From the NCBI GenBank assembly GCA_021818865.1, contig JAKASX010000006.1, positions 1-64,000 on the forward strand: a stretch of 64,000 bases of DNA, given 5' to 3'. The first letter of the stretch is position 1; the number at the start of each line of letters is the position of its first letter. This DNA comes from Acidobacteriota bacterium. Its GTDB lineage: Bacteria > Acidobacteriota > Terriglobia > Acidiferrales > UBA7541. Below are positions 1 to 64,000 of this stretch, piece by piece. The translations under genes and the position numbers were made by a program. Under the pieces are notes generated by a model, which was not told the DNA's origin, ran no database searches, and was given only the letters and a program-made list of their open reading frames with translations.

Positions 1-8
1 CCGCACAT
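1..8 (-). CDS. start of a class II glutamine amidotransferase (partial)
   Basis: Only the first codons are inside the window. On the minus strand a GGAGGAGG Shine-Dalgarno (17-24) is followed 8 bases later by ATG TGC GG, that is Met-Cys-Gly. A Cys directly after the initiator Met, followed by Gly, is the signature start of Ntn-type glutamine amidotransferases (PurF, GlmS, AsnB), whose Cys1 attacks glutamine. Lying just downstream of purS on the same strand, PurF (amidophosphoribosyltransferase) is the most natural guess. Three codons cannot prove it. Confidence 0.4.
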
Positions 9-38
9 CGCGCTAACCTCCTCCGGGCCCCGGTTCGC

Positions 39-284
39 TCACGATTCGACGATTTCGAAGCGGAACTGCTCGATCACGGGATTGGCGAGCACTTCGCGAG
101 CCATCCGTTCCACCTGGGCTTCGGCCTCCTGGCGGGAGACGCCGTTCAATTCGATCACGAAAAACTTGCCCTGGCGGACGTCGCGCACGCTTTGGTAGCC
201 GAGCGAGGCGAGCGCGTGCTGGATGGTTTGGCCTTGCGGATCGAGCACGCTCGGTTTCAAGAGAACCCAGATGTTGGCTTTCAT
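39..284 (-). CDS. purS: PurS, small subunit of FGAM synthase
   Basis: This 81-residue protein matches the PurS family in length and pattern: it begins MKANIWVLLKPSVLDPQG, has a central V..VRQGKFFVIEL strand and ends in an FRFEIVES-like strand. PurS forms a dimer that bridges the glutaminase PurQ and the synthetase PurL in the three-subunit phosphoribosylformylglycinamidine synthase of de novo purine synthesis, in the cytoplasm. It lies 34 bp downstream of an adenosine-deaminase family gene on the same strand, and a probable amidotransferase starts 30 bp beyond its stop. A separate purS implies that PurL is the short form, to be expected elsewhere in the genome. Confidence 0.9.
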   Translation of the reverse strand: MKANIWVLLKPSVLDPQGQTIQHALASLGYQSVRDVRQGKFFVIELNGVSRQEAEAQVERMAREVLANPVIEQFRFEIVES

Positions 285-318
285 CGTCGTCAGCGAACTC
301 CCGAAATACTTAAGAGGA

Positions 319-1359
319 TTATAGCAGGCCGAACTCTCGCGCCTGCTTGCGGAATCGGGCCAGATACGACTGGCGGTCGGGTTCCGGGAGCAGCGCGGCG
401 TGGAAACTCATCTCGGCGAGGTGCGCGATTTCGGGGGCGGTGAGGCCCAAGCGCGCGGCGACGCCGTATTCGGCCAGCAAATCAGTTTCGAACATCGCTG
501 GATCGTCGGTGGAAAGCGCGACGCGCAGGCCGCGATCGAAAAAGGATTTCAGCGGATGGCGATCGAGGCGCGCGGCTTCGGGGCCGAATTGGCGCGCCAG
601 CGCCCCCGTGCGCAGGTTGCTGGTTGGACAGATTTCGAGCGTGACGCCGTCCGCGGCGAGACGGTCCATCAGCGCGGGATCGAGGGCGGCGGCGATGCCG
701 TGGCCGATGCGTTCGGCGCCGAGTGTATCTACCGCTTCGCGGATGGCCTGCGGCGGGCCGATTTCGCCGGCGTGGGCGACAGCGCGCAGACCGGCCGCGC
801 GCGCGAGTTCGTAGGCGGGACGCAAGTTGGCAGCCGAGAGCGCGAGTTCGTCGCCGCCGACGCCGAAAGCGACGACGCCCTGCGGCGCGAGACGCGCGGC
901 CCAGCGAGCCGTTTCGAGCGCGGCTTCGGGACCGAATTGGCGTGCCGTATCGAAAATCCACTGGATGCGTAATCCGGCGGCGTTCGCGCGACCGGCGGCT
1001 TGAGCGAGCGCGGCGAAACTCGCGCCAACGTCCTGGTTGCGGCGCAGCATCACGCTCGTGGAGAGCGTAATTTCGGCGTAGACGACGTTCTGCGCGGCGA
1101 GGCGAGCGAACAACTCGTCGGCGATGAGAGCGTAATCTTGCGGCTCGCGGAGGAACGAGGTGACCCATTTGTACGCGTCGAGGAAGCCGGGAAAGTCGGG
1201 GCTGCGATAGCGGCGCGCGACCTCGGCGGGCGTGATTTCGACGCCGTGGCGGCGCGCCAGTTGCACGGCGGTTTCAGGAGCGATCGAGCCTTCAAGGTGC
1301 AGATGCAACTCGGCCTTGGGAAGCTCGGCGACGATGCCGGTGATTTCGCTCTCGTTCAT
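319..1359 (-). CDS. add: adenosine deaminase family metal-dependent hydrolase
   Basis: A 346-residue TIM-barrel amidohydrolase with the full adenosine-deaminase signature: zinc ligands in ELHLHLEGS (His19, His21), HAGE (His196-Glu199, zinc ligand and proton donor), GHG (219-221), a CPTSNLRTG strand and TDDP with the paired Asp285-Asp286. The family hydrolytically removes the 6-amino group of adenosine to give inosine and ammonia. Close relatives act on adenine or on aminodeoxyfutalosine in the alternative menaquinone pathway, and the sequence alone does not separate these. It sits directly upstream of purS, which favours purine interconversion. The function class is sure, the substrate is not. 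Confidence 0.82.
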   Translation of the reverse strand: MNESEITGIVAELPKAELHLHLEGSIAPETAVQLARRHGVEITPAEVARRYRSPDFPGFLDAYKWVTSFLREPQDYALIADELFARLAAQNVVYAEITLSTSVMLRRNQDVGASFAALAQAAGRANAAGLRIQWIFDTARQFGPEAALETARWAARLAPQGVVAFGVGGDELALSAANLRPAYELARAAGLRAVAHAGEIGPPQAIREAVDTLGAERIGHGIAAALDPALMDRLAADGVTLEICPTSNLRTGALARQFGPEAARLDRHPLKSFFDRGLRVALSTDDPAMFETDLLAEYGVAARLGLTAPEIAHLAEMSFHAALLPEPDRQSYLARFRKQAREFGLL

Positions 1360-1444
1360 TTGACGAAGAACGACGCTCCTTAGGCGGTCGCGACGGCTCG
1401 AACGCCTCGAAATCGAGTGTAACCGAAGCGGCGGCTCGGGCGCT

Positions 1445-2953
1445 TTACTCGGCCGGGGCTTGGCGTTCCATGGCGCTGTGCTTGCGGCTGTAGCGGAAAT
1501 AGATGACGAGGCCGATGGCGAGCCAGACGACGAAGCGGATCCAGTTTTCCACCGTGAGGCTCGCCATCAGAACGAAACAGCAGGCGAGCGAAAGCAGCGG
1601 AAACCACGGATGGAACGGAACGCGAAAGCCGCGCTTGCGATCGGGCTGTTTCTTGCGCAGCACGAGCACGGCGATGGAAACCAGAATGAAGGCGAAGAGC
1701 GTGCCGATATTCGAAAGATTCACCAGCGTGCCGATATCAAAAAGGCCGGCGGGAATGGCCACGACGAACCCGGCGATCCAGGTGGAGACGGCGGGGGTGC
1801 GGAAGCGTTTGTGGACGCGAGAGAAAGCGGGCGGGAGCAGGCCGTCGCGCGACATCGCGTACCAGATGCGGGCCTGGCCGAGCTGAAAAACGAGGATCGA
1901 GGAGATCATGCCCATCAGCGCGCCGACCGTGACCCATCGCTCGGTCATGAACAGATGCACCGCGTGCAAGGCCAAAGCAACGGGAGCGGCGTTGTTGAGC
2001 GTGTTCCACTTCTCCATACCGGTCAGGACTACGGCGACGGCGATGTACAGCGCGGCGCAGATGGCGAGCGAAAACATGATGCCGAGCGGGACATCGCGCG
2101 AGGGATTCTTGCATTCCTCGGCCGCGGTGGAGACGGAATCAAAACCGATATACGTGAAGAAAACGATCGCGCCGCCGGTCAGCACGCCTTGCCAACCGTT
2201 GGGCATGAACGGCTTCCAATTCACCGGCTTGATGTAGTGCGATCCGGCCCAGACGAACGCGCCAATCGCCGCCAACTTGATCGCCACCATGATCGTATTC
2301 GCCCCAGCCGATTCGCGAATCCCGATCACCAGCAGCACCGTGATCAGCATTACGATGATGAATCCGGCGAGGTTGTAATGATCTGTCCAGCCGGTCAGAG
2401 GCGAATAGGTGGGGGTGGTCCAGCGATTGGAAAGATGGAGACCGAGGCCTGAAAGCAAACTATCGATATAGGCGGAAAAGCCGACCGCAACCGCCATATT
2501 CGAGACGGCGTACTCCAAAATGAGGTCCCAGCCGATGATCCAGGCGATCAGTTCGCCGAGGGTCGCATAGGTGTAGGTATAGGCGCTGCCGGCAATGGGG
2601 ATCATCGAGGCGAGTTCGGCGTAGCAGAGCCCGGCGAAGCCGCAGGCGATCGCCACGAACAGAAAGGAAAGCGCAATCGCCGGCCCGGCTCCCGGCCGAC
2701 CCATCACGCCGATGGCATGCTTGCCGTGGAGCAGAACGGAGAGCAGCGGCGCCTGCAAAAGCGAAGGGTATCGGTCCACTTCGCCCGCGGCGGCCGTTCC
2801 CGTGGTGATGAAGATGCCGCTGCCGATAATTGCGCCGATGCCGAGCGCGGTGAGGCTGAGCGCGCTAAGCGATTTCTTCAGGCGGTGCTCGGGCAACTCG
2901 GAATCGGCGATGAGCTGATCAATGGATTTGGTGCGGAATAGTTTTGACGCCAA
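1445..2953 (-). CDS. APC-family amino acid permease (cationic amino acid transporter type)
   Basis: This 502-residue inner-membrane protein has about twelve or more hydrophobic segments. TM1 carries the APC glycine motif GIGAIIGSGIF that binds the amino-acid carboxylate, and the N-terminal LFRTKSIDQLIADSE is typical of the bacterial CAT subgroup (YfnA-like). TM1 and TM2 are separated by a longer loop than usual (residues about 55-90). The start used is a TTG (2951-2953), as no ATG fits the conserved N-terminus. It is followed 85 bp downstream by the deaminase gene. The 5' flank holds a MITE-like repeat, so its promoter may lie in or beside that element. Substrate not determined. Confidence 0.85.
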   Translation of the reverse strand: MASKLFRTKSIDQLIADSELPEHRLKKSLSALSLTALGIGAIIGSGIFITTGTAAAGEVDRYPSLLQAPLLSVLLHGKHAIGVMGRPGAGPAIALSFLFVAIACGFAGLCYAELASMIPIAGSAYTYTYATLGELIAWIIGWDLILEYAVSNMAVAVGFSAYIDSLLSGLGLHLSNRWTTPTYSPLTGWTDHYNLAGFIIVMLITVLLVIGIRESAGANTIMVAIKLAAIGAFVWAGSHYIKPVNWKPFMPNGWQGVLTGGAIVFFTYIGFDSVSTAAEECKNPSRDVPLGIMFSLAICAALYIAVAVVLTGMEKWNTLNNAAPVALALHAVHLFMTERWVTVGALMGMISSILVFQLGQARIWYAMSRDGLLPPAFSRVHKRFRTPAVSTWIAGFVVAIPAGLFDIGTLVNLSNIGTLFAFILVSIAVLVLRKKQPDRKRGFRVPFHPWFPLLSLACCFVLMASLTVENWIRFVVWLAIGLVIYFRYSRKHSAMERQAPAE

Positions 2954-3053
2954 TGGTCTCGTCCGGAATCCCGATTGAACGCCCCTTCGAAACCCAACAC
3001 TCTACCTTCCCCGATGCCTCGGCGGCAACGGGAGTTTTCCTGGCAGGCTTTCA

Positions 3054-3171
3054 GACCCTGTGCGGCAACCAGGTTCTTCGGAACGGCACGGCTTCAGCCG
3101 TGCCGCAAGCGCCTGCATATCGATGCGGCTTTAGCCGCTGGAGGCGGCGAATGCGAGTTGCCACACAGACT
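3054..3171. repeat. MITE-like interspersed palindromic repeat
   Basis: An element of about 115 bp fills most of the gap between the uvrD stop and the permease start. Its ends are imperfect terminal inverted repeats: CCTGTGCGGCAAC (3057-3069) against GTTGCCACACAGA (3157-3169), with 11 of 13 positions pairing. Inside are two near-perfect palindromes, CGGCACGGCT/AGCCGTGCCG (3084-3105) and GCGGCT/AGCCGC (3125-3138). Elements built of such GGCACGGCT and GCGGCT palindromes are, from general knowledge, abundant between genes in acidobacterial genomes. No coding capacity is seen, so mobilisation would have to be in trans. Confidence 0.65.
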
Positions 3172-3174
3172 CCT

Positions 3175-5364
3175 TCAAACCCGCTCGAGCCGGGCGTAGC
3201 GCTCGATCAGCTTGCGCATGCCATGGTCGGGAAAACTGACGGTCAGCCGGCGGTCGTCGCCTTCGTCCTCGACGCTGAGGACTGTGCCGATGCCGAAGGT
3301 CGGATGGCGAACGCGCTGCCCGACGAGCGATTGCGCGCTGTCACCGAGGCGTGAGGATGGGCGCGGCGGCTCGTCGGAAAATTCAGTTTCTTCCGGCCGT
3401 CGCCGGACGCCGGGTTCGCTGCCTGAAAATCGAAACCTGGGAGAATCGAAGCCCAAGCCGATATTGACCGTCTTCATCAAATCCTTGGGAATTTCGGCCA
3501 GAAAACGGGACGGCGTGGTGGTCATTTCGGAACGGCGATCGTAGGAGCGGCGGGACCTGGCGCGGGTGAGCGTGAGGGTTTGGCGGGCGCGCGTCATCCC
3601 GACGTAGCACAAACGGCGCTCCTCTTCGAGCGCGGGAGGGCTCGCGAGCGAGCGAACGTGAGGAAACAGGCCCTCCTCCATGCCGACGAGAAAGGCGTGA
3701 TCGAATTCCAGGCCCTTGGCGCTGTGGAGGGTGATCAGGGTGACGGGAACGTGCTCGTCGAAGCTGTCGGCGTCGCTCACGAGAGCGGCGCGGTCGAGGA
3801 ATTCCTCGAGCGTTTCGCCGCGCTCCTGGCCCTCCTCGGCCGCGGCCACCAGTTCCTTCACATTGCCGGCGCGATCGGTCAGCTCTTCCCGGTCCTGCTG
3901 TTCGAGCCAGTCGAGGTAGCCGGTGCGGGAAGCGAGTTCGCGGATTAGGTCCCCGGCGCCCATCTGGGCGCGTTTTTCTCGGAACTCTTCGATCATCTGA
4001 CGAAAGGCGCGGACGCCGGAGGCGGCGCGGGAGGAAACCGCTCCGAGGCCATCGGCCATGGCGTCCCACAGCGGAACGGCGCGCTGGGCCGCATCTTTGC
4101 GAAGAGCATCGAGGCTGGTTTTTCCCAGGCCGCGCGGAGGGGTATTGATCACGCGGGCGAGCGCGGCGTCGTCAGCCGGATTGACCACGACGCGGGCGTA
4201 GGCGAGCAGGTCCTTCACTTCGGCGCGTTCGTAGAACCCGAATCCGCCGACGACGCGAAAAACAAGGCCGGAACGCCGGCAGGCTTCTTCAAAGGAGCGG
4301 GACTGGAAATTGGTGCGATAGAGGACAGCGACGTGAAGCGCGGGATCGTCGCGCAGCAGACGGCGGATTTCGCCGACCACGAATTCGGCTTCGGCGGAGG
4401 CGTCGGGCGCTTCGCAGAGGCTCAGGAGTGAATCGCCCGTTCGTGTGGCCGTCAGGTGCTTGCCCATCCGGTTGGGGTTGTTGGAGACGACGGCCGCGGC
4501 GGCGTCGAGGATGGTTTGCGTGGAACGGTAATTCGTTTCGACGCGGATGACGCGGGCGCCGGGAAAATCCTCGAGGAAGCGGCGCAAGATGCCGGGATCG
4601 GCGCCGCGCCAACTGTAGATGGATTGATCCTCGTCGCCCACGACGGCAACGCAGCTTCCGGGGCCAGCGAGCAGACGCACGAGTTCATACTGCTTTTCGT
4701 TCACGTCCTGAAATTCGTCCACGACGATGTGGGCGAACCGGGCGCGCCAGCGCTTGCGGGCTTCCTCGCTCGTCTGGAGCAGGCGCACGGCTTCGAGCAG
4801 TAGATCGTCGAAATCGAGCGCACCGGCGCGGCGAAGCGCGGCGTTATAGACGTCGAAAAGCGAGGCCGCCACGCGGCCTTGTTCGCCGAACGATTCCCGT
4901 CGCAATCGCTCGGAGTCCCAGCCGTTATTTTTCGCGTGGCTGATGATTTCACGCATGCTGCGCGGAGTGTAGCGGCGTTCGTCGTAGCCCAAAAGGCGCA
5001 GCGACTGGCGAACGACGCCGATCTGGTCGTCGTCGTCGTAGATGGCGAAATCGCGTGGAATATCGATGAGCGGGCCGTCCGTGCGCAGTAGTCGTGCACA
5101 GAATGAGTGAAACGTGCCGACCCATGGGACGCCGGCCGATTCAGGCACGAGCGCGCGGATCCGCTGTTTCATTTCGCTCGCGGCCTTGTTGGTAAACGTG
5201 ACGGCGAGAATCGCCTGCGGCGCGACGCCTTCGGAAATCAGCCATGCGACGCGATAGGTGATCACGCGCGTTTTGCCGGTTCCGGCGCCGGCAACGACCA
5301 CGACCGGCTCAGTGGCCGTGGCGGCTTCGCGTTGGCCGGGATTCAGATCGTCAAGGAGGGACAT
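3175..5364 (-). CDS. uvrD: UvrD/PcrA-type superfamily 1 DNA helicase
   Basis: This 729-residue SF1A helicase is full length. Visible motifs are the Q motif NPGQREA (8-14), Walker A GAGTGKT (26-32), Ia TFTNKAA, Walker B DEFQD (216-220), motif III GDEDQSIYSWRGAD, motif V TLHSAKGLEFD and motif VI YVGMTRAR. The C-terminal part after about residue 670 (GQRVRHPTFGIGTVLSVE) is the Tudor-like domain of PcrA/UvrD that contacts RNA polymerase. It unwinds DNA 3'-5' in nucleotide-excision and mismatch repair, and in transcription-coupled repair. It is transcribed from a promoter at 5372-5400, apparently with almost no leader. The downstream MITE-like repeat begins 3 bp past its stop. Confidence 0.93.
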   Translation of the reverse strand: MSLLDDLNPGQREAATATEPVVVVAGAGTGKTRVITYRVAWLISEGVAPQAILAVTFTNKAASEMKQRIRALVPESAGVPWVGTFHSFCARLLRTDGPLIDIPRDFAIYDDDDQIGVVRQSLRLLGYDERRYTPRSMREIISHAKNNGWDSERLRRESFGEQGRVAASLFDVYNAALRRAGALDFDDLLLEAVRLLQTSEEARKRWRARFAHIVVDEFQDVNEKQYELVRLLAGPGSCVAVVGDEDQSIYSWRGADPGILRRFLEDFPGARVIRVETNYRSTQTILDAAAAVVSNNPNRMGKHLTATRTGDSLLSLCEAPDASAEAEFVVGEIRRLLRDDPALHVAVLYRTNFQSRSFEEACRRSGLVFRVVGGFGFYERAEVKDLLAYARVVVNPADDAALARVINTPPRGLGKTSLDALRKDAAQRAVPLWDAMADGLGAVSSRAASGVRAFRQMIEEFREKRAQMGAGDLIRELASRTGYLDWLEQQDREELTDRAGNVKELVAAAEEGQERGETLEEFLDRAALVSDADSFDEHVPVTLITLHSAKGLEFDHAFLVGMEEGLFPHVRSLASPPALEEERRLCYVGMTRARQTLTLTRARSRRSYDRRSEMTTTPSRFLAEIPKDLMKTVNIGLGFDSPRFRFSGSEPGVRRRPEETEFSDEPPRPSSRLGDSAQSLVGQRVRHPTFGIGTVLSVEDEGDDRRLTVSFPDHGMRKLIERYARLERV

Positions 5365-5371
5365 CGGGCCG

Positions 5372-5400
5372 ATTGTAGTAACTCGTTACGGGTGCGGCAA
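5372..5400 (-). promoter_or_regulatory. uvrD promoter with dyad in the spacer
   Basis: On the minus strand a -35 TTGCCG (5395-5400) and a -10 TACAAT (5372-5377) are separated by 17 bp. Predicted transcription would begin at about 5365, next to the ATG at 5364, so the mRNA would be close to leaderless. The spacer contains a perfect inverted repeat GTAAC-TC-GTTAC (5378-5389), well placed for a repressor to block polymerase. An SOS (LexA) role is possible for a uvrD gene but is only inference. Confidence 0.5.
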
Positions 5401-5464
5401 ACCGCCTGATCGAGTGGAATGGGCTACGTCTGTCTTGCGTGGCGGGGTGACGCGTGGAAATGAG

Positions 5465-6106
5465 CTACGGGACGGCGGCGGGGGAAAACGGGGCTTCGAA
5501 GAACATGATCGGCTTTGTGCTGCCTAAAAACTTCAGGTCGGGGACATAGAAGCGAGCGAAGCGAAGGGCATCGTAATCGCCGTCCATGTTGAAATAAAAG
5601 AAACCGTGGACCGTGGCGCCGGGCGCGATGACGGCGTCGGGAAACGAGAGAAGCTCCAGCTTTTCGCGCAACTTCCGCCGTTTTTTGCTGCCGTTGGACG
5701 TTGGAAAAGGCAGCGGGAATCGGCCGCGCGCGCCGAATTCCGGGCGCTTGGGATGCAAAATCGTCGTAGCCACTTCGTCTGGGGTGAGCGGATCGAGCTG
5801 CTGGCGGGGGCCTTTTGGCGGCACAATCTCCAACCGTACTGCGTGGAGCGTGATGGCCACCGGCCACTTCGTGGAATTGCGGATGTAGACGGCGATGGGA
5901 AGAATGCCGGCCTTGAGAGGGTTCTGTTTGCCGAACGTCTTCTTGGCGCGCTGCGCGTTTTGATACGCGTCGCAGGCGACCAGAATGCCTTGATGAAAAT
6001 CGTGTGCCGGAAGACGAACGGGGTCGACAGGAACGGCCTGGGGCAATGCGGCGGAAACGAGGAGCAGGGCCGCAACAGCCGCCAGACGCATGGAAATGAC
6101 CCCCAT
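5465..6106 (-). CDS. secreted protein of unknown function
   Basis: Not recognised. The 213-residue product has an N-terminal signal peptide (hydrophobic stretch about residues 7-20, MRLAAVAALLLVSAALPQA) and a beta-rich body. The body includes AVYIRNSTKWPVAITLHAVRLEIVP and, near residue 160, an APGATVHGFFYFNM segment. That pattern (a paired-strand domain with a GATVHGFFYF-like edge) recalls small immunoglobulin-like accessory domains of envelope proteins, but no family can be named. It is transcribed divergently from waaA, 71 bp away, and convergently with nothing: uvrD begins 100 bp downstream on the same strand. Codon use matches the neighbours, so the gene looks real. Confidence 0.7.
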   Translation of the reverse strand: MGVISMRLAAVAALLLVSAALPQAVPVDPVRLPAHDFHQGILVACDAYQNAQRAKKTFGKQNPLKAGILPIAVYIRNSTKWPVAITLHAVRLEIVPPKGPRQQLDPLTPDEVATTILHPKRPEFGARGRFPLPFPTSNGSKKRRKLREKLELLSFPDAVIAPGATVHGFFYFNMDGDYDALRFARFYVPDLKFLGSTKPIMFFEAPFSPAAVP

Positions 6107-6146
6107 GGAAGGCGAGCCGGGTTCGGGTTCCAGCCCGCGCGTCCCC

Positions 6147-6152
6147 TATAAT
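6147..6152 (+). promoter_or_regulatory. -10 box for the LPS operon
   Basis: A perfect TATAAT lies 25 bp upstream of the waaA start in the 71-bp divergent gap. No good -35 is visible: the best is TTCGGG (6122-6127) at 19 bp. It is the only promoter-like sequence before the eight-gene operon. Confidence 0.45.
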
Positions 6153-6177
6153 AGCGCGTCACGGTCGCCCGCGGCGG

Positions 6178-7506
6178 ATGCGAGCGGCGCGCACGCTCAT
6201 GTACTTCGCCTATAGCCTGCTACTCGCCGTCGGTTTGATCGTCGCGCTGCCGTATTTCGCGGTGAAGGGACTGCGGCATGGGAAATACTGGCCGAATCTG
6301 GCGCAGCGAATGGGCCGTTTGCCGCGGGAGCTGGGCGAAGCGGCGGCGAAATCGCCGGGAGCGATCTGGATTCACGCGGTTTCGGTGGGGGAAGTGGTGG
6401 CGGCGGCGCCGCTGGCGGCTCAGCTGAAGCAAATTTTCCCCCAGCGGCGGCTGATCGTTTCGACGACGACAATCGCGGGACAGCGGATGGCGCGCGAGCG
6501 GATCGCCTTCGCCGACGGCTGGATCTACTTTCCGCTGGATTGGGCGTGGGCGGTGCGGCGGTTTTTTCGAGCGGTGCGACCGGCGCTGGTGGTGATCCTG
6601 GAAGTGGAAATCTGGCCGAATTTCCTGCGCGTGGCGCGGAGGCAACGCGTGCCGGTGATTTTCGCCAGCGCGCGGGTTTCCGAGCGGTCATTCCGGCGGT
6701 ACCGGAGGGTTCGCGGATTCGTACGGCGAGTGTTGCGGGATGCGAGCGCGTTCCTGGCTCAGACGAACGAGGACGCTCAACGCCTTCGGGCGCTCGGGGC
6801 GCCGGCGGAAATCGTGAGCGTGGGCGGAAACTTGAAATTCGACGCGCCAGCTCCCGAACGAAACGCCCTGGCCGAGTGGCTGGAAAAGCGGCGCGAACGG
6901 GAACAGAGAGAGCCGATCATCGTGGCCGGGAGCGTTGTGGCGGGCGAAGAGGACGTAGTGCTGGACGCTTTCGCGCAGGTGCGCGAACGGCATCCCGGCG
7001 CGCTGCTCGTGCTGGCTCCGCGGAAACCGGAGCGATTCGCGGTGGCCGGCGACATTGCGGAAATGCGCGGATGGGGGCTTGCGCGGCGCAGCGCGATGGA
7101 TTTCACGCAGGAATTCGACCGGGAAACGGGCGTGCTGCTGCTGGATACGATCGGGGAGCTGGCCGGGGCGTATACGGCGGCGGATCTGGTGTTCGTCGGC
7201 GGATCGCTGGCGCCCGCGGGAGGGCACAACATTTTGGAACCGGCCGCGCTGGGCAAACCGCCGGTTTTCGGGCGGCACATGGAGAATTTTCGCGAAATCG
7301 CGCGAAGATTTCTCGATGCCGGAGCTGGCGTGCAGGTGGGGACGGCGAATGAATTGGCCGGAGCGTGGAACCGCTGGATGGACGATCCGTGTGCGCGGGA
7401 AACGGCCGGGCGCGCGGCGAAAGAATTGATGGAACGGAATCGGGGAGCGCTGGACCGCGTGATCGATCGCGCGGCGGCGCTGCTGGCCACCGAAGAGGCC
7501 AAATAA
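6178..7506 (+). CDS. waaA: 3-deoxy-D-manno-octulosonic acid (Kdo) transferase
   Basis: A 442-residue GT-B glycosyltransferase of family GT30. It has an N-terminal membrane anchor (about residues 7-27), HAVSVGEVVAAAPL (acceptor-side catalytic Glu region), EVEIWPNFL, NLKFDAP, and the C-terminal donor-binding signature FVGGSLAPAGGHNILEPAAL followed by GRHMENF. It transfers Kdo from CMP-Kdo to lipid IVA on the cytoplasmic face of the inner membrane, the first step of core assembly. An alternative start is the ATG at 6199. It leads an operon in which lpxK follows after 6 bp and the remaining genes overlap. Confidence 0.93.
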   Translation: MRAARTLMYFAYSLLLAVGLIVALPYFAVKGLRHGKYWPNLAQRMGRLPRELGEAAAKSPGAIWIHAVSVGEVVAAAPLAAQLKQIFPQRRLIVSTTTIAGQRMARERIAFADGWIYFPLDWAWAVRRFFRAVRPALVVILEVEIWPNFLRVARRQRVPVIFASARVSERSFRRYRRVRGFVRRVLRDASAFLAQTNEDAQRLRALGAPAEIVSVGGNLKFDAPAPERNALAEWLEKRREREQREPIIVAGSVVAGEEDVVLDAFAQVRERHPGALLVLAPRKPERFAVAGDIAEMRGWGLARRSAMDFTQEFDRETGVLLLDTIGELAGAYTAADLVFVGGSLAPAGGHNILEPAALGKPPVFGRHMENFREIARRFLDAGAGVQVGTANELAGAWNRWMDDPCARETAGRAAKELMERNRGALDRVIDRAAALLATEEAK

Positions 7507-7512
7507 TCGACC

Positions 7513-8553
7513 ATGCTGAACGAAATCTGGAAGACGCTGCTCTGGCCGTTTTCTTTGCTGTTTGGACTGGTGGTGCGCGTGCGGCTGTGGCTGTTTCGGC
7601 GAGGAACGCTGGAGCAAAAGCGGCTAGACGGAGTCGTGATCAGCGTGGGCAATCTGACGGCCGGAGGCACGGGCAAAACGCCGATGGTCATCTGGCTGGC
7701 GAGCCAACTGGCGGCTGCAGGCGAAGCGGTGGGCGTGCTGACGCGCGGCTACCGGAGCGTGGAATTGCCGGCCGATCTGGACTCGGAGACGAGAAAGCCG
7801 CGTCGCGTGAGCGACGAAGTAATGGTGCTCGAAAGCCACTTGGGCGACCGAGTGCCGATTGGGGTGGGCAAGGACCGCTATCAATCGGGCAGAGAACTCG
7901 AGGCGAAAGGAGTGCGGTGGTTCGTGCTTGACGACGGATTCCAGCATTTGCGCCTGCATCGCGACGCCGACGTGGTGCTGGTGGACGACCTGAACCCGTT
8001 TGGCGGAGGCTTGCTGTTGCCGGCGGGAAGGTTGCGCGAGCCGCTGTCGTCGCTGCGCCGCGCCGATATCGTGGTGATCACGCGGTCGGAGGGCGACGCG
8101 GAACTGGAACGCGAATTGCGGCGCAGAACGGCCGCGCCGATTTTTTATGCGGAAACAGACCTCATCGGGCTGACGCGCGTTTCGCCGGGCAAGCCGCGGC
8201 CGGCGACCGAAAGCGAACGGGGCGTGAAATTCTACGCGTTTTGCGGGACGGGGAATCCGCTCGCCTTTTTCCGCGACCTCGATCGCTGGAAGCTGACGAT
8301 CGTAGGCTCGGCGCGGTTTCCCGACCATTACCGTTTTACGCAGCGGAGGGTGAACGAGCTGGAGGAATTCGCGGCGGACGCCGGAGCGAAGGCGATGATC
8401 TGCACGGAAAAGGACCTGCTGAACTTGGGCGGATTGAAATTCTCGAAATTCCCCGTATTTGCGTGCCGAATCGCGCTGCGGCCCAGCGAGCCGGCGAAGC
8501 TATGGCAGACGCTCGTCGAAACGATCGAACGGAGGCGCGGCGAAGCGAAGTGA
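7513..8553 (+). CDS. lpxK: tetraacyldisaccharide 4'-kinase
   Basis: This 346-residue protein phosphorylates the 4' position of the lipid A precursor using ATP, at the inner membrane. It shows an N-terminal amphipathic/membrane helix, the P-loop GNLTAGGTGKT (46-56), RGYRS, and the LpxK hallmark LDDGFQHLRLHRDADVVLVD (about 136-155). The C-terminal half carries the GTGNP and ICTEKDLLNL segments typical of the family. Its stop codon TGA (8551-8553) overlaps the GTG start of waaF, so the two are translationally coupled. Placed between waaA and waaF, it completes lipid IVA before core addition. Confidence 0.95.
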   Translation: MLNEIWKTLLWPFSLLFGLVVRVRLWLFRRGTLEQKRLDGVVISVGNLTAGGTGKTPMVIWLASQLAAAGEAVGVLTRGYRSVELPADLDSETRKPRRVSDEVMVLESHLGDRVPIGVGKDRYQSGRELEAKGVRWFVLDDGFQHLRLHRDADVVLVDDLNPFGGGLLLPAGRLREPLSSLRRADIVVITRSEGDAELERELRRRTAAPIFYAETDLIGLTRVSPGKPRPATESERGVKFYAFCGTGNPLAFFRDLDRWKLTIVGSARFPDHYRFTQRRVNELEEFAADAGAKAMICTEKDLLNLGGLKFSKFPVFACRIALRPSEPAKLWQTLVETIERRRGEAK

Positions 8554-9584
8554 AAATTCTGGTGCGCGCGACGAACTGGGTGGGCGACGCGGTGATGGCG
8601 ATTCCGGCGCTGGAAGCGCTGCGCGCGCGGGAGCCACGCGCGGAAATTACGATCGCGGCGCGAGAATCGATTACGGAGCTGTATCGCGGGCAGGCGTTTG
8701 CGGATCGGCTGGTGTCGCTCGGCGCAAGTAAGAATGCGCGGCAGGAAAACAACATGGGTTGCGCGGCGTTTGGGGGCGAGCGATTCAATTTCGGCGTGGC
8801 GTTGCCCAATTCCTTTGCCTCGGCGTGGTTCCTGGTGCGCGCGCACGCAAAGGAGCGGATCGGCTATGCGCGGGACGGCCGGCGATGGCTGCTGACGCGG
8901 CCTGTTTCGAAGCCACGAACGGGCGAAATTCCCGCGCACGAAACTTACTACTATCTGGAGCTTCTGCGGCGTGCGGGATGGATCGAAAAGCTGCCGGAGG
9001 TGGAGCAGGTTCGGCTGCGCGTGGATGCGGAAGACATAGCGCGGGCGCGGGAGAAATTGCGTTCGCTCGGAGCGGGGGAATTTGCCGTGGCGCTGGCTGC
9101 GGGCGCGTCTTACGGGGCGGCGAAATGCTGGCCGGCGGAGCGCTATGCCGCGGTGGCCAATCGGCTGGTAGATGAGATGGGCGCGAGCATCGTGCTGCTC
9201 GGGATGGCAGGCGAACGGGAAATCGGGATGCGAATCGCGGGCGCGATGCGGCGGCCGGCAATCGACCTGATCGGTGAGACGAGCGCGCGGGAACTTGCAC
9301 CGCTGCTGGCGGCGTGCCGGCTGTTTCTAGGCAACGATTCGGGCGCGATGCACGTGGCCGCGGCGGTAGGACTGCCCGTGGTTGCCGTCTTCGGCTCGAC
9401 CGATCCGGAGGGTACCGCGCCACTCACTTTGCGGCGGTCGTTGGTGCGGCGGCCGGTTTCCTGCAGCCCTTGTTTTTTGCGATACTGTCCGGTGGATCAT
9501 CGCTGCATGACGCGCATCAGCGTCGAAGATGTTTTTCAAGCTACCCGAGGGCAAATCGAGGAGCGGGCCGATGGAGAACGCTAA
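8550..9584 (+). CDS. waaF: LPS heptosyltransferase II (GT9)
   Basis: The start is the GTG at 8550, overlapping the lpxK stop. From there the 344-residue protein begins VKILVRATNWVGDAVMAIPALEAL, the standard WaaF N-terminus. An open frame extends further upstream inside lpxK but is not conserved. GT9 features are the ASYGAAKCWPAERYA donor-binding segment (about 180-195), GNDSGAMHVAAAVGLPVVAVFG, and a cysteine-containing tail. It adds the second L-glycero-D-manno-heptose to the inner core. Its last 14 bases overlap gmhB, which supplies the heptose precursor pathway. Confidence 0.93.
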   Translation: MKILVRATNWVGDAVMAIPALEALRAREPRAEITIAARESITELYRGQAFADRLVSLGASKNARQENNMGCAAFGGERFNFGVALPNSFASAWFLVRAHAKERIGYARDGRRWLLTRPVSKPRTGEIPAHETYYYLELLRRAGWIEKLPEVEQVRLRVDAEDIARAREKLRSLGAGEFAVALAAGASYGAAKCWPAERYAAVANRLVDEMGASIVLLGMAGEREIGMRIAGAMRRPAIDLIGETSARELAPLLAACRLFLGNDSGAMHVAAAVGLPVVAVFGSTDPEGTAPLTLRRSLVRRPVSCSPCFLRYCPVDHRCMTRISVEDVFQATRGQIEERADGER

Positions 9585-10134
9585 ACAGCGCCCGGCGGTG
9601 TTCCTCGATCGCGACGGAACGATCGCCGAAGAGGTGGGCTATCTGAACCACCTTTCGCGCTTCCAGATGTTTTCGTTCGCCGCGCAGGCGATTCGCCGGC
9701 TGAATGAGGCGGGATGGCCGGTGATCGTGGTGACGAATCAATCGGGCGTGACGCGCGGATTTTTCCCCGAAGAACTGGTTCATCAGGTGCATGAACGCAT
9801 GATGGTGGAACTGGGCGCGGCGGGTGCGCGCGTGGACGGCGTTTATTACTGCCCGCACGGGAGTGAGCACCGGTGCACGTGCCGGAAGCCGCTGCCGGGG
9901 ATGCTGGAGCAGGCGGCGCGCGAACACGGCTTGCGGCTCGACGGGTCGTACATCGTGAGCGACCGCTATGCGGACGTGCAGATGGGGCAATCGGTGGGCT
10001 GCCACGGGATTCTGGTGATGACCGGCTACGGGCGCGGGGAATGGGAATGGAATCGGCAGCGGTGGCCGCGGCAGCCGGACTCGGTGGCGGAAAATCTGCT
10101 GGCGGCGGCGGGAATCATTCTGGGAGAACGATGA
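9571..10134 (+). CDS. gmhB: D-glycero-D-manno-heptose 1,7-bisphosphate 7-phosphatase
   Basis: The chosen start is the ATG at 9571 with GAGGAG 6-11 bases upstream, giving 187 residues, the usual family size. The HAD motif I FLDRDGTI lies at residues 10-17, motif II in VVTNQSG, and a zinc loop is formed by CPHGSEHRCTC. Motif IV is present as SDRYADVQMG, with Ser where GmhB proteins normally have Gly (GDK/GDR). The enzyme removes the C7 phosphate of heptose bisphosphate between the RfaE1 and RfaE2 steps. It overlaps waaF upstream and rfaE1 downstream (ATGA). Confidence 0.9.
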   Translation: MENAKQRPAVFLDRDGTIAEEVGYLNHLSRFQMFSFAAQAIRRLNEAGWPVIVVTNQSGVTRGFFPEELVHQVHERMMVELGAAGARVDGVYYCPHGSEHRCTCRKPLPGMLEQAAREHGLRLDGSYIVSDRYADVQMGQSVGCHGILVMTGYGRGEWEWNRQRWPRQPDSVAENLLAAAGIILGER

Positions 10135-11150
10135 CGGCGGCGAACCGGGATCGGCTGCTGGAGTTGGTCGACGCGTTTTCGCGGCGAACGGTGCTGGTGG
10201 TGAGCGATTTCGTGGCCGACGTTTTCGTTTCCGGCGAGATTTCGCGCGTATCGCGCGAAGCCCCGGTGCTGATTTTGCGCCACCGGGAAACGCACCTGGT
10301 TCCCGGCGGCGGAGCGAACGCGGCGAACAACCTGGCCGATCTGGGAGCGCGAGTGCTGCCGGTCGGCGCGGTGGGACGGGATGAAGCGGGACGCGCGCTG
10401 GTGGCGTATTTCCGCGGGAAACGCGTGAACGTAGCGGGCGTGGAGCGCGTGGCGGGATGGGAAACGCCGACGAAAACGCGATTTCTGGCCGGCTGGACGC
10501 ACACGGCGGGACAGCAGGTGCTGCGCGTGGATCGCGAGTCCGAGCAGCTTGCGGAGCGGGTGAGGAAGCGGATTGAACGGCGAGCAAAATCGCTCGCGCG
10601 AAGCGCCGATGCGATTCTTTTTTCGGATTACGGGTTGGGAGTGGTGACGCCGGAGATGGCGCGGCGCGTGATGGCCGCTCGGCGGCGAGGAGCGATTGCG
10701 ACGCTCGATTCCCGGCACAACCTGCTCGGGTACGCGGGTGTCCCGCTGGCGGCGGCGACGCCGAACGAGCCGGAACTCGAAGCGCAGTATCACATACGAA
10801 TCGGTGCGGACCATGCGCTGCTCGCGCGGCTGGGCGAACGGGCGCGGCGGCGGATGAATCTGGACGCACTGGTGGTGACGCGCGGGAAGGACGGGATGGC
10901 CCTCTTCGAGCGCGGGAAAAAACCGCAATCCATCCCGATTTACGGCACCGATGAAGTGGCGGACGTGACCGGCGCGGGCGATACCGTGATCGCGACGTTC
11001 ACGCTGGCGCTGGCTTCGGGCGCAACGTTCCTCGATGCGGCGCGGCTGGCGAATTACGCGGGCGGAATTGTGGTGATGAAGCAGGGAACGGCGACGGCGA
11101 GCCGGGCGGAACTGGAAGCGGCGGTACGGGCCGACGCCGCGGCGCGATGA
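10131..11150 (+). CDS. rfaE1: D-glycero-beta-D-manno-heptose-7-phosphate kinase
   Basis: This 339-residue PfkB/ribokinase-fold sugar kinase starts at ATG 10131, overlapping the gmhB stop; the longer open frame upstream is only a shadow. Motifs are the PfkB signature 1 region (PGGGANAANNLADLGA, about residue 60), SDYGLGVVTPE, and signature 2 with the catalytic Asp, DVTGAGDTVIATF (about 280-293). It corresponds to the N-terminal half of the fused HldE of enterobacteria. Here kinase and nucleotidyltransferase are separate genes, and the next gene (rfaE2) overlaps it by 4 bp. Confidence 0.92.
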   Translation: MTAANRDRLLELVDAFSRRTVLVVSDFVADVFVSGEISRVSREAPVLILRHRETHLVPGGGANAANNLADLGARVLPVGAVGRDEAGRALVAYFRGKRVNVAGVERVAGWETPTKTRFLAGWTHTAGQQVLRVDRESEQLAERVRKRIERRAKSLARSADAILFSDYGLGVVTPEMARRVMAARRRGAIATLDSRHNLLGYAGVPLAAATPNEPELEAQYHIRIGADHALLARLGERARRRMNLDALVVTRGKDGMALFERGKKPQSIPIYGTDEVADVTGAGDTVIATFTLALASGATFLDAARLANYAGGIVVMKQGTATASRAELEAAVRADAAAR

Positions 11151-11635
11151 ATACGCGCGAGAAAATCCTGAGCGTCGATGCGCTTTTGTCGCAGCTCGAG
11201 CGGGAGCGCGAACGCGGACGGTGCATCGTTTTGGCCAACGGCTGCTTCGATCTGCTGCACGCGGGGCACGTTCGGTTTCTCGAAGGGGCGCGGCGCGAGG
11301 GCGACGTGCTGGTGGTCGGGATCAATTCCGATGCGAGCGAGCGGCGGCTGAAGGGCGAGGGACGCCCGGTGATGCCGGCGGAGGCGCGAGCGCAAGTGGT
11401 GGCGGCGGTGCGGGCAGTGGATTACGTGGTGGTGTTCGAGGAAGACGACGTAGCCGCGCTGCTCGAACGGCTGCGGCCGGACGTGCACGCGAAAGGCACC
11501 GACTACACGGTGGAAACGGTGCCCGAACGCGAGGTGTCGAAGCGGCTGGGGATTCGCGTCGCCATCGTCGGCGATCCCAAGAATCATTCGAGCGGCGATT
11601 TCATCGAACGGATTCGAAATTCCCCCTATGAGTGA
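11147..11635 (+). CDS. rfaE2: D-glycero-beta-D-manno-heptose 1-phosphate adenylyltransferase
   Basis: A 162-residue cytidylyltransferase-fold protein with NGCFDLLHAGHVRFLEGAR (about 29-47), containing the HxGH nucleotide-binding motif, and a later DVHAKGTDY segment. It activates heptose-1-phosphate to ADP-heptose, equivalent to the C-terminal half of HldE. It overlaps rfaE1 by an ATGA and waaC by 8 bp. With gmhB and rfaE1 it forms most of the ADP-heptose route. The isomerase gmhA and the epimerase hldD are not in the window. Confidence 0.93.
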   Translation: MNTREKILSVDALLSQLERERERGRCIVLANGCFDLLHAGHVRFLEGARREGDVLVVGINSDASERRLKGEGRPVMPAEARAQVVAAVRAVDYVVVFEEDDVAALLERLRPDVHAKGTDYTVETVPEREVSKRLGIRVAIVGDPKNHSSGDFIERIRNSPYE

Positions 11636-12626
11636 GTCCCGGTTCCTGATCGTGAAGCTCGGTTCGCTGGGCGACCTGGTTTTCACGTTGCCCGCGGTGG
11701 CGGTGCTGCGCGAAGCGTATCCGGAAGCGCGAATCGAGTGGGTGGTGGAACGGCACTGGTATCCGCTGCTCGAGCGGAATCCGGTGCTGGACGACGTGGT
11801 GATTCTGGACCGTTCGGCGGGATCGTTTGCATTCGTCGCGTGGCGGCTGCGAACGGCGCGATACACGTGCGCGATCGATTTTCAGGGGCTTTACAAATCG
11901 GCGGCGCTCGCGCGATTTTCGGGCGCGCCCGAGCGAATCGGGCTTTCGGCGCGATTTGCGCGGGAGTCGGCAGCGACGCTGGCGTATACGCGGCGCATCA
12001 CGCCGGCGGGAAAGCACATGATCGAGCAGAATTTCTCGCTGGTCACCGCGCTCGGAGCGCGAAATTCGCCGATTCGATTTCCGCTGCACGTGCGGCCGGA
12101 AGCGGAGGCGCGGCTGGGGGAAAAACTGGCGGCGCAGGGAGTGGGCGAATATTTCGTGTTGTCGCCGGGAGGGGGCTGGCGGTCGAAATGCTGGCCGGCG
12201 GAACGCTACGGAGTGCTGCACCGGGAAGTGGCGCGGCGAACGGGCTGGCGCGGCGTGGTGAGTTACGGACCGGGAGAAGGGGATTTGGCGGAAACGGTGA
12301 GGCAAGCGGCGGGCGAACCCGCGCCGGCGATTGTGGACGCGGACGTAGCGCAGTTGATGCCACTCCTGCGCGGAGCGCGGCTGGTGGTTGCGGGCGACAG
12401 CGGACCGCTGCATCTGGCGTCGGCATTCGGAACGCCGGTGGTGGGGCTCTACGGGCCGACGCCGCCGGAACGGAACGGACCATTCGGAGCAGGTGACATC
12501 GCGGTGCGAAACGCGAGCGCGGAAACGACGTTTCGGCGCGGGGGCGACTATTCGCCGGCGATGCTTTCGATCACGGTGGAGCAGGTGCTCGATGCGGTCG
12601 AACGGCGCCTGGAGACGGTGGTATGA
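11628..12626 (+). CDS. waaC: LPS heptosyltransferase I (GT9)
   Basis: A 332-residue GT9 enzyme with the WaaC-like start SRFLIVKLGSLGDLVFTLPAVAVL, a GGGWRSKCWPAERYG donor segment (about 178-193) and VAGDSGPLHLASAFGTPVVGLYGPT. It transfers the first heptose from ADP-heptose to Kdo on lipid A at the inner membrane. It lies after the ADP-heptose genes and overlaps the next gene by 4 bp. Assignment as I rather than II rests on the N-terminal pattern and the presence of a separate waaF. Confidence 0.9.
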   Translation: MSESRFLIVKLGSLGDLVFTLPAVAVLREAYPEARIEWVVERHWYPLLERNPVLDDVVILDRSAGSFAFVAWRLRTARYTCAIDFQGLYKSAALARFSGAPERIGLSARFARESAATLAYTRRITPAGKHMIEQNFSLVTALGARNSPIRFPLHVRPEAEARLGEKLAAQGVGEYFVLSPGGGWRSKCWPAERYGVLHREVARRTGWRGVVSYGPGEGDLAETVRQAAGEPAPAIVDADVAQLMPLLRGARLVVAGDSGPLHLASAFGTPVVGLYGPTPPERNGPFGAGDIAVRNASAETTFRRGGDYSPAMLSITVEQVLDAVERRLETVV

Positions 12627-13159
12627 AGGGAGGACTGGCGCGCTGGCGCGTGCGCGCGGGCTATCCCGCGGCGCTGCTCTATTTCTGGCTGGCGCATCCG
12701 CGGCCGGGGTGGATTGCGGCGGGAGCGGCGGCGGGAGTTTTGGGACTCGCAATTCGAGGATACGCGGCCGGATATTTGCGGAAAAATCAGGGGCTGGCGA
12801 CGGCAGGACCATACGGCTGGACGCGGAATCCGCTTTATTTCGGGAGTATGTGGTTGGCGGTGGGGCTGGCGATTGCTGCCGATTCTTGGATCGCCGCGGC
12901 CGTCGTGGCGGCTTATTTTCTGGCGTTCTATCCGGCGACGATGCGGAGTGAGGAACTGGAACTCGCGGCGCGCTACGGCGCGGCGTACGGTGAATATGCG
13001 GCGCGCACGCCGCTTTTCTGGCCGCGGCGGCCGCGCGCGCGCGCGCCGGAGGGAAAATTTTCGTGGGCGGTCTATCGCGCGAACCACGAATACAACGCGG
13101 GGCTGGGGCTGGCGGTTGTGGTTGCGCTGCTGGTGCTGAAAATGATTTGGCTGGGATGA
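12623..13159 (+). CDS. isoprenylcysteine carboxyl methyltransferase-like membrane protein
   Basis: This 178-residue integral membrane protein has about four hydrophobic segments and the ICMT/phospholipid-methyltransferase C-terminal signature: GPYGWTRNPLYFGS (about 69-82, SAM-binding side), followed by an EELELAARYGAAYGEYAARTP helix. Such proteins methylate small lipophilic or prenylated substrates at the membrane. In bacteria, substrates are mostly unknown. It is the last gene of the LPS operon, overlapping waaC by 4 bp, so a role in modifying lipid A, core or an undecaprenyl-linked intermediate is possible but only inferred. A convergent small gene begins 30 bp beyond its stop. Confidence 0.75.
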   Translation: MKGGLARWRVRAGYPAALLYFWLAHPRPGWIAAGAAAGVLGLAIRGYAAGYLRKNQGLATAGPYGWTRNPLYFGSMWLAVGLAIAADSWIAAAVVAAYFLAFYPATMRSEELELAARYGAAYGEYAARTPLFWPRRPRARAPEGKFSWAVYRANHEYNAGLGLAVVVALLVLKMIWLG

Positions 13160-13189
13160 AGCGGCGGGCCGGCGCGGCGGGTCTCGGCT

Positions 13190-13450
13190 TTATTGCAGGC
13201 GATAGACTTCGCGGATGAGCCGGCGGAATTTCGGCTCGTAAATCAGGTCGTAGGTCTGTTCCTTTCCGGGGAAAAGTTGAAGAGCGAGGCGGCGTGTGGC
13301 CGTTGCTAGATCGGCCGCTTCTTCGTAGGGCAGATCGCCCTGCGCGATGATGCCGAGCGCCATGTTCACCACGAGACGCAGGCGGCGCACGCGGCGGCTT
13401 TCCTCGGCAATGGCTTCGGGAGTGGGGGCGAGCCTGTCGTTGGCGCTCAT
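13190..13450 (-). CDS. small conserved hypothetical protein
   Basis: An 86-residue, soluble, mainly helical protein rich in Arg and Ala, with no signal peptide or cysteine. The middle reads RRLRLVVNMALGIIAQGDLPYEEAADL and the C-terminus is basic (FRRLIREVYRLQ). No family is recognised. It is divergent from the DUF2007-like gene (119 bp gap) and convergent with the LPS operon. A TATGAT sequence at 13467-13472 on the plus strand may serve the divergent gene. Coding use matches the region. Its size and charge would fit a small nucleic-acid- or protein-binding factor, but nothing shows this. Confidence 0.6.
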   Translation of the reverse strand: MSANDRLAPTPEAIAEESRRVRRLRLVVNMALGIIAQGDLPYEEAADLATATRRLALQLFPGKEQTYDLIYEPKFRRLIREVYRLQ

Positions 13451-13569
13451 GGCCGACTCTTGCGGCTATGATAGGGTGAGAGAGGGAGTGCGGCAAGCCG
13501 CGGAACTCGGGCAGCCGACGCAGGCGCCGGGCGATCGCTGGATTCGCCGCCGAACCATGGGAGGCCGCG

Positions 13570-13917
13570 ATGAGCGAACGTCGGGGCAAGGACGGCCGGA
13601 GCGGGGAAGGCCGCGTGGAAGAGGAAACGGTCGCCGTTCACCGCGCCGATTCGTGGACGGAAGCGGTCGTGCTGCGGGGATTGCTGGAGAGCGCGGGCAT
13701 TGATTCCCCTCCGCTCACGCGCACCGATCCCTACCCTTTCAGCAACCCTCCCGCCGATTTTCCCGGAGCGGAAATTCTGGTGCGCGAATCGCAGGCGGAA
13801 GAGGCGCGAGCGATCATCGCCGAATACCTGGCGAGCGCGGAACGCGGCGAGCAGGAGGAAGAACCGGACGAAGAAGGGAAGCCGAGTCCGGCGGCGGGCG
13901 ATGATGGAGCGTCGTAA
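13570..13917 (+). CDS. DUF2007-like small protein
   Basis: A 115-residue soluble protein starting at an ATG behind GGGAGG. The core (residues about 18-85) reads VAVHRADSWTEAVVLRGLLESAGI, then a PGAEILVRESQAEEARAIIAEYL helix. This is the beta-alpha-beta pattern of the DUF2007 putative signal-transducing domain, which resembles the PII/ferredoxin-like fold and occurs in many Gram-negative genomes as a stand-alone. The last 30 residues are acidic and low-complexity (EEEPDEEGK). It is convergent with comEC, 41 bp away. The biological role of the family is unknown. Confidence 0.65.
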   Translation: MSERRGKDGRSGEGRVEEETVAVHRADSWTEAVVLRGLLESAGIDSPPLTRTDPYPFSNPPADFPGAEILVRESQAEEARAIIAEYLASAERGEQEEEPDEEGKPSPAAGDDGAS

Positions 13918-13958
13918 GGGCGCTTCGCGCGAGAACTCGCGGCATGTGAGCGCAGGGA

Positions 13959-16598
13959 TCAGCGGCGGGCGCGAACATAAGGCTCGATGAGAACGCGGTT
14001 GCCGCGGGTGAGCGCGGTGACTTCGCCATCGCGCTCGGTGAGCCAGAGCGCGATGCCGTCCTTCTGGTAGCGGCGCACAACCTCGGGCGACGGCAAACCG
14101 AACGAATTCTCCGCACCCACCGAAATCACGGCGTAACGGGGATGGACGGCCGCAAGAAATTCCTGGCTGGATGAAGTTTTACTGCCGTGGTGCGGCACTT
14201 TCAGGAACGTAGAGCGAAGCGAATCGCCATCCTGGACGAGTTGTTCCTCAACCTGTTTTTCGATGTCGCCCGTCAGAAGAAATCCCGCTGCGCCGTAGTG
14301 GAGCGAAAGGACGACGGAATCGTTGTTCGACGCTTTCCATTTTTCGCGGTCGTCGGGCGGCCAGAGGAACCGGCCCTGAACGCGGCCCCAGCGGAAGCTT
14401 TCACGGCTGCGCTTGTGAAGGATGGGGACGCCGAGCGTGCGCGCGTCGGCCACCAGGTCCTGATATTCGCGCGAGCGAACGTCGTGGCCGACCCACAACT
14501 GGCTGACGTGGAAATTTTCAAGGACGGCGGGCAAGCCGCCCATGTGGTCGTGATGGGCGTGGGTCAATTCCACGGCGTCCAGGCTCTTCAGGCCGAGCGA
14601 CCAGAGATAGGGCGAAACGACGCGCTCGCCGACGTCGAAACCCGAGCGGTAACCGCCGAGCGTGAACGAGCCGGCGAGACCGCCGCCATCGACGAGCAGC
14701 GTGCGGCCGTCGGGAAACGCGACAAATATCGAATCGCCCTGGCCGACGTCGAGCACGGTGACCTGCATCTGGCCGGGAACAAGATTCGGCGGGAAAGGAT
14801 ACGTGGCGACGGCGAGAACCGCGACGAGAATCGCTATGCCCAGCGCCCATTTCAGCGGACGCGAAAGCCTGGAGCCGCCGCCGGGCGTTCCGTTTTCGTC
14901 CGTGGCGCGGCCGTGGCCGCCTGCGGAGAGAAGCACCGCTCCCAAAACCGCGAGCAGCGCGAAAAACACGACGAGCAGCCAAAGCGGCGGGCCGGGAATG
15001 CGGTAGGAAAGCCAGCGCACTCGCGCGAACCAGCGAATCATGGCGATGAGCGCGGCCACGAGCCAGCCGACCGGCTTCGCCAGAATCACGCCGAGCCGCT
15101 GCCAGATCAGCCCGACGCCGAGCGCGAGAAAACCGAGTGGGACGATGAGCGCCGTCAGCAGGACGGCGGGAACGTTGGACATCGGGCCGGAAAGGCTGAT
15201 GCGATTGAAATCGGCGGCCATCATCGGCAGCATGCCGAGTTGAATGGCGAGCGAGAGCAGCAATAGCTCCCAAACGTAGAAACCTCCGCGCAAGGCGCCG
15301 CGCACGCCGAGCCACGCGGCTCGAGCGGCGCGGCGAGGAAGCCTCGAGGAAAGCCAATCCCTCAATAAGCGCAACTCCAGGCGGAACTGGGCTACGCGGG
15401 AGGGAAAGCCGCCATCGCGCGTGGAATCGTTGAGATGAGAAAGTCCTCGGCGATAAGGCGAGGCTGCGCGACCGATCCAAGGGAGCCCGACGACGGCGAT
15501 AACCGCGGCGGCGAGAAAGGAAAGCTGGAAACTGGAATCGCCCAACTCGGAAGGCTTGGCGAGCAGGAGGACGATCGCGGCGAAGGAAACGGAATTGAGC
15601 AGCGAGACGCGGCGGAAGAAAAGGCGCGCGGCGAGCACGGCAGCGGCCATGAGCGCGGCGCGCTCGACCGGAGGGCGATCTTGGACGACGGCGACGTAAG
15701 CGCCGAGCGCGGCAAGGACAACGAGCGTGGTGACACCCGGAGAGAGACGCAGACGACGGCAGACCCAGAAAAGCGCAAGCGTGAGCGCAGCTACGTGAAG
15801 GCCGGCAATCACGAGAACGTGATAGGCGCCCGCTTTCTGGAAGATTTCCGCTACTCGCGAGCTTACGAAGCTGCGATCGCCCAGCAGCATTGCACGAATC
15901 ACCGGCGCCTGGCGCGGAGGGAAGAGGCGATTGGCTTCGGCGATCAAGGCGCCGCGAGCGCGGGCGAGCCGCTGCGCGAGATCGGGCGCGGGACCGGGCA
16001 GTCGGCGTAGAAGCACGGCGGCGCGCAGCGTGCCAGTGAGCTCGATTCCCTGACGGACCAGATAGCCGCGGTAATCGAACGAGCCGGGATCGAGGAAATC
16101 GCGCGGCAGACGTGCCTGGGCGAGAGCTTCCACGGAGTCGCCTGCGCGCAGGGCCGGGGCTCGCGAATGCTCGTCGCGGTCGGTGTAAAGCGTCAGGCGC
16201 AAACCGCCGGAAACGGGGATGATTTTGCCTTGAACTTCGACGCTTTGAAGGCCGATGACGTAGCTCCAGCCCCAGGGCATGCGCAGAGGATCGTCGCGCA
16301 AGCGGCCGCGCCAGCGCAACGGCTCGCTGAGATCGAGATCGCCGTGGCGAACGAGGAGGTCCACGCGCGTGGGAGCGCGGGCGGCGCGCCGGCACGTGGA
16401 TGCGGCGACGCCGACCAGGCACCAGGCGGTTAGCGCGAGCGCGAACGCGGGCCAATGGCGGCGACGACGCGCGAGCAGCAGGCCGGCGAGCACGGCGACC
16501 AGCGCAAAGGCCAGCCACGCCAGCGGCGCCACCAACATCCTGTCTCCCAGGGCGATGCCCAGCGCCAGCGCCGCGGCCATCCAGAAAAGCGGAATCAC
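13959..16598 (-). CDS. comEC: ComEC/Rec2 family DNA uptake channel
   Basis: This 879-residue membrane protein has the complete ComEC architecture: N-terminal TM segments with a soluble OB-like DUF4131 region (about 60-190), the multi-TM Competence domain (about 230-590, including the AGLHVAALTLALFW segment), and a C-terminal metallo-beta-lactamase domain with LTHAHHDHMGGL (about 680) and HHGSKTSSS. ComEC passes single-stranded DNA through the inner membrane during natural transformation, and the C-terminal domain is thought to degrade the other strand. The start is a GTG whose TGA overlap (GTGA) couples it to rlmD upstream. No other competence genes are in the window. Confidence 0.92.
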   Translation of the reverse strand: MIPLFWMAAALALGIALGDRMLVAPLAWLAFALVAVLAGLLLARRRRHWPAFALALTAWCLVGVAASTCRRAARAPTRVDLLVRHGDLDLSEPLRWRGRLRDDPLRMPWGWSYVIGLQSVEVQGKIIPVSGGLRLTLYTDRDEHSRAPALRAGDSVEALAQARLPRDFLDPGSFDYRGYLVRQGIELTGTLRAAVLLRRLPGPAPDLAQRLARARGALIAEANRLFPPRQAPVIRAMLLGDRSFVSSRVAEIFQKAGAYHVLVIAGLHVAALTLALFWVCRRLRLSPGVTTLVVLAALGAYVAVVQDRPPVERAALMAAAVLAARLFFRRVSLLNSVSFAAIVLLLAKPSELGDSSFQLSFLAAAVIAVVGLPWIGRAASPYRRGLSHLNDSTRDGGFPSRVAQFRLELRLLRDWLSSRLPRRAARAAWLGVRGALRGGFYVWELLLLSLAIQLGMLPMMAADFNRISLSGPMSNVPAVLLTALIVPLGFLALGVGLIWQRLGVILAKPVGWLVAALIAMIRWFARVRWLSYRIPGPPLWLLVVFFALLAVLGAVLLSAGGHGRATDENGTPGGGSRLSRPLKWALGIAILVAVLAVATYPFPPNLVPGQMQVTVLDVGQGDSIFVAFPDGRTLLVDGGGLAGSFTLGGYRSGFDVGERVVSPYLWSLGLKSLDAVELTHAHHDHMGGLPAVLENFHVSQLWVGHDVRSREYQDLVADARTLGVPILHKRSRESFRWGRVQGRFLWPPDDREKWKASNNDSVVLSLHYGAAGFLLTGDIEKQVEEQLVQDGDSLRSTFLKVPHHGSKTSSSQEFLAAVHPRYAVISVGAENSFGLPSPEVVRRYQKDGIALWLTERDGEVTALTRGNRVLIEPYVRARR

Positions 16599-17932
16599 GG
16601 CTGTGTCGTCAGTTCCACCAGGGTTTCGATGTGAAAGGTTTGCGGAAAAACGTCGAACAGGTGAATTTCCGCGATGCGAAAGCCTGCCGCGACGAGTTCG
16701 CCCAGATCGCGGGCGAGCGTGGCGGGATCGCAGCTGAGGTAAAGCGTGCGTTTCGGCCTTAGCTGCGTGAGCGGGCGAAGCGCTTCGGGAGCGAGGCCGG
16801 CGCGAGGCGGATCGAGCAGAACGAGATCGGGCCGCTCCGACGAATCAGCTCGCGTGGCCTGCTCGGCGAGGAATTTGGCTGCGTCGGCGTTGATCGTTTG
16901 CGCGTTCGTTCCGGTGAGATTCGCTTCGAGATCCCGGGCGGCGGCGGGATCGGCCTCGACGGCCGTGACGCGGGCGAATTTTCCGGCGAGAGCGGCGCTG
17001 AAGAGGCCCACGCCGGCGTAGAGATCGAGCGCGACATTTCCACCCGGGCCGCGCTTGACGGTGGCAATCATTTCCTCGATCAGGAAGCGGTTTACCTGGA
17101 AGAACGACATATGGCCGACGCGATATTCCCGTTCGGCGACGCGGTAGTTGACAAAGCCGGGACCGTCGAGTTGCATCCGCTCGCCTGCGGTTTCCTGCCA
17201 GAGCAGCGAGCGCAAGCCGGAAACGGCGGCGCGCAAGCGCTCGGCGAGACGGTGCGGAGCGGCAGGCAGCGCGGCCACGGTGAGATTGAAGAGCAAATCG
17301 CCATTGGGAGCGGCGAAGGCCTCGATCTGGCGAATCGTTTCGGGCAATTCACCGCGCGCAAGCTCGGCGCGCAGGCCGGCGAGCGCGGCGGCGAGCGCGG
17401 GCGAGAGCACCGGGCATTCCTTCACGGCGCAGAGGCGATTGGAGCCAGCGCGGAAATAGCCGATTTCCGGCGCGGCGCCCGAAGGCTCAGTGCTGCCGCG
17501 CGGAGGCCGGGGCGAACGAATCTTCCATTGGGCGCGATTGCGGTAACCGAAGGGCGGCGAAGCGTGGAGCGCGATAGGCTCCGTCCAGTTCACGCGGCCG
17601 ATGCGAGCGAGCGTTTCGCGCAGGATTTCGCGTTTGGCTTCGAGTTGGCGCTGGTAGCCAATGTGCTGATAATGGCAGCCGCCGCAAACGCCGAAATGCG
17701 GGCAAGGAGGGGAAACGCGATCGGGCGAGGGGCGAACGAGCTCGGCGATTTCCGCGCGAACGAAATTCTTGCGCCTTTCCGTCACGCGGGCGCGGATGAA
17801 TTCCTGCGGCAGAACGAAGGGGACGAAATAGGTGACGGAGTCGCGGCGGGCAAGCCCATCGCCGCCGTAGACGAGCTTTTCGATTTCGAAATCGATGGTT
17901 GCGGTTTGCGCGGACGGGCGTGGTCGTTTCAT
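16595..17932 (-). CDS. rlmD: 23S rRNA (uracil-C5)-methyltransferase, RlmD/RumA family
   Basis: A 445-residue protein with an N-terminal TRAM domain (about 10-70), a 4Fe-4S binding cluster CPHFGVCGGC (about 77-86) with a further Cys pair near residue 170 (CAVKECPV), and a C-terminal SAM fold: LDLYAGVGLFSAAL, DPPRAGL, and the catalytic region YLSCDPATLARDL. This family methylates C5 of uridines in 23S rRNA (or tRNA) using a cysteine nucleophile. The exact target base cannot be read from sequence. It overlaps comEC by 4 bp and its upstream neighbour by ATGA, so all three are co-translated. Confidence 0.88.
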   Translation of the reverse strand: MKRPRPSAQTATIDFEIEKLVYGGDGLARRDSVTYFVPFVLPQEFIRARVTERRKNFVRAEIAELVRPSPDRVSPPCPHFGVCGGCHYQHIGYQRQLEAKREILRETLARIGRVNWTEPIALHASPPFGYRNRAQWKIRSPRPPRGSTEPSGAAPEIGYFRAGSNRLCAVKECPVLSPALAAALAGLRAELARGELPETIRQIEAFAAPNGDLLFNLTVAALPAAPHRLAERLRAAVSGLRSLLWQETAGERMQLDGPGFVNYRVAEREYRVGHMSFFQVNRFLIEEMIATVKRGPGGNVALDLYAGVGLFSAALAGKFARVTAVEADPAAARDLEANLTGTNAQTINADAAKFLAEQATRADSSERPDLVLLDPPRAGLAPEALRPLTQLRPKRTLYLSCDPATLARDLGELVAAGFRIAEIHLFDVFPQTFHIETLVELTTQP

Positions 17933-18654
17933 GTGAGATAGAAAAGGCTCAGGCGCGGCAGCCCGAGGGTTTCAAACAGCCGCTTCTGCACGTATTGGCG
18001 TTCGAGCGAGCCGATCTGCTCGGCGGTCATTTTACGGCGATACCGGGCGAGCGCGCGGTCGAGTTCACGGCGGATTTCCACCGCGAGGGCGTCGGACGCG
18101 GCGGCGGTGAGCGCGGCAACGAGTTTTTCCTCGAGGACGGTCAGCCAGCGTTCGAGGTCCTCTAGGTCGCTCGAGGCCGCCGAATTGAGCGCGGTGCGGT
18201 GCTCGTCGAGCCGTGCGGCGGTCTCCTCGAAGCGGGCGGCGAGTTCGGGGTGGGCGGAGCGGGCTTTTTCCGCCGCGGCGCGCAACTGGGCGGCGTTTTT
18301 GGCGAGATACGCGGCAACTTCCTCACGCGAAAACGGATCGGCCGGCCTGGCGCGGCCCGCCTCGGGACCTGAGCCGGCCGCGGCTTCGCTTGCCTCGGCC
18401 GCGGCGTCGGCGACTGCGTCGACGCAATAGACAAGGCTTTTGAGCGGACGGCCGGCGTGGGCGCGGCGGGAATTGGCGTAACTTTCGAAGGCGCGATCGA
18501 TTCCTTTCAGCACCGCTTCCAGCGGGACGCCGGCTTTCTGCCAGGTTTCGACGATCGCCCAATCGAGCGGGGAAACCAGCAAGTGGGCGCCGCGCTTGCG
18601 CCAGAAGTGCTCCTCGATCTCCGTGAAGTAATTGAAGTAGTTGAACTCTTCCAT
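17929..18654 (-). CDS. conserved protein of unknown function
   Basis: Not recognised. This 241-residue, acidic, largely alpha-helical cytoplasmic protein begins EEFNYFNYFTEIEEHFWRKRG, with a PLDWAIVETWQKAGVPLEAVLKGID helical pair (about 28-52). A low-complexity Ala/Glu stretch (about 80-105) is followed by long helices that may form a coiled coil (about 115-215). The aromatic N-terminal block looks like a conserved recognition element. It is translationally coupled to rlmD (ATGA) and lies 87 bp downstream of coaX, so it may belong to the valS-birA-coaX-rlmD-comEC transcript. The coupling suggests a role linked to RlmD or to RNA modification, but that is inference. Confidence 0.7.
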   Translation of the reverse strand: MEEFNYFNYFTEIEEHFWRKRGAHLLVSPLDWAIVETWQKAGVPLEAVLKGIDRAFESYANSRRAHAGRPLKSLVYCVDAVADAAAEASEAAAGSGPEAGRARPADPFSREEVAAYLAKNAAQLRAAAEKARSAHPELAARFEETAARLDEHRTALNSAASSDLEDLERWLTVLEEKLVAALTAAASDALAVEIRRELDRALARYRRKMTAEQIGSLERQYVQKRLFETLGLPRLSLFYLT

Positions 18655-18741
18655 GAACGCCCTGTGACCACCCCGCCGATTCCCGACGTTTTTCTCTTGC
18701 GCGGCCGCGTGCGGACAGCCGTGCGAATCGCTGCCGCGCGG

Positions 18742-19557
18742 CTAGCGCTTCGTCTTGCGCGATGGGACCGCGCCGTGCGATTCGGCTGCGGCGGGGTGGT
18801 TTCGTTCCCAAATTAGACGAAGACCTTCGAGCGTGAGAAATTCATCCACTGCTTCCACCAACTTCGACGATCCGGCAAGCAGCGCCGCCTCGCCGCCGGT
18901 GGCGACGACGTGCGTTTTCGCGCCGAGCTCGGATTTCATGCGCGCGAGCACGCCATCCATCATGTCGAGGTAGCCGTAGAAGAGGCCGGCCTGGACGGAG
19001 GTGGTGGTGCTGGTGCCGATGATGGCGCCGGGATCTTTGATTTCCATGCGTTGGAGCCGAGCGGCACGAGCGAAGAGGGCTTCCGAGGCGATGCCGATGC
19101 CCGGGAAAATCGTGCCGCCGAGATATTCGCCGCGGGCGGAAATGGCGTCGAAAGTGATCGCGGTGCCGAAATCCACCACGATGCAAGGGCCGCCGTATTT
19201 TTCGAACGCGGCCACGGCGTTGACGATGCGGTCCGCGCCGACGTCCTGCGGGCTGTCGTAGAGGATCGGCATTCCGGTGCGTACGCCCGGTTCGACGAAA
19301 AGCGCCTGACGGCCGAAATAGCGCTCGGCCATCTGCGCGAGGGTGCCATTGAGCGGAGGCACGACGGAACTGATGATGATGCCGCTCACATCGGCGGCAT
19401 CCAGGCCCGCGAGCGAAAAAAGATTGCGCGACAGAATGCCGTATTCGTCCACGGTTTGATTGCGCGCGGTGGTCAGGCGCCAATGAGCCGCAAGATGGGC
19501 GCCGCGGAAAACGCCGAGGACGGTATTGGTGTTGCCGACGTCCATCGTCACCAGCAT
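18742..19557 (-). CDS. coaX: type III pantothenate kinase
   Basis: The start is taken as ATG 19557, which overlaps the birA stop (ATGA) and has GGAGGTGAC just before it. This gives 271 residues beginning MLVTMDVGNTNTVLG, whereas the longer frame is not conserved. ASKHA-fold motifs are DVGNTN (6-11), VDFGTAITFDAIS (catalytic Asp, about 125), GGTIFPGIGIASEALF, GTSTTTSVQAG and ATGGEA. CoaX phosphorylates pantothenate, the first step of coenzyme A synthesis. Unlike CoaA it is not inhibited by CoA. Pairing with birA is common. Confidence 0.93.
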   Translation of the reverse strand: MLVTMDVGNTNTVLGVFRGAHLAAHWRLTTARNQTVDEYGILSRNLFSLAGLDAADVSGIIISSVVPPLNGTLAQMAERYFGRQALFVEPGVRTGMPILYDSPQDVGADRIVNAVAAFEKYGGPCIVVDFGTAITFDAISARGEYLGGTIFPGIGIASEALFARAARLQRMEIKDPGAIIGTSTTTSVQAGLFYGYLDMMDGVLARMKSELGAKTHVVATGGEAALLAGSSKLVEAVDEFLTLEGLRLIWERNHPAAAESHGAVPSRKTKR

Positions 19558-20564
19558 CAAGTCACCTCCCTCACGTCGCCGGAAACGACCGGCTCGACGC
19601 GGCCGTCGTCGCGCCGGACCCGGAGCCATCCGCCGGGTTCGATGCCGTCGGTTGTGCCGGTGAAGGATTCCGCGGCGTTTTCCACGCGAACGCGCTTGCC
19701 GCGCGCGAAGCTGGAAACCTGCGAGAAACGCTCGACCATGGGACCGGAGCCCTCGGTCATCCAGCGATTGTAGTGGCGCTCGAGTTCGTGCAGCAACCCG
19801 GCCAGAAGCCCGAGGCGCGACTGTTCTCGTGCGGATTCGATGCGAAGCGATGTGGCGATTTTCTCGATGGGTTCTGGAAATCGCTCGTGATTCACGTTGA
19901 TGCCGACGCCTACGACGACGAATTCGATCCGGTCAGGCTGCGCTTGCATCTCCGTCAGAATGCCGGCGAATTTGCGCCCGCCGAGCAACAGATCGTTGGG
20001 CCAGCGGATATCCGGCTCGAGACCGGTTTGGCGGTAAACGGCCTCGCGCGCGGCGAGTCCCGCGACGATGGTGAGCATCGCCGCCGATCCGGGCGCGATC
20101 GCCGGACGCAGCAGAACGCTCGCGTAGATCCCGCGCGCCTTTTCCGAATGCCAGTTGCGGCCCAGCCGGCCGCGTCCATTGGACTGCTCCTCGGCGATGA
20201 CAACGGTGCCGGCGGGAGCGCCGCGCCGGCCGAGTTCGAGCGCGGTCTCGTTCGTCGAGCCAGCCTTGAAAAAATGATGAACGTGATTGTGAAAGATCGT
20301 GCCGCGCAGGAGCGGATTCAGCAGCCCCGGCACCAGAACGTCCGCCGCTCGTTCCAGGCGATAGCCGGCGCGCGGCTCGCCCTTCACGCGGACGCCGAGC
20401 GAGCGCAGTTTTTCCACCCAGCGCCAGACGGAGGAGCGCGAAACGCCGATTTCCCGCGCGATGCGCGCGCCACTGATGGCCAGCATCGGGCGCGTGGCGA
20501 GCAGCGTCATCAGCGCGTCGATGCGGCGGTCGGTTTGCCCGGGGATGGTCGGTTGTCGCGCCAT
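19557..20564 (-). CDS. birA: biotin-[acetyl-CoA-carboxylase] ligase with repressor HTH
   Basis: This 335-residue BirA has an N-terminal winged helix (about 30-60: SGARIAREIGVSRSSVWRWVEKLRSLG), the catalytic domain with the biotinyl-AMP loop NGRGRLGRNWHSE (about 128-140), WPNDLLLGGRKFAGIL and VGVGINVN, and a C-terminal SH3-like domain. It makes biotinyl-5'-AMP and transfers biotin to carboxyl-carrier proteins. The HTH implies it also represses biotin genes when loaded. It overlaps coaX and lies 91 bp downstream of valS on the same strand. Confidence 0.93.
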   Translation of the reverse strand: MARQPTIPGQTDRRIDALMTLLATRPMLAISGARIAREIGVSRSSVWRWVEKLRSLGVRVKGEPRAGYRLERAADVLVPGLLNPLLRGTIFHNHVHHFFKAGSTNETALELGRRGAPAGTVVIAEEQSNGRGRLGRNWHSEKARGIYASVLLRPAIAPGSAAMLTIVAGLAAREAVYRQTGLEPDIRWPNDLLLGGRKFAGILTEMQAQPDRIEFVVVGVGINVNHERFPEPIEKIATSLRIESAREQSRLGLLAGLLHELERHYNRWMTEGSGPMVERFSQVSSFARGKRVRVENAAESFTGTTDGIEPGGWLRVRRDDGRVEPVVSGDVREVT

Positions 20565-20655
20565 GGGAGCCGGCGAGAGATTATCAGCCGAGCCGGGCGG
20601 CTTTCACAAGCGCGGGAACGACCGGCCGGAGCGTGGAAGCAAGGGGCGGGGGATT

Positions 20656-23445
20656 TCAGCTGTGCGAACTTTCGAGCTGGGCGAGGCGGGCGAGCAGCTT
20701 TTCACGTTCGGCGGCGAGTTCGGCAATGGATGCTTCCATCTGCTTAACCACGTGTTCGGGCGCGCGCGTGCGAAAAGCATCGTCGGCCAGACGATTGCGT
20801 TTCGATTCGATGTTTTGCGCGAGTTTCTCGTCCTGCTTGCGCAGGCGTGCGATTTCCGCTTCACGATCGGCAGGTTCTTCCTGTCCGATGCGAAGATCGA
20901 AACGCGAGGCCGAATGCACGGTTCCTGCGCCGGAGCCGAGCGAGCCGTCGTGAACGCGAAGCGGGGAAATGCCGCCCAGACGCGCTAGGGCGTCGAGATT
21001 GGTTTCGACGAGCCGGCGAACGGTCAAATCGGCGGTCGAGAGGTCAGCGGGAAGTTTTTTCTTCGGATCGAGTTTCTGCTCGGCGCGCAGTTTCCGGGCG
21101 GCTTCGACGATTTCTTGAAGCAGCGCAACGTCGCGCTCGGCCGATTCGTCCAGCCACTCCTCGCGAAGCTTCGGGTAGCTTTCGAGCGCAAGGGAACGCG
21201 CCTCGGGGCGATTGGGCAAGCGCAGCCAGAGTTCCTCGGTGAGAAACGGCATGAAGGGATGGAGCAGGCGCAGCGCGAGATCAAAAATGGCGAAGAGGTT
21301 GCGCCACGCGGCAACAGCTTCCTCGCGATCGGCGCTCGAGAGCGGCGTCTTCGCCCATTCGATGTACCAGTCGCAGAACTCGTGCCAAAAGAAGTGGTAG
21401 ACGATATGCGCCGCTTCGTGAAACCGAAATTCTTCGAGCGCCTGGTTCACTTCACCGGCCACGCGCGCGAGGCGCGAATACATCCATCGCTCGACGAGGA
21501 GAAGATTTCCGGCGCGACGATGCGGCGCGGCGGCGCGAACGTCCGGCGCGGCAAGTTCTTCGAGCGAAACGCCGGCCTCTTCGATTTTCTCGAGATTCAC
21601 AAAGAGGAAGCGGGCCGCGTTCCAGATTTTGTTGGCGAAGGCGCGATAGCCCTGGATGCGTTCTTCGCTGAGCGCGATATCGGTGCCGGGAGCGGCGCCG
21701 ATGGCGAGGGTGAAGCGCAGCGCGTCGGTGCCGTATTTTTCGATGACTTCGAGTGGATCGACGACGTTTCCTCGCGTTTTCGACATTTTCACGCCGTGCG
21801 GATCGCGCACGAGCGCATGCAGGTAGAGCGAACGGAAAGGGATGCGGTCCTCGATGCGTTCGCCAGCCGTCAGGTGCAGGCCGAGCATGATCATCCGCGC
21901 GTCCCAGAAGAAGAGGATGTCATAGCCGCTGATGAGCAGGCTGGTGGGGTAAAACTTGCGCAGATCGGGCGTATCGTCGGGCCAGCCAAGCGTGGAAAAT
22001 GGCCACAAACCGGAGCTGAACCACGTGTCGAGAACGTCGGGATCCTGCGTGAGCTTCGAGCCGCCGCACTTGCCGCAGCGCGCGGGCGGGCTCGCGGCGC
22101 GGGCGCGGCCATTCACGATTTCCACCTGGGAATCGCGCGCGGGCGTCATTTCGCCGCAATCGGCGCAGTGCCAGATGGGAATGCGATGGCCCCACCAGAG
22201 CTGGCGGGAAATGCACCAATCCCGGATGTTTTCCATCCAGTCGAGATAGATTTTTTTCTGGTTTTCGGGAACGACCGGGATCAGGCCTTCGCGGACCACG
22301 CGAATGGCGGGTTCGGCGAGCGGTTTCATGCTGCAGAACCACTGCGTCGAAAGGCGCGGCTCGACGTCGGTCTTGCAGCGGTCGCACACGCCGACGGCGT
22401 GCGTGTGGTTGGTGATGCTTTCGAGCAGGCCCTGAGCGCGGAGATCCTCGACGATGCGGCCCCGCGCGACGAAACGGTCGAGACCCGCATAGGCGCCCGC
22501 GCGGTCGTTCATGCGGCCATCGTCGGTCATTACGTCGATTTGCTCGAGATTGTGGCGCTTGCCGAGTTCGAAGTCGTTCGGATCGTGCGCGGGTGTGACT
22601 TTAACGGCGCCTGTGCCGAATTCGCGATCCACGAATTCGTCCGCGACGATCGGAATTTCGCGGCCAACGAGCGGCAAGCGAATTTTGCGGCCGACGAGCG
22701 CGCGATAACGCTCGTCTTCGGGATGAACGGCGACGGCGGTATCGCCGAGCATGGTTTCCGGGCGCGTGGTGGCGACGACGAGGTAGCCATCGCCATCGGC
22801 GAGCGGATAGCGAATGTGCCACAGTTTGCCGGCGCGCTCGACGTGGACGACTTCGAGATCGCTCAGTGCCGTCTGGCAGCGCGGGCACCAGTTCACCATG
22901 TACCGCCCGCGATAGATAAGGCCTTCGCGATAAAGACGGAGGAAAGCTTCGAGCACGGCGCGATAGAGCGGAGGGTCGAGCGTGAAACGCTCGCGCGTCC
23001 AGTCGCAACTGTCGCCCAGGCGAATCATCTGTTCGCGGATGCGGCCGCCGGATTGCTGTTTCCACTGCCAGACGCGGCGCTCGAATTCCTCGCGGCCCAG
23101 CCCGACGCGCGTCAAACCTTCCTTGGCGAGTTCGCGCTCGACGACCACTTGCGTGGCGATGCCGGCGTGGTCGGTGCCGGGCAGCCAGAGCGTGTTCGCG
23201 CCGAGCATGCGGCGCCAGCGGACGAGAATATCGATCTGGGTGTGCTCGAGCATGTGGCCGATGTGAATCGAGCCGGTGACGTTGGGCGGAGGGATGACGA
23301 TGGAAAAGAGGGGGCCGGGCGCGGCGGCATCGGCGGCGAAAAGATTCGCTTCAACCCATTCGCGCGAAAGGCGCTTTTCGATTTCCTGCGGCTCGTAAGC
23401 TTTCGGGATTTCGCGGTTCATCGGTTTGGTGCCGGGCCTGGTCAC
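20656..23445 (-). CDS. valS: valyl-tRNA synthetase
   Basis: This 929-residue class I synthetase carries the HIGH box within [14 protein letters not shown] (residues 61-64), a KMSKT signature at about residue 552 ([11 protein letters not shown]), an editing CP1 domain with a zinc-type CxxC pair region, an anticodon-binding domain, and a C-terminal coiled-coil arm typical of ValRS. It charges tRNA-Val and hydrolyses mischarged Thr. The start is tentative: an internal Met at position 9 would give a shorter N-terminus. No T-box or leader structure is visible. The upstream promoter at 23469-23498 is convincing, and birA-coaX may be read through from it. Confidence 0.95.
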
Positions 23446-23468
23446 GCTCGCACCGGCTGAATTGCATT

Positions 23469-23498
23469 ACTATACGAGCAGCGCGGAAATAGCGTCAA
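23469..23498 (-). promoter_or_regulatory. valS promoter
   Basis: On the minus strand TTGACG (23493-23498) and TATAGT (23469-23474) are separated by 18 bp, with a short leader of about 17-24 bases to the valS start. Both boxes are within one mismatch of the sigma-70 consensus. It lies in the divergent gap shared with gnd. Confidence 0.7.
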
Positions 23499-23553
23499 AT
23501 TGAGGCGATTTCGCCCGGCGCGGGTTCCGGCGCGAAAAAGGAGCGCGGAGATC

Positions 23554-24579
23554 ATGCAACTGGGAATGATAGGGCTCGGCAGAATGGGAGCGAATATGGT
23601 GCGGCGGCTGCTGCGCGGTGGGCATACGTGCGTGGTTTTCGACCGCGATCAGGCCGGCGTGGCCCAATTGGCGAAGGAAGGGGCAACGGGAGCGGCGACG
23701 ATCGATGATTTCGTGAAGAATCTGACCGCGCCGCGCGCGATCTGGATGATGGTGCCCGCGGCGGTGGTGGATTCGGTGATTGCTGACCTTGCGCCGCGGC
23801 TCCAGCCAGGCGACATCCTGATCGACGGCGGAAATTCCTACTACATTGACGATATCCGCCGCGCGAAACAGCTTGAGCCGAGCGGCATCCGGTACCTCGA
23901 CGTCGGAACGAGCGGAGGCGTTTGGGGCCTGGAACGCGGCTACTGCCAGATGATCGGCGGACCGGCCGAAAGCGTGCGGCATCTCGATCCGGTTTTCAAG
24001 ACGCTGGCCCCGGGACGCGGAACGATTGCGCGCACGCCCGGGCGCGAAAAGAAGGCGAGCACCGCCGAGGAGGGTTATCTGCACTGCGGACCCTCGGGCG
24101 CGGGACATTTCGTGAAGATGGTGCACAACGGAATCGAATACGGGCTGATGGCCGCGTATGCGGAAGGGTTCAATATTCTGCGGCACGCAAACGTGGGGAA
24201 ACAGAAGCGGGTGGCGGACGCGGAAACCACGCCGCTGCGGAATCCCGAGCATTACCAGTTCGATTTGGCGCTCGACGAAGTGGCCGAGGTTTGGCGGCGG
24301 GGAAGCGTGATCGCTTCCTGGCTGCTCGATCTTTCGGCGATTGCGCTGCTCGAACAGCCCGACCTCGCAACCTACGCGGGCCGCGTATCGGATTCCGGCG
24401 AAGGACGCTGGACGATACAGGCCGCGATCGAGGAATCGGCGCCGGCGCCGGTGCTGAGCGAGGCGCTCTACGAGCGGTTCAGCTCGCGCGGAGAAGGCGA
24501 CTTCGCGGCGAAACTGCTTTCCGCCATGCGGTTCCAGTTCGGCGGACACCACGAGAAAAAGGCCGCAGGCGAAAAATAG
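23554..24579 (+). CDS. gnd: 6-phosphogluconate dehydrogenase, decarboxylating (short form)
   Basis: The start is ATG 23554 with a GGAG 8-11 bases upstream. A longer frame upstream is unlikely because the NAD(P) fold begins at [12 protein letters not shown]. The protein is 341 residues, the short GndA/YqeC class of about 300-340 rather than the 470-residue enzyme. Motifs are GLGRMG (6-11), [10 protein letters not shown] (about 90), [14 protein letters not shown] (SGG catalytic region, about 128-141) and the [21 protein letters not shown] catalytic Lys/Asn segment (about 188-208). It converts 6-phosphogluconate to ribulose-5-phosphate, and short forms often prefer NAD. It could link sugar breakdown to the phosphoketolase route nearby. 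Confidence 0.9.
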
Positions 24580-24795
24580 CGGGCGGTTTCCGGAGAAGCA
24601 AGGGCGAATCGGGCAGGGGATGGGAAATACTGGTACGAGTACTAGCGGGCCATTGCCGCTTTCCCATCATCGCTCCAAATTGGCTCTTCGCGCGGCGGCC
24701 CTCCTGCGAGAATGTGGAAGCTAACACCGGGGCAGTTTGGGGAATTTCGTGCGGGGAGCGGGTCGGGCGGGAAGGCCCGAGCGAAAAACGAAAAC

Positions 24796-25008
24796 ATGAA
24801 CGATTTTGCAAAGCGAATTCTGGGAGACGGGCGCCGTGCGCGCGCGGCGGCTTGGTTGCACAATCCTGGTGTGCAAGCGGCGATTCTTGTGCTGGTGCCG
24901 GGGATTCTGGCCGGAGTGGTTTGCTACTGGACGTGGGACCAGCTTTCGCGGCGCTACGGCTGGCGCGTGCGAATGGGCCGGCGATCCGCATCACGAATTC
25001 CCGCTTGA
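24796..25008 (+). CDS. possible small membrane protein
   Basis: A 70-residue frame from ATG 24796: a basic N-terminus (MNDFAKRILGDGRR), one hydrophobic segment around residues 28-46 (AAILVLVPGILAGVVCYW) and a basic tail. No family is recognised and no clear Shine-Dalgarno precedes the start. The codon pattern is only moderately like the neighbours. It could be a real single-pass inner-membrane peptide or a chance frame in GC-rich DNA; listed because the composition is membrane-like. Confidence 0.3.
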   Translation: MNDFAKRILGDGRRARAAAWLHNPGVQAAILVLVPGILAGVVCYWTWDQLSRRYGWRVRMGRRSASRIPA

Positions 25009-25168
25009 AAAGACGGCATTTCCGCGTTTCCGCCGAGCATCCGATACCCGGCGATTTGCATCGAATCACGCAGCGGGACGAGCAGGGCTCGGGCACGGGG
25101 CTATTGCGCGCGAGCCGGCTCGCCAGACGAGCATATCAACCGCTCGCAAATGCAACCCGGCTTCGAGC

Positions 25169-25199
25169 GAACCGGTTCCGCTCCGGTCCCGGCCGGTTC
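25169..25199 (+). promoter_or_regulatory. inverted repeat in the leader of the outer membrane protein gene
   Basis: GAACCGG (25169-25175) and CCGGTTC (25193-25199) can pair across a 17-base loop, ending about 14 bases before the GTG start. It could fold in the mRNA near the ribosome site or be a protein-binding dyad. Confidence 0.35.
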
Positions 25200-25213
25200 T
25201 ATGGGAGAGTGCC

Positions 25214-25831
25214 GTGAGAAAGTTGATCGCAACCGCCTGCCTCGGATTCTGCATCGTGTTCCTGGCCCAGGGCACCGCTCACGCTCAGCAAGTGGATGTC
25301 TTCTTCGGCGGCAACACAGTGACCGCTCCCGGCGCTTCGGCCGCCAACGGAAGCACAAACTACTTCCCTCAATCGCTTACCGGCGGGTTTTATCCCACGC
25401 TCGGTGGCGACGTTCTCTTCTTCCACCATTTCGGCGTGGGCGGTGAAGTTTCCTGGCGCGCCAGCCGCAGCTTTTACGGCGGATTGGCTTCGCAGCCGTT
25501 CCGGCCCATTTTTTACGATTTCAACGCGGTTTTCGCGCCGCCAATCACGAGCCGGGTTCAGGCCGACCTGGAAGCGGGAATCGGCGCGGAAAGCGTGCGC
25601 TTTTATCAATCCACGTATTCCTGCAACTACTACACCGGCTTCTGCAGCAATTACTTCAGCAGCAACCATTTCCTGGGCCACTTCTCGGCCGGGATCAAGT
25701 TCTACGTCTGGGGCCACGTTTTCGTGCGGCCTCAGGTAGGCGTTTTCCTCATGACCAACAACTACGAGTTCAGCTCGGGGCACGCGACGCAGATGGGCAT
25801 TTCCATCGGCTATACGCTCGGGCACCTCTGA
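25214..25831 (+). CDS. outer membrane beta-barrel protein, secreted
   Basis: The start is the GTG at 25214 behind GGGAGAG, giving 205 residues. The first 25 form a signal peptide (RKLIATACLGFCIVFLAQ, then AHAQ at the cleavage site). The mature chain is rich in Gly and aromatics with alternating strands such as GGDVLFFHHFGVGGEVSW and HFSAGIKFYVWGHVFVRPQVGV, ending in a TLGHL-like last strand. This is the OmpA/OmpW-like small-barrel pattern of acidobacterial porin-like proteins. A Cys-rich loop (CNYYTGFCSNYF, about residues 137-148) is unusual and may form a disulfide. No partner gene is evident; it is convergent with the molybdoenzyme operon. Confidence 0.75.
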   Translation: MRKLIATACLGFCIVFLAQGTAHAQQVDVFFGGNTVTAPGASAANGSTNYFPQSLTGGFYPTLGGDVLFFHHFGVGGEVSWRASRSFYGGLASQPFRPIFYDFNAVFAPPITSRVQADLEAGIGAESVRFYQSTYSCNYYTGFCSNYFSSNHFLGHFSAGIKFYVWGHVFVRPQVGVFLMTNNYEFSSGHATQMGISIGYTLGHL

Positions 25832-25901
25832 TTTTCCGGGATCGCGGATAGCATACTCCCACCATCACGGCGGCGAACGGGTCGCGTAATGGGTGTGCGA
25901 T

Positions 25902-25915
25902 GCCGCGAACGCGGC
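25902..25915. terminator. possible bidirectional terminator hairpin
   Basis: GCCGCG-AA-CGCGGC lies in the 100-bp convergent gap between the outer membrane protein gene and the molybdoenzyme. The stem is strong but no T-run follows on either strand, so it may simply be an inverted repeat. Confidence 0.25.
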
Positions 25916-25931
25916 GGCACAGTGCGCTGAA

Positions 25932-28784
25932 CTACTTTCTTTCCTCGGGATTCGGCCTTTCGCTTTCCGGCAGGTAAAATGCCTCACGAGCGGGGCGATA
26001 GGCGCGTGCGATCCAGAGCGGACGGCGCAAACCTCCCGGACCGGGCGCCGGGCGCGTGGCTTCGAGCCACTTGCGGTACTCGGCGTAAGCTTGGTTCGTG
26101 TCCACGAAAATATCACCGTAGCGATCGTCAGGGCCACAGCGCTCGACGCGCACTTTCTGATGCCAGCAGTGCTGGCCGCTGACCGGATCGGGATGCACGG
26201 GGAAGGTGAGATTCTGGTGCACGCCGGCATCCTGCCAGGGAATGCGCGAGGAATCGGGATCGGAACTCGCAAACGGACGGACGCCATGCACCTGGCGCAT
26301 CTTCCACTGACCCGGCGCGATTTGCTCAATTTTCACCAGGGCGCTCGACCAGCGTGGGGCGCCCGTTTCTTCCTGCAGCCGCCAGCGGCCCAGATGATGC
26401 GAACAGGCGACGACGCCCGGGCGAATCGCTTCGGTCACCCAGATGCGATCGACGAAATAGCCGATCGTCGTTGAGACTTTGACGAGATCATCGGTTCCCA
26501 GACCCAATCGTGCGCCGTCCTCGGGATGCATCCAGACGGGATTGCGGTGGGAAATTTCCGTGAGCCATTTGGAATTTCCCGAGCGGCTGTGAACCAGCGT
26601 GGGCAGGCGGAAGGTGGGCAAAAGGAGCATTTCGCCGCGCGCGAAATCGAACTGGCTGCGATGGACGTGGCTGCGGATGTAGGTGGGAATCGCGGCTTCG
26701 GGCCAGTTCCATTCCTTGAGCGTTCTCGAATAAAACTCGAGCTTGCGCGACGGCGTGGGAAAACCGGCGACCGCCTGGCCGTCGATTTCGACGCCGATCG
26801 CTGAGCCGTTTTTCCGGATAACGCGCGTCGCGGGATCGAGTGTCGCGCCGACGAGTTGGGCGTCACTGAGCGCCTCTTCGTTCAGGCGATAGATATTTTC
26901 CTCGACGAGAAAGGCGCCGTACTTCCGCATGTAGTCGAGCGGAGAGAGATTTTCCTTCGCCGCGGCTTCGGGCAGGCCCGGAACGCTGTTTTCGAAGATC
27001 CAGCGGTAATATTCGCCGACGGTGAGCTTTTCTCCCGGGCGGTAGGGCGATTCGAAATATTTGCGAATGCCCATCGAGCCGTCGGGATCGACGCGCCAGG
27101 AAAGCTCGATCCAGAATTCGTCTTCTTCCCAGATTTCGCCCAGGCCCGCTTCGCGGTGGGCTTCCCATGTGGTTGCGAAGCGGCGCCCTTGGCGCTCGAG
27201 CGCGACGCGCAGCACGGGCTGGCGGAATCCGATCCAGCGCGCCGAATGCGTTTCCTGGCTCATCAGATCGTGGCGCTCGGAGGCGAGGCCCATCGGCAGA
27301 ACGTAATCGGCGAAATTGGCGGTTTCGCTCCATTGGGGCGTGAGACAGGCGTGGCATTCCACCTGGCTTTCGTTCGAGAGCGCCTCGATCCAGCTCATGC
27401 CGTCGGGATTCGTCCATACGGGGTTGTAGACGCGGGTGAAATAGACCGACAGCTTGCCGCGGCCTTCACGCAGGAAGTGCGGCAGGAGGTAACTCATTTC
27501 GAAAAAAGCGAGCGGAAATTCGCGCGGCCACATCATTTCATTCCACGCGTTGGGCGGTGGCGGCATGAGCGGCGGCGCCGGAACGAATTTGTTCCAGGAA
27601 CTGGGCGTCATACCGCCCGGCGTGCCGATGGCGCCGGCGAGCACGGTGAGAAATTGCAGCGCCCGAGCCACTTGCCAGCCGCCGAGGTTGCCGGCGGCGG
27701 CGCTGCGCCAGATGTGGGTCGAAAGCGCCGAACCGGCGCGTGCGACCTCGTGGGCGACTTCGACGATCAGCCTCGCTTCGACGCCGGATTCGCGCTCGGC
27801 GAATTCGGGCGTGTATTCGGCGTAGAGCTCCTTGAGTACTTCGAGGTAATGTTCGAACGTTCGCGGCTCATTCGGGCGTTCGGCGGCCAGATATTCCTCC
27901 CAATTCACCCAGCGGCGAACGAATTCACGATTGAAAAGATTTTCCTCGAGCAGGATGCGGCACATCGCCAGCAGGACGGCAGCTTCACTGCCGGGCCACG
28001 GAGAAAGCCAGTAATCGGCTTTCGAGGCCGTGTTCGAAAGGCGCGTATCGAGGACGCAGAGCTTGGCGCCGGCGGCTTTCGCGTCGAGGATGCGCTGGGC
28101 GTGCGGATTGAAATAATGGCCGGCTTCAAGGTGCGAACTGAGCAGGAGAATGAAACGGGCGTTCGCGAAATCCGGCGAGGGACGATCGTAGCCCTGCCAG
28201 AAGGCGTAGCCGGTGCGCCCGCCGGCCGAGCAGACGTTGGTGTGGCTGTTGTGCGCGTCGAGGCCCCAGGCGTGGAGGATGCGCTGGTTGTAAAGCAACT
28301 CGTGGCCGGGGCGGCCGACGTGGTAGAGGATTTCGTTGCCGCGGCCTTCGCGAATGGCGGAGCGGATGCGAGCGGCCAGGTCGTCGAGCGCTTCATCCCA
28401 AGTCACCCGCTCCCATTTGCCTTCGCCGCGCTTTCCTGCGCGACGCATCGGGAAACGGATTCTCTCGGAATCGTTGACCTGATTGATGGTCGCGGGGCCC
28501 TTGGCGCAATTCCGGCCGCGGCTCCCGGGATGGGCCGGATTGCCTTCGAATTTGCGAATCTGCATCGACTCGCGGTCGACGTAGGCCAGTAAGCCGCAAG
28601 CGGCTTCGCAATTGAAGCAGATCGTTGGAATGAGCGAATAGCGGCGCTCGACGCGCTCGGGCCAGCGCGCCGGATCGAATTCGCTCCAGTCGTTCCAGCG
28701 ATCGGCGGGCGGGAATTTCGCGAGACCGCCGGAGGGCGGCTCGAGATCGAGCGCGGAGGGATGAAGCGGCAGCGAATCTTTCAT
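25932..28784 (-). CDS. molybdopterin (bis-MGD) oxidoreductase, catalytic subunit
   Basis: This 950-residue DMSO-reductase-family enzyme has a [4Fe-4S] site formed by Cys56, Cys59, Cys63 and Cys93. The probable Mo ligand is Cys185 in SHTNVCSAGG, resembling the Psr/Phs group rather than the Asp of NarG. A C-terminal molybdopterin-dinucleotide-binding domain contains a PTFRLPTLVHSRSGN segment. There is no Tat or Sec signal; the N-terminus is acidic and hydrophilic (MKDSLPLHPSALDLEPPSG). It follows the ferredoxin-NrfD gene after 10 bp, so the two form one membrane-bound complex. The substrate cannot be told: polysulfide/thiosulfate reduction, formate or another oxyanion are all possible. Confidence 0.85.
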   Translation of the reverse strand: MKDSLPLHPSALDLEPPSGGLAKFPPADRWNDWSEFDPARWPERVERRYSLIPTICFNCEAACGLLAYVDRESMQIRKFEGNPAHPGSRGRNCAKGPATINQVNDSERIRFPMRRAGKRGEGKWERVTWDEALDDLAARIRSAIREGRGNEILYHVGRPGHELLYNQRILHAWGLDAHNSHTNVCSAGGRTGYAFWQGYDRPSPDFANARFILLLSSHLEAGHYFNPHAQRILDAKAAGAKLCVLDTRLSNTASKADYWLSPWPGSEAAVLLAMCRILLEENLFNREFVRRWVNWEEYLAAERPNEPRTFEHYLEVLKELYAEYTPEFAERESGVEARLIVEVAHEVARAGSALSTHIWRSAAAGNLGGWQVARALQFLTVLAGAIGTPGGMTPSSWNKFVPAPPLMPPPPNAWNEMMWPREFPLAFFEMSYLLPHFLREGRGKLSVYFTRVYNPVWTNPDGMSWIEALSNESQVECHACLTPQWSETANFADYVLPMGLASERHDLMSQETHSARWIGFRQPVLRVALERQGRRFATTWEAHREAGLGEIWEEDEFWIELSWRVDPDGSMGIRKYFESPYRPGEKLTVGEYYRWIFENSVPGLPEAAAKENLSPLDYMRKYGAFLVEENIYRLNEEALSDAQLVGATLDPATRVIRKNGSAIGVEIDGQAVAGFPTPSRKLEFYSRTLKEWNWPEAAIPTYIRSHVHRSQFDFARGEMLLLPTFRLPTLVHSRSGNSKWLTEISHRNPVWMHPEDGARLGLGTDDLVKVSTTIGYFVDRIWVTEAIRPGVVACSHHLGRWRLQEETGAPRWSSALVKIEQIAPGQWKMRQVHGVRPFASSDPDSSRIPWQDAGVHQNLTFPVHPDPVSGQHCWHQKVRVERCGPDDRYGDIFVDTNQAYAEYRKWLEATRPAPGPGGLRRPLWIARAYRPAREAFYLPESERPNPEERK

Positions 28785-28794
28785 GAAGTCCTCG

Positions 28795-30327
28795 TCAACT
28801 CAGCGGCACGGATTGTCCGGCCTCAACCCAAAGATGATCGAACCACCAGACGCCGGCGAGACCAAGCGCGGCGGCGGCAATGGCGGCCCCGGCGCCGGCG
28901 CGGCCCGCGGCGACAAACGCAGCCAGCGCGATCGGCGCGAGCGAGCCGAGAACGACCGCGAGCGCCCAGAAGCGCCGGGCGAGGCGGCCGTGCAGGAGAT
29001 GGTGATGAGCGCGCTTGAGGTCCTCGCTCGCCGGGCCGATGGCCGCTTCTAGAAGAATCATCAGTAGACTGGCGGCGGCCGATGCGACCAGGATGCCGGC
29101 GGCAGGCGCGCGCAAAGCGCTCGCGCCGAGCCCGGGAACTGCCGCGGCGGCGAGAGCGATGGCCGAACCAGCGACGAGCGCCTGCGCCAGTAGATGCCAC
29201 AGGAAAATCGGACTTTGCCAAAGGTCGCGGCCGCGAGCCTGGGCGAAAAGGAACGCGGAATAACAGGCGCTCGCCGCACCCAAAGCGGCAGCCAGCCACG
29301 CCAGAGGCGGCGCGATGCGGCCGAGAAACAGGCCGGAAGCCAACCACGCGGTGGCGAGCGCCCCGTAGGCCATCAGAATCCACGCTCCGATCACGAGCCA
29401 CGAACGGAAATTGGGTTTCGTGATCAGGTAGAAAAAACGCTCCGGGCGCTTCAAATCGAAAACGAGCAGCGCCGACGTGACCGCGAGCGCGGCGAGCGCG
29501 ATGATGGGACTGACCAGGCGGAGAAACGCTCCGGGCGCTCCACCAGCCCAGGCGAGCAGAATCGCGGCGACGAGGAGCGCGCCCGCCGCGACGGATTTCG
29601 TCCATAGATACGCGCCGATTTTCCAGCCCCAGCGCGCCGTATGCGGCACGTCGTAGACCTCGCGGGTTAGCGACGGATCGAACGCGGCCGCGCCGTGCGC
29701 GGCAGCCTCTGCCGCGGCGGCGTCGCGGCGCTCGGCCCAGACGTAGCCCGGCTGAGGAGCGAGGCGCGTCGGTTCCAGAAGGTCGCCCTCAACACCGACG
29801 TAATAAAGCTTCGGCCGCGTGCCTTTCTGCGGTTTGCGCACGGAAACTTTTTCGTTCGCGACCACACGGCTCACGCGGCTCGAAGGATCGTCCAGGTCGC
29901 CGGCCATGATCGCCTGCGTTGGGCAGACGATCACGCAGGCGGGTTCCAGGCCGGTTTCGACGCGATGGGCGCAGAAATTGCATTTCGCCGCCGTCTGCGT
30001 GTTGGGATCGATGTAAAGAGCGTCGTAGGGACAGGCCTGCATGCAGCTTTTGCAGCCGACGCAGCGACGATTATCGAAATCCACGATGCCGTCGGGACGG
30101 CGGTAGAGCGCGCGCGTGGGGCAGATGGCGACGCAGGGAGCGTCCTCGCAATGATTGCAGCGCAGCACCGCGTAATGGCGCCGCGTATTGGGGAAGGCTC
30201 CTTTTTCGATGTATTTCACCCAGGTGCGAAAAACGCCGATCGGGACCTGATGCTCTTCCTTGCAGGCCACCGTACAGGCATGGCAGCCGATACAGCGGTC
30301 CTGATCGATGACAAACCCATAGCGCAT
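28795..30327 (-). CDS. four-cluster ferredoxin fused to an NrfD-type membrane anchor
   Basis: The start is ATG 30327 (MRYGFVIDQDRCIGC), typical of the family; a GTG 12 bp upstream is an alternative. The 510-residue product has 16 cysteines in four ferredoxin motifs within residues 12-150 (CIGCHACTVAC, CNHCEDAPC, CVGCKSC and a last CNFC). A linker of about 100 residues follows, then about eight TM helices of the NrfD/PsrC quinone-binding anchor (about 225-505). The fusion joins the electron-transfer (PsrB/NrfC-like) and membrane (PsrC) subunits, so electrons pass between the quinone pool and the molybdoenzyme encoded 10 bp downstream. No Tat signal is present. Confidence 0.85.
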   Translation of the reverse strand: MRYGFVIDQDRCIGCHACTVACKEEHQVPIGVFRTWVKYIEKGAFPNTRRHYAVLRCNHCEDAPCVAICPTRALYRRPDGIVDFDNRRCVGCKSCMQACPYDALYIDPNTQTAAKCNFCAHRVETGLEPACVIVCPTQAIMAGDLDDPSSRVSRVVANEKVSVRKPQKGTRPKLYYVGVEGDLLEPTRLAPQPGYVWAERRDAAAAEAAAHGAAAFDPSLTREVYDVPHTARWGWKIGAYLWTKSVAAGALLVAAILLAWAGGAPGAFLRLVSPIIALAALAVTSALLVFDLKRPERFFYLITKPNFRSWLVIGAWILMAYGALATAWLASGLFLGRIAPPLAWLAAALGAASACYSAFLFAQARGRDLWQSPIFLWHLLAQALVAGSAIALAAAAVPGLGASALRAPAAGILVASAAASLLMILLEAAIGPASEDLKRAHHHLLHGRLARRFWALAVVLGSLAPIALAAFVAAGRAGAGAAIAAAALGLAGVWWFDHLWVEAGQSVPLS

Positions 30328-30384
30328 AAGATAGGGCACCGCCGGGAGAAAAATGACTTTCGCTGAAGATCCGCCCGGACGGCT

Positions 30385-30415
30385 ATTGTAGCGGCGAAGC
30401 CGCGCGGAGCGCCAA
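30385..30415 (-). promoter_or_regulatory. promoter of the molybdoenzyme operon, long spacer with dyad
   Basis: On the minus strand TTGGCG (30410-30415) and TACAAT (30385-30390) are separated by 19 bp. The spacer begins with a perfect dyad GCGGC-GAA-GCCGC (30391-30403) directly next to the -10. Long spacers with dyads are typical of MerR-type activation, but that is an analogy only. Confidence 0.4.
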
Positions 30416-30426
30416 TCGCGGGAGCA

Positions 30427-31362
30427 TCAGAGATTTCGCCGCCAGGTTTCGGCGACCAGTTTTTTTCCGAAACTGCGATGCGGATGACGGGCGACGCATT
30501 CGAAACCGGCGCGCTGATAAATGCGGCGCGCGGCCAGCAGTTCACTTTGCGTCCAGAGCGTGATTGTGCGGTAGCCGGCCTTGCGTGCGAAGGAAATGCA
30601 CTCCTCGACGAGACGCGAGCCGATGCCGAGACCGCGCGCGGAAGGCTCAACCAGCAGCAGCCGCAGCTTGGCGACTGTTTTCGATTTTTTCACGAGAAAA
30701 ACGGAACCAGCGGGTTCGCCTTCTTTTTCAGCGATCCAGCAGCGCTCGCGGCGACGGTCGATCTGTTGGACGAATTTCGCGACGATTTCGGCCACGAGAG
30801 CTTCGAACTCCTCGTTGTAGCCGTATTCGGCGGCGTAAAGAGCGCCGTGGCGCTCGACCACCCAACCAAGATCGCCCGGGCGCGGGGCGCGCAAATGGAC
30901 GCGCGGATTCCGGTTCGTGGTGGCGCGGCCACCCAGCATGGATTCGACGGTTCCCATCGCTTCGACGATGCGCCTTTGGCCCGAGGGAGACAACGGCCGC
31001 AGAATCGCGCCGACTTCGGCGGCCGAGCGGCGGTCGAGCGGGCGAAACGCTTTCCAGCCGCGCGGGGAGAGCGAGAGCAGCAATTGACGGCCGTCGGAGC
31101 GCGAGCGCTGCTTTTGCAGCAGTCCCTGGCGCTCGAAGCCGGTGAGGATGCGGCTCAGGTAGCCGGGATCGAGGCCCAAATCAGCGACGAGATGGGCGGC
31201 GGTGAGGCGATCGCGATGGGCGAGTTCGTAGAGGACGCGGACTTCGGTGAGAGAGAAGGGGCTGCGATAGGCGCGCTGGTGCAAGAGGCCAATTTTGCAA
31301 GTATAGAAGCGGCTGAAGCGGCGTACGGCTTCGACGCGGCCGGCAAACGGGGTCTCGGGCAT
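30427..31362 (-). CDS. MarR-type HTH regulator fused to a GNAT acetyltransferase
   Basis: A 311-residue fusion: residues about 1-145 are a MarR winged helix (LTEVRVLYELAHRDRLTAAHLVADLGLDPGYLSRILTGFERQGLL) and about 155-311 a GNAT fold with the acetyl-CoA loop VEPSARGLGIGSRLVEECI (Q/RxxGxG/A-like, about 238-256). Such bifunctional proteins are widespread; targets are usually unknown. It has its own promoter and a 15-bp palindrome overlapping the -35 (31394-31423), consistent with autoregulation. It lies 87 bp downstream of the dehydratase on the same strand and could also regulate the carbon-storage genes. Confidence 0.88.
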   Translation of the reverse strand: MPETPFAGRVEAVRRFSRFYTCKIGLLHQRAYRSPFSLTEVRVLYELAHRDRLTAAHLVADLGLDPGYLSRILTGFERQGLLQKQRSRSDGRQLLLSLSPRGWKAFRPLDRRSAAEVGAILRPLSPSGQRRIVEAMGTVESMLGGRATTNRNPRVHLRAPRPGDLGWVVERHGALYAAEYGYNEEFEALVAEIVAKFVQQIDRRRERCWIAEKEGEPAGSVFLVKKSKTVAKLRLLLVEPSARGLGIGSRLVEECISFARKAGYRTITLWTQSELLAARRIYQRAGFECVARHPHRSFGKKLVAETWRRNL

Positions 31363-31393
31363 GGCTCTTCCTTCCCAACGCAGGTGAAGAGCG

Positions 31394-31423
31394 ATGATCC
31401 GACAAGTTGTTGACTAAGTCAAC
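31394..31423 (-). promoter_or_regulatory. marR-GNAT promoter and palindromic operator
   Basis: On the minus strand TTGACT (31417-31422) and GATCAT (31394-31399) are 17 bp apart. A perfect 15-bp palindrome GTTGACT-A-AGTCAAC (31409-31423) covers the -35 box and part of the spacer, as expected of a MarR-family self-repression site. Confidence 0.6.
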
Positions 31424-31449
31424 TATTGGGGCGAGCGACGTGCCCGAAC

Positions 31450-32409
31450 TCAGCGCGCGGCTGCCGACGCGGCGGCGAAATCCACCGCGGTGGTATTTCC
31501 GCCGCTGATTACGACGCCCACGCGCTCGCCCGGCGCGGGAACGTGCTGACGGGAAAGCAGCGCGGCGAATGCGGCGGCGCCACCAGGCTCGGCCACCAGG
31601 CGCGCCGAAGACCAGAGCGCCTGCTGGGCTTGGCGGATGGCGTCGTCGCTCACGAGCACGACGCGCGCCAAGTGCGCGCGGGCGATGGGAAACATCAATT
31701 CGCCGACGCGGCGTGGAGCCAGGGAATCGGCGGCAATGCTGCCAGCGGGAGCGTCCACGGGAGCGCCGGCTTTGAGAGCGGCGGTGAGCGTGGGCGCGCC
31801 TTCGGGCTCGACGCCGATCACCTTGATCGCGCCGGCATACCACGCGGCGATTCCGCCGATCAGCCCTCCGCCGCCGACGGCGACGAGGAGCGTATCGAGC
31901 AGAGGCGCCTGCCGCGCCAGCTCGAGCGCGACGGTGCCCTGGCCGAGCAGCGTTTCCGGCTGATCGTAGGCGTGGATGGGCAACGCGCCCGATTCGCGTG
32001 CCCAGTCTTCGGAAGCGGCGAGGGCGTCGGCATAGCGATTGCCGATGACGACGAGTTCGGCCCCAAATTCGCGAATCCGATTGATTTTCGCGGGCGAGGA
32101 AACGACGGGAACGAAGATCTTCGCTTTCACGCCGAGCTTGCGCGCGGCATAGGCCACGGCGGCGCCGTGGTTGCCGCCGGAAGCGGCGACGACGCCAGCG
32201 GCGGGAATCTGGCGGAGCAGGAGATTGGCGAAGGCGCCACGCGTTTTGAAGGATCCGGCGTGCTGCAATTGCTCGAGCTTCAAAATCAGCGGAAAAGAGG
32301 GCAGGCCGAAATCGGCGCCGTCCGCTTCGAGGATGGGCGTGTAGCGAATGTGCGGCCGAATGGTTTCGTAGGCTGCTCGAATGCTTTTCTGATCGATCGT
32401 TGTCGTGAT
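31450..32409 (-). CDS. serine/threonine dehydratase, PLP-dependent, apparent AUC start
   Basis: The conserved enzyme is about 319 residues. It has TPI..EAD near residue 24-30, the PLP lysine in GSFKTRG (Lys55), SGGNHGAAVAYAARKLGVKAKIF, and the GGGGLIGG phosphate-binding loop. It deaminates Thr/Ser to 2-oxobutyrate/pyruvate. No ATG, GTG or TTG exists in frame before Lys44, except a TTG (32283) inside the conserved LKLEQLQ. The in-frame ATC at 32409 lies 7 bases behind GAGGAG (32417-32422), so translation probably begins there, unless the sequence has an error. Starting at the TTG would lose 42 conserved residues. Confidence 0.8.
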   Translation of the reverse strand: MTTTIDQKSIRAAYETIRPHIRYTPILEADGADFGLPSFPLILKLEQLQHAGSFKTRGAFANLLLRQIPAAGVVAASGGNHGAAVAYAARKLGVKAKIFVPVVSSPAKINRIREFGAELVVIGNRYADALAASEDWARESGALPIHAYDQPETLLGQGTVALELARQAPLLDTLLVAVGGGGLIGGIAAWYAGAIKVIGVEPEGAPTLTAALKAGAPVDAPAGSIAADSLAPRRVGELMFPIARAHLARVVLVSDDAIRQAQQALWSSARLVAEPGGAAAFAALLSRQHVPAPGERVGVVISGGNTTAVDFAAASAAAR

Positions 32410-32457
32410 GTTCGCGCTCCTCGATGCGAATTCTGAATGGCGCCGTCGGCCGAATAG

Positions 32458-33699
32458 TTACTCGCGACCGGGGGGCTTCCCTTGGGCCGAGTCGAGCAAC
32501 TGGCGACATTCACGGGCGATCGCCCAATCCTCCTGCGCCCGAATCACGAGCACGCGGACGGACGAATCGCCCGCGGCGACGTCGGCGTCGCCGGCGGGGT
32601 CCGCGTTTTTCGCGGGATCGAGCCGCAGGCCGAGAAAGGCGAACGGCTCGCACGCGCCGGCGCGAACGTCCGGCGAATTCTCGCCGATTCCGGCGGTAAA
32701 CACCAGCGCATCGAGGCCGCCGAGCGAGGCGAGCATCCATCCGATGCCGGCGCGCAGGCGATGCAGGAAAACGTCGAAGGCGAGCCCGGCGCGAGAATGG
32801 CCCTGCCGCGCGGCGGCGAGAACTTCGCGGAGGTCGCTTGAAACACCGGAAAGGCCGAGCAGGCCGGATTCGCGATTGAGGATGCGGTCGAGATCGTCTG
32901 GAGTGTAGCGATGCTTGCGGGCGAGGTGAATCAGAATGCCGGGATCCACGGAACCCGAGCGCGTGCCCATCATCAGGCCTTCGAGCGGAGTGAACCCCAT
33001 CGTCGTGTCGACGCTGTGGCCGCCGCTGACAGCGGCGAGGGAGCAGCCGTTGCCGAGATGGCAGGTGATTACGCGGAATTCGGCGGGAGTTTTCCCAAGC
33101 ATCCGCGCGGCGCGCTCGGCGCAATAGCGATGATTGATGCCGTGAAAGCCGTAGCGCTCGATTCCCTCGTCGAGCCACGCGTAGGGGCCAGGGTAAACGG
33201 CGGCCGAGCGCGGGAGTGTGCGGTGAAACGCGGTGTCGAAGACGGCGACCTGAGGAACGGAGCCAAGGTGTTTTTCGACCAGGCGCACGCCTTCGATTTC
33301 AGCCCGATTGTGCAGCGGAGCGATTTCGGCGTGGTGCGCGATGGCCTGAAGGACGCGCGCGTCGATGCGCGCGGGTGCGCGAAATTCCGCGCCGCCGTGG
33401 ACGATGCGATGACCAACCGCCTGGATTTCCGACGGCGCGCGAACGGCCGGGGCAGCGCCTTCCCAGAGTCCGCGCAGCATTCGCTCGACTGCGGCGGCGC
33501 GCGTTGTTGCATCGATTCGCTCCTCGATGCGCTCGCCGCGCGAGTTTTCAATGCGCAGCGACGCGGGCTCTTGCGCCAGGCCCCATTCGATTTCGGCTCG
33601 CCAGAGAGCCGGGGGAGGATCGAGCGGGGCGCCGGGCGCCACCTGATAGAGGCGGCACTTCTGGCTGCTCGATCCGGAATTGAGGACGAGAATTTTCAT
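32458..33699 (-). CDS. ackA: acetate kinase
   Basis: This 413-residue ASKHA-fold kinase begins MKILVLNSGSSSQK, with Gln where most AckA proteins have Leu. Further motifs are VGHRIVHGG (about 95), AVFDTAFH, GFHGINHRYC, CHLGNGCSL (about 205), PLEGLMMGTRSGSVDPG (catalytic Arg) and the C-terminal FTAGIGENSPDVR. It converts acetyl-phosphate and ADP to acetate and ATP. It lies 3 bp downstream of xfp, so the two enzymes form a unit that turns phosphoketolase product into ATP. No pta gene is present here. Confidence 0.95.
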   Translation of the reverse strand: MKILVLNSGSSSQKCRLYQVAPGAPLDPPPALWRAEIEWGLAQEPASLRIENSRGERIEERIDATTRAAAVERMLRGLWEGAAPAVRAPSEIQAVGHRIVHGGAEFRAPARIDARVLQAIAHHAEIAPLHNRAEIEGVRLVEKHLGSVPQVAVFDTAFHRTLPRSAAVYPGPYAWLDEGIERYGFHGINHRYCAERAARMLGKTPAEFRVITCHLGNGCSLAAVSGGHSVDTTMGFTPLEGLMMGTRSGSVDPGILIHLARKHRYTPDDLDRILNRESGLLGLSGVSSDLREVLAAARQGHSRAGLAFDVFLHRLRAGIGWMLASLGGLDALVFTAGIGENSPDVRAGACEPFAFLGLRLDPAKNADPAGDADVAAGDSSVRVLVIRAQEDWAIARECRQLLDSAQGKPPGRE

Positions 33700-33702
33700 C
33701 GG

Positions 33703-36090
33703 TCAGTAGGGCCAGGTCCAGTCGCGGATTTCCGGCATGTCGTCGCCGTTCTCGACGATGTACTGCTTGTGCTGGATGAGCCGGTCGCGCAAGCGCTGCT
33801 TGAAATGGCCGGCGACGCGGCCGAGGCGCGGGACCCGGTCGATGACGTCGGAAGCGAGATGGAAACGGTCGAGATCGTTGAGGACGGTCATATCGAAGGG
33901 CGTGGTGGTGGTTCCTTCTTCTTTATATCCGCGAACGTGCAGATTGTCGTGGTTTGTGCGGCGATAGGTGAGCCGGTGAATCAGCCACGGATAGCCATGG
34001 TAGGCGAAGATGATCGGCCGATCGGTGGTGAAAATGGAATCGAAGTCGCGATCGGAGAGACCGTGCGGATGCTCCGAGGATGGCTGGAGGGTCATCAGAT
34101 CGACGACGTTGACGGCGCGGATTTTGATATCGGGAAACGATTGGCGTAGCAGATCGATGGCGGCCAGGGTTTCGAGCGTGGGAATGTCGCCGGCGCAGGC
34201 CATGACGACGTCAGGTTCGCCGCCATCGTCGTTGCTGGCCCAATCCCAGATGCCGATGCCGGCGGTGCAATGGCGGATGGCGGCGTCGCGATCGAGCCAT
34301 TGAAGGGCGGGCTGCTTTCCCGCGACGATCACGTTGACGTAATTGCGGCTGCGCAGGCAATGATCGGCCACCGACAGCAGCGTATTGGCGTCGGGAGGGA
34401 GATAGACGCGGACGACGTCGGCTTTTTTGTTGACGACGTGATCGATGAAGCCGGGATCCTGATGCGAGAAGCCGTTGTGGTCCTGGCGCCAGACGTGCGA
34501 GGTGAGCAGATAGTTGAGCGAGGCGATCGGCCGGCGCCACGGGATTTGGCGGGTCACCTTGAGCCATTTCGCGTGCTGATTGAACATCGAATCCACGATG
34601 TGGATGAACGCCTCGTAGCAGGAAAAGAATCCGTGGCGGCCGGTCAGCAGATAGCCCTCGAGCCAGCCCTGGCACATGTGCTCGCTCAAGACCTCGAGAA
34701 TGCGGCCGTCGGGCGACACGTGCTCGTCGGTTTTGACGAACGGGCCGGTGAACATTTTGTCGGTGACTTCGAATAAGGCGTCGAGGCGATTGGAACTGGT
34801 CTCGTCGGGGCCGAAAACGCGGAAACTCGAGGGATTGAGTTTCATGACGTCGCGTAGGAAGCCCCCGAGGATGCGCGTGGCTTCGGCGATCTCAGTTCCC
34901 GGCTTCGTCACCGGTACGGCGTAGTCGCGGAAATCGGGCATCTGGAGATCGCGCAGCAGCAGGCCGCCGTTGGCGTGGGGATTCGAACCCATGCGGCGGT
35001 TTCCTTTCGGGGCAAGCTCCGCGAGTTCGGGACGCAGGCGGCCCTCGGCGTCGAAAAGCTTTTCGGGGCAGTAGCCGCGCATCCATTTTTCGAGCATCTG
35101 ACGATGCTCCGGATTCGTGGCGGCAGCGGAAATCGGCACCTGATGCGCGCGCCAGGTGCCTTCGACCGGCAATCCATCCACCTCCTTCGGCCCGGTCCAT
35201 CCCTTGGGCGTCCGGAGAACGATCAAGGGCCAGATGGGACGCGCGGCGAATCCCTTCGAGCGCGCCTGCTTCTGAATGGCGGCGATTTCCGCGATTGACT
35301 CTTCGATCGCGGCGGCCATTTTCTGGTGCATCGGATCGGGCTCGGAGCCCTCGACGAAAATCGGCCGATAGCCGCAGCCGGAGAAAAACGCGCCGAGTTC
35401 GTCGTCGGTCATGCGACCGAGCACGGTGGGGTTGTTGATTTTGTAGCCGTTCAGATGAAGGACGGGCAGCACGGCTCCGTCGCGCGTTGGATTGAGGAAT
35501 TTATTTCCATGCCAACTGGTGGCCAGGGGCCCGGTTTCGGATTCGCCGTCGCCGACGACGCAGCAAACGAGCAGATCGGGATTATCGAACGCGGCCCCGT
35601 AGGCATGGGCGAGTGAATAGCCGAGTTCGCCGCCTTCGTGAATCGACCCGGGGGTTTCCGGCGCGACGTGGCTGGGCACGCCGCCGGGAAAGGAAAATTG
35701 CTTGAAGAGGCGCTGCAGGCCGCGTTCGTTTTGCGGCACGTTCGAATAGAGCTCGCTGTAGGTGCCTTCGAGATACGTGTTGGCGACCAGTCCCGGGCCG
35801 CCGTGGCCGGGACCAGTGATGAAAATCACGTTCAAATCGTGCCGGCGAATCATGCGATTCAGATGGACGTAGATGAAGTTGAGACCTGGCGTCGTGCCCC
35901 AATGGCCCAGCAGGCGCGTCTTGATGTCCTCGGGAGCAAGCGGACGGCGGAGGAGCGGATTTTCCTTCAGATAAATCTGTCCGACCGAAAGATAATTCGC
36001 GGCGCGCCAGTAAGAGTTGAGCCGAGCGAGCTCATCGGCGGGAATCGCCGCCGCGGCCGTGGAGGAACGTTTTGCGGAAGGCTTTGCCAT
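33703..36090 (-). CDS. xfp: xylulose-5-phosphate/fructose-6-phosphate phosphoketolase
   Basis: This 795-residue TPP enzyme is full length. Visible signatures are [42 protein letters not shown] (both hallmark XFP patterns), the [11 protein letters not shown] motif (about 170-177) and a C-terminal transketolase-like domain. It splits xylulose-5-P or fructose-6-P with phosphate into acetyl-phosphate plus triose- or erythrose-phosphate. The start ATG follows AAGGGG. It lies 99 bp downstream of glgP with an inverted repeat in the gap, and ackA begins 3 bp later, so these enzymes act in one pathway. Confidence 0.95.
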
Positions 36091-36158
36091 GATGATTCCC
36101 CTTTCCCCGAATTCTCATTTCCCACGTTCGCCGCGGTAGGTCCCGCGCCGTGCCGAAC

Positions 36159-36174
36159 GCAAATACCGATTTGC
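36159..36174. promoter_or_regulatory. inverted repeat between glgP and xfp
   Basis: GCAAAT-ACCG-ATTTGC forms a perfect 6-bp stem with a 4-base loop in the 99-bp gap before xfp. No T-run follows, so an operator or processing hairpin is more likely than a terminator. Confidence 0.4.
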
Positions 36175-36189
36175 CGCACTGCGAATATT

Positions 36190-38340
36190 TTATTTCGGCG
36201 GCGAGAGCGCGGGAACGTAGAGCTTCTCCACGTATTCCTTGGCCATGCGGCGGGTGCCGAAGGCCGGCGCCACGCTCGAGATGGCTCGCTTCATCACGCG
36301 AATGAATTCGTGCGGCATTTCCTCGGCCGATTGCCTGTAGTAGAGCGGGATGATCTGCCGTTCGAGCAGACGGTAGATGGCATCGGCGTCGGAGGGCGAG
36401 CGGTCGCCCTCGCCCGCTTCCGCGCCGAAAGCCCAGCCGTTTTCGCCGTTGAAGCCTTCGATCCACCAGCCGTCGAGGATGGAAAGGTTGGGCACGCCGT
36501 TGACGGCGGCTTTCATTCCGCTCGTTCCGCTGGCCTCGAGCGGTGGCAGCGGATTGTTGAGCCATAAGTCCACGCCGCAAACCATGTGGAGCGCGAGTTC
36601 CTGGTCGTAATTTTCGACGAAGGCGATGCGGGCGCCGAGCGCGGGATCCTGGGCGAGGCGAAAAACGCTTTGAATCAGCCGGCGGCCTTCGGCGTCGGAG
36701 GGATGGGCCTTGCCGGCGAAGACGATCTGCGTGGGATGCCAGGGATCGAGCAGGATGCGTTTCAGCCGGTCGAGATCGAAGAGGATGAGATCGGGACGCT
36801 TGTAGCCGGTGAAGCGGCGTGCGAAACCGATGGTGAAAATTTCGGGATCGAGCAGGCTGCCCTGCGCGACGACGCTTTCGGCGCGCACGCTTCCGCTTTC
36901 CCAGCGCCGGCGCGCGCGTTCGCGGATTTCGCCGAATAGGCGCGCTTTCAGTTCCTGATGCGCCTGCCACAGCTCGCGATCGGGGATGCGCTCGACCAGC
37001 GCCCAGATGGCGGCGCGATCCTGGTTGTCGCGCCAGCCGGGGCCGAGGTAACGGTCGAGGAGCGGCTGGATCGCGAAGGGATTCATCCAGGTGGAAAGAT
37101 GGACGCCGTTGGTGATGGCGGAGATGGGAACCTCCTCCGGTTTCCGGTCGGGCCAGAGCGGCGCCCACATTTTTCGGGCCGCTTCGCCATGGCGACGGCT
37201 CACCGCGTTCGAGGCGCCCGCGGCGCGCAGGGCGAAAACCGTCATGTTGAAGCCGGCGGCGGGATTCGCCGGATCCACGCCGAGGGCGAAAACGCGCTGG
37301 CAATCGTCGCTCAAGCGCGAGCGGAAAGCGGAGAAATATTTTTCCATCAGCGCGAAAGGGAAAACGTCCGTGCCGGCGGCGACGGGGGTGTGGGTGGTGA
37401 AGATGGACGTGGTGCGGACGCGGCTGAGCGCCTCGTCGAAACTCGCTCCCTCCTCGCCGCACTCGCACATGCGCTCGAGCAGGGCCAGGGCTGGATGGCC
37501 CTCGTTGATGTGCACGGCGGAGGGATGTATGCCGAGCGCGCGCAGGGCGCGCATGCCGCCGATGCCCAGCACGATTTCCTGGCGCAGGCGCTGCTCGGGA
37601 CTGGTGGCGTAGAGGTGATGGGCGATCGCGCGATCCCACGGCTGGTTCAGGGCGATATCGGTATCGAGCAGGAAAACGGGAACGCGGCCGACATCCGCGC
37701 GCCAGAGTGTGACGTGCACGGGAGGATCGAAAAGGGTGAGGGGAACGACGAGCGGTGAGCCGTTTGCGTCGAGGACGGCGGTGATGGGGTCGGCGACGCG
37801 AGCGAGCGTGAGTTCTTCTTCTTCCTGGAAACCGTCGTCGCGAATGCGCTGGGTGACGTAGCCGCGCGAATAGATCAAGCCGACGGCGACGGCGGGAACG
37901 GCGAGATCGCTCAATTCCTTCACGTAGTCGCCGGCAAGAACGCCGAGGCCGCCGGCATAGAGCGGCAGCGAGGAATGGAAAGCGTATTCGGCGGAGAAAT
38001 AGGCGAGAGGACCGGCAAGGCCGCGATGCTCGGCGGGAAACCAGCCGGCGCGGGAAGCGACGGCTGCCCGGAAACGCTCGAAGACGGCGTCGTAGAGAGC
38101 GAGAAAGGCGGAATCGGATGCGGCGGATTGAAGCGCCTCCTCGGGCAAAACTTCAAGAAGGCGAATGGGATTTTCGTCGCTTTCGCGCCAGAGCTGTGCA
38201 TCGAGCGCGCGAAACATTTCCCACGCCTGCCCCTGCCAGCTCCACCACAGATTGTATGCGATCGGCTCGAGACCTCGAATGCGCTCCGGCAGATGAGGCA
38301 AACGCGGAATCTGGCCGGGCGGAAAATCGGCGGGCGTCAC
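36190..38340 (-). CDS. glgP: alpha-glucan (glycogen) phosphorylase, short form
   Basis: A 716-residue GT35 phosphorylase of the shorter bacterial/archaeal class. It has an N-terminal DUF3417 domain (residues about 12-110, LPERIRGLEPIAYNLWWSW) and the phosphorylase core with the PLP-lysine motif GTSGMKAAVNG (Lys about 610). It cleaves glycogen with phosphate to glucose-1-phosphate. The start overlaps the glgX stop by 4 bp, so the debranching enzyme and phosphorylase are translated together. The product feeds pgm, which is divergent 2.4 kb upstream, and then the phosphoketolase genes downstream. Confidence 0.92.
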   Translation of the reverse strand: MTPADFPPGQIPRLPHLPERIRGLEPIAYNLWWSWQGQAWEMFRALDAQLWRESDENPIRLLEVLPEEALQSAASDSAFLALYDAVFERFRAAVASRAGWFPAEHRGLAGPLAYFSAEYAFHSSLPLYAGGLGVLAGDYVKELSDLAVPAVAVGLIYSRGYVTQRIRDDGFQEEEELTLARVADPITAVLDANGSPLVVPLTLFDPPVHVTLWRADVGRVPVFLLDTDIALNQPWDRAIAHHLYATSPEQRLRQEIVLGIGGMRALRALGIHPSAVHINEGHPALALLERMCECGEEGASFDEALSRVRTTSIFTTHTPVAAGTDVFPFALMEKYFSAFRSRLSDDCQRVFALGVDPANPAAGFNMTVFALRAAGASNAVSRRHGEAARKMWAPLWPDRKPEEVPISAITNGVHLSTWMNPFAIQPLLDRYLGPGWRDNQDRAAIWALVERIPDRELWQAHQELKARLFGEIRERARRRWESGSVRAESVVAQGSLLDPEIFTIGFARRFTGYKRPDLILFDLDRLKRILLDPWHPTQIVFAGKAHPSDAEGRRLIQSVFRLAQDPALGARIAFVENYDQELALHMVCGVDLWLNNPLPPLEASGTSGMKAAVNGVPNLSILDGWWIEGFNGENGWAFGAEAGEGDRSPSDADAIYRLLERQIIPLYYRQSAEEMPHEFIRVMKRAISSVAPAFGTRRMAKEYVEKLYVPALSPPK

Positions 38341-40496
38341 GCCGCACCCCCTCGGGCGAGCAGCACTGCGCTTGCGCGCGGACCCAGGCGATAGAACGCC
38401 GGATTGGGGACGGGAGACTCGTCGCCGAGCTCGCGAATGTCGTTTGGAGACGCGAGTGACGTGTCGGCGGCCAGATGCCAGGCGCCGGAAACGGGCGCGG
38501 GCAGGGCGAAGGCGGCAGGTTCCGTGCCGGCGTTGAAGAGCAGGCAGAGATCGGGTTCGGTGCGGCCGAAAATCAGGCAGCCGAGCGCGCGCTGTTCCTT
38601 GTCTGTCCAGTCGGGTGGTGCGCCCTCAGAGTTGAACCAGCGCACATCCCTGCCTCCGTAGAAGGCTTCGCGGCGGAGCACGGGATGGGCGCGGCGGAAG
38701 GCGATCATGAGCCGCGTGAAGCGATGGATTTCGAGGTGCCGCTCGACGAGCGACCAGTCATACCAACTGGTTTCGTTGTCCTGGCAATAGGCGTTGTTGT
38801 TGCCGCGTTGGGTGCGGCGAAATTCATCGCCGCCCAGCAGCATCGGCACGCCGCGGGAAACGAACAGAGTGAGCAGAAAATTCTTGATCAGGCGTTTGCG
38901 CAAGGATTCGACGGTGGAATTGGTGCTGGGGCCCTCGACGCCGCAATTGTCGCTGTCGTTATAGTCGGAGCCGTCGCGATTTTCCTCGCCGTTGGCCTCG
39001 TTGTGCTTCTCGCGGTAGCTGACGAGATCGTTGAGCGTGAAACCGTCATGGCAGGTGACGAAATTCACGCTGCACGCGGGTGTTTTGCCCGACGGTTGGT
39101 AAAGATCGGAACTGCCGCAGATGCGGCTGGCGAGCGCGCCGACGCCCTGAGGCTCGCCAAGCCAGAAACGGCGAACGTCGTCGCGGAAGCGGCCGTTCCA
39201 TTCCATCCAGCGGCGCTCGGAAAAACTGCCGACCTGATACGCGCCGCCGGCATCCCAGGCCTCGGCGACGAGCTTGACGTCGCGCAAAATGGCGTCCTCG
39301 GCGAGCGATTCGAGGAGCGGGGGATTCGGAAGCAGGCGGCCGTCGCGGCCGCGGCCGAGCACGGAGGCGAGATCGAAGCGGAAACCGTCCACGTGGGTTT
39401 CGATCACCCAGTAGCGGAGAACGTTGCGGATGAATTCGCGAACGACGGGATGATTCGCGTTGAGCGTGTTGCCGGTTCCGGTGAAGTCGCGATAGCGGCG
39501 GCAATCGCTTTCGTCGAGCAGGTAATAAATCGGATTGTCGATGCCGCGCAGGAAAAGCGTTGGACCGACGGCGTTTCCCTCGGCGGTGTGATTGAGGATG
39601 ACGTCGAGCAGGACCTCGATGCCGGCGCGATGGAAGGATTTCACCATCTGCTGGAATTCGGGGAGGCAAGCGCCGCGTTCCTTCGCGCTCGCGTACGACT
39701 GCTTCGGCGCGACGAAAGCGACCGGATTGTAGCCCCAGTAGTTTTTCAGGCGCTCGCCGGTTTCGGGATTCACGCGCGTCAATTCGTTTTCGTTGAATTC
39801 GGTGACCGGCATCAGCTCGATCGTGGTGACGCCGAGTTCGCGGAAATAAGGAATGAGTTCGGTGAGGCCGAGATAGGTGCCGGGATGGGCGACGCGGGAA
39901 CTGGGATGGATCGACGCGCCGCGGACGTGCGTTTCGTAAATGACGGTGTCGGCCGCCGAAAGGAGCGGGGATCTGTCCCCCTCCCAATCGAAGTGGTGAT
40001 GCACGTAGACGGATTTGGGCATGGCGCCGGCGTCGTCTTCATGGGAGGGCGCATCGGGCGAAGCGCCGGGGGAATCGTCGTAGCCGCGCGCGGGACCGAA
40101 ATCCCAATGCGCGTTTCCCTCGATTGCCGAAGCGAGTGGATCGAGCAGCATTTTTTGCGGATTGAAGCGCAACCCCTGGCACGGCTCGTAAGGGCCGTCG
40201 ACGCGATAGGCGTAGAGCTGGCCGCTTGGCACTCCTTTCACCCACACGTGCCAGACGTCGCCGGTGCGATTTCTGACGGGATCGAGAGGGATCGAGCGCG
40301 ATGGGGTGGCATCCTCGGGGTGGTCGTAGAATTCCAGCGTGACGCCGCTGGCGTGGCGGCTGAAGAGCGAAAAATTCACGCCGTCGTGATGGACCTGGGC
40401 GTTCCACGGGAGCGGCCATCCGTCGCGAATCTCGGGTGCCTTGGAATTGGCTGCCGGCGGAGGAGTGGTTTGATTCGAGACATTCCGTTTGGGCAT
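38337..40496 (-). CDS. glgX: glycogen debranching enzyme
   Basis: The start is ATG 40496 ([13 protein letters not shown]), since the longer upstream frame lacks conservation; length is 719 residues. It has an N-terminal CBM48 domain (about 20-140), then a GH13 barrel with [29 protein letters not shown] (nucleophile Asp near 374), [11 protein letters not shown] (acid/base Glu) and [14 protein letters not shown]. The GlgX/isoamylase family removes alpha-1,6 branches left by phosphorylase. It heads the operon with glgP, xfp and ackA, and is divergent from pgm across a 238-bp gap. Confidence 0.92.
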
Positions 40497-40734
40497 CGCT
40501 GCTCGTTTCGGCGCAAGTGCTGAAATCGCGGCTCCCGCGTGCGCGCAATCGCTTGTTGCGCGGGCGGGGACGCCGCCGGCGCATTCCGAGCCGTTTAGCT
40601 CAAGGATACACGCAGTCCGCCGAATCAAACAGCGGCGTGCGGAAATGGGAGCGCGCCGACACTCGTCGGCGCCGCAACCTGGCGGGAGAAATAGGCAAGC
40701 GGGAGTAAAATCCAAGCGTGAGGTGAAGAACGCC
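40497..40734. promoter_or_regulatory. divergent regulatory region between glgX and pgm
   Basis: This 238-bp gap must contain promoters for both the glycogen operon and pgm. It holds a perfect hairpin GCGCCGAC-ACTC-GTCGGCGC (40653-40672) upstream of pgm and a TAAAAT (40706-40711) near the pgm start. No good -35 was found for either direction. Confidence 0.4.
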
Positions 40735-42384
40735 GTGGCCATTCATCCCCGCGCAGGCCAGCCCGCAACGCCCGATCTGCTGATCGATTCCGAACGTCTG
40801 AAACGCGAATACTACGATCGGCGGCCCGACCTCGAAGATCCCAGCCAGTTGGTGCATTTCGGCACGAGCGGACATCGCGGAACGCCCAACAACGGCAGTT
40901 TCACGGAAGCCCACATTCTGGCGATCGCGCAAGCGATTTGCGATTACCGCACGGCGCGGAAAATTTCGGGGCCGCTTTTCATGGGGCAGGATACGCATGC
41001 GCTTTCGGGCCCGGCGCAACAAACAGCGCTCGAAGTGCTGGCGGCAAATGGCGTCGAGACGCGGATTCAGCCGCGCGGCGGCGCAACGCCGATTCCCGCC
41101 GTTTCGCGCGCGATCTTGGAACACAACCTTTCGGGCGCAGGCGCAATGGCTGATGGAATCATCATCAGCCCGTCGCACAATCCGCCCGAAGACGGCGGCT
41201 TCAAGTACAACCCTCCGAACGGCGGCCCGGCGGATACGGAAGTGACGCGATGGATCGAGCGGCGCGCGAACGAACTGCTCGGCGGCGGGAATCGCGACGT
41301 GAAGAGGTTCGGCTACGCGGCGGCGCTGAGCGCGGAAACGACGCGGGAATTCGATTTCGTGACCCCGTACGTGCGCGACCTGGCGCTGGCGATCGATATG
41401 GAGGCGATTCGGTCGGCCGGCGTGCGCATCGGGGTCGATCCATTGGGAGGAGCGTCGCTCGCGTATTGGGAGCCGATCGCGACAATGTACCGGCTCAAAA
41501 TCGAAGTGGTGAATCGAACGCTCGATCCGGCATTCGGTTTCATGACGCTCGATCACGACGGGAAGATCCGGATGGATTGTTCGAGTCCGTACGCGATGGC
41601 GAAACTCGTCGCGCTGAAGGACCGGTTCGATGTGGCGTTTGGAACCGATCCCGACGCCGACCGGCACGGGATCGTGGCGCCGTCATCGGGATTATTGAAC
41701 CCGAATCATTTTCTTGCCGTTGCCGTCGCCTACCTGCTCGATCGGCGGCCGGGCTGGCCGCGGCAGGCGGCGGTGGGAAAAACGCTGGTGACAAGCGCTA
41801 TGATCGACCGCGTGGTGGAAAGCCGAGGACGGCGGTTGTGTGAAGTGCCGGTGGGATTCAAATGGTTTGCCGCAGGACTCTACGATTCGAGTTTCTGTTT
41901 CGGGGGCGAGGAGAGCGCGGGCGCGTCCTTTCTGCGGAAAGACGGGCGCGTGTGGACCACCGACAAGGATGGATTGTTGCTGGGCTTGTTGGCCGCGGAA
42001 ATCACCGCGTGCACGGGCGGCGATCCCGGCGTGCGCTACCGCGACCTGACCGCGCAATTTGGAGCGCCGTGCTACCAACGGATCGATCTGCCAGCGACGC
42101 CGCAGGAAAAGCAGGCGCTCGAGCGGCTGGATCCGGAGTCGATTGAAGCGAAGGAACTGGCCGGTGAGCCGATCCTGGAAAAACTGACACGCGCTCCGGG
42201 AAACGGCGCGAGCATCGGCGGATTGAAAGTGACGGCGAAAAGCGGATGGTTTGCCGTTCGGCCTTCCGGCACGGAAAATATTTGCAAGATTTACGCGGAA
42301 AGTTTTCTCGGTGAAAGACACCTCGAAGAGTTGCAGGCCGCCGCGCGAGAGATTGTGTCGCGAGCGATGGGCCGGCGCGAATAG
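40735..42384 (+). CDS. pgm: phosphoglucomutase, alpha-D-glucose phosphate-specific
   Basis: The GTG start at 40735 gives [16 protein letters not shown], matching the MAIHNRAGQPA start known for E. coli Pgm; the 549-residue length agrees as well. Phosphohexomutase motifs are [11 protein letters not shown] (about 44-54), the catalytic phosphoserine loop [15 protein letters not shown] (about 147-161), the Mg site DPDADRHG and the sugar-binding [11 protein letters not shown]. It interconverts glucose-1-P and glucose-6-P, the step between glycogen phosphorolysis and central metabolism. It is divergent from glgX. Confidence 0.95.
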
Positions 42385-42452
42385 CGCGGCAGCGTCGCGG
42401 CGCGCGGGAAGCAAGCACTCCGCAGCGGAGACGAAAGGGAAGTGAGGATGCG

Positions 42453-43451
42453 ATGAAAGCGTGTGTGTTGCGCGCGCCGAAGCCGGTTGAAACGAATCCG
42501 CTCGAATATGCCGACGCGCCCGAGCCGAGTCCGGCAAGAGGCGAAGTGCTGGTGCGCGTTTCCTGTTGCGGTGTGTGCCGAACGGATTTGCACGTCGTCG
42601 AAGGCGAACTCGCGCCGCGAAAATCGCCGGTGATTCCGGGCCACCAGGTGGTTGGGGTGGTCGAGCGGAGCGGCGAGGACACGAAGCGATTTGCAGCCGG
42701 CGCGCGAGTGGGAATCGCGTGGCTGCACCACACCGACGGCACGTGCCGCTATTGCCGCGCGGGGATGGAAAATCTTTGCGACGATCCTTCGTTCACCGGC
42801 TACAGCGTGGACGGAGGTTTCGCCGAATGGATCGGTGCGCCGGAGGATTTCGTCTATGCGATTCCGGCGGCGTTTCCCGATGAGCAAGCGGCGCCGCTTT
42901 TGTGCGCGGGAATCATCGGATTTCGCGCGCTGCGGCTTTCGGGAATCGAGGCGGGCGGACGGCTGGGCTTTTACGGTTTCGGCGCGGCCGCGCACGTGGC
43001 GATTCAGGTGGCGCGGCACTGGGGCGTGGAGGTCTACGCGATGACGCGCGACGCCCGGCATCAGCGCCTAGCGCGGGAGTTGGGCGCGGCGTGGGCCGGC
43101 GGAACGCTGGACGCTCCGCCGGTTCCGCTCGACGCCGCGATCATTTTCGCGCCGGCGGGAGAAATCATTCCGGCGGGGCTTGCGGCGTTGCGCAAGGGCG
43201 GAACGCTGGTGCTAGGCGGCATCCATATGAGCCCGATTCCGTCTTTCCGCTACGATCTGCTGTATGGGGAGCGCGTGATTCGCAGCGTGGCGAACAATAC
43301 TCGGAAGGACGGCGAGGATTTTCTTCGCGTGGCCGCTGAAATTCCGATCGACACGCACGTGGAGCTTTTTCCGCTGGAGGAAGCCAACCGCGCCCTCAAC
43401 GCGTTGAAAAACGATGCGATCCGCGGCGCGGCGGTGCTGCGCGTCCGCTGA
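42453..43451 (+). CDS. zinc-dependent alcohol dehydrogenase family protein
   Basis: This 332-residue medium-chain dehydrogenase shows the catalytic zinc Cys region [16 protein letters not shown] (about 30-45), GHQVVGVV, and a structural-zinc loop [18 protein letters not shown] (about 93-110). Only three of the usual four Cys are present there: the position of the first Cys is Asp. The Rossmann fold runs from about 160 ([14 protein letters not shown]). The family oxidises alcohols or reduces aldehydes with NAD(P). The missing Cys may weaken or alter structural zinc binding. It is 68 bp downstream of pgm on the same strand, without an obvious link to it. Confidence 0.85.
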
Positions 43452-43505
43452 GAGTGGGGAGCGAGCGCTGAACGCGGCGCCGGCGCGGGCCGATTTTTTG
43501 CACCC

Positions 43506-43523
43506 TGCCGCGCATTCGCGGCA
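43506..43523. promoter_or_regulatory. hairpin between adh and egtB
   Basis: TGCCGCG-CATT-CGCGGCA (7-bp stem, 4-base loop) lies 55 bp after the adh stop and about 186 bp before egtB. No U-tract follows, so it could be an operator or a rho-independent-like structure lacking the tail. The rest of the 257-bp gap shows no clear promoter. Confidence 0.3.
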
Positions 43524-43708
43524 TCGAAAAGGGGTATTGGCAAGCGGAAACGTGCGCCGTGCCGGCGCTTCGCCCATCCGGCAGCGTAACCGTTTCCGCG
43601 AGCCAGGCCAGCCGTCCGCCCTGCGTAGGGTTTTTCGCTCCGCGGGGAATCTCACGGGAACGGCAATCGGCCACGGCCCTGAGCTACGCGCACGCCAGGA
43701 GGTTCGCC

Positions 43709-45040
43709 ATGTCAGCAGCGGCAACCGGTCTTTCCGCGGAAAACAACCTTGCACGACTGGCCGACGCCCGCGCGCGCACGGACCGACTGTTTGACGTGGT
43801 GCGCGAAGCTCATCTGTACGATCGGCCGATTCCGGAACGGCATCGGATCGTTTTTTATATTGGACATCTGGAGGCGTTCGATTGGAATCTGCTGCGTGAA
43901 CCGATTCGAGCCCGCGCGCCCTGGCGGCCGGATTTCGACCGACTGTTTGCGTTTGGCATCGATCCGGTGGACGGCGGCTTGCCGAGCGATAGCCCGCAGG
44001 ATTGGCCGGCGATCGAAGAAGTGCGGCGATACAACGCGGAGATTCGCGAAACGCTCGATGTGGCCCTCGGAACGGCAATGCGCGCGGCGAGCGGCGCGGA
44101 GCGGCAAGCGCTCGATCGGCTGTTGAACGTGGCGATCGAGCACCGGCTGATGCACGAGGAAACGCTCTGCTACATGTTTCACCGGCTGCCATACGAATGG
44201 AAGAATCGGCGGGAACAGGCTGCGACGCCGATCCCGCTGCGCGCGATGCGGCCGGAAATGGTGGAAATTCCCGCGGGAATCGCGCGACTGGGACTGCGGC
44301 GCGACGACGGCGCGCGCTTCGGCTGGGACAACGAATTCGACGCGCACGATGTGAACGTGCCCGCATTTCGCATGGACCGCTTCATGGTGACGAACGGGGA
44401 ATTTCTGGGATTCGTTGAAACGGGCGGATACGCGCGGCCGGAATTCTGGAGGGAACAGGATTGGCGTTGGATTTCCGCCGAGGGCGTCCGGCATCCGGCG
44501 TTTTGGAATCACAAACAGGGCGAATGGCAATGGCGAGGGATGTTCGAGGAAATTCCGTTGCCGCTCGACTGGCCGGTGTACGTGAGCCACGCCGAAGCCG
44601 CAGCGTACGCGCGGTGGGTGCGCAAGGCGCTGCCGAGCGAAGCGCAATGGCAGCGCGCAGCGTATGCCGAAAGCGCCTCGAACGAGCGGGAATTTCCGTG
44701 GGGCAACGAGCCGGCGTCCGCGCGGCGGGGAAATTTCGATTTCGCGAGGTTCGATCCGGCGCCCGTGCACGCGTGGCCGGAAAGTCGGAGCGCGTTTGGC
44801 GCGGAAGGAATGATAGGAAACGGATGGGAGTGGACGTCGAGCCGTTTCGCGCCGTTCCCGGGATTCGAGGCGTTCTCGTTTTATCCGGGCTATTCCGCGA
44901 ATTTCTTCGACGGAAAGCATTTCACGATGAAGGGAGGGTCGCCGCGCACGGCGCTCTCGATGCTGCGACCGAGTTTTCGCAACTGGTTTCAGGCGCATTA
45001 CCCGTACGTTTACGCCGGCCTTCGCTGCGTTTCGGCTTGA
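43709..45040 (+). CDS. egtB: ergothioneine biosynthesis sulfoxide synthase
   Basis: The start is ATG 43709 behind AGGAGG, giving 443 residues. The N-terminal DinB-like helical domain carries the iron ligands: His53 in GHLEAFDW and the HX3HXE motif H145RLMHEE. The C-terminal formylglycine-generating-enzyme-like domain (about 190-440) includes GNGWEWTSSRFAPFPGF and a GGSPRTA...RPSFRNWF tail. EgtB joins hercynine (trimethylhistidine) and a thiol with O2 to form the sulfoxide of ergothioneine. As egtA and egtC are absent, cysteine itself is the probable thiol, as described for the acidobacterial Chloracidobacterium enzyme. It is followed by egtD after 27 bp. Confidence 0.92.
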   Translation: MSAAATGLSAENNLARLADARARTDRLFDVVREAHLYDRPIPERHRIVFYIGHLEAFDWNLLREPIRARAPWRPDFDRLFAFGIDPVDGGLPSDSPQDWPAIEEVRRYNAEIRETLDVALGTAMRAASGAERQALDRLLNVAIEHRLMHEETLCYMFHRLPYEWKNRREQAATPIPLRAMRPEMVEIPAGIARLGLRRDDGARFGWDNEFDAHDVNVPAFRMDRFMVTNGEFLGFVETGGYARPEFWREQDWRWISAEGVRHPAFWNHKQGEWQWRGMFEEIPLPLDWPVYVSHAEAAAYARWVRKALPSEAQWQRAAYAESASNEREFPWGNEPASARRGNFDFARFDPAPVHAWPESRSAFGAEGMIGNGWEWTSSRFAPFPGFEAFSFYPGYSANFFDGKHFTMKGGSPRTALSMLRPSFRNWFQAHYPYVYAGLRCVSA

Positions 45041-45067
45041 GGCGCGGACGGGCGGCTTGGAGGGAAA

Positions 45068-46039
45068 TTGACGTCAGCGCAGATTTCCGCCATCGATCGA
45101 ATCGCTGAGTTTGCCGCGGACGTGCACGCCGGCCTGAGTCGCGCCGGACAGAAGAAGCTGCCGCCGAAATATTTCTACGACGCGGTTGGCTCGGCGCTGT
45201 TCGACGCGATCAGCCATTTGCCCGAATACGGCCTGACGCGGGCTGACGAGCGGCTGCTGCGGCGAAACGCGAGCCGGATCGTCGATCATCTGCGGTTGCC
45301 GGTGGACGTGGCGGAACTCGGGCCGGGAAACGGGCGGAAGACGCGCTGGCTGCTGCGCGCGCTCGTCGAGCGGCAACCAACCACCTATTTCCCCATTGAA
45401 ATCTCGCGTGCCGCTCTTGCCGCCTGCCGGCGACGCTTCGGACGGATCGGGTCGCTTGAAGTGGTCGGCTACCAGCGGGAATTTCTGGATGGCGTGCGGG
45501 AAGTAGCCGCGGCGCGGCGCGAGGGACGACGACTTCTGGTGCTTTTTCTTGGAAGCACAATCGGGAATTTCGATCGGCACGAGGCAAACGAATTTCTGCG
45601 GAAAATTGGCGCGTGCCTCGCGCCGGGCGATGCGCTGCTGCTGGGAACGGACCTCGAAAAGCCGGTCGCACGGCTGCTCGAGGCGTACGACGACGCGCAG
45701 GGAGTGACCGCGGCGTTCAACCGCAATGTGCTGGCGCGGGCGAATCGCGAACTGGGCGCGGATTTCGACGTGGCGGCGTTCGAGCACGTGGCCCGCTACA
45801 ACGAAGCCGAGCGCCGCATCGAAATGCACCTGCGCGCAAACCGCGCGATGACCGTTCGCATTCCCGCAGCCGGGCTCAGCATCCGCCTGCGGGAGGGCGA
45901 AACCATCTGGACGGAAAGCAGCCACAAATACGCGCCGGACGAGCCTTGCCGGATGGCGCTTGGGGCGGGTTTTCGACCCGTGGGCCAGTGGATCGACCAG
46001 GAGTGGGGATTTTCGGAAAACCTGTGGATGGCGGAATAG
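45068..46039 (+). CDS. egtD: L-histidine N-alpha-methyltransferase
   Basis: A 323-residue SAM-dependent methyltransferase starting at TTG 45068 behind GGAGGG. Signatures are LPPKYFYDAVGSALFDAI (about 34-51), VAELGPGNGRKTRWLL (SAM motif I, about 80-95), FLGSTIGNFDRHEANEFL and a C-terminal ESSHKY region that binds the histidine substrate. EgtD trimethylates histidine to hercynine, the substrate of EgtB encoded just upstream. Together the two genes are the minimal aerobic ergothioneine pathway; the final lyase (EgtE) must be supplied elsewhere or by a general PLP enzyme. Confidence 0.95.
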   Translation: MTSAQISAIDRIAEFAADVHAGLSRAGQKKLPPKYFYDAVGSALFDAISHLPEYGLTRADERLLRRNASRIVDHLRLPVDVAELGPGNGRKTRWLLRALVERQPTTYFPIEISRAALAACRRRFGRIGSLEVVGYQREFLDGVREVAAARREGRRLLVLFLGSTIGNFDRHEANEFLRKIGACLAPGDALLLGTDLEKPVARLLEAYDDAQGVTAAFNRNVLARANRELGADFDVAAFEHVARYNEAERRIEMHLRANRAMTVRIPAAGLSIRLREGETIWTESSHKYAPDEPCRMALGAGFRPVGQWIDQEWGFSENLWMAE

Positions 46040-46073
46040 CCGGGCGCGAGGTTGCGGCACAGAAGACTGGTGG

Positions 46074-46103
46074 ATGACAAATGGTCCCTTTCGGGAGCAC
46101 AAT
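46074..46103 (+). promoter_or_regulatory. promoter of the CYCXC-motif gene
   Basis: ATGACA (46074-46079, five of six to TTGACA) and CACAAT (46098-46103) are separated by 18 bp, about 42 bases before the start. GAGGAG precedes the ATG. Confidence 0.4.
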
Positions 46104-46145
46104 AAGAAAGCGGAACCCTAGCGTGGTCGAGGAGAGATTACAGCG

Positions 46146-46712
46146 ATGTTGAAGCGTGCGCTGATTTACTCGTGCGCGGCTGTGCTGTTTCTGCTGGGTA
46201 TGCGGCTGGGAACCATGGCCCAGGAGAGGCAGAAGAAAATCGTTTCGGTTTCCCTGGTTCCCGCGTACCATCCCGCCCCGCCGCGGGGCCGTCTGGCGCC
46301 CACTTTGCCGCCGCGTGATTTCCCGAAGAATCCGGTGGCGGAGCACGCCTACGCCGTGGCGTCGCGCATCGAGCCGCTGCTTTATCAATTGCCCTGCTAT
46401 TGCAATTGCGATCATGAACTGGGCCACACCAGCCTGCTGAGCTGCTATCAAACGCGTCACGCGGCCGAGTGCTCGGTTTGCCAGATGGAAGCGTATTACG
46501 CTTACCAGCAGAGCCGGAAGGGAAAGACGGCGAAAGAAATTCGCGTCGGAATCATTCGCGGCGACTGGCAGCACGTGAATCTGGCGCCATGGCAAAAGCC
46601 GCTCCCTTCGCGCAGCGCGAGCGCCAGTCCGCGTCCGCTTCCCGCGCCACCGGGCACGGGAACGGCATCAGCCGGCGCGCGGAGCGCAAGCGCTCAAGCC
46701 GGCGCGCGGTAG
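46146..46712 (+). CDS. CYCXC-motif (PCYCGC domain) exported protein
   Basis: This 188-residue protein has an N-terminal signal or anchor segment (LIYSCAAVLFLLGMRLGTMA), a mid-region PCYCNCDHELGHTSLLSCYQ (about 98-118) and the following CSVCQMEAYYAY. This is the CYCXC/PCYCGC family pattern, with Cys-rich sites able to bind a metal or form a disulfide. The C-terminus is a Ser/Ala/Pro-rich low-complexity tail. Function of the family is unknown; some members are selenoproteins, but here all positions are Cys. It is likely exported or periplasmic. It follows egtD by 106 bp with its own promoter and is not clearly related to it. Confidence 0.75.
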   Translation: MLKRALIYSCAAVLFLLGMRLGTMAQERQKKIVSVSLVPAYHPAPPRGRLAPTLPPRDFPKNPVAEHAYAVASRIEPLLYQLPCYCNCDHELGHTSLLSCYQTRHAAECSVCQMEAYYAYQQSRKGKTAKEIRVGIIRGDWQHVNLAPWQKPLPSRSASASPRPLPAPPGTGTASAGARSASAQAGAR

Positions 46713-46894
46713 GCAGCCCAGTGGTGCACGCTCGCGGGAAAGTTTCCCGGCCAAGGGTTCGAGTCTAGCCTGACCGAGGTTCCGGGTGCGCTCCGCGCCT
46801 TTCCGGGCTTGACGTGGACGTGGCGGAGAGTTCCGCGTGCGGCCGCGGCGAATTTTCCCTCGCTATTTCCCTTTAAAGTTCTATTTCGCGCGCG

Positions 46895-49800
46895 TCATTT
46901 TTGTGGGGGCGCGGGTGCGACGGCCGGAATCTGCTCCTTGGCCATGAGGCGGTTGAATGCGGGCAAGTCGCTTGTCAGCACGGCGTGCCAGCGGGCGTTG
47001 ATTTGCGCCATCTGTTTTTCGTAAATCCCGTACATAACGAGTTCCTGCGTGGTGGGCGCGTCGTCGGAAGACGAGACGGCGTATTCGAGATAGGCGAGTT
47101 TGCCGCTGAGCTTGGTTGGGTAATTGATCAGGTCCTCGCTGGCGGTCGCTTTGGGTTGATACAAATCGCTTTCGATCGCGTCGAGTTTTGTTTGGAGAGC
47201 CTGGGACGCGGCGACCACGTTTTTCGCTTCGCCGTTTGCCGCTAGGCGTGCGTCGAGCGCCTTGAGCTCGGCGCGCAGGCTTTCGATTTCGAGCACGATC
47301 GTGTGGTCCTGGCCGCTCAAATCGCGCAGCTTGAGCATCAGGGCGAATTGCTCTTGCATATCAGCCGGCGCCGCTTTTTCGCGAGGATCGGCGAGCAGTT
47401 CGATGGGCTGCGTGTACGTCTGGCCGCCGACGGTCAAACGGGCTTCGTAATGGCCGGGCAGAGCGATCGGATCGGCGGGGCCGGGCTCGGAATAGACTTC
47501 GCAGGCGATTTTCACCGGATGCTGGTAGCGGAGATTCCAGACGAAGCGATTGAGTCCGGCTTTGGCGGGAAGGATGGTCACGCGGCGCGGCGGAAAAACG
47601 CGCGGAACCGGGCAGACGGGCGGTTTGCGTTTTTTGCTGGAATACGTGCGGACCACGTTGCCGTGGCTATCGAGGATTTCGAGCGCGATCGGCGCCTTCG
47701 GCTTCGATTGCAATTCGTAATCCAGGATCACGCCGACGGGAGGACTCATACCCACCTGCGCATTGTGCATGAGGAACGATCCGCCGCCGTGCAGGCGATA
47801 GGTGGGCGCGGGATGGAAGAAATGGACGGGCTGCGCGAGCATCTGCGCGGTCAACTGGCGCAGAGGCGAAATGTCGTCGAGGATCCAGAACGACCGGCCG
47901 TGCGTGGCGATCACCAGATCGTTGCGTTTCACCACGAGGTCGCGAACGGGAACGACGGGAAGATTCAAGTTCAAGGGTTGCCATTCGGCGCCGTCGTTGA
48001 AGGAGACGTAGACGCCGCGCTCGGTTCCGGCGAACAGAAGGCCGGGCCGCTTGGGATCCTCGCGGACCACGTGAACGAACGCGCCGTTCGGAATGCCGTT
48101 GGTGATGGAAGTCCACGTTTTGCCGTAATCGGTGGTTTTCCAGATGTAGGGGCGCAGATCGTCGAGTTTGTAGCGATTCACCGCGGCGTAGGCGGTGCCG
48201 GGCTGCTCGGGCGAGGCGTCGATCAGGCTCACCTTGCTCCACGCGGGCAAATCTTTTGGCGTGACGTTTTGCCAATGCGCGCCGCCATCGCGCGTGATCC
48301 AGATGAGGCCGTCGTCCGTGCCCACCCAAATGAGCCCTTTCGCGAGCGGCGAGGGCGCAATCGTGTAAATCACGTCGTAATATTCGGCGCTGGTCTGGTC
48401 GGCGGTAATCGGTCCGCCGGAAATGCCCTGCTTGGATTTGTCGTTGCGCGTGAGATCGGGGCTGATCACCTTCCAAGTTGTGCCGCCGTCGGTGGTTTCG
48501 AAAAGGACCTGGCTGGCGTAATAGAGCACATTCGGATTTTGCGGAGAAAAGGCGAGCGGCATCGTCCAGGTGAAACGGTATTTCCAGGCGGAAGCGGGCA
48601 AGCCGTCGACTCCCATCGGCCAGGGCGAAATTTCTCGCGCGATTCCGGTGCGCTTGTTGAAGCGGGAAAGCATGCCGAGATAGCCGCCAGCGTAGACGAT
48701 ATCGGGATCGGCGGGATCGGGCACCACGTAGCCGCTTTCGCCGCCGCCGACGCTGTACCAATCCTTGTCTGTGATCGCGCCGTGCGCGGTCTGGCTGGGA
48801 ATCGAAACGGTGGAATTATCCTGCTGCGCGCCGTAGAGGCGGAAGAAAAAGCGGTTGTCCACGGCGACGTGGTAGAACTGCGCGGTCGGCTGATTATCCA
48901 GCGTGCTCCAGGTTTTGCCGTCATCCACCGAAACCGTTGCGCCGCCGTCGTTGCCCAGAATCATGCGCCGGGGATCGGCGGGATCGATCCACAGGGCGTG
49001 GTTATCGCCATGCGGCGCGCGGATGAGCGACCAGCGATGGCCGCCATCAATCGAGCGCCAGACGCGCACGTTCAAAACGTAAATCGTGTCGGTATTTTTC
49101 GGATCGGCGTAGATGCGCATGAAATACCACGGGCGCTGGAGCAGGCGATGATCGCCGGTGACGAACGACCAATGCTCGCCCGCGTCGTGCGAGACGTAGA
49201 TGCCCGCTTTTTTCGCTTCGATCAGCGCGTAGACGGTGCTGCCGTCGGCGCCAACGGCTAGGCCGATGCGGCCCAGAATTCCCGCGGGGAGGCCATGGCC
49301 TGTGAGCTCAGCCCAGGTGCGGCCTTCGTCGTTGGATTTGTAGATGCCGCTGCCGGGACCGCCGCTCGTGAAACTCCAGGGCGTGCGGAGTTCCTGATAG
49401 AGCGCGGCATCGACGACGCGCGGATTTTTCGGATCGAACGCCAAATCCACGGCGCCGGTTTTGTCGTCTTTGTAAAGCACTTTCGTCCACGTTTTTCCGC
49501 CGTCGGTCGAGCGGAAAACGCCGCGCTCGGCGTTGGGCCCGAAGGCGTGACCGATGGCGGCGACGAGAACCAGATCCGGATTGCGCGGATCGACGAGGAT
49601 TCGAGCGATGTGCTGGGTATCGTCGAGGCCGATGTGTTGCCACGTTTTTCCGCCGTCGGTGGATTTCCACATGCCGTCGCCGTAGCTGATGTCGCTGCGC
49701 AAATCGCCTTCGCCCGTTCCAGCGTAGATGACGTTGGGATCGGACGGCGCGACGGCGATGGCGCCGATTTCCTCGAGATGAGCTTTGTCGGAAATAGGAG

Positions 49801-50059
49801 TCCACGTGAGCCCGGCGTTTTCCGTTTTCCAAACGCCGCCGGCCACTGCACCCATGTAGAACACGCGCGCGTTGCCGGGAATGCCGGAAACGGCCTCAAC
49901 GCGGCCGCCGCGGAACGGCCCGACGAGGCGCCATTTCATTCCGGCGAGCGAGTCCTTGGCGAGCGTTTGCGCGCGAGCCGAACCGCCGAGCGCAAACGCG
50001 GCGAAGAAAATGACGAGGAACAGAGCCGCATTTCCACTACGCGAAAAAAGATTGCGCAT
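46895..50059 (-). CDS. secreted sortilin/BNR beta-propeller protein
   Basis: This 1054-residue protein starts with a signal peptide (residues about 10-30, LFLVIFFAAFALGGSARAQ). Repeated Asp-box/BNR modules follow, such as STDGGKTW, SRDGGAHW and STDDGGKTW-like repeats, from about residue 60 to 700. The whole matches the WD40/YVTN/BNR and sortilin-N (VPS10) proteins very common in Acidobacteriota. After about residue 750 there is a separate alpha/beta-type tail with an SYKTVEEL-like composition. Such proteins are thought to bind or act on extracellular polymers, but the substrate is unknown. It is preceded by a 207-bp gap before the ADOP permease, and no regulator is adjacent. Confidence 0.85.
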   Translation of the reverse strand: MRNLFSRSGNAALFLVIFFAAFALGGSARAQTLAKDSLAGMKWRLVGPFRGGRVEAVSGIPGNARVFYMGAVAGGVWKTENAGLTWTPISDKAHLEEIGAIAVAPSDPNVIYAGTGEGDLRSDISYGDGMWKSTDGGKTWQHIGLDDTQHIARILVDPRNPDLVLVAAIGHAFGPNAERGVFRSTDGGKTWTKVLYKDDKTGAVDLAFDPKNPRVVDAALYQELRTPWSFTSGGPGSGIYKSNDEGRTWAELTGHGLPAGILGRIGLAVGADGSTVYALIEAKKAGIYVSHDAGEHWSFVTGDHRLLQRPWYFMRIYADPKNTDTIYVLNVRVWRSIDGGHRWSLIRAPHGDNHALWIDPADPRRMILGNDGGATVSVDDGKTWSTLDNQPTAQFYHVAVDNRFFFRLYGAQQDNSTVSIPSQTAHGAITDKDWYSVGGGESGYVVPDPADPDIVYAGGYLGMLSRFNKRTGIAREISPWPMGVDGLPASAWKYRFTWTMPLAFSPQNPNVLYYASQVLFETTDGGTTWKVISPDLTRNDKSKQGISGGPITADQTSAEYYDVIYTIAPSPLAKGLIWVGTDDGLIWITRDGGAHWQNVTPKDLPAWSKVSLIDASPEQPGTAYAAVNRYKLDDLRPYIWKTTDYGKTWTSITNGIPNGAFVHVVREDPKRPGLLFAGTERGVYVSFNDGAEWQPLNLNLPVVPVRDLVVKRNDLVIATHGRSFWILDDISPLRQLTAQMLAQPVHFFHPAPTYRLHGGGSFLMHNAQVGMSPPVGVILDYELQSKPKAPIALEILDSHGNVVRTYSSKKRKPPVCPVPRVFPPRRVTILPAKAGLNRFVWNLRYQHPVKIACEVYSEPGPADPIALPGHYEARLTVGGQTYTQPIELLADPREKAAPADMQEQFALMLKLRDLSGQDHTIVLEIESLRAELKALDARLAANGEAKNVVAASQALQTKLDAIESDLYQPKATASEDLINYPTKLSGKLAYLEYAVSSSDDAPTTQELVMYGIYEKQMAQINARWHAVLTSDLPAFNRLMAKEQIPAVAPAPPQK

Positions 50060-50266
50060 AAATCCTCCCGGAAACCGCGGGCATGAAGACGAATAACGCC
50101 AGCGACGCCGCTTTTGTTAGCAGAATTGGACGGGAAATCGCAAGCAGGAAAAAGCGATTCATCGCGACGGGAGCGGGCCGGCCGAGAGCAAAGGAACGCC
50201 CGATTCGATGTTCGGCGGAGAGCGTTGCGGCGGGGGTGGGCGCCGGTCCTTTTTGAAAAATGCGGA

Positions 50267-53089
50267 CTATTCGTATCTGAGGGCCACAATTGGGTCCACT
50301 TTTGCTGCGCGGCGCGCGGGCAGGTAGCACGCCAACAAGGCTACGACGAACAAGATCGAGGAAGCCGCAGCAAAGGAGACAGGGTCGGTCGGCGACAAGT
50401 CGAATAGGAAGTGGCGCATCAATTGCGTCAGTGCCAATGCCAGAGCGATACCGACGGCAATTCCCACGAGGACAAGTCGGGCGCCGCGCCAGAGGACCAT
50501 CCTCAAAACGCTTGCGCGCTCGGCGCCGAGTGTCATGCGGATGCCGAGTTCGTGCGTGCGCCTGGTCACCTCCCAGGCGAGCAAGCCATAGAGGCCTATC
50601 GCGGCCAGCAAGAGTGCCAGCGCGGCAAACAGCGTTGAGAGCCAGCCCACCAGGCGTTCCTTATAAAGGAAGCGGTCGATCTCTTCACTCACGGAAACGG
50701 CGTTACCGACCACCAGGCCGGCATTTGCCTGAGAAACGATGGAGCGGACGAGCGGAACGAGGGCTTTCGGATCGGCCGAAGTGCGAAATTCAAAGGACGT
50801 GAAACCGTTTCGCAGAGGGAAGTAAAGAGCGGGCATGGACGCCCTTCCGTTCGGCGGCAATTCGAATCTGACGTTTCGCGCGACGCCAACGATGAGGACG
50901 GAGCGGGGCCCCGGAGCCGGGAGTGCCGTCACCTCCTGCCCAAGCGGATAGCGCTTTCCGAGAGCCTCTTTGACGAACGCCTCGTTCGCCACTGCCGGTT
51001 CGGGTAATGAGGTGGACGCGAAATCCGACGCGTTTAGTCCGCGGCCGGCGACGACCGGAATCCGCAGGGTTTTGAAAAACCCTGGCCCCACGCCGATATA
51101 CTCCGTCATCCTCAAGTTCCCGGGCCTGGGAGCGACGCCGGGAACGGAGTACCATGTCATCGCGTAGCTTCCAGACATAGGCGACCAGGCTGAGTAACTC
51201 ACCGAGGTCACGCCAGGCAGCTTCGAGAACCGATCTTGCAATTGGCGGTACGCGGCCGAGAGATCCGGGCCCCTAGTCCCGACCTCGACGCCTCCGATTG
51301 CCCAGTGGGCCGGGTGGATGTCGACGGCGAGCAGGTCCCTAGTTTGAAAGCCAAAGTGGCCTGCCTCGCGATTCAGTAGGGATCGCACAAGCAAACCCGC
51401 CCCCACAAGCATGAGAACCGAGATGGCCACCTGACCTACGACCAATAAATTGCAAAGCCCGAGGCGGCGCCACCGGCGGTTCCCACTCAGCCATGCATCG
51501 TAGGCTTCCCTTAACGCGGGTGTCAGGTCCACTCGCGTGGCCCGGATGGCGGGCGCCAAACCCGCCAGGATTCCAGCCAATGCCGAGACCGCGAGCGTGA
51601 AAGCCAAGACGCGCGGATCGGGATGAACGGCGAACCGGCGCGGCAGGCCGTACTGCGAAAGAAATCCGATGATGGAATCGGAGCCCCAAAATGCAAGGAG
51701 GACGCCCAGGACCCCGCCGATCCCGGCCAGAAGCAAGCCCTCGGTCAGAAGTTGCCGAATGAGGCGCCAGCGGTTCGTGCCCAGCGCCAGCCGAATCGCC
51801 ACTTCGCGTTGCCGCGCCGCCCATCGCGCGAGCGTGAGGCCTGCTACGTTGGCGCAGGCGAGCAGCAGGACGATTCCCGTCAAGATCATCAGGAACAGGA
51901 GGCTCTGGGAATAGGTCCGCCAGAGAGGGCTGAGGCCGGCGGCGAGGCTGGTTAGAAGGAGCCGAGGCTCATCTCTCCGCTTGAAAACGGCTCCAGGGCC
52001 TACCGTGACGTCGCGAGTGAAGACCGCGCTCGCTACCGCCCGCGCGCGAGCGAGAGAAGCGCCTGGCTCTAGCCGCGCCACCATTTCCAGCCAGATGTCA
52101 CCGCGATCAGTTAGCGTGCTTTTGGGAAGGCCGGATTCGATCTCGAAGCGGGAAGACAGGGGAATCCAAATATCCGGGCAGGCGTAGGGGTTGAGCCCGG
52201 TGAAACGTTGGGGTGCAACGCCGACGATTGTGAACGGGACCTTGTGAATGAAGATTGTCTTCCCCACGACAGACCGATTGCCGCCGAACCGGCTTTGCCA
52301 GTAGCCGTAACTGAGCACGGCAACCGGAGGGGCGCCTAAGGAATCGTCAGCGGGACTGAGCGTTCGTCCCACCACGGCGCGTATCTGCAGGGTACGGAAG
52401 AAGTCGCCCGAGACCTGTCGGGCACTGACGGCGCTGGAGCGGCCGTCGATCGTCGCTTTGTAGGAGGAAATGGGGAGCAGAGCCGAAACGCCCGAGAAAA
52501 CCCTTTGTTCGGCGCGAAGCCGCCCAAAGAGCGGATAAGAGAAACTGCACCCCCCCGGGCCCTTTGGGGCGAAGGGGCAATTGCCATATCCGGCCCACGC
52601 GTCAAATTTTCCGTCGGCGCGTGCGGACCATCCCAACATGACAAGTTGCCGAGGTCGGGGCACGGGAAGCGTGCGAAACAGGATGGTATCGACGATGCTG
52701 AAAATCGCCGTATTCGCGCCGATGCCCAGCGCTAGGGTGAGAACGGCGACGACCGTGAATCCCGGGTTGCGACGAAGCTGGCGAAGGCCGTAGCGGATGT
52801 CCTGCCAAAGGCTCGAAAGAAAATTATGCCCGCCGCTCGTGCCGAGCACGATCGGTTTTTGCGGCGCTTCTTGTTCCGCGCCGCGCAGCCCTCTAGCCAG
52901 GAAATCCTCATCGCTCAGCTCTTCGAGTGCGGTGCGTTGGGCTTGATCTTCAGTGGCGCCGCTGGAAACCAGTTCCTGGAAGCGATCCTCGAGGTGCTGT
53001 GCCAGTTCTTCGGAAATTTCGGCTTCGCGCGCCGGCTCGAGTTTCAGCGGTGCAAGCCGTTTGGCGATTTCCGCTTTCCAATCAGGCAT
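50267..53089 (-). CDS. ADOP-type FtsX/MacB-like permease
   Basis: The start is ATG 53089, overlapping the padR end, giving 940 residues. An N-terminal helical permease-prefix domain (about 1-85) is followed by the first FtsX/MacB core with TM segments (LRQLRRNPGFTVVAVLTLALGIGANTAIFS), a periplasmic domain, two further TM pairs and a C-terminal FtsX domain (HELGIRMTLGAERASVLRMV, ending in PARRAAKVDP). This is the acidobacterial duplicated orphan permease plan: permease domains without an ATPase in the same operon. It presumably works with an unlinked ATPase in export of lipids, peptides or antibiotics. Translational coupling to PadR implies it is the regulated gene. Confidence 0.88.
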   Translation of the reverse strand: MPDWKAEIAKRLAPLKLEPAREAEISEELAQHLEDRFQELVSSGATEDQAQRTALEELSDEDFLARGLRGAEQEAPQKPIVLGTSGGHNFLSSLWQDIRYGLRQLRRNPGFTVVAVLTLALGIGANTAIFSIVDTILFRTLPVPRPRQLVMLGWSARADGKFDAWAGYGNCPFAPKGPGGCSFSYPLFGRLRAEQRVFSGVSALLPISSYKATIDGRSSAVSARQVSGDFFRTLQIRAVVGRTLSPADDSLGAPPVAVLSYGYWQSRFGGNRSVVGKTIFIHKVPFTIVGVAPQRFTGLNPYACPDIWIPLSSRFEIESGLPKSTLTDRGDIWLEMVARLEPGASLARARAVASAVFTRDVTVGPGAVFKRRDEPRLLLTSLAAGLSPLWRTYSQSLLFLMILTGIVLLLACANVAGLTLARWAARQREVAIRLALGTNRWRLIRQLLTEGLLLAGIGGVLGVLLAFWGSDSIIGFLSQYGLPRRFAVHPDPRVLAFTLAVSALAGILAGLAPAIRATRVDLTPALREAYDAWLSGNRRWRRLGLCNLLVVGQVAISVLMLVGAGLLVRSLLNREAGHFGFQTRDLLAVDIHPAHWAIGGVEVGTRGPDLSAAYRQLQDRFSKLPGVTSVSYSAWSPMSGSYAMTWYSVPGVAPRPGNLRMTEYIGVGPGFFKTLRIPVVAGRGLNASDFASTSLPEPAVANEAFVKEALGKRYPLGQEVTALPAPGPRSVLIVGVARNVRFELPPNGRASMPALYFPLRNGFTSFEFRTSADPKALVPLVRSIVSQANAGLVVGNAVSVSEEIDRFLYKERLVGWLSTLFAALALLLAAIGLYGLLAWEVTRRTHELGIRMTLGAERASVLRMVLWRGARLVLVGIAVGIALALALTQLMRHFLFDLSPTDPVSFAAASSILFVVALLACYLPARRAAKVDPIVALRYE

Positions 53090-53426
53090 TTTCAACCTCG
53101 GTGATGCGGTTGATTGCCTCAACAAACGCTCGCCAGCCGCGACGCTGAGAAGCGAGAACCTTTTTCCCCTGCGGGGTCAGGCGGTAATAGCGGCGGCGGC
53201 GCTGCCCCGCCTTTTCTACCCACCGGCCCTCAATCCAACCCCGCTTTTCCAGGCGATAGAGCAGCGGATAGAGCGAGGCTGCATAGAAACGCACCGCGCC
53301 GTCGGAGCGATGCTCGATGAGTTTCGAGATCTCGTAGCCGTGGCGCGGCCTCGCTTCGACGAGCGAGAGAATCAGCAATTCACCGCTGACTTTTTTCCAT
53401 TCGATTTCTGGTATTTGCGCCACCAT
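53082..53426 (-). CDS. PadR-family transcriptional regulator
   Basis: The start is ATG 53426 (MVAQIPEIEWKKVSG), giving 114 residues, normal for the family; the longer upstream frame is not conserved. The PadR winged helix shows SGELLILSLVEARPRHGYEISKLIE, FYAASLYPLLYRLEKRGWIEGRW, and RRRRYYRLTPQGKKVL. PadR proteins usually repress efflux or transporter genes until an inducer binds. The stop overlaps the start of the ADOP permease, a standard acidobacterial pairing. A promoter lies at 53442-53470, and a CCATATATGG palindrome covers the start codon. Confidence 0.92.
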   Translation of the reverse strand: MVAQIPEIEWKKVSGELLILSLVEARPRHGYEISKLIEHRSDGAVRFYAASLYPLLYRLEKRGWIEGRWVEKAGQRRRRYYRLTPQGKKVLASQRRGWRAFVEAINRITEVENA

Positions 53427-53441
53427 ATATGGACGATCAAC

Positions 53442-53470
53442 ATAATCAGCGCAGATGCTTCTTGCGTCAA
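53442..53470 (-). promoter_or_regulatory. padR promoter
   Basis: On the minus strand TTGACG (53465-53470) and GATTAT (53442-53447) are 17 bp apart. The perfect palindrome CCATATATGG (53423-53432), overlapping the ATG, is a possible autoregulatory site. Confidence 0.6.
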
Positions 53471-53548
53471 GTGAATTTTCTCTCGAAGGCTTTTCGCGTT
53501 GGCGAGATCGGCCGCGAGAAGGGGCTGCTCGTCGGAAGGTGGGGAAGC

Positions 53549-53983
53549 TTACTGCAGCGGAGAGCAGGGATCGTTGGGATCGTCGGCGGAATTTTCCGGG
53601 CGAGAGGCTTCGCCGGGATCGTCGGCGCGGATCAGGATGATGTCGCGAATGCGGGTGGTGACCACTCGATTGCCGAATTCGAGGAACAGGCCGCGAGCGG
53701 CGACGATATCCTGCTTGATCGCGGTCCCACCCCAGGTGCAGCCGTTGATGGTGATTTCCTCGCCGGAAATTCCGTTGCGATCGAACCAGCCGCCGGAAAC
53801 CGAATAGCGGCCGTCGCCGAGCGCACGAATGGCGTAGATGGAATTCTTGGTTTCGACGAGCAGGGAATCGCCGCGGAAGAGTTCGCACTTGCGGACCGAT
53901 TCGAGCTGGTCGGCGGCTAACGTCCTGTCGTCAAGCGTCGCGAGCTGATCGAGCATGCTCTCACCACGAGGCAGGATGGCCAT
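53549..53983 (-). CDS. conserved hypothetical protein
   Basis: Not recognised. The start is taken as ATG 53983 because GAGG lies 6 bases before it (TTGAGGTATGCTATG). A later Met at position 10 (MLDQLATLDDRTL) is the alternative. The 144-residue protein is beta-rich: KCELFRGDSLLVETKNSIYAIRALGDGRYSVSGGW, then ITINGCTWGGTAI and VVTTRIRDIILI strands, ending in a Pro/Asp-rich tail (DDPGEASRPENSADDP). No signal peptide is obvious. It has two Cys in the mature part. The upstream palindrome (54023-54040) suggests it is individually regulated. Confidence 0.6.
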   Translation of the reverse strand: MAILPRGESMLDQLATLDDRTLAADQLESVRKCELFRGDSLLVETKNSIYAIRALGDGRYSVSGGWFDRNGISGEEITINGCTWGGTAIKQDIVAARGLFLEFGNRVVTTRIRDIILIRADDPGEASRPENSADDPNDPCSPLQ

Positions 53984-54022
53984 AGCATACCTCAAAATGG
54001 CCTTTCCCGCCCCCACGGGAAA

Positions 54023-54040
54023 CGTCTAATTAGTTAGACG
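54023..54040. promoter_or_regulatory. operator-like palindrome
   Basis: CGTCTAA-TTAG-TTAGACG is an 18-bp near-perfect palindrome (7-bp arms, 4-base centre) about 40 bp upstream of the hypothetical gene starting at 53983, and 137 bp past the M61 gene stop. The composition is AT-rich compared with the surroundings. TetR-type regulators bind sites of this size. Confidence 0.5.
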
Positions 54041-54176
54041 CCTCGGAAGCCTCCCGCGTCACTCCCAGGTTGTGGAAAACGCGGTGGGCCCCTTCGGCCC
54101 GGTTGGGCGGGAAAAGAGCCGCACCGCCGGTTGAAACGCATCTTCCCAGGCGATGCAAAAGCTGTGCTGCGCGCGG

Positions 54177-56072
54177 CTATTCGTGCTCCGCACGGGGGCG
54201 CAGAATGTGCGCGTCCAGGTAATCGGGAACGTTCGGTTCGCGCACCAGATGCGGGTAACGCGGACCGCCGTGGTAATCCACTTCGCAATTCTTCAAATAG
54301 TTGTCGTTTTCCACCAGGAGGTCGATGGGCTTCGTGCTGGTGGAGCTTTCCTCGATCGCCTGATTCAGAACCTCGGGCGAGTAGGCGCGGCCGTCGACGG
54401 CGATGATTTTCATCCCGGGACTGACGCCGGCCTTGAACGCGGGACCGTTCCAGATGGAATCGAAGACGCTGCCGTCGCCGGAAGCCGTCAGGCCGATCGA
54501 ATAAGCGGCGTCGACCATGCCGCGGAAGAATTTGCGACCACCCCCGGACGGGTTGCTGTTGTAGATGACTTTCCAGCCGCTCGCTTCGAGGCCGCCGACG
54601 GGAGCGTTGGGCGAAACCGAATTCAGACGCTCGTGGAAGAAGTGAGCCCAATCGTAGGGAACGATCTGGTTGAGCGCGTCGACGAGCTGATCGAACGAAT
54701 AGGGCTTGAGTTGCGGGCCATCGTTCGCGCCGCCGTAGAAGAGATGGCAGAAATCGTCGAAATTCTTCTTGCCGTGGCTTTCGCGGTCGATGATCGTCGC
54801 CACTTCGAGCCAGAGCAGATCGCCTTCCTGGTAGTAGTCGGAGCCGCGGCGCCAGTTCATCCAGCCGCCGAAGCCGAACATACCGGGAACAGCGTTGGCC
54901 GTATCCTGCAATGGGCGCCAGGTGCGGCCGGGACGGCCGGGGCCGAGCGAAGCGGCGATGGAAGCGAAATACTGATGGAATTCTTTGTTGGTCCACAAAC
55001 CACTGCGGGCGGCGAGAACGTGGCCGAGGTAATCGGTGAGGCCTTCGTAAACCCAGAGGAGATTGGTTTCCTCGGGAACTTCGTAATAGGGCGTGCTGAG
55101 CGTATTGGGACGGCGGAATTTGCCGTTCCAGGAGTGAACGAATTCGTGCGGGAGGATGCTGCCGACGACGTAGGCGGCGTTGGGGGAAAGCAGCGTGTTC
55201 AAGGGTAGGCGGCTGTCGTCGCATTCATGATGCTCGAGGCCGAAATGGGCCACGTAGTCGCTGAGCGTGAGCAGGAAGTGGTAATCGCGATAATGGCGCG
55301 CGCCGAAAAGCTTGCCCGATTCCGCGACTAGGTTCGTCATGTCCTTTTGCACTTGCGGGCTCATGTTGAGCGCTTCGGGCGTATCGGCGACGATGTCGAT
55401 TTCGTGATGGATCGGCTCGCCGGGAGGGGTGAGGTTGATGGCGCGGTAATACTGGCCAGCGATCACGGGCGAATCCACCAGGCGATTGAGAGCGACGGGC
55501 TTGAACGCGATCGTATTGCCCTGCTCGCTTTCGACGGGAAGCGGCGTGCCGTATTTCCAGCCGTCGGGAAGAACGAGCGTGGCGTGGAAGGTCTGGTCCT
55601 CGGCGCGAACGCCGGCGAGATAGAGAAGATTCTGGTTCCAGCTGACCACCACCAATTTGTCGGTGGCGGAAACGCCGGCGGTGTAATGGCCGCCGAAGCC
55701 GCTCGGCTCGAGGTAATCGAAATGGACGTGAAGCTGGCTGACGCCCTCGGGGACGGTCAGATGGAACGTGTAAACGTCGAGCAGATCGCGGACCCACGGG
55801 ATGCGCTTGCCGTTCCCGTAGAATTGCAGGCCGGCGACGTTGGCGATGGGCCCGTCGGGCTGGTGCTCGCCGGGAATCCATTTGGGGTAATAGAGGGTGA
55901 GCGGGCCGGGTTTGACCGGAATCAACATATTCGTGCGAATGATTCGATCGGGCGCATGGGTGGCGTCCACGGTGAGTTGAATCGTGGAACGCGTCTGCGC
56001 GAGCAGCGGGGTGGCTGCCAGCAGGAGAAGAGCCGCCAAGCATAGAGACACGCGATTGCGCAATCGCAACAT
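54177..56072 (-). CDS. M61 family metallopeptidase with PDZ domain
   Basis: The start is ATG 56072 (MLRLRNRVSLCLAALLLLAATPLLAQ), with a classical signal peptide; the upstream extension is not conserved. The protein is 631 residues: an N-terminal beta domain, the catalytic domain with HEXXH as PHEFVHSWN and the glutamate zinc ligand in WVYEGLTDYLG, and a C-terminal PDZ domain (about 505-590: GPAFKAGVSPGMKIIAVDGRAY). M61 enzymes are glycyl/alanyl-type aminopeptidases, and PDZ domains bind peptide tails. It is likely periplasmic or secreted. The promoter at 56148-56177 is recognisable. Confidence 0.9.
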   Translation of the reverse strand: MLRLRNRVSLCLAALLLLAATPLLAQTRSTIQLTVDATHAPDRIIRTNMLIPVKPGPLTLYYPKWIPGEHQPDGPIANVAGLQFYGNGKRIPWVRDLLDVYTFHLTVPEGVSQLHVHFDYLEPSGFGGHYTAGVSATDKLVVVSWNQNLLYLAGVRAEDQTFHATLVLPDGWKYGTPLPVESEQGNTIAFKPVALNRLVDSPVIAGQYYRAINLTPPGEPIHHEIDIVADTPEALNMSPQVQKDMTNLVAESGKLFGARHYRDYHFLLTLSDYVAHFGLEHHECDDSRLPLNTLLSPNAAYVVGSILPHEFVHSWNGKFRRPNTLSTPYYEVPEETNLLWVYEGLTDYLGHVLAARSGLWTNKEFHQYFASIAASLGPGRPGRTWRPLQDTANAVPGMFGFGGWMNWRRGSDYYQEGDLLWLEVATIIDRESHGKKNFDDFCHLFYGGANDGPQLKPYSFDQLVDALNQIVPYDWAHFFHERLNSVSPNAPVGGLEASGWKVIYNSNPSGGGRKFFRGMVDAAYSIGLTASGDGSVFDSIWNGPAFKAGVSPGMKIIAVDGRAYSPEVLNQAIEESSTSTKPIDLLVENDNYLKNCEVDYHGGPRYPHLVREPNVPDYLDAHILRPRAEHE

Positions 56073-56147
56073 TCCGTCCTCCTCGTTCTCGTTCGGCCGG
56101 TGGTTGGGCGCCGAAAGCGGCTGCAAAACCGCCCCCTAGCCCGCCCG

Positions 56148-56177
56148 ATGTTATGCTCCGCGAAAAGAGTAAGTCAA
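56148..56177 (-). promoter_or_regulatory. M61 peptidase promoter
   Basis: On the minus strand TTGACT (56172-56177) and TAACAT (56148-56153) are 18 bp apart, about 75 bases before the start. It is the best promoter in the 144-bp gap between this gene and the kinase downstream stop. Confidence 0.55.
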
Positions 56178-56216
56178 CGGCGGATGGCGCCAAGCGGCGG
56201 ATGGGGCTCAGGAGGA

Positions 56217-59018
56217 CTACGGGGCTGGGCGAATGCTGGCGGCCAGACCTTTCGTCCAGTTGAGGATGACGCGAAGTTCGGTGGGGGCGGAAGCTTCGGT
56301 CAGGCTCTTGATGAAGAAGAAATGTTTGCCGTCGGGCGTGGCATCGAAGTCGTGGCCTGAACTGAAATAATTATCCTGGAACAGCACATGGGGAGTTCCG
56401 GCGGAAAACGTGGGGCTGGTTTGAACCGGCACGGCCATCAGCTCGCCCGCATTGCGATAAAAAATTTCGTGGTCGTCCCTCGGCCAGACCGGCCGCATTC
56501 CGCCTCCGCTTGAAATCTGCCATTTCCCGCCCGTGGCTGCGGCCGGTTGAACGTAAATTTCCGCGCGGCCGGATTCGTTGGATTCGTAGGCGATCCAGCG
56601 GCCGCCAGACGAGAACTGGGCGAACCATTCCGTGGCCGGTGTGCGGAGAAAAACGCGAGGCTTGCCGAGCGGATCGAGCGGCAGGAGGAAAATATCGGCG
56701 CCCGTGGTTGGGTCGTCCTGAAAAAAAGCCATGGTGCGACCATCCGGCGAAAACGAAGAAACGACCGACCAAACGGGCGGGCGGAAAAGCAGGCGTTCCT
56801 GGCCGCTGCCGTCGGCCGCTTTTTCATAGATGCCCCAGTGGCCGTTGCGGAGCGACGTGTAGGCGATGTCCTTGCCGTCGGCGGTCCAGATGGGGTCGCG
56901 ATTGTCGTCCTGGAAGGTGAGACGGGTAAGCGTTTTGGTGGCCAGATCGAAAGCCCAGATGCTCCAGAGTGATCCTTCGATGGTGAGGGCCAGGTGTTTG
57001 CCGTCGGGAGAGAGATCCAGGTCTTCGTAGGGGCGCGGCGACGTGGAAATCACCTGCGCGTTGCCCGTGCGGTCGGTTTCCACAATTTCGCGCTCGGGGT
57101 GCGCCTCGCTTCCCGGCGCGTAGACGAACATGCCGCTTTCCGACACGGCGAATTGATTGAACGTGCCGCCTTCGTTATCGGCAACGCCGCTGATGAGCGG
57201 GACGGCAGGACCAGCGAGATGGAGGCTTTTCGCGTCGAATGGAGCGCCCCAGAGCGTGCCCTCGCGGCCAAAGACGAGATAACCGGGCGGGACGTATTTG
57301 GGATTGGTGGCGTCCTGGAGGAGGATTTTCAGCTTTCGCGTTTTGAGCGAAAGGACAGCGACGTTCGATTGCTGGCCGCCGAATCCATTGGAGACCGCAA
57401 CCAGAAGCGACTTTCCGCCGGGCAAGGGGCTCGGCTGGCCGATGGCGACGGCGCCGGTGCTCGCTTTCGGCGAAATGATTTGCCGGCAATCACCGCCGTC
57501 CCCGGGAACGTTCATCAATGCGCCAAAGCTTCCGGAAAAATAGATCGTGCCGTCGGGAGCCCAAGTGCCGCCGTCGTTTCCGGGAGTGCCCGAGCAAAGG
57601 ACCTGCGGGACTCCGCCGGCGAGGGAAATTTTTTCGAGTTTGCCGTTGGCAAAATAGCCGAGCCATTGGCCGTCGGGCGAAAAAAACGGTGAGTGAGCGC
57701 CCTCGGTGCCGGGAACCAGCCGAGCGCTGAAATCGCCGAGATCGCGGATCCAAATATGCGACGAGCCATCCACGCTGCCGGTGACGTAGGCAATCTGGCG
57801 GCCGCTAGGAGCGATGGCGATGCTCGATAGATCGTTGAGGAATGGATGACTGCGTGGAATTTGGATGCTGAGGGCGACGGACGTGGTGGGAGCCGAGGGC
57901 TTTTGCGTGGCAAACCAAGCCGCCGCGACGATCGCAGCTCCCGCGACCAGGCCGACAAAGCTCCAAACCAGCGCGCCGCGCCCACGCGCGACTGGCGCGG
58001 CAACAGCTTGCATTGCCGACGCGGAGGATTCGGGCTCGGCGTGGCCGGCGATGGTTTCTTCGATGGCGATGCGTGCTTCGCCGATGTCGCGCAGGCGCTG
58101 CTTGGGGTCTTTTTTCAGGCAGCGGGCGAGCAGATTGCGAATCGCGCGTGGCGTCGTTTCCGGCAGCGCCGACCAATCCGGCTCTTTCATCACCACCGCG
58201 GCGAGAATGTCGGTAGCCGTTTCGCCGTCAAACGCGGCACGGCCCGCGAGCATTTCGTAGAGCACGCAGCCGAACGCCCAAATATCAGCGCGGCGATCCA
58301 CCGGCTTGCCTTTGGCTTGTTCGGGCGCCATGTAGGCGGCGGTGCCGAGGATGACGCCGGCTTGCGTGGCCAGATGGCTGAGCGTGGGCGAGGTGGAAGG
58401 ATCGGCAGCGAGGGTTTCACCGGCGAGCGCTTTCGCCAAGCCGAAATCGAGGATTTTCACCAAGCCATCCGGCGTGATTTTTACGTTGGCGGGTTTCAGG
58501 TCGCGATGAACAACCCCGCGTTCATGGGCGTATTCGAGGCCCTCGGCGACTTGATTGGCGATGGGCAGCGCTTCGTCGGGCGGGATTCCGTTTCCAATTG
58601 TAGGGCCGGGTTTGAAACGCGCGTTTTGCGTCCCGGACGTGCTTACGGGACCTGCCCCAACGGAACCTGAAACTCGTCCAGTGCCGGTTTTCGAAACTGC
58701 GGCCGCGCCGGCGATGCGTTCGGCGAGGGTTTGTCCCTCGACGAGTTCCATAACGAGTGCACGGGCAGGGGTGCCCGTGCCACTGGAATCCTCGAAGCCA
58801 TAGATGGCTGCGATATTGGGGTGGTTGAGCGATGCGAGGAGCTTGGCTTCGCGCTCGAAACGCGCAAGGCGGTCGGCGTCCGAGGCGAAGGCTTCGGGCA
58901 AAACTTTCAGCGCGACTTCGCGGCCGAGCCGCGTATCGCGCGCGCGATACACTTCGCCCATTCCGCCCGCGCCTATCGCGCCTACGATTTCGTAAGCTCC
59001 GATCTTGGTCCCTGGCAT
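56217..59018 (-). CDS. Ser/Thr protein kinase with C-terminal PD40 propeller
   Basis: The ATG at 59018 follows a TTG; 933 residues. A PknB-type kinase domain has GAIGAGGMGEVYRARD (glycine loop), a VALKVL Lys, HRDLKPANVKI (about 171-181), DFGLAKAL and GTAAYMAPEQAKGKP. A TM helix near residue 350-375 (SFVGLVAGAAIVAAAWF) is followed by repeats of TolB/PD40 blades to the C-terminus. The kinase is cytoplasmic and the propeller exported, a sensor-kinase plan common in Acidobacteriota. Its N-lobe carries a long extra segment at residues 104-144 derived from a palindromic repeat. It follows a tiny ORF and the paralogous kinase at 59122. Confidence 0.9.
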   Translation of the reverse strand: MPGTKIGAYEIVGAIGAGGMGEVYRARDTRLGREVALKVLPEAFASDADRLARFEREAKLLASLNHPNIAAIYGFEDSSGTGTPARALVMELVEGQTLAERIAGAAAVSKTGTGRVSGSVGAGPVSTSGTQNARFKPGPTIGNGIPPDEALPIANQVAEGLEYAHERGVVHRDLKPANVKITPDGLVKILDFGLAKALAGETLAADPSTSPTLSHLATQAGVILGTAAYMAPEQAKGKPVDRRADIWAFGCVLYEMLAGRAAFDGETATDILAAVVMKEPDWSALPETTPRAIRNLLARCLKKDPKQRLRDIGEARIAIEETIAGHAEPESSASAMQAVAAPVARGRGALVWSFVGLVAGAAIVAAAWFATQKPSAPTTSVALSIQIPRSHPFLNDLSSIAIAPSGRQIAYVTGSVDGSSHIWIRDLGDFSARLVPGTEGAHSPFFSPDGQWLGYFANGKLEKISLAGGVPQVLCSGTPGNDGGTWAPDGTIYFSGSFGALMNVPGDGGDCRQIISPKASTGAVAIGQPSPLPGGKSLLVAVSNGFGGQQSNVAVLSLKTRKLKILLQDATNPKYVPPGYLVFGREGTLWGAPFDAKSLHLAGPAVPLISGVADNEGGTFNQFAVSESGMFVYAPGSEAHPEREIVETDRTGNAQVISTSPRPYEDLDLSPDGKHLALTIEGSLWSIWAFDLATKTLTRLTFQDDNRDPIWTADGKDIAYTSLRNGHWGIYEKAADGSGQERLLFRPPVWSVVSSFSPDGRTMAFFQDDPTTGADIFLLPLDPLGKPRVFLRTPATEWFAQFSSGGRWIAYESNESGRAEIYVQPAAATGGKWQISSGGGMRPVWPRDDHEIFYRNAGELMAVPVQTSPTFSAGTPHVLFQDNYFSSGHDFDATPDGKHFFFIKSLTEASAPTELRVILNWTKGLAASIRPAP
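58587..58709. repeat. palindromic repeat carried in frame inside the kinase gene
   Basis: Relative to its paralogue and to the usual VEGxTLAERI...PLDEALPIA spacing, the kinase at 56217 has about 40 extra residues (AAAVSKTGTGRVSGSV... to ...KPGPTIGNG). The DNA shows nested palindromes: GTTTGAAAC (58610-58618), GTCCCG...CGGGAC (58630-58651) and GTTTTCGAAAC (58687-58697). The composition and symmetry are those of an interspersed repeat that remained open in frame. Confidence 0.6.
58759..58780. repeat. short hairpin repeat in the kinase coding region
   Basis: GCACGGGCA-GGGG-TGCCCGTGC (9-bp perfect arms, 4-base loop) encodes the unusual GTGTPAR segment (residues about 80-87) just before the hinge. 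It looks like a second, shorter repeat insertion 50 bp from the first. Confidence 0.5.
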
Positions 59019-59119
59019 CAAGGCTCGCCCTCGCCCGCGCCGGCAATACGCCTGGAGATTCCGCCGGCGCCAATCGCCGCTGCGACTCCGTTGGGATGCG
59101 CGTGAATACGCGTCTTCAT
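59018..59119 (-). CDS. possible 33-residue ORF between two kinases
   Basis: ATG 59119 lies 2 bp after the stop of the upstream kinase, with GGAG about 10 bases before it. The frame MKTRIHAHPNGVAAAIGAGG... ends in a TGA that overlaps the ATG of the next kinase (TGATG). The AAIGAGGISRRI stretch resembles a degenerate kinase glycine loop. It may be a leader or coupling ORF, a relic of a duplicated kinase start, or chance. Confidence 0.25.
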   Translation of the reverse strand: MKTRIHAHPNGVAAAIGAGGISRRIAGAGEGEP

Positions 59120-59121
59120 CG

Positions 59122-61707
59122 TTATCGCGCTCCGCGGATAAGACAGAGCTGAGACATGTTTAATGCGTAAGCGTAGGCGTATGCCGTTTCCTTGCCGGAA
59201 AGGGTGACGTCGAAAACCTGAACCACACCGGTGCGGTCCGCTGGCGCCAGATGGAGCACAGGGGTGCGGCGGCCGGTGAAGAGATCGACGCGTTCGATTT
59301 CGGCGGGCACCTGGGAAGCGCCGAAGACAAGCACAGATTGCCCGTCTCCGCTAAAGCGGATTACCGTGTCATCCGGCCCCAGGCCGGGTACTACGCGGCC
59401 CGGTCCACCGGCGACGGGGTAAACCCAGTACTTTCCCCCAGCGCCTCCAACCAAAATAGCTTTTGCGTCAGGCGAAACGAAACCGTCGTCGGTGCCCGGC
59501 GGAGTGATGGGAACGGGCACGCCACCGCCGATTGGCTGGACATAACAGCGTTGAGGTTGCCCCTTCGCATTGCCGCAGGCGAGCACGCGCTTGCCGTCGG
59601 GAAAAAACGCGGCGGATTGGTAATCCACAATTCGCCCCGCGTCGAGAACGCGTTTCTCGCCGGCACCCGTGGGATAGAGTACGAGCTGCGCCGGGGGACC
59701 GGGAACGATCGAGAGCGCCCAGCCGCCGTCGGGAGAAAGCCCCTCGGCAATTCCTTCGCCCAAACGAACGGCGGGCGACCCGTCCGTCTTGCGCAATAGG
59801 AGCGCGTAATTGGGTCCGGCGGCTTCGCTGGTATCGCTGAAGAGCAGCCATTGACCGTCGGCGGAGATATGCGGGTGATAGGAAGAATCCAGCCAGGAAA
59901 GATCGCGTTCCGTGCTCGCTCCGGGGGCCATGGCCATCAAGCGGTACTGGTAGGCGTCTTCGGTGGCGAGCAGGTTGCCCTGGCTGTTGGCGTCAAGGAC
60001 GAACAGACTCCCCGGGCTGGCCGCCACTTCACGCGTTTTTCCCGAGAGCGAGGCAAAGTCAATGGCGTCGTTGGCTCCAGCCACGCAGCAGGAGGAAAAG
60101 TAAAGCCCATTGCCGCTTTTGGCCCAAGCCAATCCCTCGAGGGACTGATAGTTCGAGGACGAGAATTGGGCGCGGCCGTCAAGATTCACAGTAACCAGTT
60201 TTCCGCGGTCGTCGTAGCGGAAGGGATGGTCGAAAAAGGCGATCCTGTTGCCGAGCGGGGAGAATCGGAGATCGCTCAGATAGCCGGCCGTCCGGTAGAG
60301 CACCTTGCCGATCGGATACTCGAGCCGGTTTTCGCCGTTTACATCGCGGATGACCGCGAGTTGGGAGCCGTCGGGTGACCAATCGGCATCCTGTACGTTT
60401 TGCAGAATCTCTCGCGGAGCTCCTCCGCCCAGATTCATGGTCGCCAGCGTTCCCGTGAAAATCCGGTTGGCGACGAATCGGGCGCCGGTCAACACGGCGA
60501 GTTGTCCCTGGGAAGAAATCGAAAGCAGCGCGGTATCGGGAGGGCCGAACGGCTGCGGCGCGGGATAATCGGGCTGACGGAGAAAAAGCTGAGGACTGTT
60601 TCCTTCGGTTGCGGCGCTGAAAACGACGGTCTTTCCATCCTGCGCGAATCGCGCGTTGAAGATTGCTCCGGGCTGAAAACTGATGGGAAGAAAAGCGGGA
60701 GGGTGAGCGCCGACAGGGCCCGCGAAGTGTCGCCCGGCGAAAAAGGCGGCCACGGCAATCACCAGCGCCGCTGCCGCTAGGGGCAGAAGCCATTTGCGTC
60801 GGGGCGAACGGATGGCGGCCATGGCGGGCGCGCTCGTTGCGGAAGAGCCAGAGAGCGATTCCAGATGGAAAGCCAGATCGCGCGCCGATTGGAAACGCTC
60901 GGCCGGATTCTTTTCCAGGCAATGCCGCACGATGCGGTCGACGCCGGCCGGAATCTTCTTCCCTTCGCCCGAGAGTTCCGGCGGATCTTCCTTCAGAATC
61001 GCCGCCATCGTGTCAGCCGAGGAGTCTTTCTCGAACGGCCGCTGGCCGGAAAGCATTTCATACAAGACCGCACCGAGTGAAAAGATGTCCGACCGCGCAT
61101 CGGCCGGCTTGCCGCGCACCTGCTCGGGAGACATGTAGCCGACCGTGCCCAGCACCACGCCCGGTTCGGTCGCGCCGGCGGCCGTCAGCGTGGCGCCCTG
61201 CGTTTCGCCTGATGCCCGAGCTTGCTTTTCCGTCAGCTTCGCCAGGCCGAAATCGAGAATCTTTACTCGCCCGTCCGTCGTCAGGAAAATGTTTGCCGGC
61301 TTCAGATCCCGGTGAACGATGTCTTTTTCGTGCGCGGCGGCGACGCCGTGCGCTGCCTGTACGGCGATTTCGATCGCCTTGCGCGACGCGAGCGGGCCTT
61401 CTTGCAAACGCTGGCGAAGCGTTTCGCCCTCGAGCAGTTCGGTGACGAGAAACGGCGCGCCATCGTGGGTGCCGATATCGTAGACAGCCAGAATGTTCGG
61501 ATGGTTCAGCGCGGCGACCGCGCGGGCTTCCTGCTCGAAGCGGCGCAACCGTTCGGGATCGGAGGCAAAGGATGCCGGCAGGATCTTGATGGCGACCTCG
61601 CGGCCGAGCCGCGTATCGCGCGCGCGGTAAACTTCACCCATTCCGCCGGCGCCGATGGGCGCAACGACCTCATACGGTCCGAGCTTTGTCCCCGACGCCA
61701 ACGCCAT
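59122..61707 (-). CDS. Ser/Thr protein kinase with C-terminal PD40 propeller (paralogue)
   Basis: The start is ATG 61707 (MALASGTKLGPYEVV), giving 861 residues; upstream Mets at 61719 and 61779 are alternatives. Motifs are PIGAGGMGEVYRARD, VAIKILPAS, HRDLKPANIFL (about 137-147), DFGLAKL, GTVGYMSPEQVRGKP and SDIFSLGAVLYEML. A TM helix RRKWLLPLAAAALVIAVAAFF (about 305-330) precedes an extracytoplasmic propeller with many PDG/SPDG-type blades. It is a tandem paralogue of the next kinase and lacks the repeat insertion that gene carries, so it is a useful reference for that insertion. Confidence 0.9.
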   Translation of the reverse strand: MALASGTKLGPYEVVAPIGAGGMGEVYRARDTRLGREVAIKILPASFASDPERLRRFEQEARAVAALNHPNILAVYDIGTHDGAPFLVTELLEGETLRQRLQEGPLASRKAIEIAVQAAHGVAAAHEKDIVHRDLKPANIFLTTDGRVKILDFGLAKLTEKQARASGETQGATLTAAGATEPGVVLGTVGYMSPEQVRGKPADARSDIFSLGAVLYEMLSGQRPFEKDSSADTMAAILKEDPPELSGEGKKIPAGVDRIVRHCLEKNPAERFQSARDLAFHLESLSGSSATSAPAMAAIRSPRRKWLLPLAAAALVIAVAAFFAGRHFAGPVGAHPPAFLPISFQPGAIFNARFAQDGKTVVFSAATEGNSPQLFLRQPDYPAPQPFGPPDTALLSISSQGQLAVLTGARFVANRIFTGTLATMNLGGGAPREILQNVQDADWSPDGSQLAVIRDVNGENRLEYPIGKVLYRTAGYLSDLRFSPLGNRIAFFDHPFRYDDRGKLVTVNLDGRAQFSSSNYQSLEGLAWAKSGNGLYFSSCCVAGANDAIDFASLSGKTREVAASPGSLFVLDANSQGNLLATEDAYQYRLMAMAPGASTERDLSWLDSSYHPHISADGQWLLFSDTSEAAGPNYALLLRKTDGSPAVRLGEGIAEGLSPDGGWALSIVPGPPAQLVLYPTGAGEKRVLDAGRIVDYQSAAFFPDGKRVLACGNAKGQPQRCYVQPIGGGVPVPITPPGTDDGFVSPDAKAILVGGAGGKYWVYPVAGGPGRVVPGLGPDDTVIRFSGDGQSVLVFGASQVPAEIERVDLFTGRRTPVLHLAPADRTGVVQVFDVTLSGKETAYAYAYALNMSQLCLIRGAR

Positions 61708-61820
61708 CGTGCCGCGCATTATACAACTGTTGGCGCCGGGCGCCGCGGGAGGCGGAGGGGCGAGCGCCGCAGTAGTCATTTGGCGGGCGATGTGGTATCA
61801 ACTGCCGAGTTCCTTTGCCG

Positions 61821-61973
61821 ATGCGCAGCGAATACGACCGGATTGCGGGTCAAAGCGCCGAGCGGCTGGTGGCGCTGAGCGACGGCATCTTCGCCGTGGC
61901 GATGACGCTGCTCGTGCTAGGGCTGCGGCTGCCGGTTGCGCGCGCGATTTCAAGTGAGGGCGAGGCGAAGTAG
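61821..61973 (+). pseudogene. truncated TMEM175/DUF1211 channel gene
   Basis: A 50-codon frame from ATG 61821 to TAG 61971-61973 reads RLVALSDGIFAVAMTLLVLGL, the first-TM filter motif (FSDG-FAIA-TLLVL type) of the TMEM175 K+ channel family, followed by PVARAISSEGEAK and a stop. Full members are about 200 residues with two repeats of six TM helices. The match stops after the first helix and no later fragment is seen downstream, so this is a decayed or truncated gene. It is divergent from the kinase and convergent with the next gene on the minus strand. Confidence 0.6.
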
Positions 61974-62055
61974 ACGCTTCTGCCTTACAGGCGTTTCGCG
62001 CGGGCTTCCGAAGCGAGCGTCGCAGGTGGATTCTCTTTCGCTGTCGACCAGAGGT

Positions 62056-63228
62056 TCAGTGCGACCAGCGGATGCGGTCGCCGGCAACCAGAGCCAATTG
62101 TGGAACCGAGGGGCTTCCCGGGCGGAATTTCACGGGATAGAGCCGGCCGCGGAAACGGCGCTCGATGCGGAGGGTTCTCAGCGCCTTCGAACGCTCGTCT
62201 GGCGTGAGGGTATTGAGCAGGGTCTGGATGGTCGTGCCGACGGGGAAATATTGGCGCTTGTCGTTCACGCGGACGTTGAGTTCGGCGCTGGCGGAAACCA
62301 TACCGGTAAACGTGGCGCAGCGGACGCCGGTTGTTGCGAGTTGGCGGCAGGGAATTTCGAGATTTTTTTCGACTGCGTGCGTGACGCGGGCCATTTCGCC
62401 CGGGTCGCGCGTGGCCACGAGAAGCGCTTTGCGGCGCACGTTGGGCGGAACGTAGAGCGTAAGGACGAAAAGATCGAGCGCGCCCATGCCGTGGAAGCGG
62501 CGCGCGAGCGAGGTGTCGGAAAATTCGGCGCCGGCGCGCGCGGGTAGGCCTTTGCTGCGCCAGACGCGGCGCAGATCGAGCGAGAGCAGGCCACCGCGGC
62601 CGCGGACCACCCGATAGTAGGTTTTACGCTCGCCCCAATAATTGGCGACGGTTTCCGGACCAAGGGGATTGTGAAAAATCGAGCGCTCGATGAAAAGGCG
62701 CATGCCCGGCCGCAGCGCCATGAAGCCTCGATAATCGAGCAAATAGCGGAAAAAGTTGGCCAGGAGGACGGGAGTTGGGATGCTCTCGGCTGTCCAATTC
62801 TCGGCTTTCAGATAGGCCTTGGGCGTGAGGCAGCCACGGGCCTGAAGCTGATAGAGCCGGTCGAGAAACGCGCTCCAATCCGATTGCGCGTGAACCGCGG
62901 CGCCGCGGTACCAGGCCGCCGGAGTGGGGACTTCGGCGACCCAGTCGGCGGATTTCCCCTGGCGGTGGTGTTCGAGTGAAAATAGGCGACCCTCGATGGA
63001 GCAGCTCGAGGCGACCGCTCGGGCACGGCCGCCTCCCAAATTGCCCAGAGAAATGCGGGAACTCAGTGCGCCGTTGGGCGGTGCGGAAAAATCGGGCGGC
63101 AGCAGGAAACTTCGAGCCAGACGATAGCTGCCGACAGGACGGCGCGCGGCGCAGCCGAGCGACAGTGAAACCGCCGCGAACAGAAAGGACAGGAACGCAC
63201 GGCGTGAAAAGGCAAGGCTGAATCGCAT
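62056..63228 (-). CDS. exported protein of unknown function, Tat-like lipoprotein signal
   Basis: Not recognised. The start is taken as ATG 63228 (MRFSLAFSRRAFLSF); a GTG 9 bp upstream is possible. The first 30 residues combine a twin-arginine SRRAFL motif with a hydrophobic stretch and SLGC, so the protein may be a Tat-exported lipoprotein, though the lipobox is not ideal. Of 390 residues, the middle contains RPVGSYRLARSFLLPPDF and LPARAGAEFSDTSLARRFHG. A C-terminal beta-rich block VNDKRQYFPVGTTIQTLLNTLTPDERSKA follows, like a small grasp-type domain. No neighbour hints at its role; downstream is the channel remnant. Confidence 0.6.
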   Translation of the reverse strand: MRFSLAFSRRAFLSFLFAAVSLSLGCAARRPVGSYRLARSFLLPPDFSAPPNGALSSRISLGNLGGGRARAVASSCSIEGRLFSLEHHRQGKSADWVAEVPTPAAWYRGAAVHAQSDWSAFLDRLYQLQARGCLTPKAYLKAENWTAESIPTPVLLANFFRYLLDYRGFMALRPGMRLFIERSIFHNPLGPETVANYWGERKTYYRVVRGRGGLLSLDLRRVWRSKGLPARAGAEFSDTSLARRFHGMGALDLFVLTLYVPPNVRRKALLVATRDPGEMARVTHAVEKNLEIPCRQLATTGVRCATFTGMVSASAELNVRVNDKRQYFPVGTTIQTLLNTLTPDERSKALRTLRIERRFRGRLYPVKFRPGSPSVPQLALVAGDRIRWSH

Positions 63229-63300
63229 GTCCACCACGCAAGGTGAGTGTACACCTGGATGGGGCTCGGGGGCGTGTGGGGGCCATGCGATACGGGGCGG

Positions 63301-64000
63301 CTATTCGCCGTGGACGGGAATTTCGAACCGGCGAACGTTGAACCCGCCGATGTAAAGCAGAAATCCGCGGCGAGTCCCCGTACCGAACTGGTCGGCAGGA
63401 ACGCGAGCGGTAAGCGTGCGGCGCTCGCCGGGCAGGAGCGTGACGTAGTTATCGCTCCAGAGAATTGGGACGGCGTCCATGCCGTCGCTTGCGCGGGCCA
63501 GGCGCAGGCGAATGAAAAAGGCGAGATGCGAAGTGGGGTTGTGGAGCGTTACGCGGACGACGCGATTGCGGCCGAGGCGGCGTTCGCTCGCGTACGCGAA
63601 CAGTTTTGCCGTGGGTAGGCTTTCGAGGCCCGTGAGATCGGCGTAGGACGTAGCGGGCGTCAGGTAGTAGTGGGCCTTGGCGGAATTCCAGGCGTCGGGC
63701 TGAGTGGAAAGCCAGTAGAAATTGCGGCTGACGATGCGGCCGAAACGATCGCGCAAAATCAGGTCGAGAAAATAGGTGCGGGAAAGATTCGCCGGCGTGG
63801 GCACCGTGAGAACACGGCGGACGGCGTCGGGAGCGAGCGCCAAAAAGGCGCGATGGCGCCAAAGAGGCTTGAGATCGAGATTGTAAAGAGCGGCTTCGGC
63901 TTCGAGACGGCCTGAGGGGCGGCGCAAGCGGCTCGAAGCGTAGATTCCGGCGTTGGCGTAGTCGTACAAAATGTGGAGCGGTTCATTGGCTTTTTTCACT
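63301..64000 (-). CDS. C-terminal part of a GH2 exo-beta-D-glucosaminidase-type glycosidase (partial)
   Basis: The frame is open to the window end, and the visible 233 codons are the C-terminal portion. KKANEPLHILYDY at the edge and an Ig-like beta-sandwich (NLDLKPLWRHRAF..., PTPANLSRTYFLDLILRD) match the C-terminal Ig-fold domain of GH2 exo-beta-D-glucosaminidases (CsxA type). These cleave terminal GlcN from chitosan-derived oligosaccharides; relatives act on mannosides. The catalytic domain and any signal peptide lie outside the window, so the substrate is inferred from family context only. Confidence 0.7.
   Translation of the reverse strand, partial: VKKANEPLHILYDYANAGIYASSRLRRPSGRLEAEAALYNLDLKPLWRHRAFLALAPDAVRRVLTVPTPANLSRTYFLDLILRDRFGRIVSRNFYWLSTQPDAWNSAKAHYYLTPATSYADLTGLESLPTAKLFAYASERRLGRNRVVRVTLHNPTSHLAFFIRLRLARASDGMDAVPILWSDNYVTLLPGERRTLTARVPADQFGTGTRRGFLLYIGGFNVRRFEIPVHGE

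Follow-up and report, generated by a model that had tools for sequence, protein, structure and literature searches.

The dehydratase locus and its missing canonical start

Where does translation of a gene begin when the conserved N-terminus of its protein lies ahead of every ATG, GTG and TTG in the frame? The question was raised by a stretch of 64,000 nt (the window) of contig JAKASX010000006.1 (GCA_021818865.1) from an Acidobacteriota bacterium of an uncultivated genus, whose genome is labelled G000. The gene is located at 31450..32409 on the minus strand, possesses 319 codons before the stop and is predicted to encode a serine/threonine dehydratase of the PRK08246 type, a fold-type II PLP enzyme. 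In a profile search, the protein read from AUC scored 443.9 bits with NCBIfam NF006094 (PRK08246, cut-off 331) over profile positions 4-309 of 310. The Pfam PALP match scored 237.7 bits, with profile position 1 aligned to residue 17. By score and length, the predicted enzyme is a member of PRK08246.

The dehydratase is the last gene of a conserved trio on the minus strand. The first gene is xfp, which encodes phosphoketolase (33703..36090; NF003619, 1482 bits), and it is followed by ackA for acetate kinase (32458..33699; TIGR00016, 422.5 bits, cut-off 293.4), situated directly upstream of the dehydratase. In each of the four species with the dehydratase, xfp and ackA are found ahead of it. The ackA stop codon TAA (32460-32458) lies upstream of the ATC and in frame with the dehydratase in the window. 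Whichever frame is read, ATG, GTG and TTG are absent from the 48 nt separating this stop from the ATC, and no such triplet occurs in the dehydratase frame from the ackA stop down to codon 43. The first in-frame canonical triplet is a TTG at codon 43 (32281..32283, minus strand). The ATC proposed as start codon (32407..32409, minus strand) stands behind a Shine-Dalgarno sequence GAGGAG (32417..32422), separated by a spacer of 7 nt (32410..32416). The first-pass annotation had placed an ATC exactly 7 nt behind GAGGAG, and its coordinates for the open frame (31450-32409) were correct.

Downstream of the dehydratase (window 30427-31362, minus strand), a gene for a MarR-type regulator fused to a GNAT acetyltransferase was observed. 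It is syntenic in the genomes G001 and G003 of the same genus; in G002 it was not found in the interval that follows the dehydratase, up to the next gene. An Rfam search found no RNA element near the dehydratase, and folding of the start regions showed nothing unusual (z-scores -0.7 to 1.4).

Start codons in the genus and in outside relatives

The dehydratase is present in four species of the genus (G000, G001, G002 and G003), while no close orthologue was found in G004, the fifth genome of the genus compared. The G003 gene (92% identity, identical in sequence to JAKAOH010000002) reads GAGGAG-6-ATC, the G002 gene (79% identity) AAGGAG-7-ATC and the G001 gene (78% identity, identical in sequence to JAGWOX010000004) AAGGAG-7-ATT. 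Thus GAGGAG or AAGGAG at a spacing of 6-7 is found in four of four species, and the alignment of orthologues proposed in the first-pass annotation returned ATC or ATT, never ATG, at this AUC/AUU (AUY) site. None of the four genes has a canonical start able to supply the conserved N-terminus. This lack of a canonical in-frame supplier, together with an AUH codon kept across species at Shine-Dalgarno spacing, constitutes the pattern by which an AUH start was recognized. In G003 and G001, an in-frame TTG or ATG occurs 22-48 codons upstream, within ackA and, by inspection, without a Shine-Dalgarno sequence; the frame holding these triplets is interrupted by stops in G000 and G002. The exact start codon of G001 is less certain because several AUY codons lie near the start.

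Outside the genus, a different picture was observed. Across other genera, classes and phyla, about 80 homologues possess ATG, GTG or TTG no more than a few codons away from the AUY site. The only other exceptions were L041 and L103 along with the partially aligned L096 and L085, of which L085 has ATG once a gap is allowed. With AUC and AUU in the genus orthologues behind a Shine-Dalgarno sequence and canonical starts beyond it, the earlier claim of a genuine AUC start was supported. An assembly or sequencing error turning ATG into ATC might be suspected, as the window, like the other genomes of the genus, appears to be metagenome-assembled. The separate records of three other species (JAKAOH010000002, JAGWOX010000004 and G002) read ATC or ATT, and the agreement within the genus against canonical starts outside it therefore refutes the error, whose probability is next to nil. 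In a tree of 86 proteins, the AUY dehydratases formed one clade with support of 100/99, which is most simply explained by one change in a common ancestor; the AUY state would have arisen a single time, ahead of the split of the four species, and then been kept.

A few additional features were noticed around these starts. L041 (MNEX01000208, ~1640-1700), a homologue that the tree places close to the AUY clade, has no canonical start; GGAGGAG is located at the end of its upstream gene, which resembles pilT, with an in-frame ACG 5 nt on that is possibly another non-canonical start. In the alphaproteobacterial homologue L103 (VAZT01000422, ~1-80), which lies close to the edge of its contig, no canonical start was found in frame after the upstream stop. 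A AATCTGTCGTATCCTC block common to G001 and G002 (L036 and L170) lies 30-50 nt ahead of the dehydratase start in spacers that are otherwise diverged. It is missing from G000 and G003 and is perhaps a promoter or operator.

The in-frame position of the ackA TAA in the window, and the presence of ackA upstream in all four species, would also suit read-through of the ackA stop or ribosomal frameshifting, giving an AckA-dehydratase fusion for which no start codon is needed. Among the relatives, however, the dehydratase is not in a constant frame with respect to ackA, the spacers differ in length, and the G002 spacer exceeds 200 nt and contains in-frame stops. What is conserved is a Shine-Dalgarno sequence with AUY behind it rather than a slippery site, and a fusion is regarded as extremely unlikely. 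The G002 spacer between ackA and the dehydratase (L170, ~6500-6680) was also found to contain repeated AAATTTCAAATTTGAGAT-like units.

Constraint on the N-terminal codons

The 38 codons numbered 5-42 (32284..32397, minus strand), all upstream of the first canonical triplet, are gap-free across the four species and show purifying selection. Their pN/pS was 0.33-0.67 in six pairs, with Fisher p from 0.12 to 7e-5 and below 0.05 in five of the six. The constraint was weaker in the G002 pairs, which gave 0.6-0.67 with G000 and G003 (p 0.045-0.12). The remainder of the gene had a pN/pS of 0.08-0.26 across the four species and contained no stops or frameshifts. A less constrained N-terminus is likewise a feature of the relatives that start with ATG (0.17-0.33 compared with 0.05-0.20 for the rest).

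These values bear on the possibility that the gene is untranslated and decaying after loss of its start codon. Such decay would fit with AUY being inferior to ATG and with the higher pN/pS of the N-terminus than of the rest. It is very unlikely in view of the low pN/pS of the intact remainder, the similar gradient in the ATG-start relatives and the Shine-Dalgarno sequence retained in four of four species.

Initiation at an internal canonical codon, the TTG at 32283 or a later one, would give an N-terminally shortened enzyme. The TTG is the first canonical triplet in frame, and the protein read from it still scores 406 bits, above the family cut-off. It is present only in G000 and G002, being replaced by CTG in G003 and G001, and no Shine-Dalgarno sequence lies ahead of it; no internal canonical triplet is common to all four species before codon 94. 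The 38 codons that precede it are constrained, and the stretch that would be lost is conserved in homologues and in solved relatives (serine racemases and a threonine deaminase), which align from residues 4-10. The first-pass annotation had held that the family reaches 42 residues above the first ATG, GTG or TTG, and this was borne out: PALP aligns from residue 17, and a start at the TTG would cost the PALP match its first 26 positions and the PRK08246 match 40. The TTG was judged not to be the start, and an internal start is considered highly improbable. Because the four species have no internal start in common ahead of codon 94 and do not conserve the upstream frame, truncation, read-through and frameshifting are all poor explanations. 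By the conservation of its N-terminus, the predicted protein would begin at the AUY site and not later.

Rarity of the start and its possible role

To our knowledge, very few bacterial genes are known with starts besides AUG, GUG and UUG, and gene callers cannot find such starts. One of them is pcnB of E. coli, in which an experimentally shown AUU start keeps expression low. The dehydratase resembles pcnB in being a gene other than infC whose expression an AUU start (in G001) would keep low, but it is another gene from another phylum and its start is deduced from sequence.

To place the dehydratase among other genes of the genus, ~1.0 Mb of G000 was compared with 1.5 Mb of G002, which covers roughly one quarter to one third of either genome, and 194 orthologous ORF pairs were found. 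Candidates were pairs in which, for both genomes, the alignment reached 10 residues or more upstream of the first canonical start, a feature apparent in 21 cases. Only the dehydratase and infC, among the 194 pairs, combined a coding signature and a Shine-Dalgarno sequence with the lack of a canonical start. Most of the 21 candidates were rejected as frame shadows or overlaps with upstream genes, having changes at codon positions 1 or 2 or pN >= pS. In the 117 pairs with aligned starts, ATG was found in 82, GTG in 22 and TTG in 13, a tally that serves as a description and not a test because starts were picked among canonical codons. By chance, 4.4% of AGGAG/phase combinations show ATC or ATT 5-9 nt downstream in sampled DNA of this genome. 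At 5-6 nt, the Shine-Dalgarno matches of the dehydratases rank towards the long end of those seen in sampled genes, and a long match may offset a weak codon. Separately, a 77-aa frame without an early canonical start was observed on the plus strand of L227 (6623-6853); it is conserved in G002 with third-position changes and is perhaps an antisense shadow.

The infC gene starts with ATC in G000, G001 and G004 and with ATT in G002, preceded by GGAGGT where the upstream sequence was read; AUY initiation therefore works in these cells. In E. coli infC starts with ATT, and in Streptomyces with ATC (PMC5472188). The first-pass annotation had described AUC starts as exceptional; AUC is indeed a very rare start, but it was already documented for infC of Streptomyces and is used by infC of this genome too. 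Repression of rare starts by IF3 is established for infC and sigR, and Streptomyces sigR has an IF3-repressed GTC start that sets its ratio to RsrA, the product of a co-transcribed gene (PMC5472188). The dehydratase is similar to infC in having AUY behind a good Shine-Dalgarno sequence, kept across species. However, infC encodes IF3 and controls itself, whereas the dehydratase is a metabolic enzyme, so any IF3 control would be one-way. With sigR it shares a conserved rare start, missed by annotators, in a gene other than infC, but sigR has GUC, encodes a sigma factor and is under experimentally demonstrated IF3 control. Unlike its ~80 homologues outside the genus, the predicted dehydratase is placed in the small known class of rare-start genes, along with infC, pcnB and sigR. 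A literature search found no report on this dehydratase gene.

The reading that we consider highly probable is a conserved AUC/AUU start behind a Shine-Dalgarno sequence, with weak initiation open to IF3, which arose once and was kept, probably for a low level of the dehydratase. The AUC, or AUU in one species, stands at an optimal distance behind a clear Shine-Dalgarno sequence and would start translation in vivo. The initiator tRNA, with anticodon CAU, would mispair with AUC and AUU at the third base, so that initiation would be inefficient and could be rejected by IF3, as happens at infC. As a physiological reason, the weak start would probably hold an enzyme degrading serine and threonine at a much lower level than the phosphoketolase and acetate kinase from the two preceding genes, which would be made in quantity. 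A single substitution would turn either ATC or ATT into ATG. Synonymous sites have undergone about one change in the deeper species pairs, and still a reversion is seen in none of the lineages; this suggests that the weak start is maintained, four species being short of proof. A further possibility, rather unlikely but worth noting, is that AUC/AUU acts as an IF3-sensing valve, by which dehydratase output, unlike that of xfp and ackA, would track the ratio of IF3 to ribosomes and through it the growth state.

A metabolic gene that keeps AUC or AUU through a genus, drifting between C and U but never to AUG, hints at a weak start under maintenance. The dehydratase would offer a natural case in which to test gene control by IF3 beyond infC, and the comparison of relatives provides a simple recipe by which more genes with AUC/AUU-type starts may be found.
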